This document shows, piece by piece, positions 1 through 40,436 of a DNA stretch of 40,436 nt. A program made the translations under genes and the position numbers. Location: the NCBI GenBank assembly GCA_902541175.1, contig CACBPP010000002.1, positions 181,589 through 222,024 of the forward strand. The letters run 5' to 3'. Under the pieces are notes generated by a model that was not told the origin of the DNA, did no database searches, and saw only the letters and a list, made by a program, of their open reading frames with translations. Every line of letters starts with the position of its first letter. Position 1 is the stretch's first letter. Source of the DNA: an uncultured SAR86 cluster bacterium. Lineage in GTDB: Bacteria > Pseudomonadota > Gammaproteobacteria > Magnimaribacterales > D2472.

Positions 1-42
1 TGTAATTTTCATCTTTATATTATAGATTGGTTAAAGAATTTT

Positions 43-1896
43 TTATATCGGCAAATATACAACAGTATTGGTAGAGAGAATCATTATAAATATAAAACAA
101 GTAACAATTGGTCCGAGATAGACTCTCCCCGTCATTTCGAAAAAGATTCTATTAAAATAAGGAAGAATAAACATCATTGGTACAATACCAAATAAGAGAT
201 TTACACTTAACCAATCTGTTGAATTAGAGCTCCAATAAACTTTACCTGTAGCTGCAAAAACAGAATATTGGATAATGATAATAAAAATCAATCCAAGAGA
301 ATTTGCAAAGCCTCCTATTAGTCTTGACTTCCATTCAGCTTGACCTTGAAATCTCATTGATCCATTAATTCTTAGTGAATTTGAAAAAAAGAAAATAAAA
401 AACAAAGGAAAGTACATTAGTAAAACTAATATCATTTCGGGTTGAAATACTCTGACACCCATAAACCAAAATCTATAATCAACATGAAAAAGATAATAGA
501 TTAAGAATAATATTAAGTAATATGCACTAAAAACTAATATTCCTAGAAGCACGGTTTTACCAAAATCATATAAAGAAATATTTAATCCCCATGACTCTTT
601 TTGTGTTCCGTGATGACGACCAAAAAAATGGTAAGATAATATAAAAATTATTAAGCCTATTGTTCCATTTAATGCTGCCCATAACATTACAGAATTATTC
701 ATTCTCTGAGGAAAAAACCAAGTTAGCTCTCTATTCGCAGCATCAACAAATAAAATTTTTGCAAGATCTACCATTGGTATGAATGAAATGCATGCAACAG
801 TTGCACTTATTAAAAATATAGTCCAAAAGACAACTTTCCCCTTTGTAGATTGCCTTGGTAAAGGATCAGGGGTTACTTTTATTAACGAACTAAAAAATTT
901 AAATTTAAGAAATAATCTTGTCATAGGAACTAACATCAATAGTGAGACAACCATGTTGATTAGAGTAAAGAATTCTTTAAACTGCCAAATTTGATTAGAA
1001 GAATTAATTTTATTTGGGAAACCAAACACAATATCAAAAAAGTCTAACTGGTTAGCAGTTGCCTCTTTGTTATATGGTTGAAAAGGATGCAATAGTTTTT
1101 CATTAAAGACTACTCTTAAGCTTCTGTTTTTCTTATCTCCATAGTATTTTCCAAGTTCAACTTTATCTATTTTATTTTCATCCGATAAAACATTATTAAC
1201 TACCCGTAAAGATTCTGGCGCAATTTCCATATTTCCTGCATCCCAGCCCTTAAGCTCATTTCTGAAAGCTCCCTCATCATAGAGAGCATAACTAATTCCC
1301 ATATTTGATCTTGAATCTTTTAGAATTTCATCTCTTAAAGTTAAAACGTAGCCAGAAACATAAACAGAATGAAGTTTGCTTGCTTGTTCATTTCTTATTG
1401 CTTCTTTACCAAAATAGTCAGCACCTCTAATAGCAGCATTTCCTCCCATAGAATGTCCTGTAGAACCTATTTTATCAACATTAACAAAAGGAAAATTCCC
1501 TTTATATGCGAAGTCTACAAGTGCAAACATTCCATAACCTTGTGTGGTTGCTGCAATTCTACTAGTTGAAGATGAAGACATTCCTTGTGCGTATGGATCT
1601 ATCAAAGCTATTGCAATACCTCTTCTTGATAGCTCAATAGCAATATTTGAAAGAGCTTCTTTTGATCTTTGAAACCCTGGAACAACTATTATAAAGGGGA
1701 CTTTGTTTTCACTATTTGATAATTTAGGCTTGTATAAGTCATACACTAAAGTTTGACCATCATCTGTTTTAAGTTGTTTTAATTCAATTGAAACTTTACC
1801 AAAACCTGATTGTATAAATGAAGCAAGAAAGCTTGAAACAAAAATAATTGTTAGACAAATAAAGAAAAACTTATTTGTTTTTATATACTTAATCAT
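43..1896 (-). CDS. Membrane-anchored alpha/beta hydrolase with C-terminal multi-pass domain
   Basis: 617 residues. A hydrophobic segment at about 12-30 is followed by an alpha/beta hydrolase domain (about 40-290). The oxyanion-side strand reads FIIVVPGF near 69-76, and the nucleophile elbow is GHSMGG at 147-152 with Ser149 as likely nucleophile. I could not place the acid and histidine of the triad; a candidate His lies in LLHPFQPYN near 270. From about 310 to the end there are roughly eight hydrophobic helices. The hydrolase domain is probably on the periplasmic side of the inner membrane if the first segment is an uncleaved anchor. Substrate unknown; esterase, lipase or peptidase are all possible. 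It stands divergent from the tRNA-Arg gene. No strong Shine-Dalgarno precedes the ATG. The fold call is firm; the function is not. Confidence 0.75.
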   Translation of the reverse strand: MIKYIKTNKFFFICLTIIFVSSFLASFIQSGFGKVSIELKQLKTDDGQTLVYDLYKPKLSNSENKVPFIIVVPGFQRSKEALSNIAIELSRRGIAIALIDPYAQGMSSSSTSRIAATTQGYGMFALVDFAYKGNFPFVNVDKIGSTGHSMGGNAAIRGADYFGKEAIRNEQASKLHSVYVSGYVLTLRDEILKDSRSNMGISYALYDEGAFRNELKGWDAGNMEIAPESLRVVNNVLSDENKIDKVELGKYYGDKKNRSLRVVFNEKLLHPFQPYNKEATANQLDFFDIVFGFPNKINSSNQIWQFKEFFTLINMVVSLLMLVPMTRLFLKFKFFSSLIKVTPDPLPRQSTKGKVVFWTIFLISATVACISFIPMVDLAKILFVDAANRELTWFFPQRMNNSVMLWAALNGTIGLIIFILSYHFFGRHHGTQKESWGLNISLYDFGKTVLLGILVFSAYYLILFLIYYLFHVDYRFWFMGVRVFQPEMILVLLMYFPLFFIFFFSNSLRINGSMRFQGQAEWKSRLIGGFANSLGLIFIIIIQYSVFAATGKVYWSSNSTDWLSVNLLFGIVPMMFILPYFNRIFFEMTGRVYLGPIVTCFIFIMILSTNTVVYLPI

Positions 1897-1913
1897 AACG
1901 AAATTATTCTAAT

Positions 1914-1988
1914 GCCTTCTTAGTTAAATGGATATAACAAATCCCTCCTAAGGATTAGTTGCAGGTTCGATTCCTGCAGAGGGCACCA
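1914..1988 (+). tRNA. tRNA-Arg (anticodon CCT)
   Basis: A full cloverleaf can be drawn. The acceptor GCCTTCT pairs with AGAGGGC, with one T-G pair. The anticodon loop CTCCTAA gives anticodon CCT, reading AGG. The T arm is CAGGT-TCGATTC-CTG-like. CCA is encoded at 1986-1988. A strong hairpin follows directly. Confidence 0.95.
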
Positions 1989-2018
1989 AAATAAAGCTGA
2001 CAAGTGCCAGCTTTATTT
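1989..2018. terminator. Bidirectional hairpin terminator
   Basis: An 11-bp perfect stem (1989-1999 with 2008-2018, core AATAAAGCTG/CAGCTTTATT) with an 8-base loop begins at the base after the tRNA CCA end. It also lies just past the stop of the minus-strand gene ending at 2036. The A/T-rich stem base gives short T-runs on both sides, so it can serve the tRNA on the plus strand and the exported-protein operon on the minus strand. Confidence 0.7.
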
Positions 2019-2035
2019 ATTGTACTTAATTCATT

Positions 2036-2806
2036 TTAATCTAAATTATCAAACAGAAGCTCGTTATAGAAACTATTTGATGGTGCGCATTCCACTAGGT
2101 CATTATAGCCTGACTCTATATCAGGATGTTTTTCAACAAAATCACCATAATTATTTGCCATATTCCCTCTTTCCTCAAAAGAATGCCAAAAAATCATATC
2201 TACAAAGTCATAAGGATAGTCAGGATCAAATCCTAAATAGGGAGAAAAGGTTCCTCTAGACCAACCTGTAAATCCAAACTTAGTCATTAATTTTCCATCC
2301 TCTTCCATATACTTATGAACATCTTCTATTGAGACACCTTCTTTAAGAGAGCATCCAGAAAATTGAACTGGTTTTCTATTATCAGGATCGGACATATCTT
2401 TTGTATTAGATATGACGCCCGTATGAAATGCCGCTATTCTGGATTTACATTCGCTTGCAGATTCACTCGAAGAATCCTCATCCATTGTTGTAAAAGATTC
2501 ATCATAATCATTTAAATAGGATCCCCATTCGTCATACATAGCTTTTCCATCAGGCCATGAACCCCATAAAATGTAATCGTAATCAACTTGTCCAGCATGG
2601 ATAGGAACTAACATACTCTGTATGTATTTTGTTCCTGCCTGTTTTGAAAACTTTCCGTACTCTTTGGCTTGATCAGCAGCATCTTTTAATGTCATGCCAT
2701 CATTTAAATCACAATATATAAATTCTGATCTCATTTCATAATCAGCAGCATTAACTGATACAGAAATAGCTGAAACAAATAATATTGATACAAGTATTTT
2801 TTTCAT
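2036..2806 (-). CDS. Exported protein with two tandem related domains, function unknown
   Basis: 256 residues with a clear signal peptide: MKK, a hydrophobic core, and predicted cleavage after VNA near residue 20. The mature part appears to be a duplication. The first copy (about 25-110) has Phe-Ile-Tyr-Cys-Asp-Leu, an acidic helix ending YGKF, then a tyrosine/aspartate strand, WGSW, and a tryptophan/tyrosine-rich helix. The second copy (about 145-235) repeats Phe-Ser-Gly-Cys-Ser-Leu, DGKL, YPYDF, FWHSF and a similar helix. This pattern resembles ferredoxin-like dabb/ABM domains, but I do not recognise a named family. An AGGA Shine-Dalgarno sits about 7 bases before the ATG. It follows the next exported gene by 3 bases and is surely cotranscribed with it; the hairpin at 1989-2018 ends the unit. 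Confidence 0.7.
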   Translation of the reverse strand: MKKILVSILFVSAISVSVNAADYEMRSEFIYCDLNDGMTLKDAADQAKEYGKFSKQAGTKYIQSMLVPIHAGQVDYDYILWGSWPDGKAMYDEWGSYLNDYDESFTTMDEDSSSESASECKSRIAAFHTGVISNTKDMSDPDNRKPVQFSGCSLKEGVSIEDVHKYMEEDGKLMTKFGFTGWSRGTFSPYLGFDPDYPYDFVDMIFWHSFEERGNMANNYGDFVEKHPDIESGYNDLVECAPSNSFYNELLFDNLD

Positions 2807-2809
2807 AAT

Positions 2810-3304
2810 TTAATCCTCAAAATCTGCAGCAACTGTCTGATGAGTTCCGCCATAAGATGCTGAAGAAAAATGCATTGTTTTTGCTACCCAATCACCTTTT
2901 TCACTGACCCATACCCCTGTAACTCTGGTTCTATAAGGTTTCATTCCACCATTCCCGTCAGGAACAACACCTTCAGCATAATACCTGACGTATACTGCAC
3001 CATCATTAAGTTGATATGCCTCAGGCGCATGAACGTTAATTATTCCAGTACCACTAACATTTTGATCTTCCCAATCTTGGGCAGTTTGTGTATTTTTTGG
3101 TTTATGGAAGCTACCATCAGAGTTTGTATTCAACATACCCGATGCACTACTCATTGCAACAACTTTGTCCCAGTCAGCAGAATTTCTTGCATCCCAATAT
3201 TCTGATATTTTTGATAAAACTTCTTTTTCTGATGAAGAATGATCATCCGCAAAAATTAAACCAGTAGAAAAAATAATAAACGTTGTTAATATATAATTTT
3301 TCAT
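2810..3304 (-). CDS. Exported SnoaL/DUF4440-like (NTF2-fold) protein
   Basis: 164 residues with an N-terminal signal peptide of about 19 residues ending LIFA-DD. The mature part has the NTF2/SnoaL layout: an N-terminal helix with EYWDARNSADWDKVV (the usual start of a DUF4440-type domain), a central segment, then strands VYVRYYAEG, TRVTGVWVSEKGDWVAKTMHFS. Such domains bind or turn over small molecules, but no catalytic set is obvious here. It is the first gene of a two-gene minus-strand operon with the duplicated exported protein, and a strong AGGAGAG ribosome site precedes the ATG. Both products are exported, so they may act together in the periplasm; that is inference. Confidence 0.65.
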   Translation of the reverse strand: MKNYILTTFIIFSTGLIFADDHSSSEKEVLSKISEYWDARNSADWDKVVAMSSASGMLNTNSDGSFHKPKNTQTAQDWEDQNVSGTGIINVHAPEAYQLNDGAVYVRYYAEGVVPDGNGGMKPYRTRVTGVWVSEKGDWVAKTMHFSSASYGGTHQTVAADFED

Positions 3305-3398
3305 TTCTCTCTCCTATGATTAACAAATAAATGATTTTAAATAATACATTATTAAAAGAAATAATTGTTATAGAGAAGGTATAAATTTTTGATATATT

Positions 3399-3998
3399 TT
3401 ATGGCACAAGCCAAGAAGAACTATAACCATCATCCCATCTGTGAATAGCTCTTCTATGTCCAGAACTTTTTAGATATAAAAATTCAAGTGAATAAAAATT
3501 GAATACTAAAACTGAAAAATTTTTATAACCTTCCTCAACTTCAAAGTCTTTAATATCGTAATCTTCAGGATTTGTAATTTCTTTTGAGGATCCTCCTTTA
3601 ACTGAATAACATTTTTTTGATCTTAATGTGGATTGATTCCAGGCCGATTTTGTTATTTCATCATCATAATGAGTAGATATGTTTCCCTGTAATTTAATTT
3701 GTATTTTTAACTCAGGATCATAACCTATAACCGAAGCAGTTGATATTTCATTGAAATGATTTATTTTGGCAGCGCGATGATCAGTATGAAATCTCATTTT
3801 ACGATCTTTATGACAAAATTCTCTAAGCACCATGACTCTTGATGTTATTTTATTATTATAAAGCGAGGAAACAACAGGAGTATGAAATAATGTTTTGGCA
3901 TCATCAACTGCAGCTGTTAAGATCTTTTCTGCACTTTCAAGCGTTTCTTCCAAAGTAGAATAAACTTCAGGTAAGTTAAATTTGGTTTGATTTGTCAT
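3399..3998 (-). CDS. Pyridoxamine 5'-phosphate oxidase-like flavoprotein
   Basis: 199 residues from the ATG at 3998, which overlaps the cysS stop as TAATG; a GTG 15 bases upstream would add five residues, but the coupled ATG is preferred. The sequence has the split-barrel FMN-binding pattern of the PNPOx-like group: SRVMVLREF near residue 50, RFHTDHRAAKI near 72-82, and a tryptophan-rich C-terminus with HRRAIHRW. True PdxH carries similar phosphate-binding residues, so either a PdxH-type oxidase or a related FMN enzyme is possible. It is the last gene of the folE-maf-cysS operon. Confidence 0.65.
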   Translation of the reverse strand: MTNQTKFNLPEVYSTLEETLESAEKILTAAVDDAKTLFHTPVVSSLYNNKITSRVMVLREFCHKDRKMRFHTDHRAAKINHFNEISTASVIGYDPELKIQIKLQGNISTHYDDEITKSAWNQSTLRSKKCYSVKGGSSKEITNPEDYDIKDFEVEEGYKNFSVLVFNFYSLEFLYLKSSGHRRAIHRWDDGYSSSWLVP

Positions 3999-5377
3999 TA
4001 TTTGAGTTTCCACTCAGTCCCGTCACTAGAATCATTTATTTCAACTCCCAGCTCAAGTAATTTATCTCTGATGGCATCAGCTGTCTCAAAATCTTTATTA
4101 TTTTTTGCTTCCGATCTTTTTAAGACCATATCATTAATTTTATTTTTAAATTCTTCAGAAATCTCGTTAAAAGTTTCATCTTCTAAAATTCCTAAGACTG
4201 AGCTAATTAAGCTAAGTCTGCTTTTTATGTTCTCTTTTTTACTATCAGAGGAATTGTATTCTTTTACAATGTTATTTAACTCTGTTATCAATCCAGGAGT
4301 ATTCAGATCATCCATTAGAATTGATATAGCATCTAAATTATTTTCATTTTTATCAGAAATAGTTACGTTATCTAAGTCATCCTTAATTTCATATAACTTA
4401 TTAATTAATTTATTTGCTTGGTGAATAACTTTTTCATTCCAATCTAGTCCTTGTCTATAATGTGAAGACAATAAAGCAAGTCTTATTACTTCACCGTGAT
4501 AATTTTCAGCTAAATCTTTTACTAAAATTATATTTCCTAAAGATTTAGCCATTTTTTCACCATTAATTGTTACAAAACCGTTATGCATCCAATACTTTGC
4601 ATAAGAATCAGGCTCATCGATACTCGCAGATGTGCAACAACTTTGAGCAATTTCATTTTCATGATGAGGAAAGATAAGATCACGTCCACCTCCGTGGATA
4701 TCAAATGGAAGTCCTAAAGTTTTTTTAGACATTGCCGAGCACTCAGTGTGCCAGCCAGGCCTTCCAATTCCCCAAGGCGATTCCCAACCAGGCTGCTCAT
4801 CAGTACTAGGTTTCCATAATACGAAGTCAGCAGGATCTTTCTTGAAAGGTGCGACTTCTACCCTGCTTCCAGCAATTTGCTCATCCCTGTTTCTTTTCGA
4901 AAGCTTTCCATAATTTTGATATGTTGGTACGTGAAAAAGTACATGCCCTTCTTTTTCATAAGCAAAATCCTTTTCAATTAACTCACCTATGAGTTCAATC
5001 ATTTCTGGTATGTACTCAGTAGCTTTTGGTTGAATGTCGGGAGCTAAAACATTGAGTTTTAACATATCATCATTATAAATCTTCGTGTATTTTTCAGTGA
5101 TAGATGTTATCTCAACATTTTGTTCGTTAGCAGCTTCTATGATTTTATCGTCAATATCAGTAATGTTGGATACGTATGTGACCTTTGGATAAATTACTCT
5201 TAGAGTTCTAACTAAAGTATCAAAGACTACAGCCATTCTAGCATTACCAATATGTGCATAGTTATATACGGTTGGTCCACATGCGTAAATTTTTATATGT
5301 TTTGGATCAATTGCCTCTAATCTTTCTTTGTTCCCGCTTAAAGTATTAAACAATTGAAATGGTTGTTCGCTGCTCAT
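3998..5377 (-). CDS. cysS: Cysteinyl-tRNA synthetase
   Basis: 459 residues, the usual length. It charges tRNA-Cys with cysteine in the cytoplasm. The class I signatures are present: HIGN at 42-45 in the CGPTVYNYAHIGN block, and KMAKS at 275-279 in place of KMSKS, a common variant. The zinc ligands are visible: Cys33, Cys213 (WHTECS), the HHEN histidines near 238-239, and a Cys near 247. The C-terminal helical domain has DALRS-like helices and a charged end. It starts 3 bases after maf stops and its stop overlaps the next start, so it sits inside a tight minus-strand operon. Confidence 0.97.
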   Translation of the reverse strand: MSSEQPFQLFNTLSGNKERLEAIDPKHIKIYACGPTVYNYAHIGNARMAVVFDTLVRTLRVIYPKVTYVSNITDIDDKIIEAANEQNVEITSITEKYTKIYNDDMLKLNVLAPDIQPKATEYIPEMIELIGELIEKDFAYEKEGHVLFHVPTYQNYGKLSKRNRDEQIAGSRVEVAPFKKDPADFVLWKPSTDEQPGWESPWGIGRPGWHTECSAMSKKTLGLPFDIHGGGRDLIFPHHENEIAQSCCTSASIDEPDSYAKYWMHNGFVTINGEKMAKSLGNIILVKDLAENYHGEVIRLALLSSHYRQGLDWNEKVIHQANKLINKLYEIKDDLDNVTISDKNENNLDAISILMDDLNTPGLITELNNIVKEYNSSDSKKENIKSRLSLISSVLGILEDETFNEISEEFKNKINDMVLKRSEAKNNKDFETADAIRDKLLELGVEINDSSDGTEWKLK

Positions 5378-5380
5378 AAT

Positions 5381-6004
5381 TTATTCTAAATCAATTATCT
5401 TTAAATCTCTTAATGCATTTAACAAAGGTAATAATGGCATTCCTCTTACTGTATGTGATGAACCATTTACATAAGAAAAAAGATTACATCCTAATGATTC
5501 AAATTTGTATGCTCCTGCAGCATTAATTGGATTCTCAATATCAACATAATTAACAATTTCTTTTTCACTTAAATCATGCATCTTTAATTCAACTGTTTCT
5601 GAATAGTCCCATAAGCATTCATTATTTTTATATATACATACTCCACTGTGTTGAAAATGTTTTTGATTAGCTAAAAGTTTCAGACTCTCTATGGCTTTAT
5701 CTTTAGATCCAGGTTTATGAAGAAGAGTATTGTCTAGAGCACACATTTGATCTCCACCAATTACAATAGAATCAGGATTTTGCTGACTTACCGGCTCTGC
5801 TTTTGCTTTAGCAAGATGAACAACCTGCTCGCTATATGGAAGAGATGATATTTTATTTTTAATAAGATCTTCGTCGGTTGGTGAAATTATGACATCAAAA
5901 ACGATTCCAGCTTCTTCAAGCATCAGCTTTCTACTTTCTGAACCTGAAGCGAGAATAATAGAAACTTTTGGCTTGATACTGGAAGAATCCAGAGATCTAG
6001 TCAT
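5381..6004 (-). CDS. Maf/YceF family nucleoside triphosphate pyrophosphatase
   Basis: 207 residues. Maf proteins hydrolyse non-canonical or modified nucleoside triphosphates to monophosphates, which keeps the pool clean. The N-terminal signature is ILASGSESRKLMLEEAG near residues 17-33. The catalytic region is VIGGDQMCALDN near 81-92, with the key Asp, followed by LHKPGSKDKA. The Gly-Asp-Gln form is closer to the YceF (7-methyl-GTP) subgroup than to the Ala-Asp-Thr of YhdE (dTTP/UTP); that subgroup call is tentative. It begins one base after the folE stop, so it is translationally linked to it. Confidence 0.85.
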   Translation of the reverse strand: MTRSLDSSSIKPKVSIILASGSESRKLMLEEAGIVFDVIISPTDEDLIKNKISSLPYSEQVVHLAKAKAEPVSQQNPDSIVIGGDQMCALDNTLLHKPGSKDKAIESLKLLANQKHFQHSGVCIYKNNECLWDYSETVELKMHDLSEKEIVNYVDIENPINAAGAYKFESLGCNLFSYVNGSSHTVRGMPLLPLLNALRDLKIIDLE

Positions 6005-6649
6005 TTAGTACTTTTTAGGTGAGTGAATGAGACTTATAAATTCTTCTCTAGCTTTATTATCTGATCTAAAAGTACCCAACATCCTAGAAGTGATTGTGCT
6101 CGACTCAGTTTTATGAACACCTCTTGTGCTCATGCATTGGTGATTAGCATCTATTACAACTGCAACACCTTTAGGCTGAAGAACTTTATCAATGGTATCT
6201 GCAATCTGTGCAGTCATAGTTTCCTGAGTCTGAAGTCTTTTTCCAAATAGATCTACTAATCTAGCTAATTTACTAATTCCAACAACTCTTTTTCTTGGAA
6301 TATATCCGATGTGAGCAACTCCAACAATTGGTACCATATGATGTTCGCAATGTGACTCAACTCTTATATTTCTAACAATTACTGCATCATCATAGCCTTC
6401 TACTTCTTCAAAAGTTCTACTCAAAATTTCTTCAGGATCTTCCTCGTAACCAGAGAAAAATTCTTTATACGCTTTAACAACTCTTTTGGGTGTATCAACA
6501 AGACCCTCTCTTTCAGGATCGTCACCAGCCCAAAGAATTAATGTTCTTACTGCTTCAAGCGCCTCTTTCTCAAGAGAACTCTTAGAAATTTCATCAGTAA
6601 TGGTTTTTACAGCTTTTAAAGCTTCATCTTTTGATACTTTTTTACTCAT
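6005..6649 (-). CDS. folE: GTP cyclohydrolase I
   Basis: 214 residues. It converts GTP to dihydroneopterin triphosphate, the first step of tetrahydrofolate synthesis. The zinc and active-site block SHCEHHMVPIVGVAHIGYIP is intact, as are the GISKLARLVDLF segment and the C-terminal HQCMSTRGV with the second zinc cysteine. It is the first gene of the operon folE-maf-cysS-PNPOx-like. A 45-base AT-rich gap separates it from the upstream membrane gene and should hold the operon promoter; TATAAA on the minus strand inside that gap is a possible -10. Confidence 0.96.
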   Translation of the reverse strand: MSKKVSKDEALKAVKTITDEISKSSLEKEALEAVRTLILWAGDDPEREGLVDTPKRVVKAYKEFFSGYEEDPEEILSRTFEEVEGYDDAVIVRNIRVESHCEHHMVPIVGVAHIGYIPRKRVVGISKLARLVDLFGKRLQTQETMTAQIADTIDKVLQPKGVAVVIDANHQCMSTRGVHKTESSTITSRMLGTFRSDNKAREEFISLIHSPKKY

Positions 6650-6694
6650 TTTTTATTCCAATAATGTTAAAAACGCCTATTTTATAGTATTTTT

Positions 6695-8407
6695 CTAAAA
6701 ATTAAACCAACCATTTGCATCATACTCAATCCCAGTTGATACAAATCCTTGAACTGCAAACAAACATCCAGTTAATACAAGACCTAAAACTGACCCAATG
6801 ACACCATTATTTGCAGCATATCCCAATATCGTTGTTGGTTTATATATTAACTCTTTATAGTTTATAGATTCATCAACTTGCTCTAAAAGTGCCTTTGCGC
6901 TTGTAAGATCTGTAATTCTCTCTTTATCACCATTTTGAAGCTTTAATTCCCATATCTCCTCTTCAATAATGAATATTTCGTTTCTAATAAAATCTCTATG
7001 TTCTGCGCTAAGTGATTGAAGCTTGATCGCTTTATAAATTGCGTACAAGCTAATCGATGAAACAAAAAATATTACGACGCATATTAGATACATAGTGGAT
7101 ATGTGATGTCTCAACTCTGTCCAAACAATCAAATTTAAGATAGCAACGCAAAATAAAGAATAAAATATTAATATTGAGGTATAACTTTGGATACGTAAAT
7201 AAAAAGCTTCTCCGAAAGATCGAAGTACTTTTCTCATATTCATCCAACTAAATACATTTAATCTTTTCTGTAAATCTACATAAATGTTTTCTGACTCAGA
7301 AGTAGATCTAAACATATTTTTAAAACTTAAGCCTGGAAATGCAACCAAGTCACCCAATTTTTTCGAACACCTATATCTTCTTTCATAGTCAATAGAGCAT
7401 ACAAGTCCAAACATGATTAGTTGAAAACCGTTCAGTAATCCAATAAAGGTAGCAACAGATATAATTTTTTCGTTAAGTGTCATTCCAAATAATGGAGTGC
7501 CATATAAAAACTTAACCAAAAATGGAGTAAGAGATAGAGATAGAACAGTTATGAGTAAAATAGTCCTAAAGTTTTTCATAGTAGGACTGCTATAAACAGA
7601 TTTAATTATATTAAATAGAATAAAACCAGATGCAACTTCATTTTTTGATGAAACACTAGTTTTTGCTGGAAAAAGATCACTTGAGTCTTCCTCTAAGAAT
7701 TTTTTTTCAGCATCTTCATCAACCTCTAAAGGAATTCCTTGTAAACAAATGTCATTTTCATCCATTGCTACTGTTAACTCATCTTCAATTAATCCTGGGA
7801 AGAGCCATGGTTGAAGCCAGCCTTGTCCTACTAGACGTCTATTGGTTTTATTTCTATCCCAGTCAGGAGCTGGCAAGCAAAGCCTTTCATTGTCTTCAGG
7901 CCTAAAATATCCATATTTTGTTGAGATAATTAGTCTTCGCATAAACAACAATAAGTAAGCAAGGATCATATGAAATGGATCAATATTTAATATTAAAGAA
8001 CTCTCGCTGAACAAAGCAAGATAAAGTCCAATATTCATAAGCCATGATCCTGGGTAGACAATGCACCACATTTGAATAATTTCGCCAATAGAATGATGTT
8101 TTGGCGAAACAGCTATTAACATCCTATTCTGACTTACATGCCAAGCTCTGCTTAATGATTTTTCAAGGAACAATGCAGCAATTGGTGAAAAAATAATAGG
8201 AGGAAGATTTTCATATATCATCGTTTTCCAAAAATCTTTCCATGAAAATTTAACTGGTGAATGATATTCAGAAGCTTTAGCATCTCTTGAGGCGCTTCTT
8301 AACTTTGCCGCTTCATAAGACGAATTTATACCTGAGATAAATTTTTCATCCTTCTCATTAGTAGGGATTCTTAAACTCAAATAGGATTCGTTAGTTTGTT
8401 CAGTCAT
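6695..8407 (-). CDS. Multi-pass membrane protein, unrecognised
   Basis: 570 residues; I do not recognise the family. A charged N-terminal tail of about 75 residues is followed by a hydrophobic segment near 85-100, two more near 130-165, then a soluble acidic loop (about 175-275, with several EDE/DED runs). A central pair lies near 285-345, another pair near 410-460, a charged coiled-coil-like stretch (about 465-520), and a final hydrophobic hairpin near 525-560 (glycine-rich, VIGSVLGLVLTGCLF). No catalytic motif is visible. It stands head-to-head with the metallo-hydrolase gene across only 42 bases, so the two probably share a control region. Confidence 0.75.
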   Translation of the reverse strand: MTEQTNESYLSLRIPTNEKDEKFISGINSSYEAAKLRSASRDAKASEYHSPVKFSWKDFWKTMIYENLPPIIFSPIAALFLEKSLSRAWHVSQNRMLIAVSPKHHSIGEIIQMWCIVYPGSWLMNIGLYLALFSESSLILNIDPFHMILAYLLLFMRRLIISTKYGYFRPEDNERLCLPAPDWDRNKTNRRLVGQGWLQPWLFPGLIEDELTVAMDENDICLQGIPLEVDEDAEKKFLEEDSSDLFPAKTSVSSKNEVASGFILFNIIKSVYSSPTMKNFRTILLITVLSLSLTPFLVKFLYGTPLFGMTLNEKIISVATFIGLLNGFQLIMFGLVCSIDYERRYRCSKKLGDLVAFPGLSFKNMFRSTSESENIYVDLQKRLNVFSWMNMRKVLRSFGEAFYLRIQSYTSILIFYSLFCVAILNLIVWTELRHHISTMYLICVVIFFVSSISLYAIYKAIKLQSLSAEHRDFIRNEIFIIEEEIWELKLQNGDKERITDLTSAKALLEQVDESINYKELIYKPTTILGYAANNGVIGSVLGLVLTGCLFAVQGFVSTGIEYDANGWFNF

Positions 8408-8449
8408 AATATATTTACAATTATATTTTTTAATATATTGTAAATCATT
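8408..8449. promoter_or_regulatory. Symmetric divergent promoter/operator region
   Basis: The entire 42-base gap between two divergent start codons contains a 9-bp inverted repeat, ATTTACAAT at 8413-8421 and ATTGTAAAT at 8437-8445, spaced by 15 A/T bases. Each arm carries TTTACA in one orientation, a fair -35. TATAAT on the minus strand (8420-8425) and TATATT on the plus strand (8434-8439) are possible -10 boxes. Transcripts started from these would have leaders of only about 4-6 bases, and neither ATG has a Shine-Dalgarno. Whether the repeat is a regulator site or two overlapping promoters cannot be told from sequence alone. Confidence 0.5.
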
Positions 8450-9094
8450 ATGCTCAAAGCTTTAATTCAACCTGTAACTCTTTTTGAACAAAATGCTTCA
8501 ATAATTTTTTGTGATGAAACAAAAAAATGTGCAATTGTTGATCCTGGAGGTGACATAGAAATATTGCTAAATATTGCTAGAGAAAAAGAGTTATCACCAG
8601 AAAAAATCTTGTTGACACATGGTCATATTGACCATGCTGGTGGAGCAACTGAAATATCAGAAATTTTAAATGTAGAAATTCATGGACCTCATATTGACGA
8701 TAAATTTTTATTAGATGGGCTTCAAAAACAAGGTGAAATGTTTGGATTGCAGTCAAAAAATTGCAATCCAAATAAATGGTTAGATGAAGGTGATGTTGTA
8801 TCAGTTGGTAACGAAAGGCTTGATGTGTATTTTTGTCCAGGACATACTCCAGGCCACATAATTTTTTTCAACAAAAAAGGTAATTTAGCGCTTGTTGGAG
8901 ATGTTTTATTCAATGGATCCATAGGCAGAACTGATTTACCAGGCGGTAATTACCAGCAGTTAATTGACTCAGTAAAAAATAAATTATGGCCTTTAGGTGA
9001 TAATGTTAACTTTATTCCAGGTCATGGACCAGTTTCAACGTTTAAGGCTGAGAGAAGTTCAAATCCATTTGTTTCAGATTCTGTATTAGGTTAG
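8450..9094 (+). CDS. Metallo-beta-lactamase fold hydrolase, glyoxalase II-like
   Basis: 214 residues, full length for the YcbL/GloB-like type II glyoxalase group. The metal site is complete: HGHIDHAGG at 57-65, the CPGHTPGHIIFF block near 127-138 with the third metal histidine, GDVLFNGSIGRTDLPGG near 149-165 with the bridging Asp, and FIPGHGP near 190-196. These enzymes hydrolyse thioesters such as S-lactoylglutathione; the exact substrate is not settled by sequence. The start is the ATG directly after the palindromic spacer. It converges on the short-chain dehydrogenase with a 4-base gap. Confidence 0.88.
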   Translation: MLKALIQPVTLFEQNASIIFCDETKKCAIVDPGGDIEILLNIAREKELSPEKILLTHGHIDHAGGATEISEILNVEIHGPHIDDKFLLDGLQKQGEMFGLQSKNCNPNKWLDEGDVVSVGNERLDVYFCPGHTPGHIIFFNKKGNLALVGDVLFNGSIGRTDLPGGNYQQLIDSVKNKLWPLGDNVNFIPGHGPVSTFKAERSSNPFVSDSVLG

Positions 9095-9098
9095 CTAA

Positions 9099-9902
9099 TT
9101 ATTGGTTGTATCTTCCTGGAGCTAGAATCTTTCCTAACGAAGTTAGGACCCATTGAGGCATGTTTCTTAGCATGAAAACCAAAAACTTATAGGTCTTAGT
9201 TGGTACACATAAACTCTGTCCTGATAAAGTTGCTTCAATGGCTTCGTCAGCAACTCTCTCGGCTGTAAATACTAAAAATTTTGGTACCCTATCCATCTGC
9301 TCTTGGACCCCACTTGCTGTATGGAAACCAGTTGTAGTGAATCCTGGACAAACTGCAGTTGAGGTAACTCCTTTATGTTTATAGTTAATATTTATACTGT
9401 CGCTAAACCTATTCATAAATGTCTTAATTGGTCCGTATAGTGGTTGAATGGCTGAGGGAGCTGCAAAAGATGCGACAGAAGAGACAATCATAATTTTGCC
9501 ATTACCTTTTTCAATCATTTTTGGTAAGAATAATTTTGTCATCATAATTACTGAAGTACCAAGCACCCTGATAAAGTCTTCTTCATCATCAATGCTTGTT
9601 TCATGAAAAGAAGTCTTAATTCCGTATCCAGCGTTATTAACTAAAAAATCTACTGAGTAATTATTTTCTTCACAAAAATCAAAAATTTCTTTTGGTGCTT
9701 CGTATTTACTAAGATCTTTGGAAATTATATCTACGTTGATATTATGCTTTTGCTTTATTTCGTTAGCTATATTCTCTAGTAATTCAGTTCTTCTGGCAGT
9801 CAAAACAAGGTTGTAACCCTTTTTGGCTAGTTTTTTTGCAATTTCTGCACCAATTCCTGATGACGCACCTGTTATTAAAGCGTAAGAATTATTCATAGTC
9901 AT
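9099..9902 (-). CDS. Short-chain dehydrogenase/reductase
   Basis: 267 residues, a classical SDR. The cofactor motif TGASSGIG is at 11-18 and NNAG at 89-92. The catalytic residues are Ser142, Tyr156 and Lys160 (YGPIK), and CPGFTTTGF closes the substrate side. An Arg pair after the second strand (LTARRTE, 35-40) suggests NADP(H) rather than NAD(H). The C-terminal extension (VFMLRNMPQWVLTSLG) is like the DltE-type SDRs and may be membrane-associated. Substrate unknown. It is transcribed alone, diverging from the metalloprotease gene over about 60 bases. Confidence 0.88.
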   Translation of the reverse strand: MTMNNSYALITGASSGIGAEIAKKLAKKGYNLVLTARRTELLENIANEIKQKHNINVDIISKDLSKYEAPKEIFDFCEENNYSVDFLVNNAGYGIKTSFHETSIDDEEDFIRVLGTSVIMMTKLFLPKMIEKGNGKIMIVSSVASFAAPSAIQPLYGPIKTFMNRFSDSININYKHKGVTSTAVCPGFTTTGFHTASGVQEQMDRVPKFLVFTAERVADEAIEATLSGQSLCVPTKTYKFLVFMLRNMPQWVLTSLGKILAPGRYNQ

Positions 9903-9962
9903 ATACTACCAGTATGTTGAACTTTGTAATAGAATTACATGCTATTTTAAAAGGTATACCAT

Positions 9963-12485
9963 ATGTTTCAAAAAAAATTATCAATCTATTTTCTTTTCTT
10001 TTTATCTGTTTTTTTAATTAATTTTGACCTAAATGCTTCCATGGCTAAAGATTCAGAGGAAGAAAGTAATCAAACCGAAGAATCAAAAGATAAATCTGCT
10101 GACGAAGATACCAAACCTGAAAATCTTGAAGAATGCATGATGCAAGCAGAAAGCATGAATGATAGCAAAAAATGTGAAAAAGAATTCATGAAAACTATAG
10201 AAGAGTTTATTGAAGAAGAGGAGCTTAAGAAGATTGATGGATTCCTAGACATATATTCAAATGATGATGATTCTGTATTTTTCTTAAAGCTCGACAAAGA
10301 AGATTTAAACGAGAAATTCATTTATTTCTCATATGTTATGAATGCACCACAAGGCAGCACGCTTACCGGAGGTTTGCCATCTGATGGAAAGGTGTATGAA
10401 TTTAGGTCATTTAAAAAAGATAAAATTGGTTTATATCAAATTAATACTTCGTACATTAAAGGAGATGAAACAAATAATATTGCAAGGTCATCAATTACGA
10501 ATATTACTGAAGCGTTTGTAGAAGTTTTTAAACCGACTGCTCGTACTGAAGATTCTGTATTAATTAATCTTAATAGCATAATACTTTCTGAAAAAATGGA
10601 CTCCATCAGTTATGTTCCTAGCGAGTACAGAGAGTATATTTCAGTAGACTATGGAATGCCTGATGAAGCAAAAACATTTGTAAAGAATATTTATAATAAT
10701 AAGACTAATACTGCTTTTGAAGTGACATTTGCATTTGAAAATTTTATGCCAAATCCAAATGCCTATTCTGTTTCTGCCGTAACCGATCCGCGTTATCTAT
10801 CAGTTACAGGAAGACATATTTTTGTAAAAATGCCTGACGATAAATTTGAACCTAGAGTAAATGATCACAGAATTGGTTATTTTGTTAATAAATCTACTGA
10901 CTTAACTTCTTATGATAATTTTCCGAATTTTGCTTTAATCAATAAGTGGAGATTGATAAAGAAAAACCCTGATGCTGAAATGTCAGAACCTGAAGAACCA
11001 ATTGTTTTTTGGGTTGAAAATACTACTCCGAAAGAAATAATTCCTGCTGTAATTGCTGGTATTGAAAATTGGAATATTGCTTTTGAAGAAGCAGGCTTTA
11101 TCAATGCGGTTGTTGCAAAGATTCAACCAGATGATGCGGAATGGGATGCTGCTGATTATGACTATAACGTTGTAAGGTGGTCTTCTGAACCAGATGGAAA
11201 TTTACTTGGAATCGGGCCAAGTGTAAGCAATCCCTTGACTGGAGAAATCATTTCTGCAGATGTTGTTAACAAGCTTCTAGCAATTAAATTAGGTTATAAC
11301 TATAGAAAACTATACGGTTACACAGAAGACAATGATCCTTTGATGCAGTACATCACTAATCTAACTTTACATGAAGTAGGACATGTTCTGGGCTTGAGAC
11401 ATAATTTTAGAGGTAGCTATTTATACAGTCCTGATGAAATACATGATAAAAATATTACTGGTAATGTCCTAATGAGTTCTGTAATGGATTATGACCCGAT
11501 CAATATTGCTCCTGAAGGAGTTGAACAAGGAATTTACTTTTCAACTGAGCCTGGGGTTTATGACAAATGGGCAGTTAAATTTGGATACACTCCTAACTTA
11601 ACAGACGAAGAGAGAACTGCATTACTTCAACAATCCGTTAAAAGAGAATTAACATTTGGTACTGACGATGATGCAATGTCTTATCCTGGTAATAATATTG
11701 ATCCAAGAACGAAAAGATATGATATGAGTAATGATCCTATTGGTTATGCTGAAGATATAGTAAAAATAGTTGATCAAAAGATTAATGAATTACCAGAAAT
11801 ATTTTCTGATGAAGAAGGTTTTAATAATTACACAAACTCTTTTTATAGATTATTTAGAACTAAAGGTAGATTTCTTGAAACCGTCGCTCAACAAATTGGC
11901 GGAGTTTACATAAATAAAATAGCCTCAAATCAAGACGATTTTGTTTCTTTAGAGCCAGTTCCATACGAAAAACAAAAACAAGCTTTTGAGCTCCTTAAAA
12001 ACGAGGTCTTTTCAAACGGTGCAATGAACTATGACCCTAAAATTCTTGCAAATCTAATTTTTGAAAGAGATTCAGAAAGTTATTACGCAAATTTCGGCGA
12101 TAATAATGATCCAGATTTTCATGAGATTGTATTGGCAAGTCAAAGCAATATTCTTAGAAATATACTGCATCCTGCAGTTATGAAAAGATTGGTAAATAGT
12201 TCTTTGTATGGAAATGAATATATGCCTGATGAGGTCTTAGAGGATTTAAACTCTGCTATTTTTGTTTCTGGTGAAGAGCCTGATACCTTTAAAAAGAACC
12301 TTCAATCTACATACGTAAATTTGCTTACTAATGGATTTAATGAGGGTCCATACGATGATGTTTCTAAAGCAGCAATTTTTTCTGCATTAAAAGAAATATT
12401 AGATTTTAGTAGGAATAACAGATTTAAATCTAATCATTATGATTTAATTTATTTTAAAGTTAATAATTTCTTTGATAGTAAATAA
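9963..12485 (+). CDS. Exported zinc-dependent metalloprotease (DUF5117/DUF4953 type)
   Basis: 840 residues with a signal peptide (hydrophobic core about 7-22, cleavage near LNA-SMA). A very acidic low-complexity stretch follows (about 30-85) with two cysteines (EECMMQ, KKCEKE). The catalytic site is HEVGHVLGLRH at 470-480, an extended HExxHxxxxxH zinc motif, followed by RGSY and, some 35 residues on, SSVMDYDPIN, which looks like a metzincin Met-turn. The length and order (beta-rich N-terminal half, central peptidase, helical C-terminal half) match the large bacterial DUF5117-peptidase-DUF4953 proteins. Role: probably degradation of proteins or peptides in the periplasm or outside the cell. 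AAAGG lies about 9 bases before the ATG. Confidence 0.88.
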   Translation: MFQKKLSIYFLFFLSVFLINFDLNASMAKDSEEESNQTEESKDKSADEDTKPENLEECMMQAESMNDSKKCEKEFMKTIEEFIEEEELKKIDGFLDIYSNDDDSVFFLKLDKEDLNEKFIYFSYVMNAPQGSTLTGGLPSDGKVYEFRSFKKDKIGLYQINTSYIKGDETNNIARSSITNITEAFVEVFKPTARTEDSVLINLNSIILSEKMDSISYVPSEYREYISVDYGMPDEAKTFVKNIYNNKTNTAFEVTFAFENFMPNPNAYSVSAVTDPRYLSVTGRHIFVKMPDDKFEPRVNDHRIGYFVNKSTDLTSYDNFPNFALINKWRLIKKNPDAEMSEPEEPIVFWVENTTPKEIIPAVIAGIENWNIAFEEAGFINAVVAKIQPDDAEWDAADYDYNVVRWSSEPDGNLLGIGPSVSNPLTGEIISADVVNKLLAIKLGYNYRKLYGYTEDNDPLMQYITNLTLHEVGHVLGLRHNFRGSYLYSPDEIHDKNITGNVLMSSVMDYDPINIAPEGVEQGIYFSTEPGVYDKWAVKFGYTPNLTDEERTALLQQSVKRELTFGTDDDAMSYPGNNIDPRTKRYDMSNDPIGYAEDIVKIVDQKINELPEIFSDEEGFNNYTNSFYRLFRTKGRFLETVAQQIGGVYINKIASNQDDFVSLEPVPYEKQKQAFELLKNEVFSNGAMNYDPKILANLIFERDSESYYANFGDNNDPDFHEIVLASQSNILRNILHPAVMKRLVNSSLYGNEYMPDEVLEDLNSAIFVSGEEPDTFKKNLQSTYVNLLTNGFNEGPYDDVSKAAIFSALKEILDFSRNNRFKSNHYDLIYFKVNNFFDSK

Positions 12486-12486
12486 G

Positions 12487-12759
12487 TTATTCACTGTAAG
12501 ATTCTATTTTTAGCAATATTGATTTAAGTCTAGTGCCTCCGCTTGCGCTATAACCGCCAATCTTGCCATCAGAACATATTACCCTGTGACATGGTCTAAT
12601 GATCGGAATAGGATTTTTACCACAGGCATTTGCAACAGCTCTAAATGATTTAGGTTTTCCTATAGCTATAGCAATTTCTTTGTATGACTTAGTCTTACCG
12701 TATGGAATCTTATCAATTTCTTTGAAAACTAATTTTTCAAAATCAGAATATGTCTGCAT
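12487..12759 (-). CDS. Minimal methylguanine-DNA methyltransferase-like protein with intact PCHR site
   Basis: 90 residues. It contains only the C-terminal DNA-binding/active-site domain of the Ogt/MGMT family: the winged-helix segment IPYGKTKSYKEIAIAIGKP, the arginine-finger region FRAVANACGKNP, and IIRPCHRVI with the acceptor cysteine, then GGYSASGGTRLKSILL. The roughly 70-residue N-terminal domain of normal Ogt is absent. Alkyltransferase-like (Atl) proteins are similarly short but have Trp in place of Cys; here the Cys is kept, so real alkyl transfer from O6-alkylguanine is possible. The ATG overlaps the stop of the upstream aminotransferase gene as TAATG, so the two are cotranslated. Confidence 0.85.
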   Translation of the reverse strand: MQTYSDFEKLVFKEIDKIPYGKTKSYKEIAIAIGKPKSFRAVANACGKNPIPIIRPCHRVICSDGKIGGYSASGGTRLKSILLKIESYSE

Positions 12760-14006
12760 TAAATAGCCCTTAATACTTTTTTTATTTTATCGATAGCCCA
12801 ATCTAAATCTTTTTTTGAGATCATTAAAGGTGGAGCGAATCTTATAACTGTTTTATGAGTTTCTTTACATAAAAGACCTTCATTAAGAAGCATTAAACAT
12901 AAATCCTTTGCGTTTACTTCCGATTTGTTTAATTCCATTCCTATCCAAAGCCCCTTTCCACGAACTTCTTTAATTATTTTTGAGTTTATTTGTCTTAAAC
13001 TTTTTAAGAAGTACTCACCCATTTCTTTACTATTCTCTATAAGCTTTTCTTCAAATAAAAGGTCAATCGCTTTTATGGCAATCTTTGAAGCCAATGGATT
13101 TCCTCCAAAAGTAGAGCCATGCGATCCTGGATTAAAATGATTCATAATTTCTTTTGAACTCAAGAAGGCAGAAATAGGGAGCAGTGCTCCTCCTAGAGCT
13201 TTTCCAAGAATTAATCCATCAGGTTTAATATTTTCATGCTCATAAGCAAAAAGCTTTCCAGTTCTTCCGAGTCCTGATTGAATTTCATCTAAAATCAAAA
13301 GGATATTTCTAGAGGTGCATAAAGCACGAAGTTGTTTTAACCATCCATCAGTGGGTACTCTTATTCCAGCTTCTCCTTGGATAGGCTCAACTAAAATGGC
13401 ACATGTATTTTTATTGATTTTCTTTTCAAATGACTCTATGGATAGGCAGCTATCAATTGATCGACAGTCACAGGAACCACAGTATTCAGCGCTGTTAAAT
13501 CCTGGAGTGAATGGACCAAAACCATCTTTATATGAGGCATCCGAAGAAAAGCTAACTATTGTGGTTGTTCTTCCATGGAAGTTACCATTAGCTACAATAA
13601 TTTCTGCCTTATCCTCAGGAATTCCTTTTGAAAAATAACCCCATCTTCTTGCAGCTTTAATTGCTGTTTCAACAGCCTCAGCACCAGTATTCATTGTTAA
13701 AATAGATTCAAAACCAGACACCTTTGATAGTTTCTCTAAAAATATTGAAAAGGGCTCTGTATAGAAAGCTCTGGATGTAACTGAGAGCTTTGAAGACTGT
13801 TCATGAAGAGTCTTCAATAATTCTGGATGCGAGTGGCCATGACTCACTGCTGAGTATGCCGAAACCATATCTAAGTATTTATTTCCATCAACATCCCAAA
13901 GATATGCACCCTCTCCTTTTTCTAACACAACAGATAATGGTGAATAGTTTTGAGCGCCGTACAAAGATTCTTTTTTAATATATTCGTCTTGTAAACTTGA
14001 TGACAT
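12759..14006 (-). CDS. rocD: Ornithine aminotransferase (class III, PLP)
   Basis: 415 residues. It transfers the delta-amino group of ornithine to 2-oxoglutarate, giving glutamate semialdehyde. Ornithine aminotransferase hallmarks include VWDVDGN-like YLWDVDGNKYLDM (35-47), SAYSAVSHGH (49-58), MNTGAEAVETAIKAARRW (105-122), GNFHGRT (141-147), EPIQGEAGI (207-215) and DEIQSGLGRTGK (240-251). The PLP lysine is Lys269 in LGKALGG. An unusual cysteine cluster sits at residues 176, 179, 181 and 187 where related enzymes have a short loop. It lies divergent from the CtlX-like gene, whose product could supply ornithine; the pair suggests arginine/citrulline catabolism to glutamate. Confidence 0.88.
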   Translation of the reverse strand: MSSSLQDEYIKKESLYGAQNYSPLSVVLEKGEGAYLWDVDGNKYLDMVSAYSAVSHGHSHPELLKTLHEQSSKLSVTSRAFYTEPFSIFLEKLSKVSGFESILTMNTGAEAVETAIKAARRWGYFSKGIPEDKAEIIVANGNFHGRTTTIVSFSSDASYKDGFGPFTPGFNSAEYCGSCDCRSIDSCLSIESFEKKINKNTCAILVEPIQGEAGIRVPTDGWLKQLRALCTSRNILLILDEIQSGLGRTGKLFAYEHENIKPDGLILGKALGGALLPISAFLSSKEIMNHFNPGSHGSTFGGNPLASKIAIKAIDLLFEEKLIENSKEMGEYFLKSLRQINSKIIKEVRGKGLWIGMELNKSEVNAKDLCLMLLNEGLLCKETHKTVIRFAPPLMISKKDLDWAIDKIKKVLRAI

Positions 14007-14048
14007 GAGTGTATTTTAACCGCATAGATTTTATCGGCAAGGGAGTAT

Positions 14049-14945
14049 ATGTCTAAACAATCAACTTCACATTTATTTATGATTGAGCCTGAATCTTTCT
14101 ACTCAAATGAACAAACGGCATTTACTAATCATTATCAAGAACAGGTAACTGACGAAACTCCAGAAATTATTGCAGAAAAGGCCTTAGCAGAGTTTCATGG
14201 TCTTAAAAATGCAATTGAAGATAAAGGTATTAAAGTTACTAGTTTAAAAGGTTCAAAGGATTGTCCTGATCATATATTTCCAAATTGGTTTATTACTTTT
14301 GATGATAAAACTATGCAGATTTTTAGCATGATGGCACCCAACAGAAGAAAAGAAAAAAAACCATCAATGATTGAGCATCTCACAAATACATATGAACTTA
14401 CGGATGATATGTCTTATTTAGAGGACAAAGAGGTATTTTTAGAATCAACTAGCAGTATGGTTTTTGATAGAGTTAATAGGATAGTTTATGCTGGAATTTC
14501 ACCTAGAACTAATGCAGTCCAGCTAATAATTTGGTGCAGAAATAATGATTATGAGTTAGTTCTCTTTGAAACTGAAAGCCATACCGGCTCACCAATCTAT
14601 CATACAGATGTATTGATGTTCGTTGGAACAGATATTATTGGCATATGTCTTGATGTAATAAAACCAGAACATAGGGATTACGTTGAAGATAAAGTTAATG
14701 CTCATCACAAGGTTATAGAATTGACTCCGGAGCAAATTCAAAATTTCTGCGGAAATGCTATAGAGGCAAAAAATAATAATAACGAACTGTTCTTAATAAT
14801 TTCATCAACGGCTTTCAATGCATTAAATCAAGATCAAAAAGAACAACTGCTTAAAAGTTATAAAGATATTATTCACTCAGACATCCCAACAATTGAAAAA
14901 TATGGTGGTGGTTCTGCACGATGCATGCTTACTGAATTATTCTAA
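14049..14945 (+). CDS. ctlX: CtlX-like guanidino/ureido hydrolase (amidinotransferase superfamily)
   Basis: 298 residues, with the pentein fold of arginine deiminase and dimethylarginine hydrolase. The catalytic set is visible: Asp74 in CPDHIFPNWF, His185 in GSPIYHTDVLM, and the nucleophile Cys292 in GGGSARCMLTELF at the extreme C-terminus. Family knowledge: CtlX proteins act in citrulline use, yielding ornithine, and commonly neighbour ornithine aminotransferase. That is the arrangement here, in divergent orientation over 42 bases. An AGGGAG-like ribosome site (aagggag) precedes the ATG. Other members of the superfamily cannot be ruled out by sequence alone. Confidence 0.8.
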   Translation: MSKQSTSHLFMIEPESFYSNEQTAFTNHYQEQVTDETPEIIAEKALAEFHGLKNAIEDKGIKVTSLKGSKDCPDHIFPNWFITFDDKTMQIFSMMAPNRRKEKKPSMIEHLTNTYELTDDMSYLEDKEVFLESTSSMVFDRVNRIVYAGISPRTNAVQLIIWCRNNDYELVLFETESHTGSPIYHTDVLMFVGTDIIGICLDVIKPEHRDYVEDKVNAHHKVIELTPEQIQNFCGNAIEAKNNNNELFLIISSTAFNALNQDQKEQLLKSYKDIIHSDIPTIEKYGGGSARCMLTELF

Positions 14946-14968
14946 AAAAAAGGAGGGTTGCCCCTCCT
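14944..14968 (-). terminator. Rho-independent terminator
   Basis: On the minus strand a GC-rich 7-bp stem (AGGAGGG with CCCTCCT, loop of 4) is followed by a run of seven or eight T. It ends the small membrane-protein gene at 14991. It overlaps the ctlX stop on the other strand, where no T-run follows, so it is mainly one-way. Confidence 0.85.
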
Positions 14969-14990
14969 CATAGATTCAATATTTCAACGC

Positions 14991-15395
14991 TTACTTCTTA
15001 AACCAAATTGGGAAAAGAATAATTAAAAAAGCCGTCAAATAGAAAACTATTGCTACAGGTTGATTAAGCAAGCTTGGTTCAGCACTCCATGTCTCTGCAA
15101 ATCTCATAGCACCATCGCTTACTTCCATTCCAGCCTCATTCATTGATTTAAATGCGTTAGCTGTTATAGACCAATTAGCTTGTGCCATTAAATTTATTTG
15201 AATACCCCATAGAATTACAGATCCACCAAACAAAGTAAGTAGCACTTTTCCTAATACAGTTTTATTTTCCTCTGACTGTTCAGAAGCAACACTTGAAAAT
15301 CTAGCTGCAACCCATATAGCAATTATGGTTGTAAGACCTCCAATTGCTCCTGGAATTCTGTTTGTTGCCCAAACATTCCATATTTCCATTTCCAT
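14991..15395 (-). CDS. Small membrane protein with three predicted helices, function unknown
   Basis: 134 residues; no family recognised. Hydrophobic helices lie near 16-33 (GGLTTIIAIWVAARF), 49-69 (VLLTLFGGSVILWGIQINL) and 112-131 (VAIVFYLTAFLIILFPIWF). The stretch between helices 2 and 3 is amphipathic with acidic residues and a few Met and Trp. A good ribosome site (GGGAG, 7 bases from the ATG) and a strong terminator downstream show it is a real single-gene transcript, with a 90-base upstream gap for its promoter. Confidence 0.75.
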   Translation of the reverse strand: MEMEIWNVWATNRIPGAIGGLTTIIAIWVAARFSSVASEQSEENKTVLGKVLLTLFGGSVILWGIQINLMAQANWSITANAFKSMNEAGMEVSDGAMRFAETWSAEPSLLNQPVAIVFYLTAFLIILFPIWFKK

Positions 15396-15485
15396 ATAAT
15401 TTCTCCCTTATTATTTAAATGAACTTATATATTACTGGAATTTAATTAATATCACCCAAAAATTAGGTAAATTTTATTTACATAA

Positions 15486-16340
15486 TTAACAGGCTTCTTT
15501 TACGAAATCTGATACTTGTTTGATTCCACCTAGCGGGAAGAAATGAACTTTTTCAATATTAAATGAAGGATTATTAGCTTTATAAGTTGCTAATTCAGTT
15601 ATGATATTCGTTGGCTTATATGGTAAAAGCAATTTAGTTAAATCCTTTGCACGTTTTTGTATAATTTTAATAGAAGCTCCAACTCCACATTCAATCGAAT
15701 ATCTAAGAAGTGTCTGTAATTTTGCAGGGCCAGCTATACCAATATGAACTGGGATATCGATGCCGGCTTCTTTTATATTATTTGCCCAACTAATTACAGA
15801 ACTTGCATCAAAACTAAACTGTGTAGTAATTGCCATGTTTGCATCAGTTCGCTTACTAAATTCATTTTTCCATGACAGGGCTTGATCAACATTGGTTGTT
15901 GATCCATCAGGATCAATATCTATGCTGCCTTCAGGATGTCCAGCGATATGAAGATTATTAAAATCTGCTTTATCAAATAGTTGAGATTCTATTAATTGAA
16001 TTGAAGAGTCATATTCTCCGTATGGTTTATTTGCACCGCCAGCAATTAAGAGCGCATTTGAAACATTAGCTTCATTTTTATATCTAGAAATCCAATCTTC
16101 AAGCACATTCTTATCCTTGATAATTCTTGCAGGAAAATGAGGCATTGCACAAAAGCCTTGATCATTAACCTTCTTAGCTGTTGCAACCATCTCATCAATC
16201 GGAGTCCCTTCGATATGTGCAATATATATAAGGGTTCCTGATGGAATATAGTCTTCAAAATTTTCTATTTTAGATGCAGCCTTTGGTGTAACTTCTACTG
16301 AAAAACCATCTAAGAATTTTTTAATTGCTTCACTACTCAT
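15486..16340 (-). CDS. Methylenetetrahydrofolate reductase-like protein (MetF family)
   Basis: 284 residues, the usual bacterial MetF length. The family reduces 5,10-methylenetetrahydrofolate to 5-methyl-THF with FAD. The TIM-barrel pattern is recognisable: an N-terminal FSVEVTPKA strand (with Glu at about 16, as in MetF), LIYIAHIEG, then a middle block LLIAGGANKPYGEY, NLHIAGHPEGS followed by an acidic loop, AITTQFSFDA (the flavin-side Gln-Phe-x-Phe/Asp), and IPVHIGIAGPA. It is divergent from E. coli MetF, and paralogues serve methyl-group catabolism in marine bacteria, so methionine synthesis is not assured. It lies 20 bases past tRNA-Ser. Confidence 0.78.
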   Translation of the reverse strand: MSSEAIKKFLDGFSVEVTPKAASKIENFEDYIPSGTLIYIAHIEGTPIDEMVATAKKVNDQGFCAMPHFPARIIKDKNVLEDWISRYKNEANVSNALLIAGGANKPYGEYDSSIQLIESQLFDKADFNNLHIAGHPEGSIDIDPDGSTTNVDQALSWKNEFSKRTDANMAITTQFSFDASSVISWANNIKEAGIDIPVHIGIAGPAKLQTLLRYSIECGVGASIKIIQKRAKDLTKLLLPYKPTNIITELATYKANNPSFNIEKVHFFPLGGIKQVSDFVKEAC

Positions 16341-16360
16341 AACTTATTAAACCATATATC

Positions 16361-16450
16361 TGGCGGAGAGTGAGGGATTCGAACCCTCGAACCAGTTGCC
16401 CAGTTACCTCCTTAGCAGGGAGGCGCTTTCGACCACTCAGCCAACTCTCC
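16361..16450 (-). tRNA. tRNA-Ser (anticodon GCT)
   Basis: Read on the minus strand, the acceptor GGAGAGT pairs with ACTCTCC. The anticodon arm CCTCC-CTGCTAA-GGAGG gives anticodon GCT, reading AGC/AGT. A long type II variable arm (AACTGGGCAACTGGTT) is present, and the T arm is GAGGG-TTCGAAT-CCCTC. CCA is encoded at 16361-16363. It lies downstream of alaS-lysC-pyrC, the place of serV after csrA in E. coli. Confidence 0.96.
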
Positions 16451-16471
16451 TATTTGTATTTAAGAAGAGGG

Positions 16472-16477
16472 ATTATA
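16472..16477 (-). promoter_or_regulatory. Possible -10 box for tRNA-Ser
   Basis: A perfect TATAAT on the minus strand lies 22 bases before the tRNA, followed by CCCTCTTC, a plausible discriminator. No good -35 is seen at the right distance (TTATCT at 16495-16500 is the best, spacing 17), and read-through from pyrC could also supply the tRNA. Confidence 0.4.
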
Positions 16478-16505
16478 ACTCTTTGAAAATATAAAGATAA
16501 CTAAA

Positions 16506-17840
16506 TTATCTATCGAATTCTATTTGCATACCGTTTGGTAAGTTTTCTTCAACTTTGCCATCTTTAAAAGCAACATTACCATTAACAATAGTCATAAATA
16601 TAGAAGATTTAAATGTGTGTCCATCAAAAGGAGACCAGCCACATTTATACAAAATATTATCTTTAGATACAGTATAGGGAGTATCTAAATCTAAAACTGC
16701 TAAGTCAGCATAATATCCTTCTCTTATGTAGCCTCTATCTTTAACTTGAAATCTATTAGCAACATTGTGACTTGTTTTCTGAACTATTGTTTCAAGTGAC
16801 AAAATATCTTGATGATAAAAATCCATAAGTATTTGCATACCATGTTGAACCAGCGGAAGTCCTGCAGGTGCCTTAGAATAGTTTTGATTTTTTTCCTCCC
16901 ATGTATGAGGAGCATGGTCGGTCGCAATAATATCAATCTTATCCTCGAGCAATGCGTCTATGAGCGCAAGCCTATCAGACTCAAATTTAATTGATGGATT
17001 ACATTTTATCTGGTTACCAAGATCTACATATCTGGATTCATTAAAGTACATGTGGTGAACGCACACCTCTGCAGTAATTTTTTTGCCATCAATTTTACCT
17101 GGTGTAAATAGATCCATTTCTTTCTCTGTCGTTAAATGGAATACATGAAGGTCAGAATCATATTTTTTAGCTAAATCAACTGCTAATGAACTTGATAAAT
17201 AACAACTATCAACATCTCTTATTAGATGATGATGTTCAGCGCACAAATCTTCTCCATATTTATTTAAATATATCTCTTCATTTTTCTTCACAGTTTTTTG
17301 GTCTTCACAATGCGTTACAACTATCAACGGTGAATAATTAAAAATGTCATCGAGTGCATCTATATCATCAACAAGCATTTCTCCAAAAGAAGCTCCCATA
17401 AAAACTTTAAGTGCTGATGCCTGATTGATATCAACCTTTTTAATTTCTTCAATATTTGTATTACTTGCTCCAAGATGAAAACTGTAATTAGAAAGAGCTC
17501 TGGTACTTGCCAATTCAAACTTCTTTGTTAAATTTTCATTTGTAGTAGTAGTTGGATTTACATTTGGCATTTCAAAGAAACTAGTTACACCTCCTGCAAG
17601 GCCCGCCTTTGATTCTGTTGCTATGTCACCTTTATGAGTTAATCCAGGTTCTCTAAAATGGACCTGATCATCAATCAATCCTGGTATTACATATCTACCA
17701 TTTAAATCTATTACTTCTCTAGCTTCAGAATCTATGGAAGTTGAAATTAATTCTATTCTTTGATTTTTGATCGCAATATCAGATTCTTTAATCTGATTTT
17801 CATTCACAATATTGCAATTTTTTAGAATTATGTCGTACAT
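16506..17840 (-). CDS. pyrC: Dihydroorotase (type I-like)
   Basis: 444 residues. It cyclises carbamoyl aspartate to dihydroorotate in pyrimidine synthesis. Amidohydrolase features are present: PGLIDDQVHFREPGLTHK (53-70), Lys145 in SALKVFMGAS (the usual carbamylated lysine), His177 in VTHCED, His235 in VFHLTTEKEM, and Asp308 in ATDHAPH. The first metal motif is Gln59-Val-His61 instead of His-x-His, so one normal zinc ligand is missing. I recall the same DDQVHFREPG form in other bacterial dihydroorotases, so it is probably a subfamily trait and not decay. It follows lysC with no gap. Confidence 0.88.
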   Translation of the reverse strand: MYDIILKNCNIVNENQIKESDIAIKNQRIELISTSIDSEAREVIDLNGRYVIPGLIDDQVHFREPGLTHKGDIATESKAGLAGGVTSFFEMPNVNPTTTTNENLTKKFELASTRALSNYSFHLGASNTNIEEIKKVDINQASALKVFMGASFGEMLVDDIDALDDIFNYSPLIVVTHCEDQKTVKKNEEIYLNKYGEDLCAEHHHLIRDVDSCYLSSSLAVDLAKKYDSDLHVFHLTTEKEMDLFTPGKIDGKKITAEVCVHHMYFNESRYVDLGNQIKCNPSIKFESDRLALIDALLEDKIDIIATDHAPHTWEEKNQNYSKAPAGLPLVQHGMQILMDFYHQDILSLETIVQKTSHNVANRFQVKDRGYIREGYYADLAVLDLDTPYTVSKDNILYKCGWSPFDGHTFKSSIFMTIVNGNVAFKDGKVEENLPNGMQIEFDR

Positions 17841-19055
17841 TTATTTTTCAAGTTCAAACTCTTCATGAAGAACATTAACTGCTTTATCAACCAATACTTC
17901 ATCAATAACCATTGTAATCTTAATTTCAGATGTACAAATAATTTGAATGTTTACATCATTTTCTGAAAGAGCTTTGAAAGCCTTGCTTGCAACACCAGCT
18001 TGAGATCTCATTCCAGCTCCAACAAGAGAAACTTCTGCGATGTCTGAATTAATTATTAACTCTTTATAATTAACTTTAGTTTTTAAATCTGTGAGTATCT
18101 TTTCAACTGCTTCTTTATCTTCATTTGACACGGTAAAAGTAAAATCAGTTTTATCGTCAATACTCACATTTTGAACGATAACATCAACTTCTATCTCTGC
18201 ATCACTTATTGGTCCAAGTATCTTGAAAGCTGTTCCAGGAGTATCTCCTACACTATGAAGGGTAAACTTTACTAGATCTTTTTGAAATGCTATTCCTGAT
18301 ACTAGTGCATTTTCCATACTTTCATCCTTTAATGAAATTAAAGTTCCATTTCCATCATTAAAACTTGATAAAACCCTAACTGGAACCTCGTATTTATTAG
18401 CAAATTCTACTGCTCTAGTTTGCACGACTTTTGCACCTTGACCTGCAAGCTCAAGCATTTCTTCCATTGTAATTGAATCTAATTTTTTTGCATTAGGAAC
18501 TACACTAGGGTCTGTGGTAAAAATTCCATCAACATCTGTATATATGTCACATCTAATTGCTGCAATTTGAGCTGCAATAGCTACTGCTGTTGTATCAGAC
18601 CCTCCCCTGCCAAGAGTTGTTACATCACCACCCTCTGTAACTCCCTGAAAACCTGTAATAATTGGAATCGTATCGTTTTCAACAACATCTAAAATTTTCT
18701 TAGCATCTACATCAAGAATTTTTGCTTTAGAGTATGAACTAGTGGTTCTCATAGAAATTTGAGAGGCCGAAAATGATTTTGCTTTTACTCCTTTAGAATG
18801 AAGTGCCATAGTCAATAGAGCGGAACTTACTGTTTCACCTGTAGATACTAAGGCATCAAATTCTCTTTTGTCAGGATCATCTCCAAACGCTTTAGCTAAA
18901 TCAACAAGTCTATTTGTCTCACCACCCATTGCCGAGACTACAACAACTATTTTGTTTGATTTAGAGGCGTTTTTAATTATTTCAGCTACAGAATCTATCC
19001 TGTCGACTGTTCCAACAGATGTACCTCCAAATTTTTGAACAACAATTTCAGACAT
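17841..19055 (-). CDS. lysC: Aspartate kinase
   Basis: 404 residues, the monofunctional form. It phosphorylates aspartate at the entry to lysine, methionine and threonine synthesis. The N-terminal kinase begins VQKFGGTSVGT (6-16). GRGGSDTTAVAIAA lies near 150-163, followed by CDIYTDVDGIFTTDP and the regulatory-side KLDSITMEEMLELAGQGAKVVQTRA. Two ACT domains close the protein (about 265-404; FTLHSVGDTPGTAF and VSLVGAGMRSQAGVASKAF), as in lysine/threonine-controlled enzymes. It lies 8 bases after alaS, the order seen in Pseudomonas and other gammaproteobacteria; the usual next gene, csrA, is replaced by pyrC. Confidence 0.96.
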   Translation of the reverse strand: MSEIVVQKFGGTSVGTVDRIDSVAEIIKNASKSNKIVVVVSAMGGETNRLVDLAKAFGDDPDKREFDALVSTGETVSSALLTMALHSKGVKAKSFSASQISMRTTSSYSKAKILDVDAKKILDVVENDTIPIITGFQGVTEGGDVTTLGRGGSDTTAVAIAAQIAAIRCDIYTDVDGIFTTDPSVVPNAKKLDSITMEEMLELAGQGAKVVQTRAVEFANKYEVPVRVLSSFNDGNGTLISLKDESMENALVSGIAFQKDLVKFTLHSVGDTPGTAFKILGPISDAEIEVDVIVQNVSIDDKTDFTFTVSNEDKEAVEKILTDLKTKVNYKELIINSDIAEVSLVGAGMRSQAGVASKAFKALSENDVNIQIICTSEIKITMVIDEVLVDKAVNVLHEEFELEK

Positions 19056-19063
19056 AGTATTTT

Positions 19064-21640
19064 CTATTTTGCGAGGGATTTTACTGAATTTGGAATAGAA
19101 GTCACGAAATCTTTAATATTATCTGTTTCGCCAGCACCTTGGGCAAAATCAGATCTACCTCCACCTTTACCATTAATTTGATTAGATAACTCAGATACAA
19201 CTTCTTTTGCTGATAAAGATTCAGTTAGATTTTTTGTAACTCCACAGACTAAAGCAATTTTATTTGATGACTCTGTAAAAATAACTACGCATAATTTTTC
19301 ATTTGTATTTTTCTGTTCATCAGCAAGAGTTCTTAAATCTTTTGTATCCTCAACATCTACTTGCTCAACAATTAATTTCCAATCGCCAAATTCATGCATT
19401 TCTGATGAAATTACTGATTTCTTGGCACTTTTGCTCTTTGAAGATTTCTTTAATTTCTTATTCTCTTCAATCAAAGAATTTACCTTTTCTTGAAGTTCAT
19501 CAGCTGATACGTTAAGAGAATTTTGTAAAGATAAATTAACGTCCCTTAATTTTTTAACATGCTCAATAGACTTTGACCCTGCCAATGCTTCAATTCTTCT
19601 AATTCCTGAAGCAACACTTGATTGGTTTGTAATTACAAAAAATCCTATGTCTCCTGTTCGATTGACATGAGTTCCACCACATAGTTCTACCGAATATGAG
19701 TTTTCTCCCATAGTAAGAACTCTTACATCATCATCATATTTTTCTCCAAACAATGCCATAGCTCCAGACTTGAGAGCATCATCTAATTTCATTAATTCAG
19801 TTTTTACTTCGAGATTTTTTAGAGCCTCTTTATTAACAATATCCTCAATCTTAGTAATTTCTTCTTTCGTAAGTGGTTTAGTGTGAGAAAAATCAAATCT
19901 AAGTTTATTTTCGTCAACCAAGGACCCCTTTTGTTGAACATGATCACCCAAAACCGCTCTTAATGCTGCATGAACTAAATGAGTTGATGAATGATGTATA
20001 GCAATTGCAGACCTTTTTTCTTTTTCAACACTCATTTTAATAACGTCACCGGTTTTAATGCTTCCTTTGTCAACAATTGCCTTATGAATATATACTTTAC
20101 CTTGTTTCTTACAATCTAAAATACTACCAGTTGACGATTGAGATGCAAATTTTCCTTTATCTCCAATTTGTCCACCTGCTTCAGCATAAAACGGTGTTTG
20201 ATTGCATGCAAAAAATATTTCTTCATTGTTCTTAGCTGCATCTATTCTTTCTTGATCTTTCCAAATAACCAAAACTTTTGAATCAGACTCTAAATTTTCG
20301 TAACCTAAAAATTTAGTCTCTTCAATTCCAGATGCTGCTGGGAGCGAAGATACAAAACTGCTTGATGCTTTCGAGGTTTGTTTTTGTTGATTCATGCACT
20401 CATTGAATCTTTCTTCATCTATATCTAACTGCTTTTCTCTTGCAATATCTGCAGTCAAATCAAATGGAAAACCATAAGTGTCATGTAACTTAAAAACTAC
20501 ATCTCCAGAAAGAGTTTTATTTTTCATGTTGGAAATAGTTTCTTCAAGTATTTCTATTCCTGTTTCAAGCGTTTCAAAGAATTTAATCTCTTCATTCTTT
20601 ATTAATTCAATAATATCTTTTTGTTTTTTCTTTAATTCTGGGTAAGCAGAATTCATGAGTTTTATTAAATCTTTTACAAGTAAATGCATAAATGGTTTTT
20701 TGGCACCAATTTTATATCCATGTCTAATGCCTCTTCTCATTATTCTTCTCAAGACATAGCCTCTTCCTTCTTTTTCAGGAATTACTCCGTCAGATATTAA
20801 AAAAACACTTGATCGAATATGATCAGCAATAACTTTATGAGATGTACTTCCTTGGCTGCCAAGAATTTTTTCTGAAGCATTGATTAAGTCTTTAAATACA
20901 TCTGTTTCATAATTTGAATTTACGCCCTGAAGGACAGCTGCGATTCTCTCTAATCCCATTCCAGTATCAACAGATGGTTTGGGAAGTGGTTCCATTTTTC
21001 CACTTTCATCTCTATTAAATTGCATGAAGACAAGATTCCAAATTTCAATAAATCTATCACCTTCATCACCTTCGGCCCCTGGAGGTGTTCCATCAATGTG
21101 TTCTCCATGATCATAAAATATTTCAGAGCATGGCCCACATGGTCCTGTATCACCCATAGACCAAAAATTATCATCATCGCCTAATCTAGCTATTCTGCCC
21201 GGATCAATTCCAATAATATTTTTCCAAATTTCTTCAGCCTCATCATCGTCTTTATAAACAGTGATCCATAATTTTTTTTTATCTAGCTTAAGTTCTTCTG
21301 TTAAAAATTCCCACGCGAATTTAATAGCATCTTCTTTGAAATAGTCTCCAAAGCTAAAATTACCCAACATTTCAAAAAATGTATGGTGTCTTAAGGTATA
21401 ACCAACGTTTTCTAAATCATTGTGCTTGCCTCCAGCTCTAATACATCTTTGTGAGGTTGCAGCTCGTTTAAAATTTTTAGTCTCAGTACCTAAGAAGACA
21501 TCCTTAAACTGCACCATTCCTGCGTTTGTAAATAATAAGGTTTCATCATTTGACGGAACTAGAGAGCTTGAAGCAACAACTTCATGATTCTTTGAATTAA
21601 AAAAATCTAAAAAAGCTTTTCTAATATCACTTGTTTTCAT
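19064..21640 (-). CDS. alaS: Alanyl-tRNA synthetase
   Basis: 858 residues, near the usual 875. It charges tRNA-Ala and edits mischarged Ser/Gly. The class II core starts at residue 1 (IRKAFLDFFNSKNHEVVASSSLVP), with motif 2 around TSQRCIRAGGKHNDLENVG and HHTFFEMLGNFSFGDYFK. The editing domain has HHSSTHLVHAALR with its HxxxH pair, and CGGTHV later supplies the other zinc residues. A Lys/Ser-rich coiled coil (ENKKLKKSSKSKSAKKS) leads to the C-Ala domain ending in GKGGGRSDFAQGAG. Its start overlaps the yrdA end by 14 bases, marking a continuous operon with yrdA and nudL upstream and lysC and pyrC downstream. Confidence 0.97.
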   Translation of the reverse strand: MKTSDIRKAFLDFFNSKNHEVVASSSLVPSNDETLLFTNAGMVQFKDVFLGTETKNFKRAATSQRCIRAGGKHNDLENVGYTLRHHTFFEMLGNFSFGDYFKEDAIKFAWEFLTEELKLDKKKLWITVYKDDDEAEEIWKNIIGIDPGRIARLGDDDNFWSMGDTGPCGPCSEIFYDHGEHIDGTPPGAEGDEGDRFIEIWNLVFMQFNRDESGKMEPLPKPSVDTGMGLERIAAVLQGVNSNYETDVFKDLINASEKILGSQGSTSHKVIADHIRSSVFLISDGVIPEKEGRGYVLRRIMRRGIRHGYKIGAKKPFMHLLVKDLIKLMNSAYPELKKKQKDIIELIKNEEIKFFETLETGIEILEETISNMKNKTLSGDVVFKLHDTYGFPFDLTADIAREKQLDIDEERFNECMNQQKQTSKASSSFVSSLPAASGIEETKFLGYENLESDSKVLVIWKDQERIDAAKNNEEIFFACNQTPFYAEAGGQIGDKGKFASQSSTGSILDCKKQGKVYIHKAIVDKGSIKTGDVIKMSVEKEKRSAIAIHHSSTHLVHAALRAVLGDHVQQKGSLVDENKLRFDFSHTKPLTKEEITKIEDIVNKEALKNLEVKTELMKLDDALKSGAMALFGEKYDDDVRVLTMGENSYSVELCGGTHVNRTGDIGFFVITNQSSVASGIRRIEALAGSKSIEHVKKLRDVNLSLQNSLNVSADELQEKVNSLIEENKKLKKSSKSKSAKKSVISSEMHEFGDWKLIVEQVDVEDTKDLRTLADEQKNTNEKLCVVIFTESSNKIALVCGVTKNLTESLSAKEVVSELSNQINGKGGGRSDFAQGAGETDNIKDFVTSIPNSVKSLAK

Positions 21641-22157
21641 CTGAATTCATTATTTGCTTATATTTTTTGTAATTTTCTACGTAATGAGAAGCACCAATAG
21701 AAACAACGCTTTGCTCTTCTTCACTAAGAACCTTTTTAATTTTTCCTGGAATGCCTAAAACCATTGAACCATCAGGCACTTCCATGCCTTCTGTAACTAG
21801 TGCCTTGGACCCGATAATGCAATTTTTTCCTATTTTAGCTCCGTTTAAAACTACAGAACCAATTCCTATCAAACTTCCGTCACCAATAGTGCATCCATGA
21901 AGCATAGCCATGTGTCCAACAGTTACCATCTTGCCGATAGTACACTTAAATCCCGGATCTGTATGTAAAATTGCGCCATCCTGAACGTTAGAACCCTCAC
22001 CAATTTCAATTGGTTCATTGTCACCTCTTAAAACTGCATTGAACCATATACTTGCATCTTTTTTTAAGATTATGTCTCCGATAACAGTTGCGTTTGGAGC
22101 AATCCAAAAGTCATCTCCCTCAGTTTTTATTTTTTTCTCGCCCAGATTAATTTTCAT
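21627..22157 (-). CDS. Gamma-carbonic anhydrase family protein (YrdA-like)
   Basis: 176 residues, a left-handed beta-helix of hexapeptide repeats. Repeats run from WIAPNATVIGDIILKKDASIWFNAVLRGD through NVQDGAILHTD, VTVGHMAMLHGCTIGDGSLIGIGSVVLNGAKIG. The three metal histidines of the family are in place (AILHTD, VGHMAMLHGC), so a bound zinc or iron is likely. Whether it has carbonic anhydrase activity is not known for most YrdA-like members. It overlaps nudL by 11 bases upstream and alaS by 14 downstream. Confidence 0.88.
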   Translation of the reverse strand: MKINLGEKKIKTEGDDFWIAPNATVIGDIILKKDASIWFNAVLRGDNEPIEIGEGSNVQDGAILHTDPGFKCTIGKMVTVGHMAMLHGCTIGDGSLIGIGSVVLNGAKIGKNCIIGSKALVTEGMEVPDGSMVLGIPGKIKKVLSEEEQSVVSIGASHYVENYKKYKQIMNSDENK

Positions 22158-22746
22158 CGTATTTTCTTATTAAATCAAAGTCAGTTTTTATGGCAGCATC
22201 AAAACAAATATTCAAAAAATCCGCTGCTATCATGGCTGTGAGGCCCCAAATTTTATTACCATTATAAACCCAACTAGGAATATATAGTTTTAAATCATTT
22301 TTTTTGAATTCGTTATAGGTTATGTTTTCAGGTTCCATTAGAAATTCTAAAGGTACTGTAAATATCTCATCTATCTCATAATTTCCCTTGAAATCTTGAT
22401 TCTTTATGAGATGCCCTACATATGGATGAACTTCGATCTTATGTCGCGATATTAAATAATTAAGTGCACCTAATTTTTTTAAATTCTTTGTATCTAAATT
22501 TATTTCCTCATTACTTTCTCTTAAAGCAGTTTCATAAAGGTCTTTATCGCCTTCCTCCCACTTGCCTCCAGGAAAACTTACCTCACCAGAGTGAGTTGAT
22601 AGACTTGAAGACCGTTTAGTAAATAAAATTTTGATGCCTCTATCATTATCATTTTGTAAAAGAATAATCATCACACCAGCTTTTTTATGATCAGTAGTAT
22701 CAATGAGATTTATTTGTTCAAGTTTTTGCTTTATGCTGTTAATCAT
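22147..22746 (-). CDS. nudL: Nudix hydrolase of the CoA pyrophosphatase (NudL) type
   Basis: 199 residues from the ATG at 22746. A longer frame to 22860 would run into the opposite gene and adds sequence not like the family, so the inner start is preferred; E. coli NudL is of similar size. The CoA-binding signature ILFTKRSSSLSTHSGEVSFPGG is clear and runs straight into the Nudix box (GGKWEEGD...ETALRESNEEI). Such enzymes cleave CoA and its derivatives to phosphopantetheine products and adenosine 3',5'-bisphosphate. It is the first gene of the nudL-yrdA-alaS-lysC-pyrC unit and is divergent from a second Nudix gene. Confidence 0.85.
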   Translation of the reverse strand: MINSIKQKLEQINLIDTTDHKKAGVMIILLQNDNDRGIKILFTKRSSSLSTHSGEVSFPGGKWEEGDKDLYETALRESNEEINLDTKNLKKLGALNYLISRHKIEVHPYVGHLIKNQDFKGNYEIDEIFTVPLEFLMEPENITYNEFKKNDLKLYIPSWVYNGNKIWGLTAMIAADFLNICFDAAIKTDFDLIRKYDEN

Positions 22747-22798
22747 ATGGATAATTTTAACGTCTAAAGTATCTATAATCTTTAAATAAGGAAGGAAA

Positions 22799-23335
22799 TT
22801 GAAATATTGTTCTAATTGCGGCAGCTCAAACCTGGAATTTATGATTCCAGAACATGACAATATTAAAAGATATTGCTGCCAAGACTGTGATTCAATCTTC
22901 TACACGAATCCAAACAATGTTGTTGGCGCGTTATGTATAAGAGATAACAAAATACTAATGGCAAAAAGAGATATCAATCCTCGTAAAGGTTTATGGACAC
23001 TACCTGCTGGTTTTATGGAAAATGCTGAAACTCTCCAAGAAGGTGCTATTAGAGAAACTTTTGAAGAAACTGGTTCAAGGGCAAAAATTAAAATGGCATA
23101 TTCAATGTTTAGTCTGCCTCATATTAATCAAGTGCATATGTTTTTTTTAGCTGATCTTTTAGATGATAACTATGGTCCAACTTTTGAAAGTTCAGATGTG
23201 AGGCTATTTGATATTGATGAAATTTTATGGGATGAAATAGCTTTTCCTACTGTTAAAAAAACACTTGAGTACTATATTGAGGATCTCAAAAAGGGCGATT
23301 TTATTTTTAGAGAAGAAGATATAAAACTTTGGTAA
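22799..23335 (+). CDS. Zinc-ribbon Nudix hydrolase
   Basis: 178 residues from a TTG at 22799, preceded by GGAAGGAAA. The start is supported because the zinc ribbon begins at once (Cys4-x2-Cys7), pairing with Cys26/27 and Cys30 in RYCCQDC. The Nudix domain follows, with GLWTLPAGFMENAETLQEGAIRETFEETG containing the full GxxxxxExxxxxxxREUxEExGU box. The layout is that of NudC-like or ADP-ribose pyrophosphatase relatives; the substrate is unknown. It converges on purL with a zero-base gap. The 52 bases between it and nudL must carry both promoters. Confidence 0.85.
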   Translation: MKYCSNCGSSNLEFMIPEHDNIKRYCCQDCDSIFYTNPNNVVGALCIRDNKILMAKRDINPRKGLWTLPAGFMENAETLQEGAIRETFEETGSRAKIKMAYSMFSLPHINQVHMFFLADLLDDNYGPTFESSDVRLFDIDEILWDEIAFPTVKKTLEYYIEDLKKGDFIFREEDIKLW

Positions 23336-26300
23336 TTAATTTTTATCGCTAAATTTTTTTGCATTTATAAAAATTTGCATCCAAGGAGAGTACTCATTCC
23401 AGTCTTTTCTGTGCCAACTTAGTTGAACTTTTCTAAAAACTCTTTCTGGATGAGGCATCATAATGGTAACTCTCCCATTAGAAGCTGTAATACCTGTTAT
23501 GCCATTAGGTGAGCCGTTTGGATTAATAGGATACATTTCAGATGAGTTTTCTGATGAATCAACAAAATGCATGGCTATTTGATTGGATTTTTCTAATTCC
23601 TGAAGATCATTATTATTAAATTGAGCTCTTCCTTCTCCATGAGCTGATGCAACCGGTATCATCCAATCCTCCATTCCATCTAAAAGAACCGATTCTGTTT
23701 TTGATATTTTTACTTGAGCCAAACGGGCTTCAAATTGATCTGATAAATTTCTTTCAAAACTTGGCCAAAATTCAGCTCCTGGAATAATATCTTTTAAATT
23801 TGATAGCATCTGGCATCCGTTACATACACCTAATGTGAAAACTTTTTCGTTATTGAAAAATTCATGAAATTGATCTTTAACAAGATTGTTGTACAAAATA
23901 GTTTTTGACCAGCCTCCTCCAGCGCCGAGAACATCACCGTATGAAAAACCACCACATACCGCCATGCCCTGAAAGTCCTTTAGATTTGTGTTTCCATCAA
24001 GAAGGTCTTGCATATGAACATCAAAAGCATTGAAGCCTGCAAGCGTAAAAGCAGCTGCCATCTCATTTTGTCCATTTACGCCCTGTTCTCTTAAAATTGC
24101 TACTTTAGGCTTTATTCTTTTGATATTAATATGCTTAAGCTCATTTTCATCAAACGAGATATTGCTTTTAAGTCCATGAAAATTTCTATCATCAAGCAAA
24201 CTTAGTTCAGAGTTTGCAATTTCTTCGTTATCTCTTATGGATTGAATAGCATGAGAAGTCTCTCGCCAATTTTTTTCTAATTCAATAACTGACTTACTAA
24301 AAATCTCTGAATCATTCTTAAAAATTGAAAATTTCTCACCGTCTATTAATTCAGCTATATTTTTTACATAAATATTTTCATTCGTTAAAGTATTTGTAAC
24401 TTCATCAAGATTATTTTTCTTAATTTGAATTGCAAAGCCAATTTCCTCAGAGAAAAGGAATTCATTAACACCTGATGAATCATCTAAATTCAATCTCATA
24501 CCAACTTTTTTGGTAAAGCACATTTCTAACAATGTTGTTATAAGACCTCCATCAGAAATATCATGCATTGCTAATATTTTTTTATTTTTCAAAAGATTTT
24601 GAATACCTGAAAACAGTTTTTCGAATACCTCAATATCATCTATGTCTGGGGTATGTTGATATTTTGTTTCAGTGATTTCTGAGAATATTGATCCAGCCAA
24701 CCTATTTTTATTATTTAACTTAATCAAAAGAATGCTTGTATCATCAGAAGTATTTAATTCTGGAGTAACTGACTCTGTAACATCATCCACTGGTGCCATT
24801 GCTGTAATAACTCCAGACAAGGGACTTGATACTTCATAATCTGAATTATTTTCTGACCACTTAGTTCTCATAGATAAGGAATCTTTTCCAACAGGTATAG
24901 AAACTTTTAAATCGACCGCAATTTTTGATAAGGCCTCAACTCCAGACCTCAAGGCAAAGTCATCTGAATTTTCTCCAGATGCTGCCATCCAATTTGCAGA
25001 AACTTGAACATTATTTAATCCTTTAATAACAACTCCTGACATATTGGTTAAAGCTTCGCCAAGAGCCATTCTCATAGATGCGGCAGGATTTATTAGAGCA
25101 ATGGTGGGCTTTTCTCCAATACTTAGAACTTCTCCATTATTTGATGTATAAGATCTTAAGCTTAGTGAATAGTCAGATACGGGGACTTGATATGGCCCCA
25201 CAAATTGATCTCTTGCAACCATTCCACTTACTGTTCTATCACCAATTGTTATTAGGAAAGATTTTGATGAAACAGTCGGATGTTGAAGAACTTTAGTAAT
25301 TGAATCACTCAGATCGATGTCTTCTGAATTATCTTCATTAAATGTTTCAACAAATTCTTCTTTAACTTCCATTTCTGTAATTGGAAGATCGCCGAAAAGC
25401 ATTGATAATGGCACATCAACTGGATAGTTTTTGTTTTGCTCATCATAAAGTTTTACAGACATTTCTTTTGTTGTGTGTCCAACAATTGCATATTCACATC
25501 TCTCTCTTTGACATATCTTTTCAAAAGCATTTTTATTATCTTTATGAATTGCTAATACATACCTTTCTTGAGATTCATTAGACCAAATTTCCATAGGTGA
25601 CATGGATTTATCTGCATTTGGAATTTTTGATAATTCAATATACACACCCAGATTAGAATCTTTAGCTAATTCGGGAATTGCATTTGATAATCCACCAGCA
25701 CCAACATCGTGAATAAACTCAATAAAGCTATTTTCTTGTGATGAACATTTATTAATGACCTCCTGACATCTTCTTTCCATTTCAGCATTGTCTCTTTGAA
25801 CGGAAGCAAAATCTAAATCTTCGTCGCTATCTCCTGATGAGACTGATGATGCAGCACCTCCGCCAAGACCAATAAGCATTGCAGGTCCTCCTAAAACAAC
25901 AACTAAATAATCTTCTTTAATTTGTAATTTAAAGTTATTTACATCCCTTACTTCACCTATACCTCCAGCAAGCATTATTGGTTTGTGATATCCAAAAGCT
26001 TTGTTATTGTCAAAGTCGGTTTCAAAACATCTAAAATATCCAAGGGTTGATGGTCTCCCAAATTCATTATTAAAAGAAGCTGCTCCGATCGGGGCTTCAA
26101 TCATAATATCTAGCGGGGATGCAATTCTTGATGGTTTAAGCTCATTCTTTTCCCAGCTTCTCATAAGGTTTGGAATTCTTAAATTAGAAACATTAAAACC
26201 AACCAACCCAATTTTAGGTTTTGCGCCCCTTCCTGTAGCTCCCTCATCTCGAATTTCTCCACCAGATCCTGTTGAAGCTCCTGGATATGGTGAAATTGCT

Positions 26301-27178
26301 GTTGGATGGTTATGAGTTTCGACTTTAATAGTTGAATTTAAATTATCCTCTTTAAATTCATATTCATTAGATTCATTTAAATTCAATCTCTCAACTTTTG
26401 ACCCCTCAATAATTGCCGCGTTATCTTTATAAGCTGAAATTATTCCATCTGGAGATGATTTGCTTGTCTCTTTTATTAAATCAAATAGTGTATTATTTTT
26501 TTGAGAACCGCCTACATTCCATTTAGCATTAAATATTTTGTGTCTACAATGCTCAGAATTAGCTTGAGCAAACATCATCAATTCTGCATCGGTGGGATTT
26601 CTTTTTTCATTATTGTAAAAATCATACAAATAATCTATTTCTTGATCGCTCATAGCAAACCCAAATGACTTGTTTGCTCTTTCAAGCTCTGATTTACCTG
26701 CTTCTAAAATGTTGATGTGATTCAAGGATCTGGGTTTATCTGATTTAAAAAGATTCTTAAAATCATCTTTATTGTTATAAATCGATTGAGTCATTCGATC
26801 GTAGAACATCGAAAGATCTAGGGCATTAATGTCTGAATCACACTCAAGATTAAATCCATATAGTCTCTCAACTCTTTCGATATTATCGAAACCAACATTT
26901 CTGATGATGTCCTCTGTTTTAGATGACCATGGCGAAATTGTCCCTAATCTTGGTCCTACATAAAAAGCAAACTCTGCGTCATTCTCTTTTGCAGCAAGAA
27001 TGTCTTGAAGACCCTCATGATTAATTGTTTCAGATTTAGATTGAACTAAATAAATCTCATTAGATGATATTTTTGCATCGATTTTATTTGAATTTGAGAA
27101 TTGGTGCTTGATCTGATCAAGCTTAGAACTTGAAAAACTTTGCTTACCCTTAAATATAAAGTTTTTAGTCTTTGACAC
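23336..27178 (-). CDS. purL: Phosphoribosylformylglycinamidine synthase, large single-chain form
   Basis: 1280 residues, the one-polypeptide PurL of gammaproteobacteria, catalysing the fourth step of purine synthesis. The N-terminal domain has [17 protein letters not shown] (near 74-90). The synthetase core shows [35 protein letters not shown] and a second related half. The C-terminal glutamine amidotransferase carries the nucleophile in [10 protein letters not shown] and the histidine in MPHPERVFR. The start is GTG at 27178 with no ATG alternative nearby and only a weak ribosome site. It is divergent from an MltF-like gene, the same neighbour relation as in E. coli. Confidence 0.97.
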   Translation of the reverse strand: [1280 protein letters not shown]

Positions 27179-27246
27179 TTCTTTAAGTCTGAAATATTGT
27201 ATATAACATATTAATTATAAAGTCTTTATGAATTAAATAATTAAAA

Positions 27247-27960
27247 ATGGGGAATATCTTTAGATTTTTTTTATTTTCAGCCATTACGGTCTTTTTGGTG
27301 GGTTGTTCTTTCTTTAACAAAGAAATGAGTTGTGAAGAAATTCTAATAAATTCTTATGAGGAGTCTTCATTAAACAACTTTGAAAAAAATAAATTTAGAG
27401 ACTTGCTCGAAAATAGATATCCTCAATACGACGAAATGTTTGCATCAGCATCCAGAGAAACAAACATTGAAAAGAATCTTTTAGCAGCAATCTCATTTCA
27501 AGAATCTCAATGGGATCCAAGAGCAAAATCTAATATGGGTGTTAGAGGTATGATGATGGTTACATTAGAGACTGCAGCCTTAGTTGGCGTTGAAAAAAGA
27601 CTAAATCCTGAACAAAATATTAAAGGCGGAGCAAAATATTTTTCCATGCTTCAAAATAAAAATAAAATCGGTCCCTCCGAAGCTGATAAATTATCAATTG
27701 TATTGGCAAGTTATAATCTTGGACCAACAAATATCATTAAAATAGCTGGTCAAATAGATTCAAATATTGAAAACGTTACTTGGGAGGATATAAAAGAAAA
27801 ACTCAAAGTAACTACTGGAGAAGATCTTAATATGATGGATAACGGATCCTACTCGAGGGCTCAACAGGCTATAGATTATGTTGATAGAGTTAAGAGCTAT
27901 TATCAATTAATGAGTGCTCATGCATGTGTAAATCCTAAAGATCAATTAACTTTCTTTTAA
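27247..27960 (+). CDS. MltF-like lytic transglycosylase lipoprotein lacking the sensor domain
   Basis: 237 residues. A lipoprotein signal ends in FLVGC with the lipidated cysteine at residue 20. The rest is a lysozyme-like transglycosylase (SLT) domain: [29 protein letters not shown] with catalytic Glu86, then [12 protein letters not shown], and [12 protein letters not shown]. This matches the C-terminal half of MltF closely, including the GVRGMMM string. E. coli MltF is about twice as long because a solute-binding-like domain precedes the catalytic part; that domain is missing here. It cleaves peptidoglycan glycan strands, probably from the outer membrane. Its 3' end overlaps uvrB by 26 bases, tail to tail. 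No Shine-Dalgarno is evident. Confidence 0.88.
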
Positions 27961-29944
27961 GCGAAGTTATTTTATCTCTGCAAACTGCAGCTTTTTCGAA
28001 TTCCATTTTTTTTGCCAAATCAAACATCTCATCTTCTAATTTTTGTAAAGTCTCAGTAATGTTATCTACAGTGTCATCCTTAATCTTAAAGGTAACAATT
28101 TTATCAATGTCTTCTTTTTTCTTTTTGGTATTTCCCTTAATTATTCTTGCGCCTTCCATAATATCTTTAACTTTTGTTGAAATAGATTTTGGCGTGATGT
28201 TGTTTTTGTCATTAAACTCTTCTTGAATGGACCTTCTTCTATCTGTTTCATCTATTGCCCTTTGCATTGATCCGGTTACTTTGTCTGCATATAAAATAGC
28301 TTTCCCCCTCAAATTTCTTGCTGCTCTTCCAATTGTTTGAATTAAAGTAGTATCAGATCTCAAAAACCCCTCTTTATCTGCATCTAAAACTGCAACGAGA
28401 CTTACCTCAGGAATATCTAAGCCCTCTCTTAATAAATTAATGCCAACAAGAACATCAAATTTACCTAATCTAAGATCTCTAATAATTTCAACACGCTCTA
28501 CTGTGTCTATATCAGAGTGCATGTATCTCGCAGATATATTATTTTCATTTAAGTAATCTGTTAAATCTTCTGCCATTCTTTTTGTAAGAGTGGTCACTAA
28601 TACTCTTTCTTTCATTGCAACTCTTTCGTTACATTCGCCTATAACATCATCAATTTGTGTCGAGGCAGGTCTTATTTCTACCTCAGGGTCTGTGAGGCCA
28701 GTTGGTCTTACTAGCAACTCGACTAAATTATCTTGCTTTTCATTTTCATATTTACTTGGAGTGGCAGATACGTAAATTCTTTGTGGTGCCAACATTTCCC
28801 ATTCCTCAAATTTTAAAGGCCTATTATCTAAAGCTGATGGAAGTCTAAAACCATATTCAACTAGTGTTTCTTTTCTTGATCTATCGCCTTTATACATTGC
28901 TCCTATTTGCGGAACAGAAACATGAGATTCATCAATAAAAACAATTGCATCCTTTGGAATATAATCAAATAAACACGGTGGCGACTCTCCAGGTTTTCTG
29001 CCACTTAAATATCTTGAATAATTTTCAATACCCTGACAATAACCAAGCTCACGCATCATTTCGATGTCATAATTGGTTCTCTCTTCTAATCTTTGAGCCT
29101 CAACAAGTTTATTGTTGTCTCTTAGAAAGTTAAGTCGTGTTTTCAATTCATCTTTTATATCTGGAATGCAATTTGTAACTGTATCTTTTGGTGTGACGTA
29201 ATGGGTTTTAGGAAAAATCGTGACTCTTGGAATATCGCTAATAATGACTCCTGTAAGAGGATCAAACCATGATAATTTTTCAATTTCATCACCAAAAAAT
29301 TCAATTCTTAATGCCTCCTTGTCTGAGTCAGCAGGATAAACATCAACCGTATCTCCTCTAACTCTGAAGGTTGCTCGCCTAAAATCTAAATCGTTTCTTG
29401 TATATTGAAGCGCAGATAATCTTAAAACAAGATCACGTTGAGAAATCATATCTCCTCTATCAAGATGAACAACCATTTTTAGATAAGATTCGGGTGCGCC
29501 TAAACCATAAATTGATGAGACAGTTGCAACTACAACAGTATCTTTTCTTTCTATAAGAGCTTTAGTTGCAGAAAGTCTCATTTGTTCGATATGCTCATTT
29601 ATCGAAGCATCTTTTGCGATATATGTATCAGATGTTGGAACATAAGCCTCTGGCTGATAATAGTCATAATAAGAAACAAAATACTCGACAGAATTATTTG
29701 GAAAAAAATCTCTAAATTCGCCATATAGCTGAGCAGCGAGGGTTTTATTGTGAGCCATTATAATTGCAGGTCTCTGAGTCTCCTCAATAACTTTTGCCAT
29801 AGTGTAAGTTTTTCCAGATCCTGTAACACCTAATAGAGTTTGATGCAGCAATCCATCCTCAAGCCCAGATACTAAATTATTAATAGCTTCAGGTTGAGAT
29901 CCAGCTGGCTCAAAATCAGATACAACCTTTAATGTTTTTGTCAT
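27935..29944 (-). CDS. uvrB: Excinuclease ABC subunit B
   Basis: 669 residues, full length. UvrB is the damage-verifying helicase-like subunit of nucleotide excision repair. Walker A is GVTGSGKT (39-46). The beta-hairpin that grips DNA is [12 protein letters not shown] (92-103), and Walker B is [10 protein letters not shown]. Helicase motifs V/VI read [18 protein letters not shown] and [11 protein letters not shown]-terminal UVR motif ([24 protein letters not shown]) binds UvrC. No LexA-type CTG-N10-CAG site is seen in the 45 bases upstream, unlike the SOS-controlled uvrB of E. coli. Confidence 0.98.
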
Positions 29945-29973
29945 TTACTTATATATAAAAAATTACTTATAAT
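29944..29973 (+). promoter_or_regulatory. Promoter of tRNA-Asn
   Basis: TTTACT (29944-29949) and a perfect TATAAT (29968-29973) are 18 bases apart. The expected start falls about 10 bases before the tRNA, after a GC-containing discriminator (GCTCTGC), as is common for stable RNA promoters. It overlaps the uvrB start region on the other strand. Confidence 0.6.
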
Positions 29974-29989
29974 GCTCTGCTATTAGCGT

Positions 29990-30064
29990 TCCTCAGTAGC
30001 TCAGCGGTAGAGCAGTTGACTGTTAATCAATTGGTCGTTGGTTCGATCCCAACCTGAGGAGCCA
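29990..30064 (+). tRNA. tRNA-Asn (anticodon GTT)
   Basis: The acceptor TCCTCAG pairs with CTGAGGA. The D arm is GCTC-AGCGGTA-GAGC, and the anticodon loop CTGTTAA gives GTT. The T arm is GTTGG-TTCGATC-CCAAC. The discriminator is G and CCA is encoded at 30062-30064. Confidence 0.97.
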
Positions 30065-30071
30065 TTTAACT

Positions 30072-30491
30072 TTACAAATTATTCTCAATCATAAATTTTT
30101 TCATCAAATTATAAATATTTTCTCTAGTTTTTTGAAAAGCCATATTTAATTGAACATCGTTTAAATTATTCATAGCAGGATCTTCATTTATCCAGTGTAA
30201 AGAAATAGCATCCGTTGGTAAAACTGGGCAAATCTCTTCAGCACATAGTGTTATTGCAAAATCTAGATTATCCAAAAAATCTTTGTCTAAATCATTTATA
30301 GATTTTGACTTATTGCTACTGATATCAATCCCAATATCTTTTAGCGTTTTTACAGCAGAAGGATGCACTTCACCAACTGGAGCAGACCCAGCACTTTTAA
30401 TAGTGTGATTGTGACCGAACATATCAACAGCAAGACCTTCAGCGATCTGACTTCTTGCAGAATTTCCAACACACAAAAAAAGAATATTCAT
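30072..30491 (-). CDS. Low-molecular-weight phosphatase-like arsenate reductase (ArsC)
   Basis: 139 residues from the ATG at 30491; the open frame extends 30 codons further up, but the family begins at MNILFLC. The P-loop CVGNSARS has Cys7-x5-Arg13, and EDPAMN near 105 supplies the general acid. A redox pair, Cys83 and Cys88 in TLCAEEICPVLP, fits thioredoxin-coupled arsenate reductases and argues against a simple tyrosine phosphatase. The two cysteines are four residues apart, closer than in the staphylococcal type. No ars regulator or arsenite pump gene is next to it. It lies divergent from the sulfotransferase gene, 8 bases past tRNA-Asn. Confidence 0.82.
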   Translation of the reverse strand: MNILFLCVGNSARSQIAEGLAVDMFGHNHTIKSAGSAPVGEVHPSAVKTLKDIGIDISSNKSKSINDLDKDFLDNLDFAITLCAEEICPVLPTDAISLHWINEDPAMNNLNDVQLNMAFQKTRENIYNLMKKFMIENNL

Positions 30492-30552
30492 GGATAAATT
30501 GTAGATTTGCTTATATAGAGTTATCTTATATCTATTATAAATAATTTTAAAA

Positions 30553-31671
30553 GTGATTAATAAAATAAGCGTCAAAAGCATGCTAAGTGGACTCGAGGGA
30601 AAACTTGGAGGGGATGACTATACTGAGCCACTTGAAATTCTGATAAATTCAGCCAATAAAAATAACGAATTTAATCTTTTTGGTTCCATAGCATTTAAAA
30701 ATCAGCTTAAAGATAGGCTGAAAATGAGAAGTAAATTATATGACTTTGTAAAAGACAGAGATCTCCCCTCTCCAGCTAATCCAGTTTTTGTTACTGGTCT
30801 TCCAAGGTCGGGTACTACTTTTCTTTTTAATTTACTTGCTCTTGATAATAGTCATAGGTCTCCTAGATATTGGGAAATAATGTCCTTAATGCCATTAGTT
30901 AAAAATAAATTTGATATTAAAAGACGGGAATGGAAAATCAATGCTGAATTAAAGTTTGCAAGAACAATTATTCCTAAATTAAGAAACATGCATCATATAA
31001 GAGCAAATTCACCAGAAGAGTGTGAACTCCTTGCAACCATAAATGTAAGAAGTTTTGTCTATATGTGTATGGCAAATGTTCCTGAATACGTAGAGTATCT
31101 AAAAGACTGTAGCTTTGATTCTGTTTTTAAATGGCATAAACGATTTTTTCAAGTCCTAGAAATTAATGGAAGACCAAAAAGATGGTTACTTAAAGATCCA
31201 AGTCATATAGGTCATATTCCAGAAATATTAACCACTTATCCAAATGCAAAATTTATAAATATACATAGAGATCCTATGGAATCGGTAGCATCTTTTTGCA
31301 GCCTTGCTAAAAATATAAGATCTGCGTTCTCAAAGAATGTAAATCCAGAGCAAATTGGTGAAGTTATTTTAGACTTTTGGCAACACAGTCTTCAAAAAGG
31401 CATCCAAGCTAAAGAAAACCTTTCCTCAGATCAAATCATCGATATTAGTTATAGCAATTTTATAGATGATCCTTTAAACATTTTGAAAGATATATACCAA
31501 AACTTTGAATTTGATATGGATATAGAAACCGAAAATAAAATTAAAAACTATCTAATAAATCAGAGTAAGTTAAAAAAAGAAAAGCATTCATATTCAATAG
31601 AAGAATTTGGTTTAAACGAAGCTAAAGTTAAAGACTGTTTTAAAAACTACATGATGAACTATGAATTTTGA
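30553..31671 (+). CDS. Sulfotransferase family protein
   Basis: 372 residues from a GTG; an ATG at 30580 would give 363. Neither start has a good ribosome site. The PAPS-binding 5'-phosphosulfate loop is VTGLPRSGTTFLFN (80-93), and the 3'-phosphate loop is the NIHRDPMESVASFCS segment near 235-250, with LLKDPSHIGHI just before it. This matches the Sulfotransfer_3 type, which sulfates small molecules, lipids or glycans; the acceptor is unknown. No PAPS synthesis genes are in the window. It is followed 34 bases later by the cyclophilin gene. Confidence 0.85.
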   Translation: MINKISVKSMLSGLEGKLGGDDYTEPLEILINSANKNNEFNLFGSIAFKNQLKDRLKMRSKLYDFVKDRDLPSPANPVFVTGLPRSGTTFLFNLLALDNSHRSPRYWEIMSLMPLVKNKFDIKRREWKINAELKFARTIIPKLRNMHHIRANSPEECELLATINVRSFVYMCMANVPEYVEYLKDCSFDSVFKWHKRFFQVLEINGRPKRWLLKDPSHIGHIPEILTTYPNAKFINIHRDPMESVASFCSLAKNIRSAFSKNVNPEQIGEVILDFWQHSLQKGIQAKENLSSDQIIDISYSNFIDDPLNILKDIYQNFEFDMDIETENKIKNYLINQSKLKKEKHSYSIEEFGLNEAKVKDCFKNYMMNYEF

Positions 31672-31705
31672 TGATAAAATCAATATTAATACCTAAGGCG
31701 AATCA

Positions 31706-32314
31706 TTGAAAACTAGAAACTTTAAAATCTTTATACCTCTTTTAGTCGCATTAACCTCATGTGTGGATGTTATTGAAAATGATGAAGCTAATAATCTTAT
31801 GGAGAATAAAATGACACAAGTAACAATAAAAACATCTGTTGGAGACATTCAACTTGAACTTAATGACGAGAAAGCACCTATAACAGTTGAAAATTTTAAA
31901 ACTATTGCCTCAAGTGGATATTATGAAGGAACAATATTTCATAGAGTTATAAATGGTTTCATGATTCAAGGTGGCGGATTAACTGCTGACATGAATAATA
32001 AGTCTAGTGGAACCGGTCCTATACAAAATGAAGCTAATAATGGATTGCCAAATGACAGAGGTACTATTGCAATGGCTAGAACGATGGATCCACACTCAGC
32101 TACAAGTCAGTTCTTTATTAATCACAAGGACAATGCATTTCTAAATCATACCGGGGAAACATCTCAAGGATGGGGATATGCTGTATTTGGTATGGTTACT
32201 GAAGGTATGGATATTGTTGATCAAATAGCAGAAGTTGCAACTGGATCATCTGGAGCTTATCAAGACGTTCCTGAAGAAGTGATAACTATTGAGTCAGTTA
32301 CTATCTCTGAATGA
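31706..32314 (+). CDS. ppiB: Cyclophilin-type peptidyl-prolyl isomerase with lipoprotein-like leader
   Basis: 202 residues from a TTG start with AAGGCG upstream. The first 19 residues form a lipoprotein signal (basic start, hydrophobic core, lipobox LTSC). The remainder, from residue 36, is a PpiB-type cyclophilin: [14 protein letters not shown], the catalytic Arg in [35 protein letters not shown] and the conserved GWGYAVFG. An internal ATG at 31811 gives a 167-residue product equal in extent to cytoplasmic PpiB, and it has the better ribosome site. The stop overlaps lpxH as ATGA; ppiB-lpxH is a conserved gammaproteobacterial pair. Confidence 0.9.
31801..31813 (+). promoter_or_regulatory. Internal ribosome binding site and ATG within ppiB
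   Basis: GGAGA at 31801-31805 lies 5-6 bases before the ATG at 31811. This is close to ideal and stronger than the site before the outer TTG. It would start the protein at MTQVTIKT, exactly where cytoplasmic cyclophilins begin. Confidence 0.6.
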
Positions 32315-33024
32315 CATCCTTTTTTATATCGGACATACATTTAAGCGAAAGTAATAATAAACTATCTTCTGCTTTTATAAATTTTCTTAAAGATTCTAAA
32401 GAATCTTGCTCACAACTTTTTATTCTTGGAGACTTATTTGAAGTTTGGATTGGCGATGATTATGAAACAAGTTTTATAAACAACATAAAATCTGAACTTT
32501 TAAAGTTTACAACTAACGGACCGGATACTTTTCTTATGCATGGTAATAGAGATTTTTTAATAAGTAAGAAGTTTTTGACTGATACTGGTATTAAACTTCT
32601 TCCCGATCCATTTGAAATAACTATGCATAATAAAAAAGTTCTCTTAAGTCATGGAGACTTCTTGTGTACTGATGACGTTGATTACATTAATTTTAGAAAT
32701 CAAGTTAGAGATAAAGCCTGGCAAGATAATTTTTTGAGTAAGTCAATTGAAGAAAGAAGTGAAATCGCATCAAAACTAAGAAGTGATAGCAATGATGCAA
32801 CCCAAGATAAATCGATAGAAATCACTGATGTTAACGAGTCATCGGTCAAAAAAATTATTGGCGATTACTCTCCTGACATATTTATTCATGGTCACACTCA
32901 CAGACCTAATATTCATGAATATGCATCCTCAAAACGTATTGTTCTTGGCGATTGGGATGACTTTGGTTGGTATCTTCGTCTTGACGATGAATCATATAAT
33001 TTAGAAAAATTTTCTATTGTTTGA
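32311..33024 (+). CDS. lpxH: UDP-2,3-diacylglucosamine diphosphatase
   Basis: 237 residues. It hydrolyses UDP-2,3-diacylglucosamine to lipid X in lipid A synthesis. Metallophosphoesterase motifs come in order: FISDIHLSE (4-12), [12 protein letters not shown] (near 39-50), HGNRDFLI (near 78-85), [11 protein letters not shown] and IHGHTHRPN near 193-201. It begins in a 4-base ATGA overlap with ppiB, indicating coupled translation. Its presence shows an outer membrane with lipid A. Confidence 0.95.
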
Positions 33025-33032
33025 TTAACTAC

Positions 33033-33060
33033 TTTACAAATAATTAGATTTAAATATACT
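33033..33060 (+). promoter_or_regulatory. Promoter of umuDC
   Basis: TTTACA (33033-33038) and TATACT (33055-33060) are 16 bases apart. The LexA site begins inside the -10, so a bound repressor would block it. The start would fall near 33067, leaving a leader of about 17 bases without a Shine-Dalgarno. Confidence 0.65.
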
Positions 33061-33076
33061 GTATATATATACAGTA
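33057..33076. promoter_or_regulatory. LexA operator (SOS box)
   Basis: A perfect 20-base palindrome, TA-CTG-(TA)x4-TATACAG-type, of the form CTGT-N8-ACAG with an alternating TA core, ends 7 bases before the umuD ATG. It matches the E. coli LexA consensus in both half-sites and the spacer. Its place over the -10 and start implies tight LexA repression of umuDC. Confidence 0.93.
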
Positions 33077-33083
33077 TTAATCC

Positions 33084-33512
33084 ATGAAAGTTGACTATAT
33101 CGGAAAAATTTCTGAAGAAAATCTGCCGGCAATATTTGTGCCCTATTTTCTTGAATCAGTCCATGCCGGATTCCCCAGTCCGGCAAGCGACTATATTGAA
33201 AGTCCAATAGACTTAAATAAACACCTAATAAAAAATGGTGCTGCAACTTTTCTGGTTAGAGCGCAGGGACAATCCATGGTTGGTTCTGGCATTACCGATC
33301 AAGCGGTCTTAATAGTTGATAGAAGTATAAAGCCTTCTCACAACAGTATTGTGGTAGCAACTATAGATGGCGAATTTGTATGTAAAAGATTAAAGCTCAA
33401 ACCAAGAATGTGTTTAATGCCTGAGAATCCTGAGTACCCTCCTATCTTCATTAATAGTGGGCAAGAATTAGAAATAGTAGGAACTGTAACTGCAGCAATT
33501 AATAAATTCTAA
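33084..33512 (+). CDS. umuD: UmuD, self-cleaving subunit of DNA polymerase V
   Basis: 142 residues, the normal size. RecA filaments stimulate its self-cleavage to UmuD', which activates UmuC. The cleavage site here is Ala28-Gly29 in SVHAGFPSPASDY (E. coli has Cys-Gly; Ala-Gly is LexA-like). The catalytic dyad is Ser64 in AQGQSMVG and Lys101 in EFVCKRL. A C-terminal VGTVTAAI strand follows the family. The gene lies under a perfect LexA box, and its TAA overlaps the umuC ATG by one base. Confidence 0.96.
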   Translation: MKVDYIGKISEENLPAIFVPYFLESVHAGFPSPASDYIESPIDLNKHLIKNGAATFLVRAQGQSMVGSGITDQAVLIVDRSIKPSHNSIVVATIDGEFVCKRLKLKPRMCLMPENPEYPPIFINSGQELEIVGTVTAAINKF

Positions 33513-34774
33513 TGGCTTTTGCTCTTGTCGACTGTGAAAGTTTTTATGCCTCTTGTGAAAGAATTTTTCGTCCAGACCTAAAGAACGTTCCTATTGTTGT
33601 ACTTTCTAATAATGATGGTTGTGTTATAGCAAGAAGTACAGAAGCAAAAAAGATGGGAATCGCAATGGGTGTTCCATGGTTTAAGGTTAGAGAATCTTTT
33701 CTGAAGCAAAATGGAAAAGTGTTTTCATCAAATTTTACATTTTATGGAGATATATCGGCCAGAGTAATGAATATACTTGAGGGATTTGTTCCAAGAGTTG
33801 AGATATATAGTATCGATGAGGCCTTTCTGGATTTAGATACTTTGAAGCAAAACTATAATTTGTATGATTTTGGTTGTCATATAAGATCTTTAGTGAGGCA
33901 ATGGACAGGAATTCCAGTTCGAATAGGAATAGCTCCAAACAAAACTTTAAGTAAGATTGCTATAAATGAAATTAAAAGAAAAAATATACCGACCTCAGTA
34001 ATTGATCTATCAAATGAGAAACAAATCAAAATTGCCTTGCAGCATACTCCAGTAGGTAAAGTATGGGGAGTTGGAAGAAGATTAAATGATCACTTAAATA
34101 ATGCTGGTATCAATACAGCATTAGATCTTGCAAACGTTAATCCTCAAAACATTAGAAAGAAATTTAGTGTAGTTTTAGAAAGGACTGTTCGAGAATTAAG
34201 AGGCGAAAGATGTCTTAATATTGAGGATGACATTTCGTCAAAAAAACAAATTGTTGTGAGTAGGAGCTTTGGTGAAAGAGTTTCTAATTTAGAAACGTTA
34301 AAACCTATAGTTAGTAATTTTGCTGTTAGAGCAGCAGAAAAGTTAAGAAGTGAAAAGCAAAAATGTTCTCAAGTTTCTGTCTTTGTAAGAACTAGCCCTT
34401 TTAATAAAAATAAACCTCAACACTCGGATCTGAGAACAATTGGACTAATTACCCCTACAAACGATACTAGAGATATTCTTACAGCAGCAAAAAAGGGATT
34501 ATTGCCTATCTTTAGACCTGGATATGATTATGCAAAAGCAGGAATAATCTTAAATAAATTTACTAACGAACAAGTTAAACAACATTCTCTGTTTAAAGAC
34601 CCTAATGACCCTAAGCAAAATACAAAGCTAATGAAATATCTTGATCAAATGAATTCCTATGAAACTCAAATTTACTATGCGTCACAAAATACAAAAAAAT
34701 GGTCGCCTATGAGACAGAACATGACTTCACCTAAATATACAACTAATTGGTATGAGCTACCATTAGTGAATTAA
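33512..34774 (+). CDS. umuC: UmuC, catalytic subunit of DNA polymerase V
   Basis: 420 residues, full length. A Y-family translesion polymerase. The metal carboxylates are Asp7 (ALVDCESFYASCE) and Asp102-Glu103 (YSIDEAFLDL). A helix-hairpin-helix is seen at VWGVGRRLNDHLNNAGI. A beta-clamp binding motif QHSLF occupies 357-361, the same place as QLNLF in E. coli UmuC. The C-terminal region ends in W-rich segments typical of the DUF4113-like tail. It is cotranslated with umuD and ends in a 4-base tail-to-tail overlap with the DUF2237 gene. Confidence 0.96.
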   Translation: MAFALVDCESFYASCERIFRPDLKNVPIVVLSNNDGCVIARSTEAKKMGIAMGVPWFKVRESFLKQNGKVFSSNFTFYGDISARVMNILEGFVPRVEIYSIDEAFLDLDTLKQNYNLYDFGCHIRSLVRQWTGIPVRIGIAPNKTLSKIAINEIKRKNIPTSVIDLSNEKQIKIALQHTPVGKVWGVGRRLNDHLNNAGINTALDLANVNPQNIRKKFSVVLERTVRELRGERCLNIEDDISSKKQIVVSRSFGERVSNLETLKPIVSNFAVRAAEKLRSEKQKCSQVSVFVRTSPFNKNKPQHSDLRTIGLITPTNDTRDILTAAKKGLLPIFRPGYDYAKAGIILNKFTNEQVKQHSLFKDPNDPKQNTKLMKYLDQMNSYETQIYYASQNTKKWSPMRQNMTSPKYTTNWYELPLVN

Positions 34775-35139
34775 GACAAATCTAGCGCAAAATCTTTAAG
34801 AATATGCAGATCTATTACTTTTAAAGCTTTTTTGTTTGTTCTTTTAAGGTATATTTTAGGTGCAAAACCACACTCAAAAGCTTCTTTCCATCTTTCAGCA
34901 CATAGACACCAAGAATCTCCTTCTTTTAAACCAGGAAAATTGAATTCAGGTCTTGGAGTTGATAAGTCATTCCCACGACTTTTAGAAAAATCTAAAAATT
35001 CATCTGTTATTTGAGCGCACACAACATGGAGACCTCTATCAAGCTTGTCAGTATGACAAAACCCATCTCTAAAATAACCAGTGATAGGATTTGAACAACA
35101 TTCTTCAATCACTTCATCAAAAATATTAATCTGTTTCAT
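34771..35139 (-). CDS. DUF2237 family protein
   Basis: 122 residues, the full family length. The conserved blocks are there: NPITGYFRDGFCHTDKLDRGLHVVCAQ, TDEFLDFSKSRGNDLSTPRPEFNFPGLKEGD, WCLCAERWKEAFECGFAPKIYLKRT. The several invariant cysteines suggest a metal site or redox role, but no function is known to me. Its start lies within the end of the upstream 65-residue gene (14-base overlap), so it is the last of a three-gene minus-strand operon of small proteins. Confidence 0.88.
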   Translation of the reverse strand: MKQINIFDEVIEECCSNPITGYFRDGFCHTDKLDRGLHVVCAQITDEFLDFSKSRGNDLSTPRPEFNFPGLKEGDSWCLCAERWKEAFECGFAPKIYLKRTNKKALKVIDLHILKDFALDLS

Positions 35140-35323
35140 TTTTATCTAATTCTTTTTTATATTTTTCATAATCTTCCCAGTCATGAGGTGTGCCAACATT
35201 CTGAATACCTTTTACTGCTCTAAACAAACTTTTAGATCTCAACGATGTTGAATCTTCCTCTTTTCCAAAAATCTTATTCCAGCCATGTTCAAAAAATTTA
35301 AAGAAATTTTTTTTATTTTCCAT
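35126..35323 (-). CDS. Small hypothetical protein
   Basis: 65 residues, highly charged with aromatic residues (FFKFFEHGWNKIFG near 7-20 and HDWEDYEKYKKEL near 47-59). No signal peptide or membrane helix, no family recognised. It starts 2 bases after the stop of the exported 80-residue gene and overlaps DUF2237 by 14 bases; this packing and the operon context support it as a real gene despite its size. Confidence 0.6.
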   Translation of the reverse strand: MENKKNFFKFFEHGWNKIFGKEEDSTSLRSKSLFRAVKGIQNVGTPHDWEDYEKYKKELDKNETD

Positions 35324-35325
35324 TT

Positions 35326-35568
35326 TTACTCTTTTTCAAAGTCGCAGGTCATTTTTGCAACGACCTCTCCCTCAACTTTCAAATTAACTTTTGCTCTTCC
35401 TTCCATTGTCCCTGTCACGGTACATTGTTCAATGCTCTCCTCTACAATTAAACGAACAATTTCTTTTAACTCATTAATTGATAGATCACTTACTTTTCTT
35501 TCATCAGTTTCTTCTGTCGCAAATAAAAATACTGGCATTAAGAAAATTATGGGTAATAGTAATTTCAT
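35326..35568 (-). CDS. Small exported protein, function unknown
   Basis: 80 residues with a signal peptide (MKLLLPIIFLMPVFLFA, predicted cut after Ala17). The mature 63 residues are acidic, with a helix rich in Glu (INELKEIVRLIVEESIEQC) and two cysteines (Cys about 49 and 74) that could form a disulfide in the periplasm. A strong GAGGA ribosome site lies 5 bases before the ATG. First gene of the operon with the 65-residue protein and DUF2237. Confidence 0.65.
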   Translation of the reverse strand: MKLLLPIIFLMPVFLFATEETDERKVSDLSINELKEIVRLIVEESIEQCTVTGTMEGRAKVNLKVEGEVVAKMTCDFEKE

Positions 35569-35634
35569 AAAAGTCCTCGATAAAAAATTAAATTGTATAA
35601 TTAATCTAAATTATATATTTTTTTAAAAACAAAA

Positions 35635-35955
35635 ATGAATGAGTCGAAGATATTATTTAATGAAAAATGCTCTGTATGTAATTTTGAAATAAAACATTAC
35701 AAAAAAAGATCAGATTTAAACTTCGTTAATTGCAGTGAGATGGGAGATAAGTATCTTAAAAAACTTCATGTTAGATTTGAAAATGGAACAGAAATATCTG
35801 GAGTTGATGCCTTTGTCTATGTTTGGGAGAGAACTAAAGGTTATGCTTGGATTGCAAAAATAATAAAATTACCAGTGATTTACTCACTATCTAAAATTAG
35901 TTATGCAGTAATAGCATTTATATTATTCTATAAATATAAACTACTTTCTAATTGA
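35635..35955 (+). CDS. DUF393/DCC family protein
   Basis: 106 residues. The N-terminus ILFNEKCSVCNFEIKHYKKR has the CxxC (Cys12, Cys15) of the DCC family, though with NEK in place of the usual DGxC lead. SGVDAFVYVWERTKGYAWIAKIIKLPVI and a C-terminal hydrophobic helix follow the family pattern. Members are called thiol-disulfide oxidoreductase-like; the activity is not established. It starts divergent from the small exported protein gene and precedes the Fur-like operator. Confidence 0.78.
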   Translation: MNESKILFNEKCSVCNFEIKHYKKRSDLNFVNCSEMGDKYLKKLHVRFENGTEISGVDAFVYVWERTKGYAWIAKIIKLPVIYSLSKISYAVIAFILFYKYKLLSN

Positions 35956-35980
35956 GAATGATAATCAGAGTGATTATCAT
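35952..35980. promoter_or_regulatory. Fur-like palindrome over a possible promoter of the ferritin gene
   Basis: The inverted repeat ATGATAATC-AGAGT-GATTATCAT spans 35958-35980, with 9-bp arms. The TGATAAT/ATTATCA half-sites are those of Fur boxes, and the left half also fits one 7-1-7 Fur site (TGAGAAT-G-ATAATCA). It covers the spacer and -10 of a possible promoter, TTGAGA (35952-35957), 17 bases, TATCAT (35975-35980). Iron-dependent control is the natural reading; direct evidence is lacking. Confidence 0.65.
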
Positions 35981-36004
35981 TAAAAAAATACCTTATATCA
36001 GTAC

Positions 36005-36032
36005 TTTACAATATATATAATAGTATTATACT
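36005..36032 (+). promoter_or_regulatory. Second possible promoter of the ferritin gene
   Basis: TTTACA (36005-36010) and TATACT (36027-36032), 16 bases apart. It lies 24 bases downstream of the Fur-like palindrome, which from there would act upstream of the -35. Confidence 0.5.
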
Positions 36033-36068
36033 TTGCGTAATCTAACAAATACTAGGAGAAAAGTTGTA

Positions 36069-36509
36069 ATGAAAAATAACGAGATAAATACTAAAAAGGT
36101 TTGTGACATTTTAAATGAAATAATGGAATATGAACTTGCAGGTGTTGTTAGGTATACCCACTCTTCGATGATGGTAAGTGGCCCATATAGATTACCAATC
36201 GTTACATTTCTTAAAGAACAGGCTGAGGAATCTCTCCTTCATGCTCAACTTGCTGGAGAAAAAATTGCTGGTCTAGATGGACATCCTAGTCAAAAGATTG
36301 CAAAGATTGAAGAAACAAATAGACATACTATTAAAGATATTTTGGAAGAAAGTTTGGAACATGAACTTTTTGCATTAAGTCTGTACAAAAAACTTTTAAA
36401 TTGTGTTGAAAATAAATCTGTATATTTAGAAGAATATGCTAGAGCACAAATCGGAGAAGAGGAACAACATTCATTAGAATTAAAGATAATGCTAAAAGAT
36501 TTTAGTTAG
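36069..36509 (+). CDS. Ferritin-like di-iron protein (bacterioferritin type)
   Basis: 146 residues from the ATG at 36069, which has AGGAG 10 bases upstream; a TTG further up is an unlikely start. It is a four-helix ferritin. Iron ligands fall in the expected places: Glu22 (MEYELAGVVRY), Glu53/54 and His58 (AEESLLHAQ), Glu94/98 (EESLEHE), Glu131 and His134 (EEEQHSLEL). In helix B the spacing is ExxxH and not the ExxH of E. coli bacterioferritin; I recall similar ExxxH in other marine and cyanobacterial members. The heme-ligand Met of E. coli Bfr is not at the matching place. It likely stores iron and detoxifies peroxide. Confidence 0.82.
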   Translation: MKNNEINTKKVCDILNEIMEYELAGVVRYTHSSMMVSGPYRLPIVTFLKEQAEESLLHAQLAGEKIAGLDGHPSQKIAKIEETNRHTIKDILEESLEHELFALSLYKKLLNCVENKSVYLEEYARAQIGEEEQHSLELKIMLKDFS

Positions 36510-36952
36510 CTTTTTTTAAAATATCTCTCGTGGTGTGCTTCTGATAAATCAAGAAGTTCTTTGTTAATAATATCTCTTATAGTTTTTGGATCAAAGTATT
36601 CCAAACTTTCTATCCCAAATCTTTCAAGTTCAATAGCCTGCGATCCAGTTGCGCGAAATAAATCAAAGATCCAGGTCAAAGGATCTAAAGAATGATTAAA
36701 ATTAATTCCCATCTGATCAAGATTATTTGAAAATAATTCTTTGTCTGTAATCTTAAATCTGTGTTTTAAAATTTTAATTTTAAATTCTTCTAAACGATTG
36801 TTTACGATTTCTCTTTCTTCTTCTGAGTATTTTGTCCAACTAACAATCTCATGAGCAAAACGCTTACATCCTTTACAAACTTCGTCGCCAAAAGTTGTAG
36901 AGCATATACCCAAGCAAGGTGTTGAAGATCGTTTTTTTTGTAATTTTGGCAT
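36506..36952 (-). CDS. DUF1289 cysteine-motif protein
   Basis: 148 residues from the ATG at 36952; the frame runs on to 37000 but the extra 16 residues look non-conserved. The N-terminal DUF1289 motif is TPCLGICSTTFGDEVCKGCKRFAHEI, with the Cys-x3-Cys-x8-Cys-x2-Cys set, possibly an Fe-S or zinc site. WTKYSEEEREIVNNRLEE follows, as in the family. The C-terminal 90 residues are helical and not recognised. It overlaps the ferritin tail by 4 bases and is divergent from acnB. Confidence 0.8.
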   Translation of the reverse strand: MPKLQKKRSSTPCLGICSTTFGDEVCKGCKRFAHEIVSWTKYSEEEREIVNNRLEEFKIKILKHRFKITDKELFSNNLDQMGINFNHSLDPLTWIFDLFRATGSQAIELERFGIESLEYFDPKTIRDIINKELLDLSEAHHERYFKKS

Positions 36953-37057
36953 ATTGCAAAATAATAACCGATTTTTAAATAAAATTACCTTATATTTCAT
37001 CTAATTAGTGGCTATCTTTAGCTATAAGAGTAAAATATGCCCATCGGAGACCAGACG

Positions 37058-39640
37058 ATGTTAGAAAATTATAAAAAACACGTTGCAGAGAGGGCAGAAC
37101 AAAACATACCGCCCTTGCCTCTTGATGCTGATCAGACTTCTGAGCTGATAAAATTACTAAAAAAAGATCATCAAGAATCAGATTTCTTATTAAACCTATT
37201 AAAAGAAAGAGTTCCGGCTGGTGTTGATCAAGCTGCATATGTAAAAGCTGCATTTTTAGCTGATATAACTACTGGCAAAGCTTCTAGCCCATATATTACT
37301 AAAATTGATGCTGTAAAAATTCTTGGAACCATGCTCGGTGGATATAATATTCAACCGCTTATTGAGTGTCTTAAAGACAATGAATTAGCTGAAACAGCTG
37401 CGCACGTTCTAAGCAGAACTTTACTAATTTTTGATGCATTTAATGAAATATTTGAATTATCAAAAACAAATGAACATGCAAAGAAAGTTGTTGAAGAATG
37501 GGCTAATGCAACTTGGTTCACTGAAAAAACAGATATAGAAGAACAAATAAAACTTACAGTTTATAAAGTTACTGGAGAGATAAATACTGATGATTTGTCT
37601 CCTGCACCGGATGCTTGGTCTAGACCAGACATCCCTCTTCACGCATTGGCTATGTTTAAAATGCCAAGAACAGGTCTTGATGACCCGCTTGGCACAATTG
37701 AAAAATTGAAAGAAAAAGGAAATCCTCTAGTTTTTGTTGGGGATGTGGTTGGTACAGGATCTTCTAGAAAATCTGCAACAAATTCTGTTTTATGGCATAT
37801 GGGAGATGAGATACCTTGCATACCTAATAAAAAAGAAGGTGGTTATTGTTTTGGTGGGAAAATTGCTCCAATATTTTTCAATACTCTCGAAGATTCAGGT
37901 GCATTTCCAATTGAGATGGATGTTTCAAAAATGTTAATGGGTCAGGAAATTATTTTAGAGCCACTTAATGGAAGAGTTTTAGATGCTAATACCAAAGAAG
38001 TAATTTCTGAATTTGAGCTTAAAACTGATGTACTTTTGGATGAAGTTAGAGCGAACGGAAGAATTCCATTAATTATTGGTAGACAGCTTACAGATAAAAG
38101 CAGAGAAGCTTTAGGCTTGGATACATCAAAAGTATTCAGAAGACCTGATTCTAAAGATAAGAGTAAAGCAGGTTTTACTCTTGCACAAAAGATGGTTGGA
38201 AAAGCTTGTGGGGTTGATGGAGTAAGACCAGGAACATACTGTGAACCTAGAATGACAACTGTTGGGTCACAAGATACAACTGGTCCAATGACAAGAGATG
38301 AGCTTAAAGAATTAGCATGTCTTGGTTTTTCAGCAGATCTTGTTATGCAATCATTTTGTCATACTGCAGCATATCCAAAGCCAGTTGATATCGAAACTCA
38401 ACATAGCTTACCTGACTTTATTATGAATCGTGGCGGTGTATCTTTAAGGCCGGGTGATGGAATTATCCATTCTTGGATGAATAGAATGCTGCTTCCAGAT
38501 ACAGTTGGTACAGGTGGTGATAGTCATACAAGATTTCCTATTGGAATTAGCTTTCCAGCAGGATCTGGTTTAGTTGCATTTGCTGCAACGCTAGGTGTAA
38601 TGCCTTTAGATATGCCAGAGTCAGTGTTGGTAAGATTTAAAGGTGATATGCAACCAGGAATAACTCTTAGAGATTTAGTTAACGCTATTCCTTATGCAGC
38701 ACTTCAAAGGGGATTACTTACGATAGATAAGGATGGAAAAAAGAATGTCTTTTCTGGCAGGTGCCTTGAAATTGAAGGCCTGCCTAATATGAAGGTTGAA
38801 CAAGCTTTTGAACTTTCTGATGCTTCTGCTGAAAGATCTGCATCAGGTTGCACAGTTAAGCTTAATAAAGAACCAATAATAGAATATCTTCAGTCAAACA
38901 TTGTTATGTTGAGATGGATGATTGCAAGTGGCTACGGAGATGCAAAGACGCTTGAAAGAAGAGCTCAATCAATGGAAGAGTGGATTCTTAATCCACAACT
39001 ACTAGAAGCAGACAAAGACGCTGAATATGCTGAGATAATTGAAATTGATCTTAACGAAATCAAAGAACCTCTCCTTGCATGTCCTAATGATCCAGATGAT
39101 ATAAAACCCCTATCAGATGTTGCAAATACAAAAATCCAAGAAGTTTTTATTGGATCATGCATGACAAACATTGGTCATTTCAGAGCAGCTGGTACGCTTC
39201 TTGAGAAATATAAAAATCTTAAGGCAAGACTGTGGGTGGTGCCACCAACAAAAATGGACGAGAAGCAACTAATCGAAGAAGGTATATATAATATCTTTGG
39301 AGTATCTGGTGCAAGAACTGAAGTACCAGGTTGTTCATTATGCATGGGAAATCAGGCAAGAGTTTTAGCAAACTCAACTGTAGTTTCAACCTCTACAAGG
39401 AATTTTCCTAACAGACTTGGTGATGGAGCTAATGTTTTCTTAGCATCAGCAGAACTATCTGCTATATGTTCAGTTCTTGGTAAAATCCCAACTATTGAGC
39501 AGTATCATCAGTATATGAATGATATAAATCCATTGTCTGATCAAATTTATAGGTATTTAAACTTCAATGAGATTGATACTTATGTTGAGAGTGCAAACAA
39601 TGCTGAAATACCTGCAATTAATATAGTGAATCCCAGTTAA
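37058..39640 (+). CDS. acnB: Aconitate hydratase B
   Basis: 860 residues from the ATG at 37058, chosen because [15 protein letters not shown] matches the E. coli AcnB start and GGAGA lies 7 bases before it; an ATG 21 bases upstream adds seven residues. It isomerises citrate and isocitrate in the TCA cycle with a 4Fe-4S cluster. The N-terminal HEAT-like domain has [13 protein letters not shown]. The swivel domain carries [21 protein letters not shown] and [13 protein letters not shown]. The cluster cysteines are in [10 protein letters not shown] and [10 protein letters not shown]. No gap or frameshift. It converges on purF with a 4-base overlap. Confidence 0.97.
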
Positions 39641-40436
39641 CTCTTAGCTTTAGATTTTTCCCTTTGCATTTTAAGCTCATCTTTTCTAGAAATTTCTAGT
39701 TCTTCAAGATAATTTTCAACTAAGGGAGTGAAATACTCGCCTGTAAAAATTGAAGTTTCAAATTCACTTATTTCTGGATTACCCTCTCTCACAGAATCTA
39801 TTAAGTCTTCTAACGTTTGATAAATTAGCCAATCCGCATTAATTTCAGTGGCGACTTCATCATTTGATTTATTTGATGCTATTAGCTCAGCTGTTGCAGG
39901 CATATCAATTCCATATAAATTTTGATACTTAATAGCAGGAGCAGCGGATGCAAAATAAACTTTTTTTGCTCCAGCTTCTCTGGCCATTTCTATAATTTTT
40001 TTACTAGTTGTTCCTCTTACAATTGAGTCATCAACAAGTAAAACGTTTTTTCCTTCAAATTCTAAATCAAGAATATTTAACTTTCTTCTTACTGATTTCT
40101 TCCTCTCTTCTTGATAAGGCATAATAAAAGTTCTTCCAATGTATCTATTCTTTACAAAGCCTTCTCTGTAGGGAACATTCAAATCAACAGCAAGTTGATG
40201 TGCTGCGGTTACTGAGCTATCTGGAATAGGTATGACAACATCAATATCATGATCAGGTCTAATTCTTTTGATTTGTCCAGCAAGCTTTGTTCCCATTCTC
40301 ATTCTCGCTTTGTAAACTGAAATTTCATCAATCTTTGAATCTGGTCTTGAAAAATAAACATATTCAAATATACATGGTCGCTTCTGAGGATTATCAGCAC
40401 ATTGTTGAGAAAATAGTTTTCCATTTTTATCAATAA
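39637..40436 (-). CDS. purF: Amidophosphoribosyltransferase, 5' part beyond the window
   Basis: Only the C-terminal 265 or so codons are inside the window; the frame stays open to base 40436 (reading [34 protein letters not shown]), so the apparent ATG near 40302 is not the start. PurF makes phosphoribosylamine from PRPP and glutamine, the first step of purine synthesis. The PRPP motif [26 protein letters not shown], and [13 protein letters not shown] are clear. The N-terminal glutamine amidotransferase domain with Cys1 is not covered. The end is a charged tail. Confidence 0.95.

Follow-up and report, generated by a model that had tools for sequence, protein, structure and literature searches.

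A SAR86 cyclophilin gene with two conserved in-frame start sites, predicted to supply an envelope and a cytoplasmic form

The window, by which we mean the whole stretch of DNA that was analysed, comprises 40,436 nucleotides of contig CACBPP010000002.1 from an uncultured SAR86 cluster bacterium. It carries a cyclophilin gene, the one PF00160 gene found in its genome (1.155 Mb, 90% complete), with two start codons in one frame, each preceded by a Shine-Dalgarno sequence. The features of the locus are as follows.

31672..31680, + strand: extended -10-like box TGATAAAAT, a candidate promoter at the end of the preceding gene, conserved in several genera
31694..31698, + strand: Shine-Dalgarno sequence of the outer start, TAAGG (5-nt match, 7-nt gap to the TTG, duplex energy -4.6 kcal/mol)
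31706..32314, + strand: PpiB-type cyclophilin gene, 202 aa from the TTG and 167 aa from the ATG at 31811
31706..31708, + strand: outer start codon TTG of the long form, with the frame open from here to 32314
31706..31762, + strand: lipoprotein-type leader, as read from the sequence, with the lipobox LTSC at residues 16-19
31801..31804, + strand: Shine-Dalgarno sequence of the inner start, GGAG (6-nt gap to the ATG at 31811, duplex energy -6.4 kcal/mol)
31811..31813, + strand: inner start codon ATG of the short, predicted cytoplasmic form, in frame with the TTG (residue 36 of the long form)
32311..33024, + strand: lpxH, the next gene (NCBIfam PRK05340, 281.4 bits, cut-off 134), overlapping the cyclophilin stop by 4 bases

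The window protein matched PF00160 with 158.6 bits (cut-off 21.7) over profile positions 2-158 of 159, which places it in this family. The NCBIfam PpiB equivalog model PRK10791.1 gave a full-length match of 226.5 bits, below its cut-off of 297, and the protein is therefore called PpiB-type here and not a PRK10791 equivalog; the score with the PpiA model was lower (215.6 bits, cut-off 308). The closest solved structures were those of E. coli PpiB (2nul) and like proteins, and the nearest named record (L002), from SAR86 isolate AG-918-K05, was 99% identical over the whole protein. The same genome encodes other isomerases as well: a SurA-like one of 415 aa with two Rotamase matches, a PpiD-like one of 639 aa, a trigger-factor-like one of 459 aa with an FKBP domain, and an FKBP lipoprotein, all named by inference from domain and size. 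Since other envelope isomerases are present, an exported cyclophilin would be a helper and not the sole isomerase of the envelope. The small FKBP of this genome (L347, frame from base 1261) is likely a lipoprotein (ILTGC), and no obvious inner start was seen in it by eye.

The initial annotation had described a TTG start with a ribosome-binding site of its own, a lipobox in the leader that it opens and an internal ATG in the same frame, and direct reading of the sequence bore out all three: TAAGG stands 7 nt before the TTG, LTSC occupies residues 16-19, and the frame runs through the ATG at 31811 to 32314. Two further statements had to be toned down. The inner Shine-Dalgarno sequence had been called better, which holds for the duplex energy (-6.4 against -4.6 kcal/mol) and not for the contiguous match (4 nt at the inner start, 5 at the outer). 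The inner start had also been placed exactly at the canonical N-terminus of PpiB; this is slightly too strong, since residues 2-164 of E. coli PpiB align with residues 39-202 of the long form, and the inner Met, residue 36, thus lies 2 residues ahead of the E. coli start. One more in-frame ATG, at 31799, has no Shine-Dalgarno sequence. The 3' end of the 16S rRNA from the same genome, whose gene was located by family search, bears the canonical anti-Shine-Dalgarno sequence, GGATCACCTCCTTA. The lipobox, a sign of a bacterial lipoprotein, is a motif that follows a charged and hydrophobic stretch; in the window leader LTSC comes after such a stretch, with a hydrophobic 12-mer mean of 2.38, and the long form is a predicted lipoprotein. 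A 12-codon ORF, from ATG 31671 to TGA 31709, overlaps the outer TTG, and translational coupling is possible there.

Among the 31 non-overlapping ORFs of at least 150 aa in the window, the cyclophilin gene alone (1/31) contained an ATG within codons 20-60 preceded by a Shine-Dalgarno match of at least 4 nt at a spacing of 4-9 nt. When every NTG in codons 20-60 of these ORFs was considered, 2 of 45 satisfied the Shine-Dalgarno rule, the second being a TTG inside the ORF at 27938-29947 on the minus strand. As the decisive argument against a chance origin of the inner start we regard its conservation in relatives.

Cyclophilin matches were found in 91 of the 107 genomes of the window's family (f1, with g1 for the window's genus) and in 157 of the 176 genomes of at least 70% completeness in the SAR86 order. 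Outside the family there were 76, of which 40 were taken from three other families of the order: 10 of 34 in f2, 14 of 26 in f3 and 16 of 16 in f4. Two fragments (G024 and G044) and G082, whose N-terminus is lost at a contig end, were left out. The leader-bearing genes counted were 104, made up of 78 from f1, 13 from f3 and 13 from f4. One of the three cyclophilin copies in the G103 assembly (2% contamination), L147, has a broken leader frame and an intact inner start; this frameshifted copy stands outside the counts over 104 genes and inside the energy count over 105. Wherever the f1, f2 and f3 loci extend far enough, lpxH adjoins the cyclophilin gene, just as it follows ppiB in E. coli, and it was absent from that place in the 16 f4 loci.

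In each of the 104 leader genes the inner start, which was ATG in 91 and GTG in 13, follows a run of 4 or more contiguous Shine-Dalgarno bases at a distance of 4-9 nt; the match measured 4 nt in 42 genes, 5 in 12, 6 in 44, 7 in 5 and 8 in 1. Elsewhere in these genes the same rule was satisfied by 22.8% of the 707 remaining in-frame NTG codons and by 16.8% of 16,734 other codons, and the median duplex energy was -8.5 kcal/mol at the inner start versus -1.7 at other codons (105 genes, L147 included). The view of f3 as a leader-only family, which came from a first pass that found no inner ATG in its 13 genes, was rejected, the codons showing AAGGAG-N6-GTG in 13 of 13. The rule was widened to GTG after f3 had been seen, and f3 is therefore also given apart below. 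An outer site was present in 102 of the 104 genes and is cut by the contig end in G001 and G077; two in-frame starts are thus conserved in the relatives, with a ribosome-binding site at the inner start in all of these genes and at the outer start at least in the window. The expectation that relatives would keep both the lipobox and the inner start was borne out in the window's genus, where a lipobox-like motif and an inner Shine-Dalgarno sequence with ATG were each present in 27 of 27 leader genes. For SAR86 as a whole it stood as far as the inner start is concerned (104 of 104 single-copy leader genes) and not for the lipobox, which is often replaced, or the leader absent, outside the genus.

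We think it likely, on these comparisons, that a PpiB-type gene gained an export leader before its old start and kept that start, and that one mRNA is read at both, giving an envelope lipoprotein and a cytoplasmic enzyme. Ribosomes would enter the mRNA at two starts; from the weak outer TTG they would make a lipoprotein held outside the cytoplasm, and from the inner GGAG-ATG ordinary cytoplasmic PpiB. Because the duplex energy favours the inner ATG over the outer TTG, the cytoplasmic form is probably the major product. We infer that ribosomes use both starts, that the longer product is lipidated and leaves the cytoplasm, and that each product is important to the cell. The usual annotation allows a bacterial gene one start, and the conservation found here would indicate a gene selected for two.

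It is improbable that the inner start alone is used, the upstream frame being a relic or rarely read and the enzyme purely cytoplasmic. Such a state would agree with the outer start of the window, a TTG with the weaker Shine-Dalgarno energy, with the existence of leaderless relatives that have no second cyclophilin, and with the faster evolution of the leaders, whose pN/pS (0.23-0.93) lies above that of the domain (0.05-0.19). However, the outer start of the window has its own Shine-Dalgarno sequence, the frames of the leaders are open and code for hydrophobic stretches, a lipobox-like motif being present in all 27 g1 and all 16 g9 genes, and one genome, G072, keeps an exported copy apart from a cytosolic copy. 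The leader pN/pS also speaks against a relic, with values of 0.44-0.58 in the four f1 genera that have 13 or more pairs (g1 0.45, g5 0.58, g9 0.44, g7 0.49) and 0.23 in f4; those of f3g20 (0.65, 3 pairs) and f3g18 (0.93, 2 pairs) come from few pairs. The leader is coding, to judge from these ratios, and under weak purifying selection.

Across SAR86, leaders of different kinds precede the same inner start. Besides g1 and g9, a lipobox-like motif was present in g2 (1/1), g4 (1/1), g7 (6/7), g8 (1/1), g10 (2/2) and f3 (10/13), and it was absent from the leader genes of g5 (0/19), g6 (0/4) and f4 (0/13). Where the lipobox was missing, the leaders looked by eye like membrane anchors (g5, f4 and f3g15) or a Sec-like leader (g6). 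As the first NTG of their leader frames, 23 of 27 g1 genes have TTG, all 7 of g7 and 11 of 16 of g9 have GTG, and those of g5, g6, g10, f3 and f4 mostly have ATG. Three members of the genus, G061 (L101), G076 (L104) and G066 (L128), carry, ahead of this inner start, a lipoprotein leader that is longer and of another kind (SPPEPG..DEWYEEKY), which looks like an exchange of leaders.

Very improbable is the converse, in which translation begins at the outer start alone and all of the enzyme is exported, with the inner GGAG-ATG due to chance or to a protein-level feature (a conserved Glu and Met). Glu codons can yield GGAG, and in several genera synonymous shuffling is by itself a weak argument: the shuffles gave a combined p of 1.2e-5 over 14 genera and were not significant in g1, g7, g8, g10 and f4 singly (median p 0.12-0.25). 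Against a protein-level cause, however, third bases are fixed across different amino acids. Codon -4, which in f1 is GAG, ATG, AAG, ACG, CAG or TTG (six amino acids), ends in G in 78 of 78 genes, compared with a background third-base G of 9.9%, and Glu at -3 is encoded by GAG in 79 of 98 genes, compared with 45% in the most GAG-rich of the other conserved Glu columns. All 13 f3 genes share the codons AAG, GAG and GTG, whereas these codons make up at most 31%, 54% and 31% of other conserved Lys, Glu and Val columns; as the start in this family is GTG, there is no conserved Met in it. The f4 inner site (TAAGGA, GGAG or similar) stands at a shifted position, so only 7 of 13 genes have G as the last base of codon -4. 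Furthermore, cytosolic-only relatives never have an exported-only gene in its place. At the inner start, these codon comparisons argue, it is nucleotides and not just amino acids that are kept. Hardly credible is the idea that the inner Shine-Dalgarno-like site is not a start and slows ribosomes for recognition of the leader in export. Most of the sites do lie about 35 codons past the outer start, where a pause could follow the emergence of the leader from the ribosome and help its recognition. Yet every one of the 104 genes has an in-frame ATG or GTG 4-9 nt after the site, in G061, G066 and G076 the site is as far as 82-83 codons from the open-frame start, and in copy 1 of G072 site and start codon were lost together.

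For the preferred reading, with one transcript serving both starts, the region upstream of the gene is of interest. The TGATAAAAT box occurs before the leader loci in 19 of 26 g1, 16 of 16 g9, 4 of 4 g6, 1 of 1 g4 and 1 of 1 g8 cases, and it was absent from those of g5 (0/19), g7 (0/7), g10 (0/2), f3 (0/13) and f4 (0/13). Its presence in the window suggests one mRNA carrying both starts. An internal promoter for the short form was rejected on a sigma-70 scan of 31550-32400, which gave 4 sites (4.5 expected), none of them between the starts; the scan requires a -35 box, and the TGATAAAAT box was not among its sites. In five f2 loci (L172, L173 and L176-L178, from G112, G110, G125, G126 and G122) a Shine-Dalgarno sequence is missing and the ATG comes about 7-8 nt after the end of a -10-like TATACT, so the mRNA may have no 5' leader in these cases.

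Genomes with leaderless genes only were all 10 of f1g3, all 10 of those taken from f2, and one f3 and three f4 genomes (G154, G177, G181 and G184), and each had one cyclophilin match. As no second cyclophilin was found in these genomes, the exported form would be dispensable in those lineages. The cytosolic form appears to be available in every complete SAR86 case examined.

G072 contains two neighbouring cyclophilin copies. Copy 1 (L150), the one SAR86 leader gene in which no inner start was seen, has a 381-codon frame with the lipobox LMGC; the inner Shine-Dalgarno sequence is gone and the start codon has become TTC. Copy 2 is leaderless and has no recognisable Shine-Dalgarno sequence of its own, so the motif is not required for every cyclophilin start. 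The copies are sisters within the window's genus (SH-aLRT 83), with a branch of 0.35 for the exported and 0.021 for the leaderless one. Retention of an old tandem pair, conceivable given the adjacent exported and cytosolic copies of many Gammaproteobacteria, was rejected because the tree joins both copies inside that genus, and a recent duplication is the explanation that we prefer; G072 is what a division of two jobs after duplication would look like. In copy 1, about 200 extra residues lie between the lipobox and the domain.

In the tree, a quick one built with the copies of multi-copy Gammaproteobacteria and with many forks unsupported, the SAR86 genes fell on the cytosolic PpiB side (SH-aLRT 96), which also took in 25 of the 26 cytosolic rows and 5 of the 26 exported ones. 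Most simply, leaders would have been added upstream of the old start of a PpiB gene, perhaps in separate events in f3 and in f1/f4. On this quick tree there were at least 5 changes within SAR86 between the dual, the cytosolic-only and the exported-only state. Two start signals have apparently been retained for very long in the single cyclophilin gene of tiny ocean bacteria.

E. coli has two cyclophilin genes for two compartments, those of cytosolic PpiB and periplasmic PpiA, which share their domain with the SAR86 cyclophilin. In SAR86, whose genes group with the cytosolic PpiB copies, a single gene carries both leader and inner start in place of this two-gene arrangement. According to the citation in PMC1618848, Neurospora crassa has one cyclophilin gene for a cytosolic and a mitochondrial form (Tropschug 1988). 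The likeness, as far as this citation goes, lies in one cyclophilin gene with forms that have or lack a targeting leader; Neurospora, however, is a eukaryote and its leader mitochondrial, whereas SAR86 is a bacterium with a predicted envelope leader and a second ribosome-binding site in frame. The SAR86 locus would illustrate how two compartments can be supplied by a single gene in a streamlined genome. Salmonella pagC, ompX and yfhG are described as having two N-terminal proteoforms, an in-frame second start dropping the signal peptide or lipoprotein signal (PMC11005335; in the available text of this paper the word cyclophilin occurs 0 times). That description concerns ribosome profiling in one species, whereas the SAR86 case concerns conservation of the inner site over an order, seen in sequence alone. 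N-terminomics is said, in the available text on TRAINSPOTTER (PMC13245402), to miss signal-peptide proteins. The AquaCyps of marine Alphaproteobacteria (PMC4898713, available text) are likewise marine bacterial cyclophilins with additions to the domain, but these are large extensions and insertions, whereas SAR86 has a plain PpiB domain behind a leader. Going by the available parts of these sources, one gene for two cyclophilin locations (Neurospora) and second starts that drop a signal (Salmonella) are known already, and the bacterial cyclophilin version would be a variant of these. Among the matches listed from the open-licence literature, no bacterial cyclophilin with a leader and an inner start was found.

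Similar layouts occur beyond SAR86. Among 80 named loci, that of Cocleimonas flava (L040) has a lipobox followed by GGAG-ATG, and L066 and L081 have an AAGGAGG-type site followed by TTG. Class-wide, an inner start was scored at a duplex energy of -3.5 kcal/mol or lower, in loci picked by copy number and frame length among the matches listed. In the first sample, of 70 loci, leader genes had an inner ATG in 14 of 29 one-cyclophilin genomes versus 0 of 23 multi-copy genomes (p 6.3e-5, which like all the class-wide p-values is too small because the genomes are related); with any NTG admitted, the counts were 20 of 29 and 4 of 23. Three energy thresholds and two codon sets had been tried, and the combination strongest in this sample, ATG at -3.5, was then applied to a second one of 64 further loci, which shares families and some genera with the first. 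Here the same rule gave 11 of 24 versus 1 of 27 for ATG (p 5.5e-4) and 16 of 24 versus 7 of 27 for any NTG (p 0.005); at -5 kcal/mol the second sample was not significant, either for ATG (5/24 versus 1/27, p 0.088) or for any NTG (10/24 versus 6/27, p 0.23). Correction by the tree left 5 independent pairs on supported branches, too few to test; on the best tree regardless of support the pairs for, against and tied were 5.0, 0 and 13.7 for ATG and 7.5, 0 and 11.2 for any NTG. The tree-corrected link between copy number and inner start is suggestive. Since about half of the single-copy leader genes have no inner ATG by this rule, the link is no strict law, and G412, a two-copy genome with an inner ATG, is an exception to it. 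The leader rule missed likely leaders in the single-copy genomes G262, G369 and G428 (with an inner ATG) and G208, G338 and G422 (with none), and in the multi-copy genomes G221, G237, G240, G248, G361, G490 and G522, none of which has an inner ATG that reaches -3.5, G522 having a GTG at -7.7.

The initial proposal that a streamlined genome might cover two compartments with one gene is well supported by the comparative sequence data as regards the two forms predicted from one gene; the arrangement is, however, neither tied to the lipobox nor limited to SAR86 or to small genomes, and the exported form is absent from several SAR86 lineages. Tentatively, and with slightly less than even confidence, we suggest a recurrent solution in Gammaproteobacteria, in which a sole leader-bearing cyclophilin keeps a cytoplasmic form by means of an inner ribosome-binding site; it would have had several origins, its leader would be interchangeable (lipobox, Sec-like or membrane anchor), and duplication would resolve it into an exported and a cytosolic pair, as in G072. 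If this were true, two-compartment genes would lie hidden by single-start annotation. The natural split in G072 and the link with copy number make the two-start idea testable. Sequence conservation of this kind offers a way of detecting two-compartment proteins in bacteria that resist cultivation.

In many Gammaproteobacteria, G206, G255, G295 and G245 among them, an exported and a leaderless cyclophilin gene adjoin one another on the same strand.
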